A stretch of 52,867 bases of DNA, taken from the NCBI GenBank assembly GCA_013151865.1, contig JAADHN010000080.1, positions 27,647 to 80,513 on the forward strand, written 5' to 3'. Below, in pieces: positions 1-52,867 of this stretch. The translations under genes and the position numbers were made by a program. Source of the stretch: Kiritimatiellota bacterium (GTDB lineage Bacteria > Verrucomicrobiota > Lentisphaeria > Oligosphaerales > JAADHN01). Below the pieces are notes generated by a model that worked only from the letters and a program-made list of their open reading frames with translations, made no database searches and had not been told where the DNA came from. How positions within the stretch are numbered: position 1 is the stretch's first letter; each line of letters begins with the position of its first letter.

Positions 1-358
1 GGGCCGCACCTCAGGTGCGGCAGCAACAGCCCGCTGTTGCGGCAATCCTGGCGGGGTAGCCATTTTGCTTCTCGCCGGCACGGACCGCCAATCCCGGGTC
101 CGTCGCCCTTCGACAATGCGCGGGGCCCACCTCGCCTCGACGTCTTTCCACGCACGGTTTCGCATGACGGGCATGATGCTGTTTTGTGGGGTCCGACAAA
201 CCTCGAAACGCCGGGCAGGTTCGAGCACGGTAACGAACACGACGGTGAGAAGTGGGCGTTCGGTTTTACCAATCTGTCGAACTGAAATCGTTGCGTTCAG
301 GGCTATGTTGTGCCGAATGCCCGTAATGGCCTGAGCCGGATTCTGCGTGACACTCCCC
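1..358. other. Leader region at window edge with two adjacent palindromes
   Basis: No convincing gene was found here. At the very edge, GCCGCACCT and AGGTGCGGC (3-11 and 13-21) form a palindrome around one central base. GCAACAGC and GCTGTTGC (23-30 and 33-40) follow directly with a 2-base centre. The stretch from 41 to 358 shows nothing recognisable beyond the presumed promoter of the YgbA-family gene. The palindromes could be the terminator of a gene lying outside the window or part of a repeat. Confidence 0.35.
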
Positions 359-802
359 ATGAGAAACCACCGAAAACGAGAACAGCGCACTGTCACCGTA
401 ATGGTTCGCATGTTTTGCCGCGCTCGCCACGCCGGCAAAAAAACCCCATGCCCAGAGTGTGCGGAATTGACGAGGTACGCCCTGGCACGAATCGGAAACT
501 GTCGCTACGGGACTGACAAGCCTGCCTGCCTGGCTTGCCCCACCCATTGCTTCAAGCCCGACATGCGGGCGCGCATTCGTGCGGTCATGCGGTACGCGGG
601 GCCGCGGATGCTGGTCCGCCACCCGATCCTGGCTTTGCATCACATCCGCGACGGCCGACGCGGGAAACGCTCCCCGCATGCAGGGGTGCAACCCGCGAAA
701 GCTGCCGCGGGCAAGGGACCGACCAAACCGGCGAACAGTGCCGATCCGCGGACGTCGGGACGGACGCGGGAACGATTTGATGCGCGCAAGAGTAGCCAAT
801 GA
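359..802 (+). CDS. ygbA: YgbA-family protein (nitrous oxide-stimulated promoter family)
   Basis: A 147-residue cysteine-rich protein matching the YgbA_NO family (PF11756). In enterobacteria ygbA belongs to the NsrR nitric-oxide regulon and helps growth under nitrosative stress; its biochemical role is not settled. The family signature is visible as CPEC (Cys31, Cys34), then CRYG (Cys48), KPACLACPTHC (Cys57, Cys60, Cys64) and the highly conserved tail RAVMRYAGPRMLVRHPI near residues 74-90. The cysteines could bind a metal or Fe-S cluster. The basic, low-complexity tail after residue 100 is longer than usual and poorly conserved. The ATG at 359 is chosen because the conserved region follows at once; a GTG at 347 is an alternative. 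Neither has a clear Shine-Dalgarno. It stands alone in front of the glycosidase operon, and I see no NsrR-like operator. Confidence 0.88.
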   Translation: MRNHRKREQRTVTVMVRMFCRARHAGKKTPCPECAELTRYALARIGNCRYGTDKPACLACPTHCFKPDMRARIRAVMRYAGPRMLVRHPILALHHIRDGRRGKRSPHAGVQPAKAAAGKGPTKPANSADPRTSGRTRERFDARKSSQ

Positions 803-1306
803 TCCGCGCTGACCTGAACTTTTCACGCGTCGCCCGGAAGGTGAAGCGCGTTGCCGCTCTTCCGACGCCGGCGCAGAAATCGAGTTCTGTCGCAGCATCG
901 GCAGCAACCGTTTCCCGGCGAGTGTGGATCGACACAATACGGTCGGCTTCATGAACTGTTCGGATTAATCGGCGTCATGGACAGGAAGCCGGATGCGGTG
1001 TCCGGAACCATCGCCGTCGGGACGGGGCACAGCACGATGAAGACATGCCTGCGACGGACACCGGCGGGGCGCGGCCCACGTGTGAGTCGACCAACTTTGA
1101 TTAATCCCCTCCCCCTTTTGACTTCGTCGCGAAAGGGCCCGGCTCACACGGATTCACGTCATTGAGTCGAGTGCCGGACAGGGCTGGGTTGAAACACCGC
1201 CTCCGTTGGTGGGTGGGCGACAGCAATATGCTGAGAATATGTGAGATACGGCATCGCAGGAGATGGCTCATGCACTATTCGGGGTAAGCGAGGGTTTTGT
1301 GAGTCA
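803..1306. other. Intergenic region upstream of the glycosidase operon
   Basis: This gap separates the YgbA-family gene from the first glycosidase. The first 320 bases show no gene or strong secondary structure. The remainder is largely repeat copy R1. The glycosidase promoter must lie in or around the repeat. Confidence 0.5.
1123..1275 (+). repeat. Dispersed ~150-bp repeat, copy R1
   Basis: First of three same-strand copies in the window (R2 at 36428-36575, R3 at 51916-52054). Shared blocks in order are TTCGTCGCRA-AGGG, CGGATTCA-GTCATTG-GTCGA, TTGAAACACCGCCT, a GGTGGGCGACAG-like block, and GCATCGCAG. The core TGAAACACCGCCTC is identical in all three. R1 is the most diverged copy. It is intergenic, and its end overlaps the most upstream possible start of the following gene, which argues for a downstream start for that gene. 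No transposase or clear terminal inverted repeats are visible. Confidence 0.8.
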
Positions 1307-4132
1307 ATGCCTGATTTGGAGTCGGCCTTGCCAAAGCTGCTGTTCCAACGCACACGTATTCGAGTCTCCGCCATGGTCGCTATTCCGACCTTTGCACTAT
1401 TGGGGCCCGCGGGTTCGGCTGTGGCGTCCGCCGAATGTGCCCGTCCCATGGTGTACGGCTGCGGCATCACCTGGGGAAAATGGCTTGGTTTGACCCCGGA
1501 GCCGGCCAAAGCGTTCGACCGGCTCAGCCTGGACCGCATCCGGGCCATGGGCGGCACGAACGTACCGGCCAATTTGGCCTGGATCGATATCGAGCCGCAT
1601 CCCGGAGAGTTTCACTGGGACTACGTTGATCATCAGGTCGCGGAAGCACGCAGGCGTGGCCTGGAGATCTTCGCCTACACCGGCCTGACTCCTGATTGGG
1701 CCCTGCCCGCCAACGCACCGAAGAAGCCCGGCATCGGCTATCGTTTTCCCCCGGACGAGCGCTTCATTCCGCAGTTCGAGGAGTTTTTCACCCGCTTGGC
1801 CCGCCGCTATCGGGGACGTGTGCGGTATTACGAATTCTGGAACGAACCCAACGGCTGCAGTTGGATCAACGACAATTGTGCCAACGGACACATGGCCGCG
1901 TCCTACGTGCCCTGGCTCCAACGCTGGTATCGGGCCATGAAACAGGGAGACCCGGACTGTGTGCTGGCCATCGGCGGTTTGGATTACCACCAGGGCGTGA
2001 AAAACGGCTGGCGGTACATCGAGGATGTGTACAAAGCCGGGGGCGGTCCGTTCTTCGATGCCGTGGCGATTCACCCGTACGGCTCACCACTGCACTGGGA
2101 AGCCATCGACGATGCCTACGCCGTGCTCCTCCGGCACGGGAACGGCGACCGGTGCCTGTGGCTGAACGAGTACGGCTGGAACACTTCGGACGAACGCCGG
2201 AAATCGGAATGCCTCAAGACTGTGCTCACGGCTCTGGCGGGACCGCGGTACGCCATGGTGTTTCAGGCAAGTTACCTGGTGCTGACCGACCTGCCGGGAA
2301 CCGACGACCGCACCGGACATGATTACGGCTTGTGCGCCCGGGACCGGCGCCGGGGCACGATTACGGCGCGCCCCAGTTACACGCAGTTCCGTAGGATTGC
2401 GCACGCGGCAGCGGGCGCCGGGCAGGAGCAAACGCCTCGGCCGGTTTCCCCCTTTCGCACGGGCTCGCCCCCTGCACGCAGTCCGGTCCCGCCCGGATTC
2501 ATGCTCTGGTTCGCGGCGCCGGGGTGCGACCCGGGCGGGAACGGCGACGATATGGGGCCACCAACGGCCGTCCGACGCAAATGGATGGACCGGGCCGGGG
2601 TCAACACCGCAACATTCACGATCAGTTGGGCCGACACCGAACCGAAGCCGCCCATAAACGGCCGTCATAAATTCGATTTTTCCCGGGTCCGGCCCTCACG
2701 CTGGGTGCGAAAACACCCGTACATCATTGCCAAACTCCACTTCTTCGACAATCCGTGGGCCGGGGTCTTCCGGTTCAAGGACATCCCGCGGTACAATCGG
2801 CGCTTGGCTGAATGGGCCGAAGCCGCCTGCCGATTCGCACGCGAGCGCTACGGGGTGACGCTCTTTCAGACCGGCGGCAACGAACGCGACCTCGTGGCCC
2901 CGGAAACCTATCGCCCCCACTTCCCGGACTGGCATTTTTTTTACATGGATCCGGTCAAGGCCGTGCATCGCGGCATGAAAAAGGCCGGGGCCGACAACCG
3001 TCTCATTATCGGCAACCTCTGCTACTCCGACCGCGAACACATCAGCGCCCTGTACGATGCGGGCGCCAAAGGGTATTTCGAAGTCCTTGCCATCCACGCG
3101 TACGGTCCGCGCGGCGTGTATGTGGACATGGATCAGATCATCGAAAGCCACCAGGAAGTGGCGGCGCGCGGCGATCCGGACATCCCCATCCTGGTCACTG
3201 AAGGCTGGTCCTGTTTCCCGCTCCCGGACAGCATCGACAAGGACCAGGCCTTCCGACGCGGTCCGCGACCGTACACGTCGCGGGAGGTCGAGCATTACCG
3301 GCAGACCGTACTCGACGGCTGGCGCAACCTCACCACCTTGCGACCGGGACAATACGATCCATCGTGGCTGCTCGGCGCCCGCTACTTCGTGCTCAACGAT
3401 CATTGGGGAGGACGACACTGGCAGGACCGAGCCAAACCCAAGTTCGACGAAAAGGGCCGTCTGATTGGATTCAACCTCGACGGATACTGGATTGCCACGC
3501 GCGACCCGAACTGGGTCAAGCCCTTCCTCCGGCCCTGGGGCCTGATCGATATCGAGGGCCGTCCGAAAGGGGATGTGGTCGAACGTTTCCCGCCGTACAT
3601 TCCCCTGCACAGTCTCCGGGCCCGACTCGAGGCCAAGTTATCCGAAGTCCCATATCATCCCCGCCGCAAAGATTGGACGGCGCCCGAAGCGACGGCCGGA
3701 CAACCGTACACCGTGTCAGTCGAGTTTTTGAATCTCGAGCAGACCCCCATGACCGGTCTCCTGTTCAGTGTGGGCGAAAAAACCGCGGCGGATTGGCCTG
3801 GTGGGTATGCGTTTGCCTTTGTCAACGGGCAGCTCCAACGGCCGGTTCCGCCCGCAAATGCGCACAAGATTCGGGCCGAGCGGCTCGGACCGCCGCCGCC
3901 CGACATGGTCGGGCCCGGGCAAAAAGTTCGGCTCACATACCGCATTGTGTTCTCGCCCGATCTGGCGGGACACACCGACCGCGGCTGGCGCAAGCGGGTA
4001 CGCCCCTACGTCGACCTCTGGTATGTCTGGCGTGGGCGTCCCTACCACACCGACGCCTGGCTTCCCCGGGTCGTGGTGCGCGCACCGAAAACGCAAAACC
4101 CCGGCCGGTCGACCGACAAGAGAGGGCCATAG
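1307..4132 (+). CDS. Secreted bimodular clan GH-A glycoside hydrolase
   Basis: A 941-residue protein with two TIM-barrel glycosidase-like domains in tandem. Domain 1 (about 45-370) resembles GH39/GH5-like retaining enzymes: YYEFWNEPNG supplies a candidate acid/base Glu180 and LWLNEYGW a candidate nucleophile Glu288. Domain 2 (about 395-780) has TGGNERD (Glu526) and ILVTEGWS (Glu632) in the equivalent places. The C-terminal 150 residues look like a beta-sandwich. An N-terminal hydrophobic stretch, AIPTFALLGPAGSAVASA, indicates export. The ATG at 1307 is preferred over 1241, which lies inside repeat R1; an ATG at 1373 is possible. It is followed 68 bases later by another glycosidase gene on the same strand. 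Substrate is unknown; family assignment below clan level is not possible by eye. Confidence 0.78.
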   Translation: MPDLESALPKLLFQRTRIRVSAMVAIPTFALLGPAGSAVASAECARPMVYGCGITWGKWLGLTPEPAKAFDRLSLDRIRAMGGTNVPANLAWIDIEPHPGEFHWDYVDHQVAEARRRGLEIFAYTGLTPDWALPANAPKKPGIGYRFPPDERFIPQFEEFFTRLARRYRGRVRYYEFWNEPNGCSWINDNCANGHMAASYVPWLQRWYRAMKQGDPDCVLAIGGLDYHQGVKNGWRYIEDVYKAGGGPFFDAVAIHPYGSPLHWEAIDDAYAVLLRHGNGDRCLWLNEYGWNTSDERRKSECLKTVLTALAGPRYAMVFQASYLVLTDLPGTDDRTGHDYGLCARDRRRGTITARPSYTQFRRIAHAAAGAGQEQTPRPVSPFRTGSPPARSPVPPGFMLWFAAPGCDPGGNGDDMGPPTAVRRKWMDRAGVNTATFTISWADTEPKPPINGRHKFDFSRVRPSRWVRKHPYIIAKLHFFDNPWAGVFRFKDIPRYNRRLAEWAEAACRFARERYGVTLFQTGGNERDLVAPETYRPHFPDWHFFYMDPVKAVHRGMKKAGADNRLIIGNLCYSDREHISALYDAGAKGYFEVLAIHAYGPRGVYVDMDQIIESHQEVAARGDPDIPILVTEGWSCFPLPDSIDKDQAFRRGPRPYTSREVEHYRQTVLDGWRNLTTLRPGQYDPSWLLGARYFVLNDHWGGRHWQDRAKPKFDEKGRLIGFNLDGYWIATRDPNWVKPFLRPWGLIDIEGRPKGDVVERFPPYIPLHSLRARLEAKLSEVPYHPRRKDWTAPEATAGQPYTVSVEFLNLEQTPMTGLLFSVGEKTAADWPGGYAFAFVNGQLQRPVPPANAHKIRAERLGPPPPDMVGPGQKVRLTYRIVFSPDLAGHTDRGWRKRVRPYVDLWYVWRGRPYHTDAWLPRVVVRAPKTQNPGRSTDKRGP

Positions 4133-4200
4133 GCCCCTGGCCGACCCGCTCGGCGCACCGGGCACGGAACAATAAGACAAGAAAAGAGGGGGTTGCCGCC

Positions 4201-7200
4201 GTGAAACGCACCATGCTGCAAAGATGCGGCATACTTGGCGCCTTCATGCCTCTGTTCCTGGGGGCCGTGCCGCTTGAGATTGCACCGAACGGTTCGTTCG
4301 AGTTCGACCGGAACCGGGACGGACAGCCGGACGGTTGGAAACCCGTCCTTTTCGATTCCCCGGCCAAGGCCCTCTGGGTGCATGACGTGGCGCACACCGG
4401 GCGGTCCAGCGTGCTGCTTGCGGACTCCGCACACCCCGCGGACCGTTCCTGGCACGCGAACACCGCACGCTGGGTCACCCGGATTCAGCGCACGGCGCGC
4501 CCGGGGCAACCGGTGACCGCCACGGTCTGGATCCGCACGCGGTTGACCGCCGGGGACGCCAAGATCGTGCTGGCTTGGTTCTCCGGCTCCAAGTGGCTGC
4601 ACGAAAACGGGTCCCAACCCGTGCGGGGCAGTTCGGACTGGACCCGACGGTCCGTAACGGCCCAGGCCCCGAAGAACGCGGACCGGGTGGCGGTATACCT
4701 GATCCTCAACAACGGGCGCGGCCAGGCTTGGTTTGATGACGTGCTTGCACTGCGCGGCACACGTCCGCCGTCCGACTTCCGGTCCATCGATATCCGCGCC
4801 GCTTGCAACACCGGTTTCCGGGACAGCGTCGCCGGCGACGGGCGCGGCGGCTGGACCGATCAGGGCGCCAACGACCTCCGCGCCATCCCGGCCGGGGAGC
4901 AGACATTCCGGGGCGTGCCCTTCGACATCGTCGACCCGGCAAAGAACGGCGGCAGGGCATGCATCGTTCTGCGCGGCGGTCACGGCCGGCAGGATTTTGC
5001 GAATTCCGCGAGCTTTGACGTGGGGCGCAAAGCGGGTGTGCTGTACTTTCTTCACGCCTGCGCCTGGGCCGGGCGCAAAGGGACACAGATCGGTGAATAT
5101 GTCGTGCGCTACACCGACGGCAAGACGCTCCGCGTCCCGCTGCGGGTCGGCCGTGAAATCTTCGATTGGTGGACGCCGGCGGACACCGACGAGTGCGCCA
5201 TCGGTTGGCAAGGGACCAACGCGGAAAGCAGCAATATCGCTCTTGGCATCTTCCCCTGGCGCAACCCGCGGCCCGATGTCGTCGTCCGATCCGTCACGGC
5301 ACGGACGTCGGGGAAAGGTCCGGTCCTCATGCTTGCGGCGGTCACCGCGGGCACCGGCGAGCCGGTGTTTCCGGAACTGCCCATCGAGTACCGTTTCACG
5401 GACACCGCGGGCTGGTACACCTGGGACTTCCCCCTCGACGACCCCGAACTCGGCGAGCTGGACCTGAGTAAACTGCTTGATCGACCGGCCGGCAAGCACG
5501 GTTTCGTTCGAGTGGACGAAGCCGGGCACTTTCGGTTCGCGGACGGCACGCCGGTTCGTTTTTTTGGCACGAACCTTGTGGGCGCCCGTTGCTGCCCGAC
5601 AAAGGAACAGGCCCGGAAGTGGGCCGCACGACTGGCCGCCTACGGCGTGAACCTCCTGCGCTTTCACGCCTTCGACAGCGCCTGGGCGCCAATCATCGAC
5701 GCATCGGGCGGAAACACGCGTAAACTCGACCCCAACGCCTTGGAACGCATGGACTACTTCATTGCGGAACTCCGCAAGCGCGGTGTCTACGTGTACCTCG
5801 ATCTGTTGGACTACCGGAAATTCCTGCCGGGCGACAAAGTGCGCGAGGCGGACAGAATGGCGACGCACTGGGAGCACTCGATGAAGGGGGCCTCGATCTT
5901 CAATCCCCGTCTGGTCGAACTCCAGAAAGAGTATGCCACACTCCTGCTCACCCACCGTAACCCCTTCACCGGCTTGCGGTACGTGGACGATCCCGCCGTG
6001 GCCGTCGTCGAGATCACCAACGAAAACTCGGTCTTCTACCTGAGCAACGAACGGCTCATCTTGCCAAGTTACGCGGCGGAGCTGAAGAAACTGTGGAACC
6101 GTTGGTTGCTGACGCGGTACGGCACGCGAACCGCCCTGGCCAAGGCCTGGACACGCCCCGACGGTTTCTGCGCCTTGCGCAAGGACGAAACTCCGGAAAA
6201 CGGTTCGGTGACGTTGCCGACGCGCCACCTCTACCTCGATCCGGCTCGGGCCGGAAACGACCCGCTCAAAGCCCCCGAGCGTCTCACGGACGTAACTCGA
6301 TTCCTCTATGAGATCGAGACAGCGTATTATCGGCAGATGACCGCGCACCTCCGCAAGATCGGGCTCAAGTGCCCCATCACCGGCACAAACCAGGATTTCT
6401 CGGCGGCAAGCAACCGGGCCAATGCCTTTTGCGACGTCATGACCCGCAACAATTACTGGTGTCATCCGAGCGTACGGGCAAAACCGTACCCCCGCTTCCG
6501 CAATCTGTCGGTGATCGGCTCCGACCTGTGCACGAATTCGTGTCCGGTAACAAACGTCGCATCGAGCGCCGTGGTCGGCAAGCCCATGATTTCGCCGGAG
6601 TTCAACTTCCCATGGCCCAACGAGTTTCGCGCCGAGTCCCTACCGCTCATGGCCTGCTACGGCTCGCTTCAAGACTGGGACGGCCTACTGTTTTTCGCAT
6701 ACGCCCCGGAGCGGAAGGCCCTCAGCTACTTCGGAAACACCAAAGACCCGGTGCGCTGGGGGCAGTACCCCATGGCCGCACTCCTGTTTCACCGCCGGGA
6801 CATCGACCCGGCGCGGACCACGGTGTGCACGGTCTTCTCCGCAAAAGCGACCTTCGCGTCGCGTGCGCGCCGGATGGAGGACCCGTATGCACCGTACCGA
6901 ATCGTCCCCTGGATCAGCAAACTGCGCAACTTGTACTACGACGATACATTGCGCAGCGACGCCGACTTGGTCCTGCGTTTCGCACCGTCGGCGACGGAGT
7001 TCGCCATGGACGGCAAACGTGTGCTGGTGGTCCCCGGTGCGGGCGCCGACACGCGGAAAACCCCCGACTTGCCCGGACGCCGCCTGCATCAACACCTGCT
7101 CGAGGCGTACGCCAGGCTCGGCCTGCCCGGTGCGGCCCCGCTCTCCGAAGCCGGGCGCATTTTCCGCAGCGATACAGGACAACTGCTGATCGACACGAGA

Positions 7201-7722
7201 GTTCGCCGTTTCACCGCTGTGGCGCCGCGCGTCCGGATCGTGGCCGGGTTCTTCCCTGCCGCCGGCAGGACCGAACCGGCTGTGCTCGGGGACGTCCGGG
7301 TGGCCTGCCGCACGCCCTTCGCCACCATCGGCGTCATCGCCCTGGACGATGCCCCGGACCTGCGGAGTTCGCACAAACTCCTGGTTACGGCGGTGGCCCG
7401 CGCCGAAAATACGGGACAGGCGACCCTGGCGACGGGAAAGCGCCGTGCGAACTCCGCAGAGAACGAGCGCGTCGTGGACGCCGACACCGGCACCCTCCTG
7501 CCTCAGAAAGGCAGCATTCCTATCGCGGAATTCGGGCGTGAGCCGGTGCTGGCGGAACCCGTTGACGCCCATGTGACCGTGCCCGGCGCAGACTGGAAGG
7601 CTTTTGCCCTGGACGAACGTGGCCGACGGCGCACGGCACTGCCCGTCCAACCCGACGCCGACGGCAGCCGCGTCGAACTCCGCAACGCCCGCTCCCCCTG
7701 GATTCTCCTGATCCGGCCATGA
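4201..7722 (+). CDS. Secreted CBM-containing clan GH-A glycoside hydrolase
   Basis: A 1173-residue exported protein. After a signal peptide (about 1-22) comes a CBM4/9-like jelly-roll module starting NGSFEFDRNRDGQPDGW and ending with the typical WFDDV (about 25-185). A second beta-rich region spans about 190-425. A TIM barrel begins near FRFADGTPVRFFGTNLVG (about 445). Candidate catalytic residues are Glu608 in VVEITNENSVF (acid/base) and Glu800 in MISPEFNFPW (nucleophile), typical of GH5-like cellulase-fold enzymes. The tail (about 950-1173) resembles the C-terminal sandwich of GH-A enzymes. The GTG at 4201 follows an AGAGGGGG Shine-Dalgarno; an ATG at 4213 is an alternative. The 68- and 97-base gaps to its neighbours support one operon. 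The gene carries three copies of the 13-bp palindrome described separately. Substrate unknown. Confidence 0.8.
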   Translation: MKRTMLQRCGILGAFMPLFLGAVPLEIAPNGSFEFDRNRDGQPDGWKPVLFDSPAKALWVHDVAHTGRSSVLLADSAHPADRSWHANTARWVTRIQRTARPGQPVTATVWIRTRLTAGDAKIVLAWFSGSKWLHENGSQPVRGSSDWTRRSVTAQAPKNADRVAVYLILNNGRGQAWFDDVLALRGTRPPSDFRSIDIRAACNTGFRDSVAGDGRGGWTDQGANDLRAIPAGEQTFRGVPFDIVDPAKNGGRACIVLRGGHGRQDFANSASFDVGRKAGVLYFLHACAWAGRKGTQIGEYVVRYTDGKTLRVPLRVGREIFDWWTPADTDECAIGWQGTNAESSNIALGIFPWRNPRPDVVVRSVTARTSGKGPVLMLAAVTAGTGEPVFPELPIEYRFTDTAGWYTWDFPLDDPELGELDLSKLLDRPAGKHGFVRVDEAGHFRFADGTPVRFFGTNLVGARCCPTKEQARKWAARLAAYGVNLLRFHAFDSAWAPIIDASGGNTRKLDPNALERMDYFIAELRKRGVYVYLDLLDYRKFLPGDKVREADRMATHWEHSMKGASIFNPRLVELQKEYATLLLTHRNPFTGLRYVDDPAVAVVEITNENSVFYLSNERLILPSYAAELKKLWNRWLLTRYGTRTALAKAWTRPDGFCALRKDETPENGSVTLPTRHLYLDPARAGNDPLKAPERLTDVTRFLYEIETAYYRQMTAHLRKIGLKCPITGTNQDFSAASNRANAFCDVMTRNNYWCHPSVRAKPYPRFRNLSVIGSDLCTNSCPVTNVASSAVVGKPMISPEFNFPWPNEFRAESLPLMACYGSLQDWDGLLFFAYAPERKALSYFGNTKDPVRWGQYPMAALLFHRRDIDPARTTVCTVFSAKATFASRARRMEDPYAPYRIVPWISKLRNLYYDDTLRSDADLVLRFAPSATEFAMDGKRVLVVPGAGADTRKTPDLPGRRLHQHLLEAYARLGLPGAAPLSEAGRIFRSDTGQLLIDTRVRRFTAVAPRVRIVAGFFPAAGRTEPAVLGDVRVACRTPFATIGVIALDDAPDLRSSHKLLVTAVARAENTGQATLATGKRRANSAENERVVDADTGTLLPQKGSIPIAEFGREPVLAEPVDAHVTVPGADWKAFALDERGRRRTALPVQPDADGSRVELRNARSPWILLIRP
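4419..4431. repeat. Iterated 13-bp palindrome TGCGGACTCCGCA
   Basis: Exact palindrome within the CBM region of the second glycosidase gene; reads as LADSA with T at codon position 3. Confidence 0.85.
7361..7373. repeat. Iterated 13-bp palindrome, TGCGGAGTTCGCA variant
   Basis: Lies near the 3' end of the second glycosidase gene; encodes LRSSH, a different codon phase from the copy at 4419. Confidence 0.8.
7446..7458. repeat. Iterated 13-bp palindrome, TGCGAACTCCGCA variant
   Basis: Reverse complement of the 7361 copy, only 73 bases away in the same gene; encodes RANSAE. Confidence 0.8.
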
Positions 7723-7819
7723 GAGAAAAGGCGGTCGTGCAGCAGCGATGAAAGGGAATTGCCCACGGGGCCCGTGTCGACCGCATTCAGTTGAATGAGT
7801 TCTTGCACAGGAATCTACC

Positions 7820-10800
7820 ATGACAAAAACGTCGTTCATTGGAAATGCGCCGCGCCGCGCCGCTCAGTCAAGCACGAAACGGAGACTTGCGGCGGCGCTG
7901 TCAGTCCTCACCGCCGCGCAAATCGCCTGCGCACGGGACATCTACGTCTCGCCGCAGGGCGACAATGCCAATGACGGTGCGGCGCCAGACCCGCAACACG
8001 CGCTGCGCACGATCCAGGCCGGCGTCGATCGACTGAACCCCGGCGACACGCTCCTGGTCCGCGACGGTGTATACCGTGAAACAGTGACGTTTCCCCGCAG
8101 CGGTACTGCCGACGCGCCGATCACGGTACGACCCTACGGCGACGAAACGGTCACCATCAGCGGGTGCGACCTCATCACGGGCTGGACCCTGCACGATCGC
8201 GACAAGAATATTTGGAAAGCGCCAATGCCATGGACGCTCGGCAAAGGACGCGACCAGGTGTTCGCGGGCAAAGGGGCCGCAGGAACGGAAGGAAAGCGCT
8301 TGCAGCGCAGGAAGGCGGGCGGGGCCGCAGGAACGGAAGGAAAGCGCTTGCAGCGCAGGAAGGCGGGCGCGGCCGCAGGAACGAAAGGAAAGGAGATTCA
8401 GACAGGCGAAAATGAGTTGGAGGTATTGGTCGAAGCGCGTTTCCCGAACGAGCCCTCCCCCGGTCTCGGCATGTATGTGGCGGACTTGAACCCGCTGTGG
8501 CCGACCTTCGGCAAATTCTCGATTCCCGACCCCAAGAAAGCCCCCGGCCGGATTGTCGGCAAGCTCCTCGACAACTTTCCCAAGGATTACTGGAAAGGGG
8601 CGCTGTACTACGGGGTGCACTACCAGGGATGGTGTGCTCAAACGGGCGTGATCGAGAGTTCCGGGCCGGGCGAGATCACGGTGGGCGACCGTACCCGGAC
8701 ATGGTGGTTCCCCGGCCGTTATTCGAACTACAAACCCGAAGAAGGCCGGGGCATGATCACCGGGCACATGCACGCCCTTGACCGGCCGGGCGAATGGTGT
8801 TGGCAAGACGGTACGCTTTACCTGATCCCGAAGCACCCGGGCAGGCCGCGGGCGGTGGAGGCCAAGCGTCGCCAAATCGCCTTCGAACTCAGCGGTCGCC
8901 GGTACATTCACCTGCGCGGACTCCGCATCCGCGCCGCCTCGATGCGCCTGGACGGTTCGGCCTACTGCACGGTGGACACGTGCGACATGGCCTACATCTC
9001 GCACTTCATTCGCCAATACAGCATGGGGCAGGTCGAACCCGGACGCGACACCATCCTCTCCGGCGAGACGGGGATCTATGTCAGCGGCCACGACAACGCC
9101 TTCCTCAATTGCAGCATCCGCATCAGCGCCGGGGCCGGCTTTCACCTCCGCGGCTTTCACCACACGATTCACAACTGCCTCATCGACCAAGTGGATTACA
9201 CCAGCCACTACTTGAATGCCATTACCGATGCGGTTTCCGACTTCAACAACTACGACGGCCGACTGGTGGGCGGACATGTCATCACGTTCAACACCATGCG
9301 CAATGCGGGGCGGCATTTCTTCAACTTCTACGGTAACGGCACCAGCCGCCAATCACGAGACCGCGCTCCGATGGATTATATGGCCACGCTCTTCGCCCAC
9401 AATCACCTGTACAACGGCATGCTCGAAACCAAAGACGCCGGCTTTCTGACCGGGTACTATTCGAGCGGCGGCACACTCGACGGCCTCAACGCCCAAGTGG
9501 CGTACAACGTCATGCACGACTCGTTCGACATTTTCGGCATGCGCATCCACAAACTGGGCCTCATCTATCTCGATGCGGGCACCTGCGACGTGGACGTCTA
9601 CCGCAACCTGCTCTGGGCCGCGCCCGGCACCCTCCAGGGCGGCTTGTGGTTCAATACCGCATGCGTGGACGTGCACGAACGCGACAACGTTTTTTACCCG
9701 AATTTCACCCGCACCTGCGCCGAGTTGAAGCCGGCCGATTTTCCCACCGGCAAACCGTTCCGGTTCGGACACGATTTCGTCCACCCGCCGCCGATCCCGA
9801 CCTGGCCGCCCATCGAGCGCCGCCGCCTGGAAGCCGAAGCGTGTTCGGCGCAGTCCCCCCACGTTGCGGAGTCCGCAAGGGCCCGCATCCTGGCCGACGG
9901 CGACTGGCTCGCCTTCCCGGACATCGACTTCGGCCGTCCCTGGCAGGCCGTGGTGATGCGTTTTGCCGGCACGGCGAAAACCATGAACACCGACCGGTCG
10001 ATGCGACGCCCCCCACGCCACCGCAAGGCCACCGACCCCCTCGTCCTGGAAGCCACGGTTAACGACGGCGCATCCCCGGAGATTCGCAAACAGTGGACGT
10101 TTATCCATCACGTACTCGATAAGTCCTGGGTCCGTTTCGACAAGGTGCCGTTGGGCGCCGGCTACCGCCGTTTCCGCGCGGTGTACGGCAATGTGTACCC
10201 CGGCAAACGTTGGATCGAAGTCCGGCTCGACCGTGCGGACGGTCCGGTGGTCGGCCGTGTGGACCTGGGACGCACCGACCGGCCGCGCAACGGTCACGTA
10301 CAGATTTACGCCGAGGCCACCGCGTCGGTTGCGGCGTCCGCACAAGGTACGCGTAATGTGTTCCTCGTTTTTCGCAGCGCGGACGCACTGCCCGTGGGCG
10401 AGTTCGAGTACTTCCGTTTCGAACGTTGCCGTCAAGACTTGTCTCTGGCCAAGACCGAAGTCCGGTTCGAGCTGCGACTGGACGCGCCCGACGGCGAGAA
10501 GATCGGAACGCTCTACCCGCGCGATACAGGCGGCGCGACGGCGTTCCGTCGGTTCGTGGCCCGGCTTGAGCCGGGCCGGGGCAAGCGTGTGCTGTACCTG
10601 TCCGTTCGCAGCGCCGTCCCGGGGCCTCTCGGCGCCGTGGACTGGTTGAGCCTCGAGCGGGCAAACCCGAATCCGTACCGGGTTGCCGGCATCGGTGTAC
10701 CGCCGTTGCGCGACGCCGCCGGGCGCATGGTCCTGCCGGCCCCCACGAATCGACCGATTGCACGGCCCGGAGATAAGTACCCGGCCAAACCCCTCTCCAG

Positions 10801-12010
10801 GGCACGCACCGGCCCGCGCCCGCTCTTCCCGGCAACACGTTTCCTCCGTACCGCGCCGAAGCTCGACGGTCGACTCGACGATTGGCCCGAGACGCCTGTG
10901 CTCGCGTTGCGTGAATCCTGGGACGGTTCGCCCAGCACGGCGCCCGCCCCGGTCGCCCGGATCGGGTACGACAACGATGCGCTGTACGTGGCCGTCTCGA
11001 CCCCGGTGTCCAAGCCGGCCGATTTGAAGATCGACGGGTACGTTTGGGGACGGACCGACGCCATGGAAATCGCCTTTCAGAACGGACTGACCGCCGAACC
11101 CGGCCCAATCCTGAATGTCTACGGCTGGCCGGACGGCCATTGGGTCGTGAGCCGTGCACCCGGCACACCTGCGGAGTCCGCAAAACGCCTCGGCAAGGGC
11201 GTGGCATACCGCGCCACCGTATTGAAAGACCGCTGGACATGCGAATGGCGTATCCCTTTTGCCGCCTGCGAGTTCAGCCCGGATACGACCCCGTTGCTGC
11301 TCTTCAATCTCGGGGTACGCAACATGGCTGCGGACGCCTGGGCCATTTGGCACGGGACGGGGGAGGCCACCTGGCGCGTCGCGTCCGGGGGTATCCTGGT
11401 ATTCCCGAAATCGCTCCGGGACGGCCGGGATCTGCCCAAACGCGACTTGGCCCTATGGCTCGATGCCGCCGATCCGAGCACACTTGTGCGCGATCCATCC
11501 GAACGCGTCCGCCTATGGCGAGACAAGAGCGGACACGCACGGCACGCGGCCCAGCCGAACCCGGCCTTCCGGCCATGGTTCGTTCCCAAGGGCTTGAATA
11601 GCCGGCCGGCGGTCGAGTTCCGCGAAAAGGTTCGCACCCGCCTCGAATTGCCGGACCTCTCCGACAAACAGGTATCCGTTACGGTGTTCGCCGTGTTCAG
11701 CAATCCGGTCCGCGGCAGCCAGAACAACCATGACCCGCGCATCCTCGCCGCAAGCGACGGAAAGAAGTACGACTACAAGGTCGGTCTGTGCGCCAGCGTC
11801 CCCGGATTCGAGACCGGCGGCCCCCGTCAAAGCGTCTGGGTATTCGGCGACCGCTGGGCCAAGAAAGTGCGGATCGGCTGTTTTTCGCCACTCTACCAGA
11901 CCTTCTTCACCGGCCGTATCGCCGAAATCCGAGTTTACTCCCGTGTTCTCGATCGTGCGGAACGGGAGCGTGTCCGCGCTTACCTGATGCAGAAGTGGGG
12001 ATTGTATTGA
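7820..12010 (+). CDS. Secreted right-handed beta-helix protein with CBM9-like and LamG-like modules
   Basis: A 1396-residue exported protein with a signal peptide ending near ACA (about 35). The mature region opens IYVSPQGDNANDG and continues LRTIQAGVDRLNPGDTLLVRDGVY, the hallmark of DUF1565/pectate-lyase-like parallel beta-helix proteins (to about 640). Next come a CBM6-like sandwich starting LEAEACSAQS (about 670-950), a DOMON/CBM9-like module starting PKLDGRLDDWPET (about 1015-1195), and a C-terminal LamG-like domain starting LALWLDAADPSTL and ending FTGRIAEIRVYSR. A perfect 16-residue duplication plus a partial third copy (residues 152-191) interrupts the helix between DQVF and VEARFPNEP, where relatives usually have a short VDG-type loop. 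A polysaccharide lyase or hydrolase role is likely by fold; catalytic residues cannot be assigned. The ATG at 7820 has an AGGA upstream. Confidence 0.8.
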   Translation: MTKTSFIGNAPRRAAQSSTKRRLAAALSVLTAAQIACARDIYVSPQGDNANDGAAPDPQHALRTIQAGVDRLNPGDTLLVRDGVYRETVTFPRSGTADAPITVRPYGDETVTISGCDLITGWTLHDRDKNIWKAPMPWTLGKGRDQVFAGKGAAGTEGKRLQRRKAGGAAGTEGKRLQRRKAGAAAGTKGKEIQTGENELEVLVEARFPNEPSPGLGMYVADLNPLWPTFGKFSIPDPKKAPGRIVGKLLDNFPKDYWKGALYYGVHYQGWCAQTGVIESSGPGEITVGDRTRTWWFPGRYSNYKPEEGRGMITGHMHALDRPGEWCWQDGTLYLIPKHPGRPRAVEAKRRQIAFELSGRRYIHLRGLRIRAASMRLDGSAYCTVDTCDMAYISHFIRQYSMGQVEPGRDTILSGETGIYVSGHDNAFLNCSIRISAGAGFHLRGFHHTIHNCLIDQVDYTSHYLNAITDAVSDFNNYDGRLVGGHVITFNTMRNAGRHFFNFYGNGTSRQSRDRAPMDYMATLFAHNHLYNGMLETKDAGFLTGYYSSGGTLDGLNAQVAYNVMHDSFDIFGMRIHKLGLIYLDAGTCDVDVYRNLLWAAPGTLQGGLWFNTACVDVHERDNVFYPNFTRTCAELKPADFPTGKPFRFGHDFVHPPPIPTWPPIERRRLEAEACSAQSPHVAESARARILADGDWLAFPDIDFGRPWQAVVMRFAGTAKTMNTDRSMRRPPRHRKATDPLVLEATVNDGASPEIRKQWTFIHHVLDKSWVRFDKVPLGAGYRRFRAVYGNVYPGKRWIEVRLDRADGPVVGRVDLGRTDRPRNGHVQIYAEATASVAASAQGTRNVFLVFRSADALPVGEFEYFRFERCRQDLSLAKTEVRFELRLDAPDGEKIGTLYPRDTGGATAFRRFVARLEPGRGKRVLYLSVRSAVPGPLGAVDWLSLERANPNPYRVAGIGVPPLRDAAGRMVLPAPTNRPIARPGDKYPAKPLSRARTGPRPLFPATRFLRTAPKLDGRLDDWPETPVLALRESWDGSPSTAPAPVARIGYDNDALYVAVSTPVSKPADLKIDGYVWGRTDAMEIAFQNGLTAEPGPILNVYGWPDGHWVVSRAPGTPAESAKRLGKGVAYRATVLKDRWTCEWRIPFAACEFSPDTTPLLLFNLGVRNMAADAWAIWHGTGEATWRVASGGILVFPKSLRDGRDLPKRDLALWLDAADPSTLVRDPSERVRLWRDKSGHARHAAQPNPAFRPWFVPKGLNSRPAVEFREKVRTRLELPDLSDKQVSVTVFAVFSNPVRGSQNNHDPRILAASDGKKYDYKVGLCASVPGFETGGPRQSVWVFGDRWAKKVRIGCFSPLYQTFFTGRIAEIRVYSRVLDRAERERVRAYLMQKWGLY
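8273..8391 (+). repeat. In-frame 48-bp tandem repeat, two perfect units plus partial third
   Basis: Units 8273-8320 and 8321-8368 are identical; 8369-8391 repeats the first 23 bases with two differences. Each unit starts at codon position 1 and encodes GAAGTEGKRLQRRKAG. Each unit contains the small palindrome GCGCTTGCAGCGC. The strongly basic repeat is unlike the rest of the beta-helix protein and looks inserted. Confidence 0.93.
9865..9877. repeat. Iterated 13-bp palindrome TGCGGAGTCCGCA
   Basis: Exact palindrome in the beta-helix gene at the helix/CBM junction; encodes VAESA. Confidence 0.85.
11170..11182. repeat. Iterated 13-bp palindrome TGCGGAGTCCGCA
   Basis: Exact palindrome in the CBM9-like part of the beta-helix gene; encodes PAESAK. 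Confidence 0.85.
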
Positions 12011-12065
12011 CCCGCGCCTCCGGGGTGCCTATTATTTCGCGGGAGGCACCGGCGCGGCGCGGGTC
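12009..12065 (+). terminator. Long imperfect stem-loop after the beta-helix gene
   Basis: Arms of about 22 bases start GACCCGCGCC and end GGTGCCT; the opposite arm, starting AGGCACCGG, pairs with only a few mismatches around an AT-containing loop. The stem begins inside the stop codon of the upstream gene. No T-run follows, so this is either a factor-assisted terminator or an mRNA-stabilising 3' structure. Confidence 0.5.
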
Positions 12066-12585
12066 GAGAGAGAACCACCCGTCGAGTTCGGGGCCGGTCC
12101 GCAGGCAAGCGCCGTCGACGACAGCGACGGGGGTTTTCTCGGTCGCGAGTTCCCACCACCCGGTCTTGCTCGATCCGACTGTCGCTTCCTGCCCGTCGAG
12201 GGGGATCGAGGAACAATCGAACCGGGCCGTAGTTCGTCCTCCGGGCACTGTGAGCACAGTGAGGGCCTCCCCGGCGGCCGGACGATTATCCTGCTTGGCG
12301 ATGGAACCCGAGCCGGTGTCCGGGTGTCTGCTAAAGGGCGGTTTGCGCCCATTCCTTCCTTTCGCCGGTCCGGTCGCTTGCTGCAAGCGAGCTGATACAC
12401 ATGCGAACTCGGCGCCAAACGCGGGCGTCCGAAGGTCACGGGTCGCCGGGTGGTTATGTCTGTGCCGCCGGGTATAGTATGCACCGACAGTCACCGGATC
12501 GTCGACCCGCCGAGTCCCGGGTCGCCGTGCCGAAAAGATCGGGTCTGCTGCGGTATTGACCCCTTTTAACAAGGCTTTCCTGCCT
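12066..12585. other. Long intergenic gap upstream of the ABC permease
   Basis: No gene was found. Two short palindromes are present: CACTGTG-AG-CACAGTG (12246-12261) and TCGCTTG-CTG-CAAGCGA (12374-12390). The permease promoter is expected here, but no confident -35/-10 pair was seen. An ABC ATPase gene, the usual upstream partner of such permeases, is absent. Confidence 0.45.
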
Positions 12586-13968
12586 GTGAATGCTGCCTTC
12601 GCCATTGCCATACAGACCATACGGGCGTCGCTCCGGTCCCGAGTGTTCCACGTTTTGCTCACCTTGATTCTCTTGGCGGTTTTCGTTCTCCCGATCACTG
12701 TTGCGGGTGACGGCACCGCCGTGGGGCAGGTCCAGATTTCGCTGACGTATTCTCTCGGTGTGGTCACGGCCCTGATTTCCATTGCCACCCTGTGGTTGAG
12801 CTGCGCCTCGTTGTCGCGTGAAATCGAGGGGTATGAGCTGCACTTGGTGCTGACCAAACCCGTGAACCGTTTCACCGTGCTGGCCGGAAAATGGTTGGGT
12901 GTGCTCGCGATGAACGGCTTTCTTTTTCTTTTGGCCGCCGCCATCGTATTCTCCCTTGTTCTGTGGCGGATCCGCCAGGGGGATTTCAGCAAGCAGGAGA
13001 TGAGTCGCCTGAAGAACGAGGTCCTGGTGGGCCGGCGAGTCTACCTGCCGGAGCAACCCGACTACCTGTCCCTGGCTCGGAAGGAATTCGAGCGCCGCAA
13101 GCAGGCCAAGAAACTTCCCGAGGCCTATTCGCCCGACGTCGTGATCGCGGAAATCATGCGGCAGATCAAGGCGCGCGCCTCTGAGGTCCCGGCTCAGTAC
13201 ACCCGGCGCTGGCGGTTCACGGGCGTCAAGTCCCCCGGCGCGGACAAACCGGTTTATCTGCGCTACCGGATGTACATCGGTACGAGCATGTCGCTGAGCG
13301 AACAGCGCGAAACGCAAGGGGTATGGGCGGTCCGCGACCCCAAGGCGCCCCAGCCGGATTCATACGCCGGCCTGCCCCAGAAGGTCATGACCGGCCGTTT
13401 TCACGAGTTCCCGTTTCCGGGACGTTTCGTTGCCGAGGACGGGACGGTCATCGTGACGTATACGAACCAGGATTTGCAGAAGAGTTCCGTGATGTTTCAA
13501 ATGGCCGACGGTCCCGAGCTGCTGATCGCGGCGACCGGCTTTCTTGCGAACTATTCGCGGTCCGTCTTTCTGGTGATCCTGCAACTGGCTTTTCTAGCCG
13601 TTTTGGGATGTGTTGTGGGCTCGCTGTTTTCGACGCCGGTCGCGGTGTTCGTGGCGGCCTCGTACTTGGTGATCGGCATGACCGTCCAATCGGCAGTGCA
13701 GGCCCCGTTCGCCAATGACCTGGGCAAGTACGAATACCACAACGTGGCGGAGCGCTTGGCCCATTACCTGGCCATCGGCGTCAGCAAAGTTGTGGTGTCC
13801 GCGGGCGATTTCGATGCATCATCCATTGTATCCCGGGGGCGTCTGGTGACGGGGCGCCGGATTCTGGCCGCCATATTCGGCCTGATCATTCTGCGCACCG
13901 TTCCGTTGGGGGCCCTGGGATTCTGGTTCTTTTCCAAACGTGAATTGGGGACGGTCATTCGTCGATGA
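12586..13968 (+). CDS. ABC-2-type transporter permease
   Basis: A 460-residue integral membrane protein. The N-terminus AIAIQTIRASLRSRVFHVLL is the typical cytoplasmic entry helix of ABC-2 permeases. Hydrophobic helices lie near residues 21-42, 56-82 and 106-135. A soluble loop of about 190 residues separates them from helices near 330-390 and a last helix (about 428-450). The C-terminus FSKRELGTVIRR carries the arginine/glutamate end common in the family. Such permeases work with a separate ATPase, often in gliding/ABC export or multicopper-enzyme maturation-type systems, but no ATPase gene is adjacent. The GTG at 12586 is chosen because the protein then starts like its relatives and has AAGG upstream; a TTG at 12556 is possible. 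The stop codon overlaps the next start (ATGA), so translation is likely coupled. Confidence 0.82.
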   Translation: MNAAFAIAIQTIRASLRSRVFHVLLTLILLAVFVLPITVAGDGTAVGQVQISLTYSLGVVTALISIATLWLSCASLSREIEGYELHLVLTKPVNRFTVLAGKWLGVLAMNGFLFLLAAAIVFSLVLWRIRQGDFSKQEMSRLKNEVLVGRRVYLPEQPDYLSLARKEFERRKQAKKLPEAYSPDVVIAEIMRQIKARASEVPAQYTRRWRFTGVKSPGADKPVYLRYRMYIGTSMSLSEQRETQGVWAVRDPKAPQPDSYAGLPQKVMTGRFHEFPFPGRFVAEDGTVIVTYTNQDLQKSSVMFQMADGPELLIAATGFLANYSRSVFLVILQLAFLAVLGCVVGSLFSTPVAVFVAASYLVIGMTVQSAVQAPFANDLGKYEYHNVAERLAHYLAIGVSKVVVSAGDFDASSIVSRGRLVTGRRILAAIFGLIILRTVPLGALGFWFFSKRELGTVIRR

Positions 13969-15605
13969 AAAGCGGCAAAACCATTGCAGTAATCGGCCTT
14001 CTCCTGGTGCTCATGGCCGTCCTGGGCTTCGGTATCGGCAATATTCAGGACCGAATGAATCAAGTCCGGGCGGCAAAACGGCTGACCGAGACGGCCCCGC
14101 TGCGGAACGCCCCGCCCGTGGTGGCCTTCACCACGGTGGCTCTCGGCGGGTTCCGCGGCCTGGTCGCGGACTGGCTGTGGCTGCGCCTCACCCGTCTGCA
14201 GGAACAGGGCAGTTATTTCGAGATGGTCCAGCTTGCCTCGTGGATCGTGAAACTGCAACCGCGATTCACGGGCGCCGCGGCCTTCCTGGCGTGGAATATG
14301 GCGTACAATATTTCCGTTTCGTTCACCAGTTTCGAGGACCGCTGGCGCTGGGTCCGCAAGGGCATCGAACTCATCCGCGACGAGGCCCTCGAGTACAACC
14401 CGGGCGATCCGGAACTCTACAAGGAACTCGCCTGGATCTATTATCACAAGCTCGGGGCGTACATGGACGATGCCAACCGGTACTACAAGCAGGAGTTGGC
14501 CCGTGAAATGATTCGCGTTTTCGGCAAATACCCGCCGAACTGGTCTGCTTTGGCCTCGGCTCCGCTGACCGAGGCGCAACTGTACCGGGCGTTGGCCGAC
14601 AAGCCGGGATTCAAAGCGTTTCTGCGGCAACACGACTGGAGCTTCGAAGAATTCGAACGGGCCTTTCGAAAGGCAAACGGGTTCCCGGAGGCCGTTGCCA
14701 AGCAAATCGAAAATGCCCCGTGGAAGGACACCGTGGAGGAGTGCCTGCGGCGACGCTGGATTCAATTGCGTTACAAGCTGGATCCGGCCCGGATCGCCCG
14801 ACTCAATGCGAAATACGGTCCGCTGGACTGGCGCCTTCCCGAAGCCCATGCGATCTATTGGGCCAGTTTGGGTCTGGAAACCGCGGACGAGCAGGTCAAT
14901 ATTGCCTGCGAACGGGTCACGTTCCAAGCCCTCACCAACGCGTTCAAGACCGGCCGCCTGATTTATCTCAAGGACGTCGACTATCTCGAGATGTCTCCCA
15001 ATATCGGTTTGGTGGACGCGGTCAACGCCAGTTACCTGGCCGCCATGAAAAAACACAAAGGGAACCAGTCGGTTTACGCTGCCTACGAGAACTTCCTCGT
15101 GGATGCCGTGGTGGTGCTCTACACCTTCGGGCAGCAGAAGAAAGCCAAGGAATACCTCGAGAAAGCCCGGAAGATGTACAGCAACAAGAAATATCGCAAG
15201 TCATTGGACCAGTTCGCCCTGGATGAACTGGCCAAAGACATGGCTCTGGCCAGTCCGCAGCAGGCGCAGGGGACGGTGCGCGGCTATCTGCTCCAATGCT
15301 GTTATTCCCTGGCGATCGGCGAGATCGACCGTGCCGCGGCATTCGAAAGGATCGCGCACAAGATTTGGCTCAAGTACATGCGACAAATCGGCAAGTCCAC
15401 CTATGTCCGACGCCGGCTGCCGCCCTATGCGCAAATGAAACAAAACGCCGTGCAAGAATCCTTCAAGCGCTTCCCCAAGGAATTGGCTGCGCGCCTGCGC
15501 CTCGCCTTGGAACAGGCGGACGGAGCGTTCCTGGGGGTTTCTCCCGATTCTCTCCGGAAAAAACCGTCAGCTTCTGCGGCAATCCCCGGCGCGGTCAAGC
15601 CTTGA
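13965..15605 (+). CDS. Membrane-anchored TPR-like conserved protein
   Basis: A 546-residue protein with one N-terminal membrane helix (about 8-27, IAVIGLLLVLMAVLGFGIGN) and a long, mostly helical body. Segments such as FEMVQLASWIVKLQPRFTGAAAFLAWNMAYN and YNPGDPELYKELAWIYYHKLG have the spacing of tetratricopeptide repeats, suggesting a protein-protein scaffold facing the periplasm. A conserved-looking block, VALGGFRGLVADWLWLR, follows the anchor. It overlaps the permease stop by 4 bases and lies 51 bases before a transglutaminase-like gene, so the three probably form one unit. I recognise this pairing of permease and TPR protein from PVC genomes, but no function is established. Confidence 0.75.
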   Translation: MKSGKTIAVIGLLLVLMAVLGFGIGNIQDRMNQVRAAKRLTETAPLRNAPPVVAFTTVALGGFRGLVADWLWLRLTRLQEQGSYFEMVQLASWIVKLQPRFTGAAAFLAWNMAYNISVSFTSFEDRWRWVRKGIELIRDEALEYNPGDPELYKELAWIYYHKLGAYMDDANRYYKQELAREMIRVFGKYPPNWSALASAPLTEAQLYRALADKPGFKAFLRQHDWSFEEFERAFRKANGFPEAVAKQIENAPWKDTVEECLRRRWIQLRYKLDPARIARLNAKYGPLDWRLPEAHAIYWASLGLETADEQVNIACERVTFQALTNAFKTGRLIYLKDVDYLEMSPNIGLVDAVNASYLAAMKKHKGNQSVYAAYENFLVDAVVVLYTFGQQKKAKEYLEKARKMYSNKKYRKSLDQFALDELAKDMALASPQQAQGTVRGYLLQCCYSLAIGEIDRAAAFERIAHKIWLKYMRQIGKSTYVRRRLPPYAQMKQNAVQESFKRFPKELAARLRLALEQADGAFLGVSPDSLRKKPSASAAIPGAVKP

Positions 15606-15656
15606 TACCGCCCTCGCTCACCGCAGCAGGCCGGAGCGAACGGGCCGGGACGGACC

Positions 15657-17483
15657 ATGAAGCGTCAACTGCAACTCACGTGGCGAGTGACGGCGCTCGT
15701 CACTTGTTCGATTCTCTTTCCGACGGCCGCACGATGCGCGAGCACGGTCGAGGTCGCCTCTCGGGGAAGAGCTGCGGCTCTGGCCGCTCAAATCCGGAAA
15801 ACCAAGCTCGATTCGGCGGTGCGCAAAGGCTCGCTGCGGCACTATGCGGCCGCTTGCCTGAGCGAGGGCGTGGCCGCGCAGGGCGTCGGATGTCTGAGGG
15901 ACGCTGTACGGCAGGCCCTGCCGTCGAAGGGGCGCACCGCATTGAGCGAGCGGCGGTTGCGCAGTCTCGGCAAGGCGTCCGACGCCTTGGTTCTGCTGTT
16001 GCTGGCCCGGGAGAAGCGACTGGGCCCGGTCCCGGCGCCGATTGCAGATTGGTTGCTGGGCGCCGACGACCGCCTCCGCCTCTTGGTGGACACCGTGAGC
16101 CCGGACGATAACTTGGGGGAAGTTTTCCGCATCCTCGGGGCCATCCGCCTCCGGGACAAGGACGGTGCGGACCGTTTTTTCAGGTTGGCCCTGGCCATTG
16201 CCGTAGTCTGGGACCAGCCGCGCCCTCCCCTCCACGATCAGATGGGTCCCGTCGGCCCCGGAAAGCCGGCGAGCCCGGTTGCCTTGTTCGGCTACTTCCG
16301 CGACCTATACTCCTCGAACGATGCCCGGCTGGCGTACGCGCGTCTCTCGACACCCGCACTGGTTTTTGTGGTGGACACCCCCGTTCCGCTCAGCGAGCTG
16401 AAATGGGCGCGGGAGAATGTCCGCGGCTCGGCTTCGACCTGGGGACGAAAGTTTTCCGAGATCCGCTACGATTCGCGCCGACTCGATGCCGGCCAGTTTT
16501 CCTGGCCGTACGGTCCCTATACGTTGGCAGCCATCAGACGGCGCGGTGGGATTTGCGCGGACCAAGCCTATTATGCGGTGCTCACGGCCCGTGCGTTCGG
16601 GATTCCGGCCATGCTCTTCACCGGCCAGGGGCGGCGCGGTGGCCACGGGTGGCTCGGTTTTATGAAAGATGCGGGGAAATGGGAGGTGGACGCGGGACGA
16701 TACGCGGTCGACAAATATGCCACCGGGTACACGGTCGCTCCCCAAACCAACCTCCGAATGAGCGACCACGACCTGGCCCTCGCGTACGACCGGTCTCTCC
16801 AGACCTCCCGCTTCGACCGAGCCGCGCTTCTGGCGCGCCTCGCCGCCGTCTGCCTGGATCTCGAGCGGTCCGATCTGGCCCTGGCCCTGGCGGAACAGGC
16901 TTCTGAAAGTGCGCCGCTCTACCGCGCCGGTTGGCGCGTCCGCGAGCAGGTCTTGGTGCACCGCGACCGCCCCGAGGAACTGCTGGAACTGCTGGACACG
17001 GAAGCCCGGGTGTTCCGCCGGTTCCCGGACTACATGGCGGGAATTCGTGCGGCCCAGGCAAAGCTGCTCCGCCGCCTCGGACGAACAGACGATGCCGCTC
17101 GCGTGCTGCGGCTGGCCGCTTCGCGGGTGAAACGCAAACGGGATGACCTGGGGCGGTCGCTGAACGTGGCGCAGATTCAACAGGCGTTCGAAAACGGGGA
17201 CCACGCCGGTGCTCTCAGAAAACTCGAGCGGGTCCTCCGGGACAACCGCGGCGAAGGCGAAAAGGTCATCCCTCTCGTCAAGCTTTATCTCGAGCTGACC
17301 CGCACCGCGGACCGGACGCACGAGGCGGCGCGCTTCCTCAAAGGATACCTGACCCGGATGCAAAACCGCTACGCCAAGGGCTGGGGTCAACCGGTCTTCC
17401 TCGAACTGTTGGTCCGCGCCTACGAAAACGACGGCGACCAACGGAAAGCGGCCCGACTCCGCAAGAGAATCGCCCGCGATTGA
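15657..17483 (+). CDS. Exported transglutaminase-like protein with TPR-like C-terminus
   Basis: A 608-residue protein with a signal peptide (about 1-26, ending ARCAS). A transglutaminase-like/cysteine-protease-fold core contains a complete candidate triad: Cys300 in GGICADQAYY, His330 in GGHGWLGF and Asp345 in WEVDAGRY. The region after about 390 is helical with TPR-like pairs (LARLAAVCLDLERSDLALALAEQA; LRRLGRTDDAARVLRLAA). Bacterial transglutaminase-like domains usually act as peptidases or in cross-linking; here a periplasmic peptide or cell-wall substrate is plausible but unproven. It follows the TPR-like membrane protein by 51 bases. The ATG at 15657 has a weak GGACGGA upstream. A stem-loop terminator lies downstream between this gene and the convergent serA. 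Confidence 0.77.
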   Translation: MKRQLQLTWRVTALVTCSILFPTAARCASTVEVASRGRAAALAAQIRKTKLDSAVRKGSLRHYAAACLSEGVAAQGVGCLRDAVRQALPSKGRTALSERRLRSLGKASDALVLLLLAREKRLGPVPAPIADWLLGADDRLRLLVDTVSPDDNLGEVFRILGAIRLRDKDGADRFFRLALAIAVVWDQPRPPLHDQMGPVGPGKPASPVALFGYFRDLYSSNDARLAYARLSTPALVFVVDTPVPLSELKWARENVRGSASTWGRKFSEIRYDSRRLDAGQFSWPYGPYTLAAIRRRGGICADQAYYAVLTARAFGIPAMLFTGQGRRGGHGWLGFMKDAGKWEVDAGRYAVDKYATGYTVAPQTNLRMSDHDLALAYDRSLQTSRFDRAALLARLAAVCLDLERSDLALALAEQASESAPLYRAGWRVREQVLVHRDRPEELLELLDTEARVFRRFPDYMAGIRAAQAKLLRRLGRTDDAARVLRLAASRVKRKRDDLGRSLNVAQIQQAFENGDHAGALRKLERVLRDNRGEGEKVIPLVKLYLELTRTADRTHEAARFLKGYLTRMQNRYAKGWGQPVFLELLVRAYENDGDQRKAARLRKRIARD

Positions 17484-17526
17484 CTGCGTTGCGTCGGGGC
17501 TTGCCGCCTCCCGATCCGTGATCTGA

Positions 17527-17548
17527 GCGCCCCGCGCCCATGGGGCGC
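17527..17548. terminator. Bidirectional stem-loop between convergent genes
   Basis: GCGCCCC (17527-17533) and GGGGCGC (17542-17548) pair across an 8-base loop. The hairpin sits between the end of the transglutaminase-like gene (+) and the end of serA (-), exactly where a shared terminator is expected. There is no clear T-run on either side. Confidence 0.55.
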
Positions 17549-17550
17549 CG

Positions 17551-19125
17551 TTACGGCAAGGACAAGGCGCAGGCGGCCAGGGCGTCCGTTTCCCGCTTGA
17601 TCTGGGCGACGACTTCCGAGGGAATGGGTTGGTCCACCTTCAACACGGCCAGGGCCCGGGTGGCCGACGGATCGCGCGGCGCCCGGATGTCCTCGATGTT
17701 GATGTTGCGTTCCGCACAGGCGGCGGTGATCTTGGCCAGGACCCCGGGACGGTCCCGGTACTCCACGATCAGGCTATGCCCCCTGGGCTGGAAGTAGATC
17801 CGGTCGAAACTGCCCATCCGGGAGATGACGATCGTGCCTTCCGCAACCGTCCCGCGGACGCTGGCCCGACGGGCCGTATCGTCGCCGCCGGCGACCAGGT
17901 CCACGGTCAATGCCTTTCCGTAGCCCTTTCTCTCATCCGCGGTGCGCACATCGAAAGAGACCCCCATCTGTTCCAGGTATTCCAGGGCATCCTCCGGGTC
18001 TTGCTGGGTATCGAACTCCGTGGATATGCCCGCCACGATCGGGGGCAGCAGCCATTTGGCGAAACGATCCAAACCCCCGTAAAAGCTGGCTTCGACTTGG
18101 CGGATGGACCGCTCCGCCCCCAGGTAACTGCGCGCCACCCGGGCCACCTCGAAGGCCAATTGCTGGTAACTCTCGTCCAGATCGTCCGGGACGCCCTTGT
18201 TGACCACGTACTTGGTAACGCCCCGTTCGGCATAAGCGATCATTTGCTCTGCGGCGCGTCGTGCGGCGTTGTGGTTTGCCTCGATCGTACTCGCCCCGAG
18301 ATGGGGCATCATCACGTCGGCAATGTCCGCGCAGCTTTTCAACCCCGGTTCGTCGGCTTCGTAGACATCGGTGCAGTAGCCGATCTGTTTTTCCTGCTTG
18401 ACAGCCCGGATGGCATCCTGGTCCACAATGCCGACCCGGGCGCAATTCACCAGCAAGGCGCCGGACCGCATCTTGGACAGCAGCGACCGGTTGATCATCC
18501 CCTTGGTTTCAGCGGTTTCCGGGACGTGCAGGGTCACGATGTCCGCCTCGGCGAACAGGGCCTCGAGCGAGGCGAACTCGACCCCGAGTTCGGCAGCCCG
18601 TGCCTGAGAAATCACCGGGTCATGTCCCAGGACACGGACCTCGAAGCCGCTCAACCGCTTGGCGACCAGTCGTCCGATGTTGCCGAGCCCCACGATCCCC
18701 ACTGTCTTGCCGGCCAGTTCGCGGCCCATGAGCTTTTTCTTCTCCCACCCACCAGCGCGAGTGGTAAGATCGCCCCGGACGATATGGCGGTAATAGGCCA
18801 GGATCAAGGCAATCACTTCTTCCGCCACGGCGTTCGCGTTGGCGCCGGGCGTGTTCATCACGTCCACCCCCTTGCGTCGGGCGTACTTGATGTCGATGGT
18901 GTTGTACCCCGAACCCGCGCGAACGATGAGCCGGAGTTTGGGCAGCAAGTCGATGATTTCCGGCGTCACACGGTTGCTTCGAACGATGAGTCCGGTGGCG
19001 TCGGGGTGGGCGGCGGCCAATTCCTCGAGCGGGGTGTCCGCATCCTGGATGACGCGAATGCCCTTGGCCTCGAGGAGTTCACGGGCGATCGAATCGAGTT
19101 TGGTCGGGATCAGGACAAGCTTCAT
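17551..19125 (-). CDS. serA: D-3-phosphoglycerate dehydrogenase
   Basis: A 524-residue enzyme for the first step of serine synthesis, oxidising 3-phosphoglycerate with NAD+. The substrate-binding N-terminal domain contains IVRAGSGYNTIDI (about 67-79). The Rossmann domain has VGIVGLGNIGRLVAKRL (about 142-158). The catalytic Arg lies in NCARVGIVDQDAI, the Glu in VYEADEPG and the His in MPHLGAST. The length and the C-terminal ACT domain (HSLIVEYRDRPGVLAKI, from about 448) place it in the long form with an intervening domain and likely serine feedback control. The ATG at 19125 is chosen for the GGAGGA Shine-Dalgarno 7 bases upstream; an in-frame start 18 bases earlier lacks one. It is the last gene of a same-strand run, 83 bases after a conserved PVC protein. 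No other serine genes are nearby. Confidence 0.96.
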   Translation of the reverse strand: MKLVLIPTKLDSIARELLEAKGIRVIQDADTPLEELAAAHPDATGLIVRSNRVTPEIIDLLPKLRLIVRAGSGYNTIDIKYARRKGVDVMNTPGANANAVAEEVIALILAYYRHIVRGDLTTRAGGWEKKKLMGRELAGKTVGIVGLGNIGRLVAKRLSGFEVRVLGHDPVISQARAAELGVEFASLEALFAEADIVTLHVPETAETKGMINRSLLSKMRSGALLVNCARVGIVDQDAIRAVKQEKQIGYCTDVYEADEPGLKSCADIADVMMPHLGASTIEANHNAARRAAEQMIAYAERGVTKYVVNKGVPDDLDESYQQLAFEVARVARSYLGAERSIRQVEASFYGGLDRFAKWLLPPIVAGISTEFDTQQDPEDALEYLEQMGVSFDVRTADERKGYGKALTVDLVAGGDDTARRASVRGTVAEGTIVISRMGSFDRIYFQPRGHSLIVEYRDRPGVLAKITAACAERNINIEDIRAPRDPSATRALAVLKVDQPIPSEVVAQIKRETDALAACALSLP

Positions 19126-19200
19126 CACACTCCTCCGAAACACAGGGATGGCGCAATCGCGTGAATATGTTTTATTCGGACATTTGAAACGATATGCATC

Positions 19201-19220
19201 GGGCAGGCTCAGCCCTGCCC
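19201..19220. terminator. Small hairpin overlapping a stop codon
   Basis: GGGCAGG (19201-19207) and CCTGCCC (19214-19220) pair across a 6-base loop. The hairpin covers the stop codon of the small conserved protein upstream of serA. No T-run follows in the minus direction, so termination would be partial at best. Confidence 0.35.
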
Positions 19221-19646
19221 CCCGAGTTTTTTCTGCAGTTCCACCTGGAACTCTCGCAGGTCCGCCTCGGTGGGACGGCTTGACTCAGGCTTGGGATTGA
19301 GCCCGAGTCTCCCGTAAGAGTCCACAAACCATTCCGCCTCGGCGCCCGAGGCAAAAGTGACTTCGCCGCTCATGGCGGCTCCCGGCCGGACCAAGCGACT
19401 GACCGTGACCCGAGTACGCGACTCCGACACCGGCAGTGCCTGCTCCGGTTCAATCGCCGGCTGTGTCGGCTTCGCGGCATCCTGTTTCTTCCAATCGACC
19501 TGGAGGTCGGCCGCCGCCAAGCGAAGATCCAGGTAGGTCATGTTGATGCCCAGCTCCTCGGCCAGGAGCTTCTGAACTTCGGCCAGGGAGCAACCCTCGT
19601 TCAGTTTTCGGGCGATGAACCGGTCGCGTTCCTCGTTGGGATTCAT
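19209..19646 (-). CDS. Conserved PVC-type small protein of unknown function
   Basis: A 145-residue soluble protein. It opens NEERDRFIARKLNEGCSLAEVQKLLAEELGI, a helical segment, then MTYLDLRLAAADLQVDW. A Pro/Ala-rich linker follows. The C-terminal module runs from VTVSRLVRPGAAMSGEVTFASGAEAEWFVDSYGRLGLNP to a final helix. I recognise this arrangement from uncharacterised proteins of Verrucomicrobia-like genomes; nothing more is known to me about its job. The ATG at 19646 is preferred because the conserved part starts there; an ATG at 19742 would add 32 poorly conserved residues. It lies 83 bases before serA and about 295 bases after the deacetylase gene, so a link to either is uncertain. Confidence 0.72.
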   Translation of the reverse strand: MNPNEERDRFIARKLNEGCSLAEVQKLLAEELGINMTYLDLRLAAADLQVDWKKQDAAKPTQPAIEPEQALPVSESRTRVTVSRLVRPGAAMSGEVTFASGAEAEWFVDSYGRLGLNPKPESSRPTEADLREFQVELQKKLGGQG

Positions 19647-19941
19647 CTTGCTCTTTCCATTCAGGGGCGCCGCAGCCGGTGAAGCACCGGGCGTCTCCGG
19701 TCGCGGGCGTCCGATAACGCTTTTGAGACGACTCCAAATCATGACGAAAACACTGTATGGTTCGTGCCGGCGCGCCGCAACGCGGGGCGTCCCTCCGCAT
19801 GGCCGGCGCCCCGACAACTCCCCTCGGCGATGCGCCCCTGCGCTCATACCGGGTCGCCCTTCCTCCCCTCGAACGAGGGCGGGATACGGCAAGACGGCAC
19901 GCGACGGCTTGTCCGCCGATATATGCGCACCGACTCAGGGA

Positions 19942-20796
19942 CTACCGGCCTGAAAGACGGGCGAGCCGCTCGAGCACGTCGTTGGAGAACCGAGTAATAT
20001 AGTCGCCGATGTACTGCGCTGCATCCAGCTCGGGGTCTTTCGTGAGCGGGGTGAGGTCCACCGCAAAGGTCAACCCCTGGCATTCGTCGGTGGCGTGGGA
20101 GGCATGATAGGTGGCGTGGGCACGACGACGCCCCATGGTGGCCAAGTCGTAACGCTTGCCTCCGGCGATCTGCGAATCGTAGAGGCCGATCAAGGCCGCC
20201 GCAAGATTTTCGTGCCGATCCACGGCCAACGCGATTTTGTCTTCGTCCACGACCCAGTCCAGGTCACGCCAGACCTCGACCCCGTAGACTTTTTCCGGCG
20301 CGACCTCGCCGCCGAGGTCGCGCAAGGCTTGAACCAGCCGCAGACACACGGCCACATGCGTATCATGCTTGTCCGCCGGGTTGTGAGTGTAAACCCGGCG
20401 TGGGCGCGCCGTCAGTAGGATGGCCTTGAGGTCGTCGACAGGACCTGGGTTGGCGGCATCTTTGACCGCGGAACTGGGGTAGTCCAACAACACGGCTGCG
20501 GCGTAATCTCCGACGAATGCAGCCTTTTTCTGCTCGCGTTTGCGGACTTCGCGCATCTGCTCGTCGGTGTACTCAGCGTAGCAATCGCTCCGTGCCGACC
20601 CGCTGCCGTTGGTGAGTACGACCGAAGTAAACCACTCGTCCGGGGTGGTGTAGGCCTCGACGATGCCGTGATAGGCCAGGATTTCCGCGTCGTCCTGGTG
20701 TGCGGAAATCCCCATCAGCGTGGTCCGCGCCAGAGCGGCTTCGGGGGCAGTCCCGTCCGGGACGAACACTTCTGCTTCAGGGTTGGTGAACTTCAT
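19942..20796 (-). CDS. PIG-L/LmbE-family deacetylase
   Basis: A 284-residue zinc-dependent N-deacetylase-like protein. The motif SAHQDDAE (His33, Asp35, Asp36) is the AHPDDE metal/catalytic motif with Pro replaced by Gln, and HDTHV (His144-His147) supplies the third zinc ligand. Family members remove acetyl groups from GlcNAc-type substrates (for example GlcNAc-PI, GlcNAc-Ins). No signal peptide is visible, so it is cytoplasmic. The ATG at 20796 follows CAGGAGA. It is the last of a tight run of four genes (nucleotidyltransferase, NahK-like kinase, ROK-like protein, deacetylase), 60 bases after the ROK-like gene. That context suggests a cytosolic amino-sugar derivative as substrate; this is inference. 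Confidence 0.88.
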   Translation of the reverse strand: MKFTNPEAEVFVPDGTAPEAALARTTLMGISAHQDDAEILAYHGIVEAYTTPDEWFTSVVLTNGSGSARSDCYAEYTDEQMREVRKREQKKAAFVGDYAAAVLLDYPSSAVKDAANPGPVDDLKAILLTARPRRVYTHNPADKHDTHVAVCLRLVQALRDLGGEVAPEKVYGVEVWRDLDWVVDEDKIALAVDRHENLAAALIGLYDSQIAGGKRYDLATMGRRRAHATYHASHATDECQGLTFAVDLTPLTKDPELDAAQYIGDYITRFSNDVLERLARLSGR

Positions 20797-20856
20797 GGGA
20801 CGGGTCTCCTGTTCGAGTTTTCGAATCCACATCCGCGGCGGCAGCCCTTCGAGCGC

Positions 20857-22314
20857 TCAGGCCTCCGGAAGGTGCGCGGCCGCAGCGGCCTGTCCGTGGC
20901 GCTTCTCCTGTTCGCCCGGTTCGTAGAAGTCGATGGCGTCCGCCAAGGCGGGAAACTCGGCTTCGAGTACGGTGCGGGCCTCATCCAGGATCACTTGACC
21001 CCCCTCGCCCGTCATTACGCGACCGAGCACTTCCACATGACGCACCGGACTGTAAAAATCGCAGAACTGTGCGACGGCGTACCCAAAATAGCGACCGATG
21101 GTCTCATAGATCTTCCGGGCTCGTTCATCGCCCGCCGCCATGAGTTCCTGAACGCGCACGAGACGCTCGGGCAGGGCCCCTTCGGGAATGTCGCGAATCT
21201 CGATGCCGGCCACCGGAATCAGCCTGCCCACCGCCTGTTGGGAGAAATAGATGGCGCCGGCGCCGCGGTCCCGCGACCATTCGTCTTCTGGCGCCGCGGG
21301 GTTGTAGTCCACGGGCACGAACGCCAGTTCATTCATCCACCCCGCAATACAGCGCCGTTCGTCGACATAGCCGCCGGCCAGGGACGACCCCATGGCGAGA
21401 CCGAGCACGGCGCCGTCGGCCAACGAGATGGCCCCTGCCAAGGCGGTCACGTCGCCGTCGTTTTCGAGCCGGAACGGAATGCCGCCCCAATCCTCCCGGA
21501 TGCGTTCGAACAGGGGAGCGATCTCGGCTTCGAAAACTTCGCGGTCTTCGATACCCCGGAAGAGCGAAGCGATCCGGGGTCGACCGTTGACGTAAATCCC
21601 GGCGGCGCTTCCGCCGATGGCCTGGACCCGGGCGCCGGGATCCACCTCCCGGATGCGCTTCTCGGCCAAACGCAGAATCTCGTTGATCTTCTCGAAATGG
21701 TAGTTCGGGTCGGATTGGGGCCTCGGATCCCAGGGGTATTCCTCTGAAAAGAGAGGCGTCCCATCGGGGTTCCGGGCCAGTTCGCCGTCTTTCACCACTG
21801 CAGCCTTGCGGTCGCTGGCCCCGAGATCGAACCCGATGCGCCAACCCGTCCAGTCCAGGCGGACCTCGCTGCCCGGCACGGGAGTGGCGGGCGGGGCCGC
21901 ATCCACCGAAACGGACTCAACGGTGAACTCATGGTTGTAGACCTGATCGCCCCAGAGTTCGGCATCGAAGGCCCGCACGCCCTCAGCCGAATACGTATGG
22001 GCCAGAAATCTCGCCAACTCCGGACTGCCGGCCACCGTCACCCGCCAGCCGCCCCATTGCCAAACCAGAAACTTCACAAGACGCTCGACAAAAAAGTAAT
22101 TTGCGGCCGCCTTCGGGTGGTCCCACGGCAGAATACGGGTCTCGTACCGCGAGATGATGCCGCGGTCCCGCTCGACCGTCAGCACCAACGGCAAGCCGCC
22201 GCCGGCCTTCTCGACCATTTGTGCGTACGCACGGTGCGCCAAAACCGGAGGCCGAAACCCCGGATCGAGCACGGGGAGCAATTTGGGGGACGGCAACGGA
22301 AAAAAACTTTTCAT
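20857..22314 (-). CDS. ROK-like sugar kinase-fold protein with N-terminal extension
   Basis: A 485-residue protein. The C-terminal part, from WTGWRIGFDLGASDRKAAVV (about 157), is an ASKHA/ROK-like fold. It has the ATP phosphate-binding loop IGFDLGASD, a NDGDVTALAG segment in the place of the ROK catalytic ND motif, and LGLAMGSSLAGGYVD. The usual ROK zinc motif CxCGxxGCxE is missing. Instead CIAGWMNELAFVPVDY follows, so this is an atypical branch. About 150 residues in front form a separate domain of unknown function. The ATG at 22314 is preceded by AAGGAG. It lies between the NahK-like kinase and the deacetylase, pointing to hexose or hexosamine phosphorylation. It could instead be a sugar-binding protein that has lost catalysis. 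Confidence 0.8.
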   Translation of the reverse strand: MKSFFPLPSPKLLPVLDPGFRPPVLAHRAYAQMVEKAGGGLPLVLTVERDRGIISRYETRILPWDHPKAAANYFFVERLVKFLVWQWGGWRVTVAGSPELARFLAHTYSAEGVRAFDAELWGDQVYNHEFTVESVSVDAAPPATPVPGSEVRLDWTGWRIGFDLGASDRKAAVVKDGELARNPDGTPLFSEEYPWDPRPQSDPNYHFEKINEILRLAEKRIREVDPGARVQAIGGSAAGIYVNGRPRIASLFRGIEDREVFEAEIAPLFERIREDWGGIPFRLENDGDVTALAGAISLADGAVLGLAMGSSLAGGYVDERRCIAGWMNELAFVPVDYNPAAPEDEWSRDRGAGAIYFSQQAVGRLIPVAGIEIRDIPEGALPERLVRVQELMAAGDERARKIYETIGRYFGYAVAQFCDFYSPVRHVEVLGRVMTGEGGQVILDEARTVLEAEFPALADAIDFYEPGEQEKRHGQAAAAAHLPEA

Positions 22315-22449
22315 CGTGGGGAACTCCTTGTTTGACGGTGTCCCAAACGACCGCGAACCGAACGGCCTTTCGACACGGCGTTTGGCCTCATTACGCCCCG
22401 ATACAGCCATTGACTGTGACCGCAGCACTCCGGAGCCCCGGCCCGGCCG

Positions 22450-23574
22450 TCATATGCCGATCCCGCGCTCGCGGCACCGGCTTCGCACCAGCGCATCCAA
22501 CGCGTCCGCCTGCTCTTCCATGGCGCGCACCAAAGCGAACTGCGTGCGGGTCCTGTCCAGGTTGTGGTCCGGATGGTGGGTCTTGAAATATACATCGCCT
22601 TCGAGATAGTCGGTCAAAAACCGAATTCCGATTTCAAAGGTAATCAGACGCCCGGAGAAAGCCAGCAATTCCAGTTCGCGCGGCAGAAGCGAGGCCCCGA
22701 CGGCATCGAGATACCCGCAGACCAAGGCATCGAAAAAGTCCCGCTGAAACGTCACGAGACTCAGGTCGCGTTCGTCCTCCGCCCCCGTGGATGTGGAGGT
22801 CCGGACCATGTCCCCGAAATCGTACAATACGGAGCCGGGCATGACCGTGTCCAGGTCGATAACACAGACGCCGCGACCCGATTCGATATCGAGCATCACA
22901 TTGTTGATTTTGGTGTCGTTGTGCGTCACCCGCTCGGGGATCTCGCCGCGTTCGATGCCGTCGGTGACCGTGGTCGTCATCTCTCCGCGAGCCAGGGCGA
23001 AAGCGATTTCCGGACCCGCGCTTTCGGCACGCCCGACCCGATCCTGCTCGATGGCCTTTCTCAGTTTCTCGAACCGTTTCGGAGTGTGATGAAAATCCGG
23101 GATCGTGTCGTGCAGTCGCGGCATGGGCAAGTCCCGCAGCATTTCCTGGAACGTACCGAAGGCCTTGGCCGCCTCATACGCCTGTCGGGGGTCCGCGGCC
23201 ACATCGGTCGTCAACGCATTCTCAATGAAGATGTAGCATCGCCAGCAAGAACCGTCCTCCCGTTGGATAAAGGGGCCGCCGCCGCGGCTGGGAATCACGG
23301 TCAGGGCCTCGCGGTCGGGGTCGTGCCCGGGCAACGATTCGACCTTGCCCCGGACATGCCGGGTGACGCGCAGGATGTTCTCCATCAACTCCGGAATACG
23401 AGTGAATACCTTGTGGTTCATCCGCTGCAGGATATATCGGCGGCGACAACCGTCCGCCGTTTCGGCGACGACTGCGTAGGTGTCGTTGATGTGCCCATTC
23501 CCATGCGGACCGCCCTCCACGAACCGTGCGGGGACATCGAATTCGGCAAAGACTGCGGCAAGATCGGTCGTCAT
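22450..23574 (-). CDS. NahK-like anomeric sugar kinase (aminoglycoside phosphotransferase fold)
   Basis: A 374-residue kinase of the APH/choline-kinase fold. NGHINDTYAV (about 27-36) is the nucleotide-binding loop. The Brenner-type catalytic motif is THNDTKINNVMLD (Asp220 catalytic). VIDLDTV (about 238-244) supplies the metal-binding acid. HNDTKxNN is the form seen in N-acetylhexosamine 1-kinases (NahK) rather than antibiotic kinases. Those enzymes phosphorylate GlcNAc or GalNAc at C1 to feed nucleotide-sugar synthesis. The adjacent upstream gene is a nucleotidyltransferase, exactly the next enzyme needed. The ATG at 23574 has AGGA about 12 bases upstream. An antibiotic-resistance role is unlikely given the motif and neighbourhood. 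Sugar specificity cannot be read from sequence. Confidence 0.83.
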   Translation of the reverse strand: MTTDLAAVFAEFDVPARFVEGGPHGNGHINDTYAVVAETADGCRRRYILQRMNHKVFTRIPELMENILRVTRHVRGKVESLPGHDPDREALTVIPSRGGGPFIQREDGSCWRCYIFIENALTTDVAADPRQAYEAAKAFGTFQEMLRDLPMPRLHDTIPDFHHTPKRFEKLRKAIEQDRVGRAESAGPEIAFALARGEMTTTVTDGIERGEIPERVTHNDTKINNVMLDIESGRGVCVIDLDTVMPGSVLYDFGDMVRTSTSTGAEDERDLSLVTFQRDFFDALVCGYLDAVGASLLPRELELLAFSGRLITFEIGIRFLTDYLEGDVYFKTHHPDHNLDRTRTQFALVRAMEEQADALDALVRSRCRERGIGI

Positions 23575-23649
23575 TCTGGGGGGTGATCCTGTCTTCGAGG
23601 GCGTTCTACTGCCCGGGTCGACCGGGGACGCTGGACGACGCCGGGCCGG

Positions 23650-24576
23650 TCACTTCTCCCACAACGGAGTCGGGTATCGTCCCGCCTCGGTCTGCCGTCG
23701 AATGCTGCGACGCGCATCCTCCAGATCGGCGGCATACGTGATGCCGAACCACTTCGCCGGGGTCGCCAACACGGTCACTCGGCACTTGCCGGCTCGGACC
23801 AATGCGTCCACGAGCGCCGGCAGAAAGAATTCCGCCCCGGGATCGTCCTGCGAACTCCGCAGAAAGTGGGCGAACAAGGGCTCGATCCGGGCCAGAAGGG
23901 ACGGGGTGAACCCCCACATGTTCATGGACGCCACCGCATCCCCGCTCAGGGGACGCCACACTGCGCCGTCCAGGTACTCGGCGTCCTTGTCGCCGGCGCC
24001 GCGAATCTTCGTGCGCTCGACGACCTGCTCGAGGGCGCCGTCCGGATTCACAGCGCAAATCCCGCGCGATACGGTGCCATTGGGCGATAAAGTATTGCGC
24101 AGCGGGAACCCGACCATTGCGAACTCCGCAGGCAGGGCCGCGGGGTTCGCGTCCTTCAGAAACGCGGCGAGGACAGCATACGATTCGGGCCCATAGAAAT
24201 CGTCGGCATTGATAACCGCGAAAGGCCGATCGATCTCCCGGCGGGCACTCCAGACCGCGTGGGCGGTCCCCCACGGTTTCCGCCGCTCGGACGGGAGGTC
24301 GAAACCGGGGGGGAGGTCGTCCAGGCGCTGGACCACGTACGCCGTTTCGATGCGCCCGGCCAAGACCCGGTCGAAATGGTCGCGCACCGCGGCCTGGATT
24401 TCCTCGCGCACGATGAACACCACCCGCCCGAAGCCGGCCCGCCAGCCGTCGTACACCGAGTAGTCCAGCACGATTTCGCCGCTGGGGCCGACGGCCTCGA
24501 TCTGCTTCCAGCCACCGAATCGGCTGCCAAGCCCGGCGGCGAGAATCACCAAAGCAGGCGCAACTTCCGTGTCCAT
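23650..24576 (-). CDS. Sugar-1-phosphate nucleotidyltransferase
   Basis: A 308-residue NTP-transferase-fold protein. The nucleotide-binding signature VILAAGLGSRFGGWKQ (about 10-25) is a variant of GxGxRxxxxxPK. AVINADDFYG (about 108-117) holds the metal-binding Asp pair. It would join a sugar 1-phosphate to UTP or another NTP. With the NahK-like kinase 75 bases downstream it forms a two-step activation module. The ATG at 24576 is chosen for the perfect AGGAGG 6 bases upstream; the longer reading frame to 24699 has no ribosome site. The gene carries two copies of the 13-bp palindrome. A uridylyltransferase role is the most likely; glucose-1-phosphate or HexNAc-1-phosphate cannot be told apart here. 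Confidence 0.86.
   Translation of the reverse strand: MDTEVAPALVILAAGLGSRFGGWKQIEAVGPSGEIVLDYSVYDGWRAGFGRVVFIVREEIQAAVRDHFDRVLAGRIETAYVVQRLDDLPPGFDLPSERRKPWGTAHAVWSARREIDRPFAVINADDFYGPESYAVLAAFLKDANPAALPAEFAMVGFPLRNTLSPNGTVSRGICAVNPDGALEQVVERTKIRGAGDKDAEYLDGAVWRPLSGDAVASMNMWGFTPSLLARIEPLFAHFLRSSQDDPGAEFFLPALVDALVRAGKCRVTVLATPAKWFGITYAADLEDARRSIRRQTEAGRYPTPLWEK
23849..23861. repeat. Iterated 13-bp palindrome, TGCGAACTCCGCA variant
   Basis: Within the nucleotidyltransferase gene (minus strand); encodes LRSSQ. Confidence 0.8.
24118..24130. repeat. Iterated 13-bp palindrome, TGCGAACTCCGCA variant
   Basis: Second copy in the nucleotidyltransferase gene, in another codon phase; encodes PAEFAM. 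Confidence 0.8.
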
Positions 24577-25185
24577 GCTTCCTCCTGGAGGAAAAAGGCC
24601 CTGCGCGGACCTCGGCCGTCGCCCGAGGCGCCGTCGGCTTTCGGTTGGGTCAGGCAGCGGGATCGCCCACCGATGCTCCCATGACCGGCACGGGGGCACG
24701 CTCGCAGGCGTCTTGCAAGCCCTGCCCTGCCTGAAGGGCCTGTCGCCTTATTATTGTGCGTGTTCCCAGACGGCCTGAAGGGCCGATTTTACCGTAGCCT
24801 CGGGCAACGCCCAAGGTTGGTCGGCACCGTACCGATGTACGCTGAAGGCGTACTTCAACCTACACGTAAGGAATACGTTGAAGCACCCCTTCAGGGTGCA
24901 TGTTCCGGAAACCCAACCCTTGGGCACCGCCCCAGGCTACGGTGGCATTGCCTCGTTGGGGCGTGTTTCGCGGAATTCTCGAATAAAGAGACAGGCCCCG
25001 AACCGGGGAGGTTGCCCCGGTCGCGCGCCAAAACCTCGGACCTGGATTTCGGCCACAGAACGTTCGAAGGGCTCACGCCCGTCATGTCGGAACGGCAGTC
25101 TCGGCGGTACGGCGGGGTCATGCGACCGTCCAAGACGGGTTCATGCGGTCGTTTGCCAATCTTCTGTGCGGCCGGGGCGATGGAA
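24577..25185. other. Long intergenic gap between oxidoreductase and nucleotidyltransferase genes
   Basis: 609 bases without a credible gene. The centre is a 153-bp nested palindrome (24791-24943). It is preceded by two short GCCTGAAGGGCC-type repeats (near 24729 and 24774). The promoter of the sugar operon should lie between the palindrome and 24577, but no confident promoter was seen. Confidence 0.6.
24791..24943. repeat. 153-bp nested imperfect palindrome
   Basis: The outer arms start ACCGTAGCCT and end GGCTACGGT. They pair over about 32 bases (24791-24822 with 24911-24943) and include GGGCAACGCCCAAGG opposite CTTGGGCACCGCCC. The inner arms CTGAAGGCGTACTTCAAC and GTTGAAGCACCCCTTCAG pair with three mismatches, leaving a small AT-rich loop. 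The whole block therefore reads nearly the same on both strands. Blocks of this style (CTTCAGGG plus GGGCAACGCCC) recur between genes in PVC and related genomes, from my general recollection. Only one copy is in this window. Confidence 0.85.
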
Positions 25186-26298
25186 TCAGTCGATGGTTAC
25201 TTCTTTCCCCGCGGCCGCCGAGCGGTAGACGCCGTCGATAATCTGCTGCACCACCAGCCCGGCCTCGCCGGGGGCCCGGAGCGGTTTGCCGTGGAGGCAA
25301 CCGTCCACGAAATTGCGGAGCTTGGAGGTGAACAGCGAGCTGAAATCCGACTTGGGCAGAAATCCCGGAGTGCAGTTGATCATCGTCCCGGCCCGGTCGG
25401 TAAAAATGGCCGCGGGATCCCAGCGCGCTCCGCCTTTGTCGCCAATCAGCGTGAAATTGAAAATGTCCCGCTCAATATGGGCCGCAAACGACGCCTCGAT
25501 CTGCATCACCGCGCCGTTCTCAAAACGGACGTGCCCGATGGCCAGATCTTCGACCGTGTACGTCTTCCAATCCCAGCCGGGCCAGGGACAGACCACCTCT
25601 GAGGGCTTGTCGCCCATATAGGTCCAGGTATTGCCGGAAGCGGCCACCGGTTTGGGCGAGCCCATGGCGTAATGGGCCATCTCGATCACGTGGACGCCGA
25701 TGTCGATCATGGGGCCCCCGCCCTGGAGTTTCTTTTGGCCGAACACGCCCCAGTTCGGGATGCCGCGTCGACGCAGGGCCTGGCATTTCACGAACATGAC
25801 ATTCCCGATCTGCCCTTCATCGCGAGCGCGGACAATCATTTCGGTGCTGGGATGGTACCGGAACTGAAAGCCGATCACCAGGACCTTGCCCGCCTTTTTG
25901 GCTGCGGCAATCATCTCTTCGCACTCGCGTGGATTCATGGCCATAGGCTTTTCGGTAATCACATGACAGCCGGCCTCCGAAGCCGCAATGGCCGCCGGGG
26001 CGTGGACGCCGTTGGGCGTGCACACGTCGACGGCGTCCGGCTTGACCTCCGCCAACATCTCCCGCCAGTCTTCGTACAGGTGCGTGATGCCGAACTTCTC
26101 CTTCATCACGTCCAGGCGCTCAGGTTTGATGTCCACCCCGGCCACCACTTCCACGTCGGGCATGGGCTGCAGCGCCCGCAGATGGACTTCGCTGATGCCG
26201 CCGCACCCCACGATGGCAATCCGAAGCTTTTTTTTCGGTGCGACCTTGGGCTTCGTTTCCGTGGCCAGAGACTGCGTCCCGACTGCTTCGTTCGGCAT
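25186..26298 (-). CDS. Gfo/Idh/MocA-family oxidoreductase
   Basis: A 370-residue NAD(P)-dependent sugar oxidoreductase. The Rossmann motif LRIAIVGCGGISEVHL (about 25-40) binds the cofactor. TEKPMAMN (Glu116-Lys117-Pro118) is the family EKP motif with the catalytic lysine. GFQFRYHP (about 143-150) is the second conserved block. A short basic leader, KPKVAPKKK, precedes the Rossmann strand; there is no Tat signal. Members act on inositols, sugar acids or UDP-sugars. The gene lies 110 bases after the pab gene and 609 bases before the sugar operon, so it may be transcribed separately. The ATG at 26298 follows GAAAGGGAAACGCC. Substrate unknown. Confidence 0.92.
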   Translation of the reverse strand: MPNEAVGTQSLATETKPKVAPKKKLRIAIVGCGGISEVHLRALQPMPDVEVVAGVDIKPERLDVMKEKFGITHLYEDWREMLAEVKPDAVDVCTPNGVHAPAAIAASEAGCHVITEKPMAMNPRECEEMIAAAKKAGKVLVIGFQFRYHPSTEMIVRARDEGQIGNVMFVKCQALRRRGIPNWGVFGQKKLQGGGPMIDIGVHVIEMAHYAMGSPKPVAASGNTWTYMGDKPSEVVCPWPGWDWKTYTVEDLAIGHVRFENGAVMQIEASFAAHIERDIFNFTLIGDKGGARWDPAAIFTDRAGTMINCTPGFLPKSDFSSLFTSKLRNFVDGCLHGKPLRAPGEAGLVVQQIIDGVYRSAAAGKEVTID

Positions 26299-26408
26299 GG
26301 CGTTTCCCTTTCAATAATCCGCTGCACGGCCGTTTGTTCGAACCGGACGCACCCCGTCCGGCCACCTGATCTCGTGAAGGACATAGCCTAGCGGGAGTGC
26401 CCCCGGAA

Positions 26409-28172
26409 TCAAGCGCCGTCGCGGCATTTTTCCGGACTGCGGATCAGTGCGGCACGGCGCCATTTTCTGACCGAGTTCACGAGGGCGACTTCCCGTGCCC
26501 GACCAATCTCTTCCAACGTGACGACCTGCTCTCTCACCTTGCCCCGATCAAGCAGCCACGCCCGGTAAGTCCCCGGCAGGCACCCGCAATGCACCGGGGG
26601 TGTAACCCATCCGTCGGCGGTCCGAACCAGAACGTTGGCGATCGTCGTTTCGGTGATCTCCCCTCGGTCGTTGTACAACAGCACGTCGTCGGCTTCCGGA
26701 CACGCTTTTCGGGCGTCGTCATAGAGGCGCCGGTGGGTCGTTTTGTGGTAAAGGAACGGATCGGTCCGGTCTACGGGGCCGGGGGCGACCGCGAGACGGA
26801 CCGGCGTTTCCGGGGACGGTTCGAGCGGTACGGCTTCGGAATGCAGCGTGCCGTCCCGATCCAACAGCAGGCGGACTTTGTGCGGCTGGGGCTCGAATCC
26901 GCGGGCCAACCGTTCGAGTTCGGCGGCCACAGCTTCGCGCTGAACGGGAAACGCAAAGTACGCCGCAGAATCGATCAGGCGCCGCATGTGATACTCCAGG
27001 AGAAAGCATCCGCCCCCGGGCGTCCACAACATGGTTTCCAGCAGGGAGAAATCCGGCTGTCTGCAAGTCAGGGCGCGGGCCTTGATGCGGCATTCCTCGT
27101 ATTCGTCTTCGATCTCGGAATCCCAGACGATTCCCCCGCCAACGCCGTATTCGGCTTCCCCGGCCTCCCGGTCGATCAAGACGGTACGAATGGCCACGTT
27201 GAACTGTGCCCGCATCTGCGGGGTTACAAATCCGATGGCGCCGGTGTAGATCCTCCGAGGCGCCGTCTCCAGTTCGGCAATGATCCGCATGGTCCGCGGC
27301 TTCGGTGCGCCGGTGATTGAAGCGCACGGAAACATCGCCCGCATAATGTCGTACAGCTTTGCGGAGGTTTGAGCCGTCACCGTGGAAGTCATTTGCCAGA
27401 CCGTCGGGTAGCGCTCTACCGTGAAGAGCCTTGGGACGGTGACTGTTCCGGGAATCGCGATACGTCCCATGTCGTTGCGGGTCATGTCGACAATCATCAC
27501 GTTCTCGGCCCGATCTTTCTCGGAACGGGCGAGACGACGGGCAAGGGACCGGTCTTCCTGAGAGGTCAATCCCCGGGCAGCCGTCCCCTTCATCGGCAAC
27601 GCCGTCAGCGTACCCTTTTCGAGAGTGAAAAACAGTTCGGGAGATGCGGAGCACATGACGAATCGGCCGGCGTCGACAAACGCCGCATAGTTCGACTGCT
27701 GCGCCTGCGCCATCCGAACGAACAACGCCCACGGGTCGTCCCGGAAGCGCGTCCGCATCCTGAACGTGTAGTTGACCTGGTAGGTATCGCCCGCAACGAG
27801 GTACCGGCGGATCTCTCTCAGGGCGGCCCCGTATTCTTCCCGTGTCACGGAAGAGTCCCAACGCAGTTCCGGGTGAAACGCCGGGGCCGCCGGCGGCAGG
27901 GAATCGAGTCGCTCGGGCGGGCCGTAGAGGCCGAACCACAGAAGCGGAAACCCCGTCAGGTCGCGCACCATCAGGGCCGGATCGAAGGCGGGGGCGGATT
28001 CGTAGGCAAGGAACCCCGCTGCGAAAAGTCCATGATCGCCGACAGCGGTTTCAACACGCCGCAACGCGGGCAGCACTTCGTCGAGACTGACGGCCTCGAC
28101 AATCTCGACCGGATCTGTAAACCGCAGCCATTGTCGCGTCCGGGAGTCGTGGATGAACAGCTTGTTTGTCAT
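26409..28172 (-). CDS. pabB: Aminodeoxychorismate synthase component I fused to aminodeoxychorismate lyase
   Basis: A 587-residue bifunctional enzyme for p-aminobenzoate, a folate precursor. The first two thirds is a chorismate-binding domain: GDTYQVNYTFRM, LPMKGTAARG (about 190), DMTRNDMGRIA, CASITGAPKPRTM (about 285) and VGGGIVWDSEIEDEYEEC are the PabB signatures. The last 200 residues are a class-IV aminotransferase-fold lyase (PabC): FSLLETMLW, YHKTTHRRLYDDA with the PLP lysine near 477, and NDRGEITETTIANVLV. The amidotransferase PabA is not in the window. PabB-PabC fusions occur in several phyla. The ATG at 28172 is chosen because homology starts there, though it has no clear ribosome site; a GTG at 28211 would add 13 residues. 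It lies between a secreted lyase gene and the oxidoreductase, with no obvious functional tie to either. Confidence 0.93.
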   Translation of the reverse strand: MTNKLFIHDSRTRQWLRFTDPVEIVEAVSLDEVLPALRRVETAVGDHGLFAAGFLAYESAPAFDPALMVRDLTGFPLLWFGLYGPPERLDSLPPAAPAFHPELRWDSSVTREEYGAALREIRRYLVAGDTYQVNYTFRMRTRFRDDPWALFVRMAQAQQSNYAAFVDAGRFVMCSASPELFFTLEKGTLTALPMKGTAARGLTSQEDRSLARRLARSEKDRAENVMIVDMTRNDMGRIAIPGTVTVPRLFTVERYPTVWQMTSTVTAQTSAKLYDIMRAMFPCASITGAPKPRTMRIIAELETAPRRIYTGAIGFVTPQMRAQFNVAIRTVLIDREAGEAEYGVGGGIVWDSEIEDEYEECRIKARALTCRQPDFSLLETMLWTPGGGCFLLEYHMRRLIDSAAYFAFPVQREAVAAELERLARGFEPQPHKVRLLLDRDGTLHSEAVPLEPSPETPVRLAVAPGPVDRTDPFLYHKTTHRRLYDDARKACPEADDVLLYNDRGEITETTIANVLVRTADGWVTPPVHCGCLPGTYRAWLLDRGKVREQVVTLEEIGRAREVALVNSVRKWRRAALIRSPEKCRDGA

Positions 28173-28428
28173 TGGGCAGCCGGCCGGGTGCGGTCGGGTA
28201 TATTTGAACACCTTCGCAGAGAAGGAAATACGTCTATTGCATCTTGAACAACAGCGGGCAACAGTTTATCACACATGTTCTCCCAAATCAAGACGAGCGC
28301 CGTATTCTCTCCACGATCCACGATCCGTCCGCCGCACCGGCTCCCTCCGCCCCACTCGATGGGGTTGCGACCGGACAATCTCGCCGAAACGCCGGCGGCG
28401 GGGTTGTCTCGAACACGAGTACGGTCTG

Positions 28429-31400
28429 CTATTCGCCGTCTTCCGGACGACGCCCAGCGGCCGAGTTCGGCATGCCGGGCAATTCGACGATGCAATGCAT
28501 CAGCCGAGGCGCCCAGCGGGTGCCTTGAGCGAACATCTTTCCCTGGGACGAAAAACTGCCTGACCAGAGCTGCCCGGATTCCGGCCACATGCCGAACAGT
28601 TCCTGTGCCAAGCTTTCGCCGCCGGGCAAGCCGGCGGCGTAATACATGGCCAGGTAACGGATGGGTACGCCGAGGCTGTGCTTCTTTCGACCGGGGTACC
28701 AGGGGCCGGGCGTCAACAGAAACGGGCAGGAGGTGTACCCCATGCCCGGCAGCCCCCTAGCCTGCCGCTCGCGAACTTCGCTCATGGTGCCCCGGCATGC
28801 AGTGACAATGCACGCCTCGACGTCGGGGTCGCCGGTGACTTGGTGAAACAGGACCTGGCCGTTGAGCACGATGTCCTGCATGAAGTACACCCGCCCGGAA
28901 TGGGCCGGAGCGTGGAAGCAGTGCCCGGTCGAGAGTCGCTTGATCCAGCCTCCGGCAAACGGGTGCTGAGTCCGCACGACCACTTCCTCCACTTCGCGCG
29001 CCGCATTCAGGTAGAGGGGATCCGCGGTGGCGCGATAGGCGGCGATCAAGCCCACCACCGACCAGCCGTAGTCCCGGCTGCCCCCGGCGCCGGGGGCGCC
29101 TTGGGCGCAAAGCCCGGCGATTCGATAGGCCAGGTCGTTGCTGATCCCCAACGCCTTTTGGGCGCTGCGCCGATCCCCGGTGAGAAAATAGTACTCCCAG
29201 GCTCCCTCGCACCAGGTATGCCCCAGACCGGCCAATTGCCGGTTGTGATCTCCGGTATGCGCGCAGAGTCGTTCGAATCCGGGGCGGATGGTGAGACAGT
29301 CCACATCGCGGTTGTGCAGATGGCATTCGCGCCCGATTCGCAGGAAACGCAGGTCCCCGGTCCGCATGTATTGCGTCAGGCAGCAGTGGGCGAAATCGTA
29401 CTCCAGGTTGTCCCAGTTCATGCCGTCCGAACCGAAATGGTCCCCGAAATTGCGCTTGCCGTAAAGTCCGAAACGCCCCTCGAAGAATGTCTCCGACTCG
29501 CGGCGCACCAGGATCTTGTTCAGGCCCCGCTCGAAGGCCTTGTCGTATTCGGAAAAGCGTTCGTCTCGAGGCTGGAAGTTCCCGAGTGCCCGTGTGGCGG
29601 CATACCAAGCCGGTTCGGCCCGGGCCATGAGCGGTTCGGCAAGCTGTGCCCTGGCCGTGGCAACGATCGTTTGGGTGTCGGTCTGGCCGAACGTCAGGAA
29701 CAGCTCGTGGGAGCGTCCTTCGCCGCGGCGCAGGCGGTAGGCGCCGCCCCGCAGATATCCCCACACCCAATCCTCGACCGTGTCCGGCGTGGACGGATAT
29801 TCGGCGGCGGCGATTTCCGGCAGGAGGCCGATGCGGACTCCGCACTCGCTTCCCTGCCTGCGGAAACTGGCGGCGTAGGGGTACAGTTGCCAGAAGTCCC
29901 GGAGGGCGACGAGCAGATCCCCGCTTGCGGCCCAACCGGGCAAGCGCCCGAACGGCCGGTCGCCGATCCAGCCTTCGGATTCCCGTTTCTGGCGCATTTC
30001 CAGCACGGCGCCGGCAGCCAGGGGCGACACGATGCTGCCGCCCGCCGCCGTCGTCCCGACCCGGACCCGGTCCCCGGCCTTCGGCAGGTTCAGGGTCATG
30101 AATATGGAACCCACGGAAACCGGCTCGGGCCGGATGCGCTCGGTGAATTCGAAGCGGGTCTCGCCTTTTGGTTGACAGGTCGTGGTGCAGATGATCCGGA
30201 CGAAGGGCCGGCCGGCGTAGGCGTGGATACGTACTTCGTAGCCGAACCAGGGCTGTCCACTGCCGTCGACCAAGCGGCCCGCCACCCGGATGCAGGCCCG
30301 CAGGGGTCCGAGTTCTTCGATCTCGACCGTATCCGGCCGCCGAGCGACGAATTCCCGGCCTTCGGGGTCGGTCATGCGCAGGCGTCCGGGTCCGGCCACG
30401 ATCCGGCCCCCGACACGGACGTCCTCGACGAGTTGGAAATCCGTCTTGCCGATCGTGAAGGATACAGCGCCCGTATCCACCATAATGCGCTCATCCTCTT
30501 CTTCGACCAGCAGCGCGGTCTCCGCGGCCGTCGCGTGGACCCCGTTTCCGTATTCGAGCACGTACTTGCTCTCGCCGCCGGCGGGCACATCAGCCTGGAA
30601 GTCGAGCAGGGCCCAGCGCACGGACCCATCCGGCCACGAGGCCAGAGGCACGCACTGGAGCGGTACTGGGAGGCCGTCGGGGCCGAGCAGACGCAGGTTG
30701 TCGGTGCTTCGGAGGTGGCCTTCCGGGAGCGGCACGCCGCTGGTGACCGGCCAGGCTTTGCGGGCGATTCCGGCGGGCTCCCGCACGGTCAGGGGGATGG
30801 TCCCGTGCTCGACCCCGGAGATCGGCGGCAGGCGCGTGTCCAACAGAAAGGGACGGCCGGTAAGCGGCGGTGCCTGGGGACCTTCTCTGGCGACGACACG
30901 GCAACGGTACTGTCGGTTCGGCTCCAAGTCGCGCAGGATCACGCGCATCGCGATGCCGGAAGCGTCGCCGACCCCATTGGTCCCTTCGACCCGTTGCCCG
31001 TAGCGTTCGTCCAAGCCGAACTCGAGCACGCCCCTCGCCACGGCCGAGGTCGTCCAACTGACGATGGCGTCGAGCTTGCCGGGCTTGCCTCGGCGAAAGA
31101 GCGCCCGCGGATAGCCCAGCCTGCCGTGTCGAAGCAAGCGCGTTGCCACGTTCTTGATGGCGAGGGGCCGCAGTGCGCCGCGCGGGTTGCCCGCGTCCGT
31201 CACGGCGTAAACCGGATACTCTCCCCCCCGCAGTTCGCCTTTCTCATTGGCCAGAACGGCGGTTGCGGACTCCGCGGACGAGCCATTCGGAAAGCGCAGA
31301 CGTCGCAGACCGCCGTCCGGCGCACCGTCCAGAATCTCCAAGGCCAACTCGAACTCGGCGCCGGGTTCGGGCGATATACCCGCGACCGAGATGGGCGCGG

Positions 31401-32418
31401 CGATCTCCGCCACGTAGCCGCCGCACCCCCGAACCTCTTCCCCGAACTGGCTGACAATCCGATACATGTTGGCCGTGGAACCCACATTTGCCACGGGCTC
31501 GAGTGCGACGCGCCAGCCCTCGGGCGCTCTTCCGGCCCGAACGACATGCTCCCGGCCGTTCAGCCGCACGACAATGCCGTCGCGCGCCGGATCGAAGTCG
31601 TCGTCCACAATCTTTGCGGCGATGTAAAGGCGCCGTTCGTCCCACATGGTGTAGAAAATGCCGGACGCACTGCGGTTGGAGGCAGGGGCCCCCACCACAG
31701 CCTGGTCCCGGGTGACGACCACCGGATTGGTTTCCCACCAATCGTCCAGGCTTCCGTCAACGGCGATTGGACGGCGCGTTCGGGTGAAGCCGACGCGCGG
31801 GGGGCATTCCTCCAGCATTTCGTCGCCGATGAACATCACCCCGCTGGTGCACATACGGACCCGCGCGCCCTGGGAGGGATAGGTGTCGAGATGCAGGGAG
31901 AATCCTCCCCCGAGGTTGAAGGGGGTCGTAAACTCGAAGCTCAGCTCCTGCCAAGTCCGCGGCTTGCCCATATTGTAGGCGGCAAAGGGCATTCCCGAGT
32001 TCCACGCGCCGCCCTGGCAGCCGATGGTCACGGTGGGCGGGTCGTACATGCCTTTCGGATACTCGGCCAGCCATTCTTCCGACTCCGGCGTGATCTCGAA
32101 CTCCCGCACCAGGACCGAGCAGCGAAAACGATACCGCGTGTCCCGCTTGAGGGGCGCGGCCAGAACATTGCCCCGACTCAGCAGCAGGTTCCCCATTTGC
32201 GCCCAGCCGCGCAGTTCCCGCACATTCCGCCAACTCACCTTGACGGCGAGTTTCCCCGCGGGCGTTCGCTCCGGACCGACCTCCAGCTCGACGTTCTTCG
32301 CGGGGACCCAATCAATTGGTCCGCCCTCCGCGTTGTCGTTGCGAATCAGATTATTGGGTTGCGACGATGCCGAAGCGAGCAGGCATGGCGCTGTCAGACA
32401 GGCAATGAATCGGTTCAT
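28429..32418 (-). CDS. Secreted PL26-like exo-rhamnogalacturonan lyase, multidomain
   Basis: A 1329-residue exported protein with a signal peptide (about 1-19). An N-terminal beta-sandwich resembles CBM4/9 modules (about 20-195). It is followed by a DOMON/CBM9-like module starting RPIAVDGSLDDWWETNP (about 212-370) and a fibronectin-III-like segment with IVSWTTSAVARGVLEFG and LEPNRQYRCRV (about 445-540). From about 555 the sequence WPVTSGVPLPEGHLR, then PVPLQCVPLASWPDGSVRWALLDFQ, is characteristic of the PcRGLX/YetA-like exo-rhamnogalacturonan lyases, followed by the long alpha-helical C-terminal barrel. The ATG at 32418 follows GGAGAGG. The usual family length is roughly 800-900 residues, so the extra modules are appended binding domains. 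Lyase activity on pectin rhamnogalacturonan is inferred from the fold only. Confidence 0.8.
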   Translation of the reverse strand: MNRFIACLTAPCLLASASSQPNNLIRNDNAEGGPIDWVPAKNVELEVGPERTPAGKLAVKVSWRNVRELRGWAQMGNLLLSRGNVLAAPLKRDTRYRFRCSVLVREFEITPESEEWLAEYPKGMYDPPTVTIGCQGGAWNSGMPFAAYNMGKPRTWQELSFEFTTPFNLGGGFSLHLDTYPSQGARVRMCTSGVMFIGDEMLEECPPRVGFTRTRRPIAVDGSLDDWWETNPVVVTRDQAVVGAPASNRSASGIFYTMWDERRLYIAAKIVDDDFDPARDGIVVRLNGREHVVRAGRAPEGWRVALEPVANVGSTANMYRIVSQFGEEVRGCGGYVAEIAAPISVAGISPEPGAEFELALEILDGAPDGGLRRLRFPNGSSAESATAVLANEKGELRGGEYPVYAVTDAGNPRGALRPLAIKNVATRLLRHGRLGYPRALFRRGKPGKLDAIVSWTTSAVARGVLEFGLDERYGQRVEGTNGVGDASGIAMRVILRDLEPNRQYRCRVVAREGPQAPPLTGRPFLLDTRLPPISGVEHGTIPLTVREPAGIARKAWPVTSGVPLPEGHLRSTDNLRLLGPDGLPVPLQCVPLASWPDGSVRWALLDFQADVPAGGESKYVLEYGNGVHATAAETALLVEEEDERIMVDTGAVSFTIGKTDFQLVEDVRVGGRIVAGPGRLRMTDPEGREFVARRPDTVEIEELGPLRACIRVAGRLVDGSGQPWFGYEVRIHAYAGRPFVRIICTTTCQPKGETRFEFTERIRPEPVSVGSIFMTLNLPKAGDRVRVGTTAAGGSIVSPLAAGAVLEMRQKRESEGWIGDRPFGRLPGWAASGDLLVALRDFWQLYPYAASFRRQGSECGVRIGLLPEIAAAEYPSTPDTVEDWVWGYLRGGAYRLRRGEGRSHELFLTFGQTDTQTIVATARAQLAEPLMARAEPAWYAATRALGNFQPRDERFSEYDKAFERGLNKILVRRESETFFEGRFGLYGKRNFGDHFGSDGMNWDNLEYDFAHCCLTQYMRTGDLRFLRIGRECHLHNRDVDCLTIRPGFERLCAHTGDHNRQLAGLGHTWCEGAWEYYFLTGDRRSAQKALGISNDLAYRIAGLCAQGAPGAGGSRDYGWSVVGLIAAYRATADPLYLNAAREVEEVVVRTQHPFAGGWIKRLSTGHCFHAPAHSGRVYFMQDIVLNGQVLFHQVTGDPDVEACIVTACRGTMSEVRERQARGLPGMGYTSCPFLLTPGPWYPGRKKHSLGVPIRYLAMYYAAGLPGGESLAQELFGMWPESGQLWSGSFSSQGKMFAQGTRWAPRLMHCIVELPGMPNSAAGRRPEDGE
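29832..29844. repeat. Iterated 13-bp palindrome TGCGGACTCCGCA
   Basis: Exact palindrome in the catalytic part of the PL26-like lyase gene; encodes ECGVRI, the third codon phase. Confidence 0.85.
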
Positions 32419-32653
32419 GGGGCCTCTCCAATCTTGTCAAGGTTCGACCTACGCGCACGGCGTATCCCGGGACCCCGCCGGGGGGACCCGCAAGAATCGG
32501 TCCGCCCGCCTGACGACATCCACCCGCGGCGTTTTGGAATTGCCTCAAACCCTCTCCGCGACGGACGGATCTCGGTCTCTCCACCGAACAATTCCTCGAC
32601 GTAACCCTCTGTCTGACGCACCATGGGTGACGAAGGGCGGACGGAAACCGTGC

Positions 32654-35600
32654 TTATCGCATGATCCGTCTATGCTCTTCACCGGACTCTTGGCGCTGCT
32701 TTTCCGCCTCGACCGGCGTCATCGATATGACCCGAGACAATCCCGCCCCGTCCCGCACACGGTGCACGAGATGCAGATCCAAGGCGTTCCGCCACCACAC
32801 GTGCCGTTCCGGCGTACCGCGGTCCATCAGCCCTTCCCAGGCCGCCATCGAACGCCGCACGGCCTCGAGTCGGTCCCGACCAAGCCGCGGGGACGGATCG
32901 TTGCGGGTCACGTTCAGCCGGTGAGTCGCCACGCCGATCCCGTAGATTCGGTTGGACCAGGATGGAGCTGAGTACAGTTCCGCCGGTTGCCACGGATCGA
33001 GGCCCAAGGCGGATAGTCGGGGAAAACGCTCCGGATCGCCGGCAGCGAGGTAGGCCTCGTTCGCGCAACGGGCCGCAAGGGCTGTCTCCCAGGCCCAGTA
33101 GTTCTCGGCAAAGACGGGGAATTCGGTGAGGATCACGTCGGGGCGAAGCAGGCGAAACAGCGCGACCAGGCGGCGGGTCAGGGGCCGCATGCCGCCGTAA
33201 ATCTGATATGCGTGGTGCACGAAATGAGGCTGGCGACGGCGCGACCCGGTGAAGTCCTGCCAGAGCCGGGAGCTGGTCGCGCCGAGCGATTGCGTGCCGG
33301 CCACCCAGCGCTGCTCGCGGTAGTCCATGTGCGGTGCAAAGTAGAAACTGCTGCGCCCCAGAGAGACGGTTGTCCAATCCGCCTCGTCGGCCATGGCCGC
33401 GATCAGGCTCGACCAGTTGTTCACGTGGTGATCGTGGGGAGTGATGTACAGCCAGCCGGGGCGCTCCGTCGCGTCCTCGACGATCCACGTATTTCCGCCG
33501 TCGACCGAGGCCAGGCGCGCACCTTTCTCACCCACGGCCCACACGCGCTCCCGGTCGGCCGCTCGAACCCCGAACAGGCCTCCGTGGAAGCCTGTGCGGG
33601 CAAGCCGCCAGTGCGCCCCTCCATCTTGCGTCCGCAGCACCACACTGCCGATCTCGCCCACGACCCAACCGGTCTGCCGGTCGGCGAAGTCGACGTCGCG
33701 CAGGCTCAGCAGGTCAGCGATCTCGTCATCGAGCGGCAACTTCTGCCGTCGCCAGTGCGCGCCGCCGTCGCTGGTGTGCAGGATGGTCCCGTGTCCGCCC
33801 ACGGCCCAGCCGTATTCTGCATCCGCGAAACCGAGAGCGCGCAGGCGTTCCCGAACGGAATTCGGCCGCCGCCAACTGCCTGCGGCCTGCCTCTCCCACG
33901 TCAATCCGCCGTCGCTGGTGTGCAGGATGGTTTCGTTCGCGCCGACGACCCAACCCCGGCGTTCATCGGTGAAATGGATGCCGTAGAGCCAGTCGTTGAC
34001 GCCCGTGGGCAGGGGGCCTTGCCAGGTGCATCCCCCGTCTGTCGTCTTCAACACCGTGCCGTATCCGCCGCAGACGTACCCTGTCTTGGACGAGATAAAA
34101 TGCAGGTCGTAGAACCATGGCCCCTTGCCGCGCCATTGTTCGTCCCAGCTACGTCCGCCGTCGCTCGTGGAGAGTATCACCCCCATGCCGCCATACACGG
34201 CCACACGTTTGTCGCGAATCCACCCGCCCACGGCCCAGCCGCGGTCCGCGTCGATAAACTGTGTGCGCTCGAGATTGAATTCGATGCCGGCAGCGCCGCC
34301 CCGGCCGCCGCGCCACACGGTGCCGCGCGCCCCGACTGCCACGAGCTTCCTCCCGTGATCGAGTGCCGCCAAGCCGGTCAGACGGTCGCGCGAACGGTCG
34401 CAATCCGCAGCCAGGGAATCGGGCCCGACTTCCCCCGGCCAGACGCGCGGCGGCACATTCGGACCGGCCGCGGCCCCGTCCGGTTTCGCGGCCAAGCGGA
34501 TGCGACCGAAATAGCCGGGGTCGCGCTTGGTGCAGTAGGGGACGGCCCAGGCGCTCTGCTGCGTGTTGCCACGTCCAGGCCCGCCGGCTCGCTCGCGGCG
34601 AAAATTGGCAAACCAAACCGCACCTGCCGCGTCGATCCCGTGGAAGGCCGCCCACGGAATCGTCAGTTCGACGCGCCAGCCCGCGTCGCCAAGGGTCACA
34701 CGGCACCGGGCCCCGGAATTCCAGGTCTTCGCGGTTGCGTCGGCCGAGCACATACCGAAGGGATCGCAGTACCGCTCCAGGATTCTGCCGCCCGAATTCA
34801 CCAGAAGGAGGTAATAGCCGTTGTGGTGGCGGTCGACCCCGGCCAGGCCGGGCGCCAACTGCACCTCGATGCAGTCGCCCCAGTCGGGACCGCCGAAATG
34901 CTCTCGCCGGTCGAACCAATTGACCGCGCGGTGTCCTGTCGGAAACGCAGATTCTTCCTGCTCGCGATCCACCACTCGCAGCGGCGCCGTGTCCGGCTCG
35001 TCGCAGTCGAAGCGGACGAGCAGTTCGCCGGTTGTCTGCAACAACCGAACGCAGGTCTGAATCTCGGCAGGCGCCCCGGTGCGGCAGTCGCGGAAAGGAG
35101 TGAACGCCCCGGCACGCCCCCATTCGACCGAAGTCGGCCATTCATCCCGGTCCAGGTCGCGCCCCAACAGCACGACTTCGCCCTCGGGAGCGGGGATCTC
35201 CGTGCGCTCCCACAAGGCCGGCCATTTGCCCATACTCGCCTCATCGAACGGTCGGCGCCGGCGCAGGTTGCGCTCGACGCGCCGACCATCGCCTTGGAAA
35301 CGCAGCAGCCGGGTTCGGCGCGCGCGCAAGAGCGTGTCGGCCTGTCCCCCACGTGCGGGACGGCGCCGATAAATGTCGATCCCCCAAACTGCGCCCTTCG
35401 AAAACTGTGGCTCGAACACGGACAGCGGAAGCTTGAAGCAAACACGCCAAGCATCCTTCTCCCGCTCCACATCCGCCTCGGCCATCGGGTCCCAGCACCC
35501 CCAGAATCGCCCGCCCGCATACGGGTCGAAAAAGCTGCTGTGCAGGAGCCCGGCCGCATTCACCGCCACCGTGTAAAAACTGCCTTTCAAGAAAAGTCGA

Positions 35601-36298
35601 CCCGGCTCGGGCGAGCCAAGTTCGCGCAACAACCCCGCGGGATCGCGTTGATCACGGACCCGGAATTCCCGGCTCAGGTCTTCGCCCACCGCCAGCGGCG
35701 TCAGACGCACGAACACGCAGTCGTCCTCATACACACTCCAGCTCCTCGGCGGCACGACCGCCGCCCGCCTGACCAGTTCCGCATCTTTGTCCTTCGTCTC
35801 AAGCTTCTGTCGCACCCGATACAGGAAGTGGGTGTCCCCATTTAGAACGGCGCGCTCGAACAGGGCCGGCGGTTCCGCGGCGCGGGTCAGTAGTTGGGTC
35901 ATGATCGGCTCGGCACAATGGAACTCGAAGCAGAGGGTCGAGTCGTCCGCACTGATCGCGACCCGCGTCGCAACGACCGGCGCGTCGCCGGCGGCATTCG
36001 AAACGAAATCAGCCGCCTCGACCGCGACCCGCGCCCCTCCCCCGAACGAGACGGCGCCGGAGAAACCGGTCCCGCCCAAATCGAGCGCCGGCGGCAACTG
36101 GAGTCGCCACGGGTGGCGCCTGATCGCCGCGTCCAGTTCCGCCACCGAACAGCCAAGCCCCCACGCAACCCGGGAACGCGCCGCGAAGGTGGCCCAATAT
36201 CGCGTCCAAACGAGGTGTGCGAAAGGACGGCCGAACTCTGCCGCCATGCGTCCCTCCAAACGCTCCCGGTTATGTGCGGAATCGATAACCGCCGCCAT
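32654..36298 (-). CDS. DOMON/CBM9-like + Ycf48-like beta-propeller + PIG-L-like fusion protein
   Basis: A 1214-residue multidomain protein. Two CBM9/DOMON-like regions (about 70-345 and 375-610) are recognisable by W-x-V-x-F-K-LPLSVFEPQ and CRVTLGDAGWRVELTIPWAAF. Next is a beta-propeller (about 620-945) with at least six Asp-box-like motifs (SDGGRSW, TDGGCTW, SDGGLTW, SDGGAHW, QDGGAHW, VDGGNTW) alternating with GWAVG repeats, as in Ycf48-type propellers. The C-terminal 240 residues resemble PIG-L deacetylases (RPDVILTEFP; ALAARCANEAYLAAG). The expected AHPDDE motif reads TPHDHHV, which keeps one Asp but alters the metal ligands. The ATG at 36298 is chosen for AAGGA 8 bases upstream; the longer frame to 36373 lacks a site. 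No signal peptide is evident. Function unknown; binding or catalysis on a glycan is a guess. Confidence 0.72.
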   Translation of the reverse strand: MAAVIDSAHNRERLEGRMAAEFGRPFAHLVWTRYWATFAARSRVAWGLGCSVAELDAAIRRHPWRLQLPPALDLGGTGFSGAVSFGGGARVAVEAADFVSNAAGDAPVVATRVAISADDSTLCFEFHCAEPIMTQLLTRAAEPPALFERAVLNGDTHFLYRVRQKLETKDKDAELVRRAAVVPPRSWSVYEDDCVFVRLTPLAVGEDLSREFRVRDQRDPAGLLRELGSPEPGRLFLKGSFYTVAVNAAGLLHSSFFDPYAGGRFWGCWDPMAEADVEREKDAWRVCFKLPLSVFEPQFSKGAVWGIDIYRRRPARGGQADTLLRARRTRLLRFQGDGRRVERNLRRRRPFDEASMGKWPALWERTEIPAPEGEVVLLGRDLDRDEWPTSVEWGRAGAFTPFRDCRTGAPAEIQTCVRLLQTTGELLVRFDCDEPDTAPLRVVDREQEESAFPTGHRAVNWFDRREHFGGPDWGDCIEVQLAPGLAGVDRHHNGYYLLLVNSGGRILERYCDPFGMCSADATAKTWNSGARCRVTLGDAGWRVELTIPWAAFHGIDAAGAVWFANFRRERAGGPGRGNTQQSAWAVPYCTKRDPGYFGRIRLAAKPDGAAAGPNVPPRVWPGEVGPDSLAADCDRSRDRLTGLAALDHGRKLVAVGARGTVWRGGRGGAAGIEFNLERTQFIDADRGWAVGGWIRDKRVAVYGGMGVILSTSDGGRSWDEQWRGKGPWFYDLHFISSKTGYVCGGYGTVLKTTDGGCTWQGPLPTGVNDWLYGIHFTDERRGWVVGANETILHTSDGGLTWERQAAGSWRRPNSVRERLRALGFADAEYGWAVGGHGTILHTSDGGAHWRRQKLPLDDEIADLLSLRDVDFADRQTGWVVGEIGSVVLRTQDGGAHWRLARTGFHGGLFGVRAADRERVWAVGEKGARLASVDGGNTWIVEDATERPGWLYITPHDHHVNNWSSLIAAMADEADWTTVSLGRSSFYFAPHMDYREQRWVAGTQSLGATSSRLWQDFTGSRRRQPHFVHHAYQIYGGMRPLTRRLVALFRLLRPDVILTEFPVFAENYWAWETALAARCANEAYLAAGDPERFPRLSALGLDPWQPAELYSAPSWSNRIYGIGVATHRLNVTRNDPSPRLGRDRLEAVRRSMAAWEGLMDRGTPERHVWWRNALDLHLVHRVRDGAGLSRVISMTPVEAEKQRQESGEEHRRIMR

Positions 36299-36427
36299 CG
36301 ACAAGGTCCTTCCGAGCCACGTACCGAGTTCACACCGTCCGGTGTGCATCGCGCACGTCACTCTGTCAGTCACGTTTTATGCCGTCAACCGTGGAAAGAA
36401 GACGTCACCTCCGAGTAATGCATAACC

Positions 36428-36575
36428 TTCGTCGCGAGAGGGCGCTGCGGATACGGGTTCAGGTCGTTGCGTCGAACGCTCGGCGAGGCCGTGTTGAAAC
36501 ACCGCCTCGGTCGGTGAACGGCGGCAATGTTCTGAAGATGTGTGGAATGCGTCATCGCAGCAGACGGCACATGCA
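36428..36575 (+). repeat. Dispersed ~150-bp repeat, copy R2
   Basis: Second copy, between the propeller-fusion gene and the 3' half of the split hydrolase. It is most similar to R3: both share TTCGTCGCRAGAGGGCGC, TTGCGTCGAACGCT, TGAAACACCGCCTCGGTCGG, GTTCTGAAG and CATCGCAGCAGACGGC-type blocks. On the minus strand the core reads PTEAVFQ in frame, as do the other copies, but no conserved open frame extends across the element. Confidence 0.85.
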
Positions 36576-36596
36576 TTTTTCAGGTTAGGCCACCGG

Positions 36597-38618
36597 TCAG
36601 CGCACCGCAAACAACAACGCACGGAAGGTCCGCGCTTCGAGCTGAAGCTCGAGTCGGCCGACACTGGGCAAACTCGCGCCGCCGGCGAGCGGCTCCGTGA
36701 CCGTCGTGCGCGCCGGTTCCATGCCCAGTTTCTCCCAGTCGATCGCCAGTACGCCCTTCCTCGGCTTGTAATCCCAGTTGCCGACGATGACGAGCGCTTT
36801 CTTGCCGCCCGGCATGAGATAGGCGCTGGCCAAGACTCTTTCCGAGCCCGTGCGCACCGGGCATTCGTCACGCCAGTATCCTTGGAAGTCGGCCCGGGCC
36901 AGGAACGGGCTGACCAAGTCCCACACGGGAGGGATCTCGCGCATGCCCACATCGTCCCCGATGGAAACCAGGATCCCGTGCAGCAGGCTCATCATCAGCA
37001 CCGATTTGAGGGACACAGGCGTGCCGAACGCATTCCCGCGCCAAGCGTACTGATGGAAAATATAGAACGTAAAAGGCGTGCCGAACTGCGTCTTCATCAC
37101 CATGGCGCGGAACATGTCCGGCGACAGCCGCGTGTACTGGCGTTCGCGTTCCGTCCCCCAGTACTCGCCATCCGTCACCACGTCCACGTAGCCGCCGATG
37201 CAATTCGATTGCGTGGTGTGGCTGTAAATGATGCCGTTGCGCCCGTTCGTATGCAGGTAGGCGTAGAGCCGCTGGAACATTCGACGCGAAGCCCACAGTG
37301 GCACGGTGGGGCGCCGGACACCCGCCTCGTCGACGTAACCGCACCCCGAGTACGGATTGCTGTTGGCCATCGGCCCGGACACATCGATGTAGACCCCGCC
37401 AAGCCCCATGTCCTCGACCATGCGCCGAACACGGTCCAGATAGAACTGGGCGTGCGAAGTGGATTGACAGGCAAACCGGACGCGCCCCGTCGGCGTCACC
37501 CAGCCGTCGCGCGGAATCACATCCCACTCGTGACCGAACAGCGCGTACTCGGGGATGGTCGTCGAGGCGGCGGACATGTAGGTGTCCGCGACAACGCCCA
37601 CGTCGTACTTCTCGCGAAAAAGGCGGACCAGAGCGCGACCGACGCGGGGGTTGCGGAAGACGGGCGTGTTGATATTGGCGAGGATATGGTAGTTGACCGC
37701 CACACACAGACGGCGGTTGAACTCCGGATACTTGTCCGTGGCGAAATAGGACGGCTGGTATCGCCTGGGGTCCGCGGGGCGCGGCTTCACCGGCATGACG
37801 ATGTAGCCATACTCATAGTGCAACGGCCGATCCAACTTCGTTGACGTGCTGATCAGATTGATCCGCAACGTGACCGTGTCTCCGGTCGTGGTGAAATCGG
37901 CGTATTTCTTGCCGCGAATGAATTGGTCGGTCTCGGTCAGGAACGCGAGCCCGCGGGTGTCCGCGCCCACGAACACCTCGTTGAACATGGTGTTCGGCCA
38001 TTGCCAGCCCGGGCTGTAGAACCAGCGGTCGCGGTCGCCCACATTCACGGGCTGAGCGCTGGCGAACGGTTCTGGGTACAAGCTGGCGCTGACAAACTTC
38101 GAGACCGGCAACAGGCGCCGGCCTCGGGCATAGAGTGCGAACTTCCGGCGGATCGGCACGTCGAAGGCAAGTTCGTTCAGCGTCGTCGTCGCATCGCCGG
38201 TCACGTCGAACGTCAGCAACGCAAAACCGTCGAACTCGAGCCAAAGCGTTCCGGAGACAGTCACACCGGCAGCATGGCCGCGGACGCGCCACGCGACGCG
38301 TCTCTCAGTGGTACTCACGCGTTGCATCGGCTCGAATTCCAGCGAGGTGGGCCGTCCGTTCACCACGGCCCGCAATTCCACGGGACCGGCCAGAATCTCC
38401 TTTCCCGCCGCCGTGATCTGCTTTGGCAACCCATTGTTGCCCAAGCGATACTCGCGCAGTATCATCCTCGCCGTCTGCCCGTCGACCGCCAATGACGTCC
38501 AAGGCGGCGGCACGGTGTCAATGACGCCGATCGTGTTGTCGAGCCACGCCGGCCGCGCCGGCACGGTCAACGGTTCGCTGGAGGCGGCCAACACCGTGCC
38601 GTCGGGCGCGGTCAACAC
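36597..38618 (-). pseudogene. DUF6067/GH123-like hydrolase, 3' portion after frameshift
   Basis: A 673-codon frame continuing the protein encoded at 38612-40402. It opens in mid-domain with LTAPDGTVLAASSEPL, then WLDNTIGVIDTVPPPWTSL and EYRLGNNGLPKQITAAGKEILAGPV, the start of the DUF6067-type (GH123-related) catalytic region. The barrel includes GLGGVYIDVSGPMANSNP, IIYSHTTQSNC and DVVTDGEYWG. There is no ribosome site or signal peptide in front of its first possible start (GTG at 38618), and the GTG overlaps the upstream stop as GTGTTGA. That supports a broken single gene rather than two genes, though coupled reinitiation or a sequencing error is possible. GH123 enzymes are beta-N-acetylgalactosaminidases; activity here is unproven. 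Confidence 0.82.
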
Positions 38619-40402
38619 CGCGCGGACCAGGTATTCGCCCGGAGCGACAGGTCGAACCGTTCGGTTGCGGTCGGCGCCTTCCGATCCAGGGCGACGCGCC
38701 GCTTGATCGAGGTGCCCGGCACCTCGATCTGCAGGCGGATGGCCGCCGGCAAGTTCGGAAGTCGCGATGCATCGACCGCCACATCCATGAACCCTTTCGC
38801 AAAAATCGGGATCGGCTTCACGACAAACGACGACAGCGCGGTAAACGGGACTTCGATCCGGGTCAATTCACGGTCCGAGTCCAGGAGCGCGGCGCGGATC
38901 GTGAGGCGCATGTCCGTACGGCCGCGGACCCGGATCGTGTCCGTGAAGACAAACGCCTGTGTGCCTCCCGTGCGAAAGTCGAACGGCTGCGATTTCTCGT
39001 AAACCACCCGGCCGCTCCCGTCCCGAAGCGCGAGAGCCGCACTCACCGAGGCCCGCGCACCCGCTGCGGCGGACAATCGCCCGACCACGTGAAGGTTCCC
39101 GCCGGACAAATCGCCCAACCCCGTCACTTGCAGAGCAGGAGTTTGCCCGCCGAAATGCAAGAACGAAAACATGTCGGGCGTGGCAAAACTGCCGGCAATG
39201 TACGACCAGGTGGTCCAGTCCTCGGACTTCTTCTTATGCCCTTTTTCTTCCGCCCAGTCCCGGCAGAAGTTGACCCGCCAGACCTCGCCCGGTCCCGGCG
39301 TCCCCCGGCCCAGGTCGCTGAAACCCACTGCGATCTCCGCAACCCAGCGCCGGCGCGAAAAAGTCTGTATCTCGCCGGCCAGTCCCCCCGCATCCGTCAC
39401 TTTGCCGGCGTACTTCCAATCGGCGTTCCATGCGAGTTTGCGGGACTGACTCAGATCCAGAAACCCACCCTCCGGCACCCCGTAGAACTGGAACCAGTCG
39501 GACCCTGGCGGCTTGAGCCAGACTTCGATCGCATCGTGCGGGCGTTTGAACATTTTATCCCGCCCAACGCCGCCCCCATTCAGCCGCCCATCCTTGGTCG
39601 AATCAAAAGCCATGTACAGGTTGTTCGCGTCGTAGGCCATGTAGACCACGGTCTGACGGGCGGCCAAGTCGCCACCCAGCTCGTGGAAGCCGGTCACGGC
39701 CGCTGCCCTGTCCCACTCTCCCGGCGCCAACGTCCCGTCAATCGTCGGCGGCGTGGACAGCACAGGGATGGTCAGGATGTGCGGGGCCGGAGCACGCCCG
39801 GCACGCACCGCCACGCCGGGGTTCGGCGACGCCGGGGCGTCTCCCTTGCGGAAGATGCCGATGTCGTCGACAAACACCGGCCCGCCGGTCACGTGCAACG
39901 CGAGACAGGCTTTGTGCACCTGCGCCGGCGCCTTCTTGGCCAAGTGCGACGTTTCGGGGATCGCGACCACTCCGGTAAAGCGCCTCCACTCGTCGCCGTT
40001 AACCGTGAAAGCACCGACCGCCGCGGAACCGATGTATCTGGGCGTCTGCGAGTACAAGTAGAAGGTCACATTCACCGTGCCGTTGCCCCGCAGCCACAAC
40101 GAGACCTGCAGCTCGCGGTTCGCGCCGACCACGAATCGGGTGGCGGCGTGCATGCCGACAAAGACTTTTCGGGTCTGCCGGATTTCCACGCATCGCGAGC
40201 CCCGATGCGCGGCGGCCGCGTCCTCGACCATCGTGACCTTGCCCGGATATGCGGCGTTCATACCCCAGTATGCGGCGAACCCCGTCTCCCGGCTGACCTT
40301 TTCGAAACCCGGGTTCCAAGCCAAATTGCGCGCGGCGCTCGACGCCGCGGCAAGTATCGTTGCCATCGTCAGAATGCCGCGAAGTGCGTGTCCGTGCTTC
40401 AT
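38612..40402 (-). pseudogene. DUF6067/GH123-like hydrolase, 5' portion before frameshift
   Basis: A 596-residue frame with a signal peptide (about 1-23, ILTMATILAAASSAA) and the start codon at 40402 behind AGGAGAG. It contains a CBM4/9-like module opening NLAWNPGFEKVSRETGFAAYW (about 25-190), a DOMON/CBM9-like module starting TIDGTLAPGEWDRAA (about 215-425) and a beta-sandwich. The frame ends abruptly in FDLSLRANTWSARC. Removing the shift near 38640 (a loss of 1 base, or of 4 bases in a GCTC repeat) gives FDLS-PGEYLVRAVLTAPDG, which joins smoothly to the downstream frame. The intact protein would be about 1260 residues and fits the architecture of its secreted neighbours. Confidence 0.85.
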
Positions 40403-40959
40403 CTCTCTCTCCTGTGTCGGGCGGGAGGCGAAAACCGGCGAGTACGCCGGCGGCAGCGCACAGGGTGCAAACGCCGGTTTCTCGCGATGGTGGAACGCCT
40501 TGAAAAGTGTAATGGTTGAATCCTGTCCTCGCCAAGCGATGCAAGCAGGTCGACCGGGCAGTGGAATTCCCGAGACGCACGGTCAAGCCGGGCGGAAGGT
40601 ACGCCGCAGCCAGGGCGGGCGACTCCAGCTCGGCCGGCGCCGGATTCTTCACCGTCTCCGCAGGGGGCGCCCGCTTCGGGCCGACCGGCGGCGGAGACCG
40701 CACGGTGCCTTGCCGAACCCCATTGAATCCCTGCAATGGAAGCCCTCCTACCGGGCGTTGGGGCGCCCTCGAAACGAACCGGCGCCGGATACGGGACCGA
40801 GTGCGAACACCGTCCCGCCAGGGGAGCAGGAGAACGCGGACAGCATGAAGCCGGGAGCGGCGTCCAACTTTGCAGCCATACGAAATGAAAGGACCGGATT
40901 CAGGCCGTACATTCCCGATGCCGCCCCGATGTCGCCGCTGTTCGATAATGGAGACCGAC
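40403..40959. other. Divergent promoter region
   Basis: 557 bases between two divergent secreted-enzyme genes. No gene is seen. GTCTCCGC (40654-40661) and GCGGAGAC (40691-40698) could form a stem. Promoters for both directions should lie here, but none is clear. Confidence 0.4.
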
Positions 40960-43881
40960 ATGCACAACGCGTTCCGGACATTCTCGCTGGCCCTTCTGAT
41001 TCTCGGCCGTCTCTCAACGGCCCAACTTCCCACAGGTCCCCGGAAGGCCGCGAAAGCGGCGCGGCTCCAGGGCAAACTCACCATCGACGGACGACTCGAC
41101 GAAGCGGCCTGGAAAGCCGCCCCGGAGCACACCAGGTTCGAGAAAACCGGTCTCCGGGAACGACGAATCATTCCCGAAGACACTCAGACTTCTTTCCGCG
41201 TACTGTACGATGATGCCACCCTCTACTTCGGCATCCGCTGTCGCGAACCGAAAATGGGCGAACTCACGGTCAAGGCTGCGGACAAACACGATGCGGCCAT
41301 GTGGTCGGACGACGACGTGGAGCTGTTTATCGACCCCGTCGGCGACCGCAATGAGTACTACCAGTTCGCTGTCAACTCGCGGGGGACGCAAGTCGATCTG
41401 TACATGATCGAACGGGGCAACACGGGCAAGAGGTATTCGGCCGTCTGGCAGGCGGAGACCTACCGAGGAGACGACTTCTGGAGCGTCGAAATCGCCCTCC
41501 CCTTCGCGGCACTCTTCCAACGTCCCTCGGAAAGCTGGTGCGAGAACTGGGTTTTCAGCATCTCCCGCACCCGCACACCCGCGCCCCGCTACTATTCTCA
41601 GTTCAGCCCGGGAAACAAGTACCACGACATCGACAGCTTCGGCACCTTGGGCCCCATCGAAATCGACCGCAGCCGGTTCAACCTTTCCGCGGAATCGCCG
41701 GCGTTCCAATTGACGCCTGCCCGGGACGGGTTCGATGTTGCCGCTTCGTTCCAGTTGGAAAACCGGGGCGCCGAACCTTTTGCCGGGGCGGCGAATATGA
41801 CGATCTTGACAGAAAAACCCGTGACCGCCCGGATACGGGTCACGCTCCCTCCACGCTCCGCGTCCTCCCTTGCCTTTCCGAAAGTGCGAATGGCGGCCCA
41901 AGGCAAGTTTCCGGTCCTGTTGGAGGTCGTCGACGACGACGGGACGCCGACGCTTGCAGCCCGTTTCGACGAACGGCTCGACTACCATCCACTGACCGTC
42001 CGCCTGACCCGCCCGAACTACCGCGACGCCATCTATCCCACCCAACAGATCAAGACCGTCGTCGGCACCCTCCGTGCCAATCTGGCCTTGGACGACATCC
42101 GCGGCAAGACCGCCCGTGTCAGCCTCTCGGGACCGCTCACCCAACCCCGTGTTTTCACCGCGAGAATCGACGGTGCCGAAACAGCCTTCGAGATCGATGT
42201 GGACCACCTTCCTATGGGCGACTACACGCTCCGCGCCGAAATCGTCGCGGAAACGGGGAAAGGGGGCAAGGCCTCGACGACCGTCCTGGCCGAACAAGAG
42301 CGCCTCTTCCGAAAACTGCCGCCCGCCGCCGTCGAAGCCCGGATCGACAGGGAAGGAAACCTCCTCATCGACGGCGTGCCGGTGTTCATCCGCGGCTGGT
42401 ACGGCAGCATGAACTACGTCCGCAGCACCGCGGCCTTCCCCGAAGGCCAACTCCCACGAACCACCAATTTCATCATGGGAAGCACCCGCGACACCTGCGC
42501 CGAAACCGGTCTCTACACCCTGAGAGGCATTACGCGCCTGATCGATGAAACCAAAGCCAAGCTCGATCAACCCATTGACGGGGAATTGAAAGCCAAACTG
42601 CGTGCCGTGGTGGCCGAAGTGCGCGACAATCCCGCCATTATCGGCTACTACATCAGCGACGAACCGGAGTGCCGGGGGCTGTCGCCGTACTACCTGAAAA
42701 CGCTCTATGAATTCCTGAGAAAGCTGGACCCTTACCGGTTCTGCATGATCGTCAGCCGCGCGCCGGACACCTATATGGAGGCCTGCGACGTCATGTGCCC
42801 GCATCCCTACCTCAGCCCGCAACAGTACGACGACGGCACTCGCGCTTTCGCCAATTACCTCCTGGGCATTCGCAACGTCATGCGCAAGGCGGTCGCCGCC
42901 AACGACGGTTCGAAGGCCGTGTGGTGCATGCCGCAGACGTTCAGCTACGGCGGTCCGACCAGCCGTCACCCCAATTTCCTCGAGTCGCGCTGGTTCACCT
43001 ATACAGCCCTCGCCAACGGCGCCAAAGGGATCGTTCCGTTCATCTTCAACGGGTACTGGAACCACCTGGAAAACAGGATCTCGATGGACGCCGTCTTCGA
43101 GGAACTGGCCCTCCTCGCCCCTGCGTGGAAGCATCCGGGAACGGCAACGGCCATTCGCTCCTCGAACCCCGATGTGGACGCCATCGCCAAATCCTATCGT
43201 CCCGAGAAAGCTCCCCGGTCTCACATCTTCATCGTGGCCGCCAACCAGAGTTACAAACCCAACCGCAGCGTCTTCGAAGTGCCGGCACTCAAGGCTGCGA
43301 AGAACTCTCGACTCATCGTGCTCCGGGAAAACCGGGTGGTCCCCATGCGGAACGGCCGTTTCCAAGACTCGTTCGGTCGCCTCGGGGTCCACGTGTACAC
43401 CACACTGGAGGCGCTGCCCTACCTGCGCTCTCTCGACCGGATCCGGGCGAAAATCAAACGCCTCCTGGCACGCAGTGCAGACAAGGGGAACCTCCTCGCA
43501 CAACCGGGGGTCCGGTGGCGCGTCGAAGGGACGAAAGGGATCTTCGGACGGAACGACGCCCTCGTCGACGGGGAACTGGCGGCCGGCGGTTGGCTCCCTG
43601 TCTACGGCGACCGCAGCAAGTGCGAGATCCACTTCGAAAACCCCCTCGCCTTCTCCCGTGTCGTCCTCTACACACCGAGCATTCGCGACGCGCAACTGCA
43701 CGCGCGGATCGACGGCCGTTGGCGCCTGCTCCACACCTGGACGGACCAACTCGTGCAGCGGCTCGAATACACCGGCAGAACGATCACCGCGACCGGGATC
43801 CGCGTCACGCCCACGAAACGCCGAAAAACATGGACCGGGGAAGCTCTGCCCGAAATCACCGAATTGGAACTTTACAAGTAA
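40960..43881 (+). CDS. Secreted CBM9-like plus TIM-barrel glycoside hydrolase-like protein
   Basis: A 973-residue exported protein with a signal peptide (about 1-20, SLALLILGRLSTAQ). A CBM9/DOMON-like carbohydrate-binding module follows: LTIDGRLDEAAWKAAPEHTRFE, VLYDDATLYFGIRCREP, SDDDVELFIDP, WSVEIALPFAAL (about 30-240). Beta-sandwich regions run to about 455. A TIM barrel opens NLLIDGVPVFIRGWYG, with Glu568 in IIGYYISDEPE as candidate acid and FSYGGPTSRHPNFLESRWFTY later. The C-terminal 120 residues form a discoidin-like sandwich. The ATG at 40960 follows GGAGA and begins the signal peptide; the frame is open further upstream without a ribosome site. It is transcribed away from the frameshifted hydrolase. 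Glycosidase family cannot be fixed by eye. Confidence 0.78.
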   Translation: MHNAFRTFSLALLILGRLSTAQLPTGPRKAAKAARLQGKLTIDGRLDEAAWKAAPEHTRFEKTGLRERRIIPEDTQTSFRVLYDDATLYFGIRCREPKMGELTVKAADKHDAAMWSDDDVELFIDPVGDRNEYYQFAVNSRGTQVDLYMIERGNTGKRYSAVWQAETYRGDDFWSVEIALPFAALFQRPSESWCENWVFSISRTRTPAPRYYSQFSPGNKYHDIDSFGTLGPIEIDRSRFNLSAESPAFQLTPARDGFDVAASFQLENRGAEPFAGAANMTILTEKPVTARIRVTLPPRSASSLAFPKVRMAAQGKFPVLLEVVDDDGTPTLAARFDERLDYHPLTVRLTRPNYRDAIYPTQQIKTVVGTLRANLALDDIRGKTARVSLSGPLTQPRVFTARIDGAETAFEIDVDHLPMGDYTLRAEIVAETGKGGKASTTVLAEQERLFRKLPPAAVEARIDREGNLLIDGVPVFIRGWYGSMNYVRSTAAFPEGQLPRTTNFIMGSTRDTCAETGLYTLRGITRLIDETKAKLDQPIDGELKAKLRAVVAEVRDNPAIIGYYISDEPECRGLSPYYLKTLYEFLRKLDPYRFCMIVSRAPDTYMEACDVMCPHPYLSPQQYDDGTRAFANYLLGIRNVMRKAVAANDGSKAVWCMPQTFSYGGPTSRHPNFLESRWFTYTALANGAKGIVPFIFNGYWNHLENRISMDAVFEELALLAPAWKHPGTATAIRSSNPDVDAIAKSYRPEKAPRSHIFIVAANQSYKPNRSVFEVPALKAAKNSRLIVLRENRVVPMRNGRFQDSFGRLGVHVYTTLEALPYLRSLDRIRAKIKRLLARSADKGNLLAQPGVRWRVEGTKGIFGRNDALVDGELAAGGWLPVYGDRSKCEIHFENPLAFSRVVLYTPSIRDAQLHARIDGRWRLLHTWTDQLVQRLEYTGRTITATGIRVTPTKRRKTWTGEALPEITELELYK

Positions 43882-43947
43882 CCCCCGCGCGCCTTTCTCG
43901 GCAGGCTCAGCCAACTTCGCCAAGACAGGGCTGCACGCGTCCGATCA

Positions 43948-43995
43948 GGGGCGCCGGAACCGTTCACGGGGCCGGGCACGGTTAATCTGCGCCCC
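43948..43995. terminator. Nested stem-loop between convergent genes
   Basis: The outer stem is GGGGCGC (43948-43954) with GCGCCCC (43989-43995). The inner stem is AACCGT (43958-43963) with ACGGTT (43978-43983). It lies between the TIM-barrel hydrolase gene (+) and the epimerase gene (-), fitting a shared terminator without a T-run. Confidence 0.5.
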
Positions 43996-44096
43996 GTCGC
44001 AATAAGAAGCGACACCCCACTCAACGCCCGCCTCCCCGGTCGCCCCGGAACTTCGCGACGTGCCTCGCAGGTATTTCCCCGGGATGTGGGATTGAC

Positions 44097-44942
44097 TCAC
44101 GGCGCGCCGGCGGCGCCACCCTGAAGGACGCCCCGCATGTGTCGAAGCGATGCCTCGGACGTGGCGCGCGGGTCGGGACTGGAATCCTGCTCGACCACGA
44201 ACCACCCGCGGTAGCCGACTCGATCAAGTACGGCGACAACGCCTCCGAAATCGACCGCGCCGCTGCCGAGAGACGTGAAACAGGCCGCGATGTCGCCCAT
44301 GGAACGATGCCCGGACGGTTGCTCCTCGAACGGGGACGTCCCGACGTCCTTGCAGTGCATCCAGGCAACCTTATCGGACCATTCCTCGATAAAGGACACG
44401 GGATCGTGGAGGGCCAATAGCAGATGCCCCGTATCCACGCATAGCTGCCAGGTGGACCAATCGAGAAGTTCCATGTCCTCGTCGAGAAGCACTCGACTCA
44501 CCTCGTGGCTCACCACATAGTGGTTGTGGTAAAGGGGGGTACAGCCTTCCGCAGTCGCCGCGCGGGCCACGGCGTCCCAAGCACGACGCAAACGCTCGCG
44601 TTCTTGGCGGGTGCGCAGACCGGCCCGACCTTGGACCGTGCTGTAAATCACCCCATGTCCGCCGTGTTTCTTGACCCATCGCGCATAGCGCCCGGTCTGA
44701 GCCACCGACACAGCCAACCCCTTGTCGTCGATCCGCGGTCCGCCGACAAACACCACCGGCGCGAGGGGCGCGGCCTCACGGGCAAGGAAGCGGTCGATCT
44801 CGTCAAGCCCCCCATAGAGTTTCTCCAGCCAAGCCGGCGCCAACTCGACACCGTCGTAGCCCAACTCCCGCGCGGCGACAAGCACCTCGGGCAACGGCCT
44901 GTCGCCCCATCCGCACATGTGAAGTCCGAGCTTGTTTCTCAT
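44097..44942 (-). CDS. Sugar phosphate isomerase/epimerase (xylose-isomerase-like TIM barrel)
   Basis: A 281-residue AP-endonuclease-2/xylose-isomerase-like barrel protein. Typical motifs are LGLHMCGWGDRPLPEVLVAARELGYDGVELAP at the start, PLYHNHYVV in the middle (metal-site His region), CVDTGHLLLAL, AWMHCKDVG and WFVVEQD with the last metal-binding Glu. Such enzymes interconvert ketoses or inosose-type sugars using a divalent metal. No signal peptide. The ATG at 44942 follows GGGGAGGTCC; the longer frame to 45029 is not supported. It is convergent with the TIM-barrel hydrolase gene and stands alone. Together with the Gfo/Idh oxidoreductase it fits intracellular sugar conversion. Confidence 0.87.
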   Translation of the reverse strand: MRNKLGLHMCGWGDRPLPEVLVAARELGYDGVELAPAWLEKLYGGLDEIDRFLAREAAPLAPVVFVGGPRIDDKGLAVSVAQTGRYARWVKKHGGHGVIYSTVQGRAGLRTRQERERLRRAWDAVARAATAEGCTPLYHNHYVVSHEVSRVLLDEDMELLDWSTWQLCVDTGHLLLALHDPVSFIEEWSDKVAWMHCKDVGTSPFEEQPSGHRSMGDIAACFTSLGSGAVDFGGVVAVLDRVGYRGWFVVEQDSSPDPRATSEASLRHMRGVLQGGAAGAP

Positions 44943-45403
44943 CGCAGGACCTCCCCGGGATTGCCGATCACCAACCGAAAGCCGACCCGCGGCCTCGGGG
45001 CAATCGCCGCCTTGCTCGCAGCAGGCCATCCGCAGGACAGGGTTCCGGCCGTACAGAGCACTCGGCGGTAAGCAGAATGCGGGTAAAGCGCAACGATGGC
45101 CCGAGTGTCAATGATCCCACCGTGTTTTCGAGCGGGATTCGGTGTTCCGTAGGTCAAACCAGACTATTGGCTGCTCAAAACGAAAGTCAAGGGCAAGTCG
45201 TGCGGCCCAATGCCGGAGGGCCGTTTTCCCCGTCCCTCGACGCCCCTCGACGGCAACGCCTGCCCCACCCGACCGAACAAAAAAAGAAAAAATATCAAGT
45301 TATGGCTTGATATTATATCAAGCTAACTTAATATTGCTTTCGATGGCTGTCGGCGGAAGACCGCCGGTGTGTCAGACGTTTGCTGGAAGGGGACCGTACC
45401 GAC
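44943..45403. other. Divergent region upstream of the XRE regulator
   Basis: 461 bases between divergent genes. No gene was found. The last part holds a strikingly AT-rich patch (about 45280-45340) containing the operator array described separately; the first 300 bases show nothing recognisable. Confidence 0.5.
45292..45334. promoter_or_regulatory. Four-half-site operator array and putative promoter of the XRE gene
   Basis: ATATCAAG (45292-45299), CTTGATAT (45306-45313), ATATCAAG (45315-45322) and a degenerate CTTAATAT (45327-45334) alternate in orientation. The middle pair forms a perfect palindrome with a single central base, and the first pair is perfect with a 6-base gap. TTGATA (45308-45313) and TAATAT (45329-45334) could be -35 and -10 boxes with a slightly short 15-base spacer. 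Position 70 bases upstream of an XRE-type gene and inside a possible promoter suggests autorepression. Confidence 0.72.
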
Positions 45404-45958
45404 ATGGCGTCCGCAGAATCATCCCTGCCGCACTTGCTTCGGAAACTGCGAATCGAGGCCGGACTGACCCAGTCCGAGCTGGCCCGTCAGGCCGGCTGTT
45501 CCCAGTCGGCCGTGAGCATGTTCGAAGCCGGGCGTCGGGATGCGCTGTCCCGGGAAAAGCTCGCGTCCATCGCGGAACGGCTGGGGTTGGACCCGAGTCG
45601 GTTGGAGATTCCCGGTCCGGAACCCGCCGCGGGGTCGGTCGCGGGATTCTGTCCCGTGGACGAGTGTCCCTCGAACGTGCCGTTTGTGGTTCGGGGTCGG
45701 CTTTGTTTCAACCCCACGATCCGCCGAGTGCGGGCCGAGGGGCGAGCATTCTGCCCTTTTTGCGGCGAACTGCTCGAGACCCGATGTTCGAATCCCGAAT
45801 GCAATGCGCCGGCGCATCGGGGGAGCAGTGTCTGCCCGGAGTGCGGTACGGCCTACGTCCACTCCATCAGGATGCGGGAAGCCCCCGCGGAAGCCCAGGA
45901 AAGGTGGGCGGCGAACCAACGTGCGCTGCGCCGTGAATTGCTGAGCGTCTCGAAATAA
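45404..45958 (+). CDS. XRE-family regulator with C-terminal zinc-ribbon-like cysteines
   Basis: A 184-residue DNA-binding protein. The HTH_3/XRE domain spans about 10-66 (LLRKLRIEAGLTQSELARQAGCSQSAVSMFEAG). The C-terminal half is cysteine-rich: CPVDEC (Cys83, Cys88), Cys101, CPFC (Cys117, Cys120), CSNPEC (Cys128, Cys133) and CPEC (Cys144, Cys147), consistent with two zinc ribbons. The last helix is basic (RWAANQRALRRELL). The ATG at 45404 follows GGAAGGGG; a TTG at 45380 is possible. The palindromic array just upstream is a likely binding site, giving autoregulation. The next gene on the same strand is the alpha-2-macroglobulin, 421 bases downstream. The zinc module could sense metal or redox state or serve for dimerisation; the effector is unknown. 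Confidence 0.85.
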   Translation: MASAESSLPHLLRKLRIEAGLTQSELARQAGCSQSAVSMFEAGRRDALSREKLASIAERLGLDPSRLEIPGPEPAAGSVAGFCPVDECPSNVPFVVRGRLCFNPTIRRVRAEGRAFCPFCGELLETRCSNPECNAPAHRGSSVCPECGTAYVHSIRMREAPAEAQERWAANQRALRRELLSVSK

Positions 45959-46379
45959 CTTTGGCCCGGACCGTTCATGCAGGCGCCGCCTGCGTACTCT
46001 CCCCGCCTGTTAGAAAAGACCGCCGGTCTCTGTCCCGACGCCAACCGTCTCGCCCGCTCTGCTTCCTGCCCATGTGAACGACCGGCCGACGGTTGTTGCA
46101 CAGCCCTCGGTCGCCGGCCGCAAGGAGCGGTCGTTCAATCACATGGGAGTTGCCGGCCCCGCAGGACACTCTCGCTCCTGAAGGCGGCTTGGCGACTTCC
46201 GTTTCCTGCGTGCAGCATGGTCGCCCGCCCTGCACTCGCCTGCACTCCGACCCTCGCCCGTCACAGTCCGGTCCACCGCCGTGGTCTGCCGGGGCGTCTC
46301 GACAGAACGCCTCTCGCCGCGGTCCCGCCGGCCTGGAGAAGTTGAAAATAGGAAAGCTATTGAATGGGAGGGCTGCCTT
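45959..46379. other. Intergenic region between XRE regulator and alpha-2-macroglobulin genes
   Basis: 421 bases with no credible gene. It includes a long stem-loop (46071-46145). The macroglobulin promoter is expected in the remaining part, but none is clear. Confidence 0.45.
46071..46145 (+). ncRNA. Long imperfect stem-loop, possible structured RNA or terminator
   Basis: CATGTGAACGACCG (46071-46084) pairs with CGGTCGTTCAATCACATG (46128-46145) with a 4-base bulge, and the inner GGCCGAC region can pair with GTCGCCGGCC. There is no T-run. It could terminate the XRE transcript or form part of the 5' leader of the macroglobulin mRNA. Confidence 0.35.
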
Positions 46380-49300
46380 ATGCGCACACTGCGACGTCTA
46401 CTGGAGAAACACCCCGAGATCGGTCCCGTCTCACTGGTCCTCAACCTGTTGCTCTTGACCGTCCTGGTCGCCGTATCGATTGCGGAGGGAGTCACCGCTT
46501 GGCTGACGGGCGCCCCGGGCATCCGGTCCGCGACGGTCGAATCGTCTGCGCCGGATCGAACCGCGATCATCTTGAAATTCAACACGGCCATGCCCGAGTT
46601 GGCGGTGCCGCGTCACGGGACGCCCCCATTCGTTTTCACCCCGCGCTTTGCGTACTCCCTTTACTGGAAGGGGGCACGGAGCGTATACGTGGCGCCGGTC
46701 AAGCAACTGACGCCCGGCCGGTGTTTCACGGTCGAACCCCGTCGCGGCCTTCGCGACTTGAACGGGCGTTTTCTGGATCCGACCCCGGTGAAACTGACGA
46801 TTCCTCCCGTGCGCGTCAGTGAAGTGGGAGTTCCGATTCGGCGGGATGACGAAAACACGCAACTGCAGATCTTGTTCAACGCGCCTCTTCCCGAGCACGC
46901 CTTCGGCGAACATATGAGGGTTGAATCGGTGGGAACGGGCCGCCTCACGAAAGTCGCCATGAACTGCATCGGATCGAAAGGCACTGTACTCCTGAAGCAC
47001 ACGCCGGACTTGGAGCGAATCCGCCTGACGCTGTCTCCGGGGCTGACGGCCGTCGGGGGCACGGTCCCGACTTCCCGGCCGTGGGTCCGCGAGTTGGACA
47101 TCCCCCGGGCGCTGGTGATCCGTGAGGCGGTCGCCCGAACCGGGTACAGCGATCCGAACCTCCGGATTGCCTTCAAGGTCAACGGCGCCCTGGACTGCAG
47201 TTCCGCGCTCTCGTTTATTCGGGTGAATCCTCCTGTCGAATCGCTCGCTTTGGTTCCGGGCGAAATCCAGGGACTGTACGAACTGAGGGGCGACTTCAGG
47301 AGCTATACAGTCTACCGACTTCGGTTCGCATCGGGTCTCCGGACGCGCGGGGGACGCGTGCTCGACGCCCCGATTCTGTACACCGTAGTCACTTCCCGTG
47401 GCGCAATGCAGCTCCGTTTCGCGTCTTCCGGCCTGTACTTGCCAAAACTCGGGGCCGACACCATTGCCGTCCGCGCCGCGGGGATCAAGGAATTCCAAGT
47501 GACTGCTCGGCGTATCTACGCCCGCAACCTGGTGCGTCTCGTGGTGGAGCCGCCGTGCTGGGAAACGAGCCCGGACCGACTCGGCCCCGCACGGGTTCTG
47601 AAGGTGGTTTCCGTGCCGTCCGCCGCGGCGTCGACAGCGCGGACGTTTTCCCTTTCGATGCCCGAATTAATGGGTGCAGCCCCGCCGGGGGTATACCTCC
47701 TGCAAGTGAAAACCAAGCGCGCGTGGAGCTGGAGCGGCCCGCACCGCACTCGAATCGTGGTTTGGACCCGCCTGACAGCCGCTGTCGTCCGCGGTCGCGG
47801 CCGCAGCCTCGCTGTCTGGGTGAGGGACATGAACGACCGTAGCCCGGTGGAAGGCTGTGACATCGAGGTATTGTCCGAGAGAAACCTGGTGCTCGGACGC
47901 GGACGCTCCGGCACGGGCGGCCTGGCACGCGTGAGCCTCGACCAACCGTCGGCCGCCCAGGACGAGACACCGGCTCTCGTGGTGTTCCGAAAAGGCCCGG
48001 ACCTCTCCCTGCTTCCACTCAATGCGGAGTTCGCACGTGATGAGGTCGCGTCTGGTTCCCTGGGAGAAAAGGGGTACCCGGAATCGCCCTACAGTGCGTT
48101 CGTCTATGCCGAACGCGATCTTTGCCGACCCGGGGAGTCGATGCGGTTCGCCTTCCTCGTTCGGGATCGGGACCTTCGCACGGCCGGGGGCTTTCCGGTT
48201 CGTTTCTCGATCACCGATCCCAAGGGACGTCCGTTTCTTTCGCGACGACTCCATCTCAGTACGGACGGATATGCCTCAATAGATGTCGCCTTCCCGGCAG
48301 ATGCCCGCACCGGCGGTTACCAGGCCGTTGTGGCCGGCGCTGCCCTCGCGAATGCCGCGTACGGACGTTTCTCGTTCTTCGTGCTGCCCTATGTCCCCGC
48401 CCGGCTCCGACTTCGTCTGCAAGCGGACAGGCCCCGGTACGGAGCGGACGGAAAGATCGGACTGACCGTGGCTGCACACTACTATTTCGGGCGTCCGGCC
48501 GCCGATTGTCGGGTAGACCTCGTCTGTGCTCTGCGGCCTCGGGTTTTTGCACCTCCTGCTTTTCGGGAGTTTGTTTTCGGTTTTCAGGATCCGGACCGCA
48601 CCTTGCCGCCTCCCCGCAATGCCGGCCGCCTTGTCACCGATGCCGCGGGACAGGCTCAGACGGTCCTGCCGGTCCCGACCCCGAGCGGCTGGGCCGCGCC
48701 GTTGACCATGATTCTTACGGCCGTTGCTCATCAGCCCGGGGGTCGAACCGTGGCCGCCTCGGTCGCACGCCCGATCGATCCCACCGCGTTCTACCTGGGG
48801 GTCCGACGCGAACCTCCGCCGGCGGCGACCGGCCCCGGACGGCGTGAAATCTTCGCCTGGGTCTGCCTTTCTCCGGCAGGGCGACCACGTCCCCTCCCCG
48901 CCCCGATCCGATTCAGTCTCCACCGGATCGTTTGGCGCTCAACCTTACGGCTGAACGCCGACGCCGAGTACGTGCGAACATGGACCGAGCAGGTCGTCGC
49001 CGTCACAAAAGGTACGGTCCCGGCAGCCCCGAAGGCGACCCGCGGACGCTTCGCCGTGCCGTGCCCGGCGCAAGGCTTGTGGGAGTTGCGCCTCCGGATC
49101 GGCAAGGCCGAGTCGCGTCTCCGCTTCGCTGCCGGCGCCATGACGGCCACGGTACGCTCCGCGGCCGGGAGCGCACCGGTGGTGACGCGGGACAAACCGG
49201 TCTACCGCCCCGGGGAAACCGCACGCCTTCGTTTTTCGACCGGCGCGCCCGGCCGCCTTCTGCTCTGCCTGGCCACGAACCGGGTCCTCGACGCCCGAGT

Positions 49301-51818
49301 CCTCCCGGTAAACAAGGGACCGAACACGATCTCCGTGCGCATACCGCAAACGCCTTTCGGGTGCGTGTACGCCGCGCTGTATCTCCAGACGACCCCCGGC
49401 CCCCTGAAAGGCGTCTTCCGGCCGGGCGTACGGTTCGGCCTGACGCCACTGCCCGTATCCCAGGCGCGATACCGGCTCGACGTGACCCTCGACGCGCCCG
49501 AAACCACGCGCCCGGGCACGTCGATGCGGATGGCGGTCCGACTCGAATCGAACCACGGACCGACCGCCGGACGGGTGGACCTGTTTGCCGTGGATGCCGG
49601 GATTCTGTCGCTCACGGGGTATGCCGCACCGGACCCGTTCAGCTTTTATTTCGGCAAACGTCGGTGCGGGATTCAAGTGTACGATGGGCTCGCCCATTTC
49701 TATCCCGACGTTTCCGACCTCCCACGCCTCGGCATCGGGTCGGAGGTCGGCGGCGACCAAATGTCCGGGCTGCTGCGCGATATGCCGCCGGACACGACAC
49801 GCCGGCCCGCCGTGTCGCTTCTCGGCGTCCTGGACGTGCCGCCGTCGGGTAAGGCTTCCGTAACGGTCCCCGTGCCGGATTTCAATGGCGCCCTGCGCTT
49901 CATGGCGGTCGCATGGGCCGGGTCCGGAGTCGGCGGCGGCGAACGGTTGGTACGCGTCCGCGACCGCGTCACGGTCCAGGCGACCGTCCCGCGGGCGGTG
50001 GCCGGTGGAGACGAATTCGACGTGACGGTTCACGCGGTCAACAACGACCTCCCCGAAACCCGTTGCCGATTCACTCTCAGGCTCGATGGCGGTCCTGCGA
50101 CGACCGTCGGCGAAACAACCCGGAACATCGTGCTGCCGAAACACGGCGAGGCACGGTTTTCGTTCCGCCTCGTCGCCGCCTCAGACGACAACGGCCAAGT
50201 ACGTTTCACGGTACATTGTTTTTCCGAATCCGGTGCGGAAATCGGCATCGACACGGTCGAATTCGCCGTCCGTCCCGCCGCACTGGCCATCAGCCTCTCA
50301 GGCACGACCGTCGCAGACGCGGGAAAACAGGTGCGCCTGCGTCCTCCCAGTCGCCTGAGCACCGAAACCGTCCGGTTTTCGGTCCATGTCTCGTCGGGAT
50401 ACAGCGCCGCTGTCATGCCGGCGCTCGCTTGGCTCGAGGCGTATCCCTATGGGTGCATCGAGCAGACCGCCAGTAAAGCGTTCCCGTTTCTTTACGTACG
50501 TTCCACGCGTCCTGGGGCGCTCGGGGCCGGTCAGGCGCTCCGCGGAGACCGGGCCCTCTTTGCGCAGACAATCCGAAAGGCCGTGCGACGAATTCGGCGC
50601 ATGCAGTTGCCGTCCGGCGGGTTCGCAATGTGGCCCGGCAGTCCCGAGGTGCGGCACGGAGCATCGCTCTACGCCGCCCACTTCCTCATCTGCTGCCGCG
50701 ATGCCGGCCTGGGACCCGAGACCGACGTTTGGACGGGGCTCGTGAGCTACATGAGGGCCGCGGCCGTCAATCCGCCGTCCCGACGCTCGAGCCGGTTCAG
50801 GGGCTACGCCCATTACCTGTTGGCCCGAGCCGGAAAAGCCGAACCCGGACTGGCGGAAGCCTTCCTGAAAATGAAGAAAGACGGAGACGACTCGACAGGC
50901 TATATCCTCGCCGCGACTTCACTTATCCTGGCCGGACGCGCCCATCGCGGCGCCAAATGGCTCCAAGAACTGCTTGACCGACCCAATTGGTCCCGGGACT
51001 CCGACCACCTCCTCGATACACCCGCCTCCGGAATGGCTCTGGCGGCCATTGCACTCGAACAGGCATATCCAGGTTCCCCTGCGCTCGCGGGGCTGATGGA
51101 GGCGCTGCTGCGCCGACGCGGGACCGTGAATCGACGCTGGGCCACCACCTTCGACAACGCGCTGGCCGCCACGGCCCTCCTCAGATGGCAAACCCTCAAC
51201 CCGGATGCAGAACAGACACGCGGCACGGTCAGTTTCAACGGCGGCGCGGCAACCACGGTCGGCGCCGGGGAGCCGTTCGAGTACCGGACACAAACCGGGA
51301 CACCCGCGGAATTCATCGTCACGAACCACGGACCGGGACGTCTTTTTGCGGCTTGGTTCGCCCGCGGGGTCCCTCGGACTCAACTGCTGAAACCGGAGTA
51401 CCGGGGACTCGAAGTCCACCGCGAATACCTGTCGGCGAACGGCAAACCGCAACGCCTGTTCCGCAGGGGGGACTTGGTGACGGTCCGCATCAGGCTCTCC
51501 GGAGGCCGGGCTTACCGGAACGTCGTCATTGTCGACCTGCTCCCGGGAGGCTTGGAGATCGAGAACCGCGCCATGCTCTCGAATCGTACGGCCGGCGCCG
51601 TGTTCACGGGGAAAAAACCGGACTATGTCGAAATCCTCGAAGATCGGGTGCTTTTCTTCGGCGCTTTGGACGAAAAAGGCAATACCATCCGGTACGCCTG
51701 CCGGGCCGTCTCACCCGGACGCTTTGCCGCACCGCCTGTGGCGGCGTACGCCATGTACGCCCCGGACGTCTACGCACAGGCCCCCGGCGGCGCTGCGATC
51801 CGCGTCCGGAATCAGTGA
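46380..51818 (+). CDS. Bacterial alpha-2-macroglobulin with thioester
   Basis: A 1812-residue periplasmic protease-trap protein. The N-terminus carries an uncleaved-looking membrane anchor (about 16-36, LVLNLLLLTVLVAVSIAEG) rather than a lipobox. Macroglobulin beta-domains follow: YAERDLCRPGESMRFAFLVRD is the classic MG segment near 575, DKPVYRPGETARLRFS lies near 938, and GVLDVPPSGKASVTVPVPDFNGALRFMAVAW near 1150. The reactive thioester motif YGCIEQ is intact (Cys1359, Gln1362), so covalent trapping of attackers is possible. The thioester helical domain and the receptor-like C-terminal domain complete it. The ATG at 46380 has GGGAGG 7 bases upstream. The downstream gene encodes a PBP1C-type transglycosylase, the partner seen in Escherichia coli (YfhM/PbpC). 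It would protect the cell envelope against foreign proteases. Confidence 0.93.
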   Translation: MRTLRRLLEKHPEIGPVSLVLNLLLLTVLVAVSIAEGVTAWLTGAPGIRSATVESSAPDRTAIILKFNTAMPELAVPRHGTPPFVFTPRFAYSLYWKGARSVYVAPVKQLTPGRCFTVEPRRGLRDLNGRFLDPTPVKLTIPPVRVSEVGVPIRRDDENTQLQILFNAPLPEHAFGEHMRVESVGTGRLTKVAMNCIGSKGTVLLKHTPDLERIRLTLSPGLTAVGGTVPTSRPWVRELDIPRALVIREAVARTGYSDPNLRIAFKVNGALDCSSALSFIRVNPPVESLALVPGEIQGLYELRGDFRSYTVYRLRFASGLRTRGGRVLDAPILYTVVTSRGAMQLRFASSGLYLPKLGADTIAVRAAGIKEFQVTARRIYARNLVRLVVEPPCWETSPDRLGPARVLKVVSVPSAAASTARTFSLSMPELMGAAPPGVYLLQVKTKRAWSWSGPHRTRIVVWTRLTAAVVRGRGRSLAVWVRDMNDRSPVEGCDIEVLSERNLVLGRGRSGTGGLARVSLDQPSAAQDETPALVVFRKGPDLSLLPLNAEFARDEVASGSLGEKGYPESPYSAFVYAERDLCRPGESMRFAFLVRDRDLRTAGGFPVRFSITDPKGRPFLSRRLHLSTDGYASIDVAFPADARTGGYQAVVAGAALANAAYGRFSFFVLPYVPARLRLRLQADRPRYGADGKIGLTVAAHYYFGRPAADCRVDLVCALRPRVFAPPAFREFVFGFQDPDRTLPPPRNAGRLVTDAAGQAQTVLPVPTPSGWAAPLTMILTAVAHQPGGRTVAASVARPIDPTAFYLGVRREPPPAATGPGRREIFAWVCLSPAGRPRPLPAPIRFSLHRIVWRSTLRLNADAEYVRTWTEQVVAVTKGTVPAAPKATRGRFAVPCPAQGLWELRLRIGKAESRLRFAAGAMTATVRSAAGSAPVVTRDKPVYRPGETARLRFSTGAPGRLLLCLATNRVLDARVLPVNKGPNTISVRIPQTPFGCVYAALYLQTTPGPLKGVFRPGVRFGLTPLPVSQARYRLDVTLDAPETTRPGTSMRMAVRLESNHGPTAGRVDLFAVDAGILSLTGYAAPDPFSFYFGKRRCGIQVYDGLAHFYPDVSDLPRLGIGSEVGGDQMSGLLRDMPPDTTRRPAVSLLGVLDVPPSGKASVTVPVPDFNGALRFMAVAWAGSGVGGGERLVRVRDRVTVQATVPRAVAGGDEFDVTVHAVNNDLPETRCRFTLRLDGGPATTVGETTRNIVLPKHGEARFSFRLVAASDDNGQVRFTVHCFSESGAEIGIDTVEFAVRPAALAISLSGTTVADAGKQVRLRPPSRLSTETVRFSVHVSSGYSAAVMPALAWLEAYPYGCIEQTASKAFPFLYVRSTRPGALGAGQALRGDRALFAQTIRKAVRRIRRMQLPSGGFAMWPGSPEVRHGASLYAAHFLICCRDAGLGPETDVWTGLVSYMRAAAVNPPSRRSSRFRGYAHYLLARAGKAEPGLAEAFLKMKKDGDDSTGYILAATSLILAGRAHRGAKWLQELLDRPNWSRDSDHLLDTPASGMALAAIALEQAYPGSPALAGLMEALLRRRGTVNRRWATTFDNALAATALLRWQTLNPDAEQTRGTVSFNGGAATTVGAGEPFEYRTQTGTPAEFIVTNHGPGRLFAAWFARGVPRTQLLKPEYRGLEVHREYLSANGKPQRLFRRGDLVTVRIRLSGGRAYRNVVIVDLLPGGLEIENRAMLSNRTAGAVFTGKKPDYVEILEDRVLFFGALDEKGNTIRYACRAVSPGRFAAPPVAAYAMYAPDVYAQAPGGAAIRVRNQ
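48024..48036. repeat. Iterated 13-bp palindrome, TGCGGAGTTCGCA variant
   Basis: Within the alpha-2-macroglobulin gene; encodes NAEFAR. Confidence 0.8.
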
Positions 51819-52151
51819 CTCTCTCGAGATGATCCGGGGGCGGACGAACCCGCACTTTCCGGGAGAATCGTCCGGGCAATACCGGGATGTTCGCCACCCT
51901 TGCCAGTTCATGAATTTCGTCGCAAGAGGGCGCAGCTTATACGGATTCAAGTCATTGCGTCGAACGCTGGACCAGGTCGTGCTGAAACACCGCCTCGGTC
52001 GGCGGGTGGCGACAGTGTTCTGAAGCTGCGTCGTCGCAGCAGACGGCGCACGCGTGATTCAAAGCAAACTGCCCGGCGGTCCCCGACTCGCCGGGTCCGC
52101 CCGAGTCCCGTGGACGGATCGGGAGGAAAACAAACAGAAGCGGAACAGGCC
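51819..52151. other. Intergenic region between alpha-2-macroglobulin and pbpC genes
   Basis: 333 bases mostly occupied by repeat copy R3. The remaining flanks contain no gene. The two genes are normally tightly linked, so the repeat appears to have separated them. Confidence 0.55.
51916..52054 (+). repeat. Dispersed ~150-bp repeat, copy R3
   Basis: Third copy, same orientation as R1 and R2. It shares TTCGTCGCAAGAGGGCGC, ACGGATTCAAGTCATTGCG, GTCGAACGCT, TGAAACACCGCCTCGGTCGG, GGTGGCGACAG and TCGTCGCAGCAGACGGC with them, allowing small gaps. It lies between the macroglobulin gene and pbpC. Confidence 0.85.
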
Positions 52152-52867
52152 ATGCAAAAGAACAACGATCCGACTCCGCCTCGAGGCCGCCCGCACGGCT
52201 CGAGAGGACATCCCGACATTGCCCGCCGCGTTTGTCGCCGGGCAAAGGACAGCCCGCGGATTCAGGCAACAGTCGAAAAACGGGGCCTGCTCGCCGCGGC
52301 GCTCATCTCGACGGCGACAATCTCTTGCCTGGTTTGGTGGACAAGCCGGCGGACATGCCGATTCGAGGAAGACCGACTGGCGCGACTGCGACCGAGCCGG
52401 ATCTGCTGCGACCGAAGAGGGACGCCCATTTGGGCGGAGTTGGGCAGCAGCGATCGATGGCGGGTCCCGGTCCCGCTATCCCAGGTCTCTCCCTGGTTGA
52501 TCGCCGCCATGGTCGCCGTGGAAGACCGGCGCTTTTTCGAACACGGCGGCGTGCACTGGCCCGCCGGCCTCCGAGCGTTGCTCTCGAACCTGCGGGCCGG
52601 CAGAATCGTTTCCGGCGCGTCGACCATTACCATGCAATTGGCCAAATTGGTCCAACCCGAACCGCGCTCGTACCGCTACAAAGTTCGCCAGATTCTCCGC
52701 GCGCTCGACATCGAGACCCGGCACGACAAAGACTGGATCCTCGAGCAGTACCTCAATCTCGCGCCGTTCGGCGCCAATCTTGTCGGGATCGAAGCTGCTT
52801 CCCGGGCCTACCTGGACAAGTCCGCCCGCTATCTCGACCTGCCGGAGGCCGCCTTGCTGGCCGGGCT
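52152..52867 (+). CDS. pbpC: Penicillin-binding protein 1C-like transglycosylase, 5' part (truncated by window end)
   Basis: 238 codons open to the end of the window. After a basic N-terminus comes a membrane anchor (about 46-63, LLAAALISTATISCLVW). The GT51 peptidoglycan glycosyltransferase domain follows: AMVAVEDRRFFEHGGVHW with catalytic Glu124, then SGASTITMQLAKL (the GGSTITQQ-type motif with Gln to Met), KVRQILRALDIE, and EQYLNLAPFGANLVGIEAASRAYL. It would polymerise glycan strands; the transpeptidase domain lies outside the window. Its place directly after the alpha-2-macroglobulin identifies it as the PBP1C partner, thought to repair peptidoglycan at breaches where the macroglobulin traps proteases. 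The start ATG has only a weak site (GGAACAGGCC). Confidence 0.92.
   Translation, partial: MQKNNDPTPPRGRPHGSRGHPDIARRVCRRAKDSPRIQATVEKRGLLAAALISTATISCLVWWTSRRTCRFEEDRLARLRPSRICCDRRGTPIWAELGSSDRWRVPVPLSQVSPWLIAAMVAVEDRRFFEHGGVHWPAGLRALLSNLRAGRIVSGASTITMQLAKLVQPEPRSYRYKVRQILRALDIETRHDKDWILEQYLNLAPFGANLVGIEAASRAYLDKSARYLDLPEAALLAG

Follow-up and report, generated by a model that had tools for sequence, protein, structure and literature searches.

Palindromic repeats within genes

Rickettsia palindromic elements (RPEs) are small palindromic repeats that lie between genes and also in frame within protein genes, as set out in PMC10969869 and PMC1950309, the former describing the in-frame cases at unusually high frequency. 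Mitochondrial hairpin elements, including double-hairpin elements and the GC clusters of yeast var1, are short hairpins, often tandem or double, which according to PMC2800124 are sometimes located within genes and are not removed from the RNA. REP and BIME sequences form mosaic strings of short, regularly spaced palindromes with fixed linkers (PMC2817692, PMC3733652), and REPs inside genes have been reported too (PMC3733652). PARCEL repeats are tandem and in frame, are encoded by DNA with dyad symmetry, and carry a 25-residue amphipathic, conserved protein motif (PMC2996958).

Here, a 48-bp tandem repeat was analyzed in a stretch of 52,867 nucleotides (the window) from a Kiritimatiellota bacterium, located on an 80-kb contig (C78) of a 6.2-Mb genome in 176 contigs. 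Judged by sequence identity, Lentisphaerae bacterium RIFOXYA12_64_32 and Victivallales SZUA-436 belong to its order, which most likely makes it a member of Lentisphaerota. Like in-frame RPEs, the window copy is a coding insertion absent from homologues; it differs from the RPE unit of ~150 bp with its conserved peptide (PMC10969869, PMC1950309) in being a tandem 48-bp hairpin pair, and the in-frame copies in this genome lie on opposite strands, encode unrelated peptides, and do not conserve their stems. The short hairpins, in tandem, resemble mitochondrial hairpin elements, which differ in being organellar. The PARCEL motif contrasts with a 16-residue basic unit here, which is not conserved as protein between arrays. 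The window repeat family works like RPEs and mitochondrial GC clusters or hairpin elements, and it fails a defining test of RPEs, of REP/BIME, and of PARCEL.

An in-frame insertion in a beta-helix protein

The host gene has a signal-like N-terminus, and its product matches CBM_6 in Pfam (E 2.1e-16) and, weakly, Chondroitinase B. Distant relatives of the beta-helix part in the PDB are the glycoside hydrolase BT_1002 (E 2.5e-8) and the xylosidase 3vst (E 1.4e-4), both of which we take to be right-handed beta-helix enzymes. The initial annotation had proposed that two perfect 48-bp units and a partial third were inserted, in frame and free of stop codons, into a secreted beta-helix gene, splitting a region that runs from QVF through a short loop to EARFPN. 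Tandem Repeats Finder and a comparison of the units confirmed the repeat (period 48, 2.5 copies, 97% matches at 8273-8392), the reading frame was open throughout, and the split region measured 56 residues versus about 7 in homologues. The features of the locus are as follows.

7820..12010, + strand: host gene, intact, for a secreted right-handed beta-helix protein with CBM6, 1396 aa (open frame, Pfam, PDB matches)
~8270..8419, + strand: inserted segment, net gain of ~49 codons versus homologues (18-homologue alignment, motif scan)
8273..8320, + strand: 48-bp unit 1 (Tandem Repeats Finder, unit comparison)
8321..8368, + strand: 48-bp unit 2, identical to unit 1 (Tandem Repeats Finder, unit comparison)
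8369..8392, + strand: partial unit 3, 24 nt, 2 differences (unit comparison)
8393..8419, + strand: non-repeated tail of the insert (absent from homologues)
8296..8308, repeated at 8344-8356, + strand: hairpin GCGCT-TGC-AGCGC between two AGGAA (hairpin analysis; DNA fold of 8281-8390)
8315..8328, repeated at 8363-8376, + strand: hairpin GCGG-n6-CCGC between two AGGAA (hairpin analysis)

Each unit is translated as GAAGTEGKRLQRRKAG, 16 residues rich in Lys and Arg. A 22-mer of the unit was found twice when up to 3 mismatches were allowed, versus 0.00 expected from the shuffled window, and a chance origin of the repeat is excluded. The DNA of 8281-8390 folded better than shuffled sequence (z -3.29); RNA folding of 8268-8400 was no better than shuffles (z -0.50), and no Rfam model matched the window at gathering score. 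Apart from the array itself, no direct repeats longer than 6 nt were found at the approximate borders of the insert. The 11-mer AGGAGATTCAG follows the array at window positions 8390-8401 and also the array at the end of contig C91 (L137, minus strand). With 4 occurrences in 1.1 Mb, and shared by 2 of 11 arrays, it may be there by chance.

The insert was missing in all 18 aligned homologues, whose identity to the window fragment across the aligned region is 57-75% and whose records bear the labels Lentisphaerae, Victivallales, Verrucomicrobia, Planctomycetes, Armatimonadetes, and others; a homologue carrying the segment was sought among them and not found. A nineteenth homologue locus (L098) was left out of the alignment for a stop, and its match length also fits an empty site. 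In a motif scan, the spacing from QVF to EAR[F/H/Y]PN was 7 residues in most homologues versus 56 in the window, and whole-genome matches in relatives were interrupted at host residues 149-153/201-202. Since the homologues lack the segment and its spacing, about 49 aa (147 bp, ~8270-8419) were gained. The insertion thus exceeds the repeat in length, the tail at 8393-8419 being missing from the homologues as well. Judged from these alignments, the window segment is a true insertion. In the AlphaFold model made with this alignment, of which only the N-terminal part was used because the overall model was mediocre (mean pLDDT 60), the insert scored ~25-50 (25-32 over most of its length) and the N-terminal 100 residues at least 90 (block means). 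The model places the insert between the strand containing QVF and the strands that follow, so that it is predicted to form a disordered loop between two strands.

A diverged family of hairpin arrays

An exact 18-mer of the unit was found in the 6.2-Mb genome only in the two window copies. A blastn search with the 161-bp stretch recovered C140:9622-9726 (79% over 105 bp, E 5.5e-16) and C64:3632-3744 (74%, E 7.3e-8), and nothing else in the genome below E 0.25. The 14-base core pattern GCGCAGGAARGCGG gave 11 exact matches on 6 contigs and exposed extra arrays at C140:15.7 kb and C86:0.4 kb; its matches on C77 and C170 look like chance. A covariance model built from nine units identified 15 places in the genome at E <0.001, about 10 of which belong to the training set or to the identical window unit 2. 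Newly found were C176 and C86:447 and, with weaker scores, contig starts or ends of C5 and C91. A scan of 986,346 bases of the genome that ignored structure added the end of C7 and the start of C70. The grammar AGGAA-N11-17-AGGAA-N11-17-AGGAA matched 28 times versus 0 for the backward control, although about 10 of the 28 belong to an ordinary-looking repeat on C77; the matches listed, C77 and C54 aside, all fall in arrays on C5, C64, C78, C86, C140, and C176. Diverged relatives of the window array were thereby located on C140 (two), C64, C86, C176 (two), and C5 and at three contig ends (C7, C70, C91). About 10 arrays were seen in all, most of them differing by 20-25% or more. These comparisons establish a family relation between the window repeat and the dispersed arrays, between which copying would have taken place.

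What the arrays share is a grammar and not a sequence: short GC hairpins with differing stems, AGGAA punctuation, and superunits of ~46-48 nt, each usually composed of two hairpins and a purine spacer. The stems between AGGAA motifs include GCGCC/GGCGC, GCGGC/GCCGC, GCCC/GGGC, GCCGC/GCGGC, GGCGC/GCGCC, and ACC/GGT. We know of no AGGAA punctuation in mitochondrial hairpin elements. Stems of at least 4 bp were present in 28 of 51 distinct inter-AGGAA segments versus 9.1 expected (sd 2.6, maximum 17, 500 shuffles), and stems of at least 5 bp in 15 of the 51 versus 1.7, counts to be read with the caveat that most arrays were found via sequence or a stem-including model, those on C7 and C70 being exempt. 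Compared with dinucleotide shuffles, DNA folding gave z <=-1.99 in 8 of 10 array stretches and was no better than chance for arrays on C176 (z 0.01) and C7 (z -1.17). The T content was 0.7-5.2% in nine of 11 arrays and 12-15% in the other two, and stop codons are scarce in all six frames. The arrays on C86 and C64 have ~70 bp of upstream sequence in common (L045, 303-370; L012, 3560-3625). This shared stretch contains another GC hairpin, which ends in GGAATGCAGGGAAGACGGAACG and may represent a terminus of a more complete element.

The arrays occupy varied positions. That on C64 lies between open frames ending at 2964 (+) and 3903 (-) of L012, and on C86 an upstream frame extends ~25 codons inside the element and then reaches a stop. 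At C140:9.6 kb the array is located inside an open frame on the opposite strand, which we take to encode a transglutaminase-like protein; it reads as SSFSCGPRRLPAPAAP-like repeats and occupies a linker that varies among three homologues, all lacking such a repeat. The array at C140:15.7 kb (L043, i.e. C140:12000-20000, at 3697-3826) lies at the start of an exported-looking frame and would encode hydrophobic, signal-peptide-like LFFL/PLSCA repeats, its coding status being uncertain because the units are 47 and 48 bp. Two arrays on C176 (L135, 1-210 and 847-1005) flank, partly in opposite orientation, a four-helix IVP gene (23S_rRNA_IVP, PF05635). A general link to 23S-rRNA IVP genes was rejected: four of them were identified in the genome, and the flanks retrieved for the remaining three were free of arrays. 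Arrays touch contig ends on C5, C7, C70, C91, and C176. After eight of 154 contig ends examined had been set aside, having been chosen from earlier work on those contigs, an array was present at 2/146 ends versus an AGGAA cluster in 2/2169 internal tiles (Fisher p 0.02), neither of these tiles containing an array by eye. The family is therefore probably undercounted, and the true number of arrays may exceed ~10, given that contigs end in arrays.

Beyond this genome, the covariance model had no match in 97 other genomes from its order and class, all of them belonging to other families, and no relatives of the arrays were found in plasmids, phages, or viral contigs. The AGGAA grammar gave many matches in the 97 relatives; those inspected among the matches listed were simple coding repeats or heptamer/nonamer arrays and were rejected as hairpin arrays. 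Two genomes of the same order contain dispersed arrays of their own: G025 has many AGGAATT-like heptamer arrays with TTTGTCATGAGAAATT interruptions, and G026 many AGGAAGCCT nonamer arrays, often close to contig ends. A narrow literature search on palindromic intergenic tandem repeats in this bacterial group returned none, and absence from the literature is not claimed.

Origin of the inserted segment

The window segment is probably an intragenic copy of this lineage-restricted hairpin/AGGAA repeat, which entered a turn and grew by 48-bp units. An array copy would have landed in the part of the gene encoding the turn that joins two beta-strands (QVF and EARFPN). It would then have expanded by whole units, the most likely mechanism being slippage during replication or unequal recombination, aided by the hairpins. 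Three properties would have let the insert survive: the arrays are poor in T and thus in stop codons, the unit length of 48 is divisible by three (the other arrays have periods of 46-48 nt), and a long, basic, disordered loop would be tolerated at the turn. We infer the order of events, the route of entry and its age, slippage as the mechanism, and a neutral effect on the protein. Against this reading, the analysis revealed neither a transposase link nor terminal repeats nor a target-site duplication for the repeat family, the arrays are few and mostly diverged, the window stretch folds no better than shuffles as RNA, the C176 and C7 arrays mentioned above fold no better than chance as DNA, and the in-frame copy at C140:9.6 kb sits in a linker that is variable among homologues anyway. 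The initial annotation had pictured a selfish repeat in a tolerant surface loop and advised a search of the genome for copies. The first idea was largely right as regards an insertion in a predicted disordered loop; identical selfish copies were not supported, and no movement was observed. The search found the exact unit nowhere else, yet recovered a dispersed, diverged family with at least one other in-frame copy. Because the exact unit is not repeated elsewhere, the family is diverged and defined by its hairpin/AGGAA architecture.

A purely local origin, in which slippage duplicated the loop itself and the dispersed family is unrelated, would agree with the confinement of the exact 18-mer to the window and with the observation that every array is most similar within itself. 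It is nevertheless improbable, given the matches to the arrays on C140 and C64 over 105-113 bp at the E values above, their identical unit length and order of AGGAA and hairpins, and the lack of any precursor of the repeat in the homologous loops.

Slightly less credible again is that the arrays are genuine REP/BIME elements mobilized by a RAYT (HUH tyrosine) transposase. The alternation of short palindromes with fixed linkers does resemble BIMEs (PMC2817692), and the genome contains five Y1_Tnp matches, four of them above the cut-off; however, the flanks of the five Y1 loci harbor no AGGAA clusters, no GTAG or CGTC tag was noticed by eye in the array sequences, and the ~10 arrays seen fall short of >100 copies. 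No linked RAYT was found. The location in a coding loop also sets the window copy apart, although REPs inside genes have been reported, as mentioned above.

Selection for a functional loop, such as a basic extension that binds a substrate or surface, would suit the Lys/Arg-rich unit and the exported-looking, carbohydrate-related protein. Its absence from 18/18 aligned homologues, the predicted disorder of the insert, and the finding that related arrays lie outside genes or are read in other frames and on other strands make selection for such a loop very unlikely; a function of the loop is possible, and nothing in the present data supports it. Least probable of all is an assembly or binning artefact, as the window array is internal to its 80-kb contig and the reading frame and conserved protein carry on at both sides of the insert, even if the 176-contig assembly, with arrays at contig ends, makes copy number unreliable.

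Hairpin arrays as a possible source of protein segments

The intragenic copy preferred here represents a clean case, with 18 empty-site homologues, in which a stray hairpin repeat would have been made part of an intact, exported-looking protein outside Rickettsia. A more tentative suggestion, which we consider rather doubtful as a whole, is that the family keeps its architecture (AGGAA, hairpin pair, ~47-nt period) as stems turn over by paired changes, and that the arrays constitute a standing source of new protein segments because stop codons are scarce in them whichever of the six frames is read. Such segments would include the basic loop in the window gene, the proline/serine-rich linker read from the opposite strand at C140:9.6 kb, and possibly the hydrophobic, signal-peptide-like N-terminus at C140:15.7 kb. 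If the family does keep structure over sequence, repeat finders based on identity will miss such arrays, and the arrays would offer a testable route for the origin of new protein segments.

Follow-up and report, generated by a model that had tools for sequence, protein, structure and literature searches.

The 52,867-nucleotide stretch of Kiritimatiellota DNA analysed here (the window) raises the question of what function is served by an AT-rich array of TATCAA/TTGATA half sites, located in the intergenic region between two divergent genes, one of which encodes an XRE-family regulator with eight cysteines in its C-terminal part (XRE/8-Cys). The array probably serves the XRE/8-Cys protein as an autoregulatory operator made up of two dyads, with binding and repression predicted from the sequence. 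The features of the locus, and the related arrays of other genomes, are shown in Table 1.

Table 1. Position of the features at the XRE/8-Cys locus (window coordinates) and of related arrays in other genomes (genome:contig:positions).
Feature	Position	Strand	Remarks
Xylose-isomerase-like TIM barrel, divergent neighbour	44097..45029	-	later ATG at 44943 possible too
Half site A	45292..45299	+	ATATCAAG, exact match
Half site B	45306..45313	-	CTTGATAT, exact match; includes TTGATA, candidate -35
Core palindrome CTTGATAT-T-ATATCAAG	45306..45322	no strand	within 3 mismatches, unique in its own genome
Sigma-70-like promoter TTGATA-N16-TAATAT	45307..45334	+	9/12 consensus matches; predicted by consensus only
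Half site C	45315..45322	+	ATATCAAG, exact match
Half site D	45327..45334	-	CTTAATAT, one mismatch; includes TAATAT, candidate -10
XRE-family regulator, 184 aa	45404..45958	+	HTH and eight-cysteine double-zinc-ribbon-like C-terminus
Bacterial alpha-2-macroglobulin (A2M)	46380..51818	+	downstream of the XRE gene
TTATCAACA inverted-pair arrays away from the XRE gene	G199:C3:4719-4811; G305:C3:120360-120452; G189:C19:33171-33316; G177:C1:59991-60169		

The sequence-only reading had described four alternating half sites, spaced by 1 and 6 bases, in an AT-rich island of GC-rich DNA and overlapping TTGATA and TAATAT boxes. Coordinates and alternation agree with this description, although only three half sites are exact and D has one mismatch; both gaps are present but the series is A-6-B-1-C-4-D, with a third gap of 4 bases. 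The island is confirmed by a GC content of 22% in 45283-45340 vs 64% for the window, and half sites B and D do overlap the hexamers of TTGATA-N16-TAATAT. ATATCAAG and its complement show exactly three copies in the 52.9-kb window, all of them inside the array. Dinucleotide shuffling of the 65-bp island (20,000 rounds) never gave three exact half sites (expected 0.008, maximum 2); therefore, local AT richness is not the explanation of the half sites. The centres of the A/B and C/D dyads, at 45302.5 and 45324.5, are 22 bp apart by coordinate arithmetic, about two helical turns, so two bound dimers would lie roughly on one face of the helix. This geometry is compatible with cooperative dimer binding, which we only infer.

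The inverted repeat lies over the candidate promoter of the XRE gene, which is predicted by consensus only: TTGATA is found at 45307-45312 and TAATAT at 45329-45334, with a spacer of 16 bases, and an alternative reading, TTGATA-N17-AATATT, has an equal score. The 1.4-kb region contains three promoter-like sites, vs 0.2 in shuffles. The XRE/8-Cys gene starts 70 bp downstream of the array, and its ATG is preceded by GGAAGGGG. In the proposed mechanism, dimers of the HTH domain would recognise the TATCAA half sites and, as B and D cover the -35-like and -10-like hexamers, their occupancy would block RNA polymerase; the outcome would be a simple negative feedback on the XRE gene.

Analysis of the protein shows a Cro/C1-type HTH above the Pfam cut-offs (HTH_31, 1.6e-13; HTH_3, 3.6e-13), and residues Q23, Q34 and S35 of this HTH are invariant in the orthologue alignment. 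The C-terminus is double-zinc-ribbon-like, its match to the Pfam DZR domain (E 1.7e-4, 22.1 bits) being under the cut-off of 27.3. Eight cysteines, at positions 83, 88, 117, 120, 128, 133, 144 and 147, are invariant in 11 orthologues. The structure model has a mean pLDDT of 67.8 and is poor outside the HTH, with low confidence in the cysteine-rich part. The same cysteine-rich domain is found in a 388-aa open frame of another genome (L013, G022:C206) after a non-XRE N-terminal part, which on reading we take to be DUF4062-like; the domain is therefore a module that is also attached to other proteins. A literature search, within the terms used, found nothing on the combination of XRE and eight-cysteine architecture.

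Three groups of known HTH regulators were compared with the locus. HipB of Escherichia coli was among the best matches of an HTH profile search of the PDB (2wiu, E 5.5e-8), and it binds cooperatively to four operators, TATCCN8GGATA, autoregulating its own operon (PMC3376134). Both share an XRE-type HTH, half sites which start with TATC, and several operators before their own promoter; furthermore, the C/D dyad, TATCA-N8-TAATA, shows the HipB geometry with one mismatch, whereas the A/B dyad, TATCA-N10-TGATA, has a spacer of 10 instead of 8. Unlike HipB, the XRE protein has an added cysteine-rich C-terminus, its half site is TATCA instead of TATCC, and no hipA-like gene comes after it, the next gene downstream being that of alpha-2-macroglobulin and not a HipA kinase partner. 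Scores were 34.7 bits with TIGR03070 (cut-off 71.65) and 21.4 with PRK09726 (cut-off 79); since they are below the curated cut-offs and hipA is missing downstream, the protein is not HipB. Repressors of the lambda/434 type show the same HTH fold (1per and 1lli were among the PDB matches) and tandem dyads about two turns apart. The lambda half site likewise starts with TATCA. However, as far as the analysis went, the XRE locus is outside any prophage, and its protein is without a cleavable C-terminal domain. MqsA-type antitoxins also combine a zinc ribbon and an HTH, and TIGR03830 matches weakly in 7/11 members; they differ by the score, which is far under the cut-off (23.8 bits for P0001, cut-off 61.8), a reversed domain order, and the absence of a visible toxin-like partner.

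Orthologues of the XRE/8-Cys gene are present both within the order of the window and in other parts of the phylum. The inner part of the core palindrome, TTGATA-N3-TATCAA (45307-45321), has one exact copy in the 6.2-Mb genome of the window (G000), one in the 14.1-Mb genome of a member of another family (G001) and two in G337, vs 0.02 and 0.16 copies expected by composition in the GC-rich genomes G000 and G001, respectively. In each of the three genomes a copy is located just upstream of the XRE/8-Cys gene, 83 bp from the ATG in G000 and 100 bp in G001, and the N3 core palindrome is thus found upstream of orthologues in two other families. In addition, TATCAAN{4,9}TTGATA is present as a single copy in G000 and in G001, in both at the XRE gene. 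The eleven orthologues that a single split of the family tree sets apart (support 84/0), which were picked after their upstream regions had been seen, contain 22 TATCAA/TTGATA words in 160-300 bp upstream, vs 1.40 in shuffles (sd 1.15, maximum 8), and are mostly without linkage to dnaA or dnaN where this could be checked. The operator words are conserved overall, although they are weak or absent in some loci: copies of the hexamer range from five down to none, with one each in L005, L007, L068 and L099, and L008 shows none but ATATCA/TGATAT instead. Half-site spacings also vary among orthologues.

These results bear on the remaining claims of the sequence-only reading. The absence of the palindrome upstream of orthologues, which it had named as refuting, is not seen in most of the nearest ones. 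Its prediction of autoregulation gains from the recurrence of the half sites upstream of orthologues, while binding and repression by the XRE protein stay putative. The expectation of other regulon members was not borne out: CTTGATAT-N-ATATCAAG has no second site in the 6.2-Mb G000 at <=3 mismatches, and TTGATANNNTATCAA with one mismatch shows a single additional site in this genome, equal to the reversed control.

Alternatively, a replication origin, present or former, could account for the array: the TATCAA words would be what is left of DnaA-box-like TTATCAACA repeats, with the XRE gene as a mere neighbour. This alternative is suggested by another order of the phylum, in which the XRE/8-Cys gene is found in 110/155 genomes and in 43/48 good ones (it is missing from 5/48), often after dnaA-dnaN. 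About 18 of the genomes searched have the gene on one contig with dnaA and/or dnaN, mostly at a distance of a few kilobases at most. The region upstream of the XRE gene in this order is full of TTATCAACA-like words (TTATCAACA/TGTTGATAA arrays), and for Cyanothece a published prediction lists TTATCAACA as a DnaA box (PMC4674748). In G364 and G301 (loci L156-L162 and L175-L179), whose dnaA sits on another contig, the cumulative GC-skew minimum coincides with the array, and in G175 it is about 0.7 kb or less away; therefore, the TTATCAACA array of the origin-linked order is probably the replication origin, oriC. The AT-rich TTATCAACA-type arrays at the skew minimum, G364:C21 near 100524 and G301:C74 near 62986, are candidate chromosomal origins. 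Within the 120-kb stretch examined, G215 and G353 have their skew minimum away from the XRE gene, so that the coincidence of gene and origin is not general. Within the terms used, the literature search found no paper on the Kiritimatiellota origin. At origin-linked loci such as L059 and L079, hexamers resembling a promoter stop only a few bases short of the XRE start codon, which, read by eye, suggests leaderless mRNAs.

The array of the window resembles these arrays in the gene that follows it; however, its words are not DnaA boxes and the skew is without a switch. GC skew along the 80-kb contig G000:C78 is negative on either side of the array, with only 7.5 kb of contig on the right-hand side, and along the 72-kb G001:C208, where the XRE gene is in mid-contig, it is positive throughout; an origin at the window locus is therefore unlikely. 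No TTATCNACA-like boxes were found in the array, by reading, or in L048, and no DnaA box cluster at the window locus or at dnaA and dnaN of the window genome, which are on two contigs other than that of the array; the oriC reading of the window array was rejected. Nor would a perfect palindrome be expected to survive in a relic, and the half sites pair up symmetrically over the predicted promoter and are conserved in several families. We thus consider an origin or relic at the window unlikely.

Gene and array separate naturally in genus g92, where the XRE gene, having left the array, is without TATCAA sites nearby (L085, L086, L089, L092). In G199 and G305, about 30 kb separate the gene from dnaN, beside which the array remains, a point which favours the origin or relic; in G189 and G177, array and gene are on different contigs, and no TATCAA sites precede the XRE gene in any of the four genomes. 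Since the gene moved and the array stayed, the array is not the gene's own in that genus, and phylum-wide upstream conservation is not evidence for an operator. The evidence for the autoregulatory operator accordingly counts only orthologues without DnaA-like clusters.

Taken alone, the array is of an ordinary kind, likely a feedback operator, and gives a sharply testable site for the uncharacterised XRE/8-Cys family. In one order this family is almost universal, with one copy per genome, and in many genomes of that order it is located beside dnaA-dnaN or the GC-skew minimum. It is conceivable, although improbable, that XRE/8-Cys is an origin-associated regulator, which would read the TATCAA core of the oriC TTATCAACA repeats and link initiation with a signal sensitive to zinc or redox state, and that the window's gene left the origin and kept the sites as an autoregulatory operator. 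Should the protein indeed recognise the TATCAA core that the origin repeats also contain, it would represent a novel kind of origin regulator; otherwise, the family is still a flag for candidate origins in poorly studied bacteria.

The array might also be an operator to which the XRE protein does not bind, either that of another regulator or one acting chiefly on the divergent gene (sugar-phosphate-isomerase-like). Its location between divergent genes and the putative status of the XRE protein as binder would fit this; however, XRE orthologues with other neighbours have these words upstream as well, and we regard this reading as quite unlikely. A promoter with a chance AT-rich palindrome, or a terminator hairpin, is very improbable: AT-rich promoter islands are common and the 10-pair stem 45303-45325 with its tail, ACTTAATATT, was scored terminator-like, but such matches equal those of shuffles (2 vs 1.8), no + strand gene ends just upstream, and the three exact half sites were not matched by shuffling (0/20,000).

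Downstream of the XRE gene, the order of this gene, A2M and the next gene is common to G000, G001 and G004. From the reading of its N-terminus, we take the gene after A2M to be PbpC-like, and the order XRE regulator, alpha-2-macroglobulin, PbpC-like is shared by three families of the order (L048, L049). As the order is kept in three families, the regulator may be functionally linked to A2M and the PbpC-like protein, an envelope-defence pair. Between the XRE and alpha-2-macroglobulin genes, the window also shows an imperfect 20-bp inverted repeat, CCCATGTGAACGACCGGCCG / CGGTCGTTCAATCACATGGG (46069-46147), with arms 39 bp apart, which could be a terminator or a small mobile repeat.
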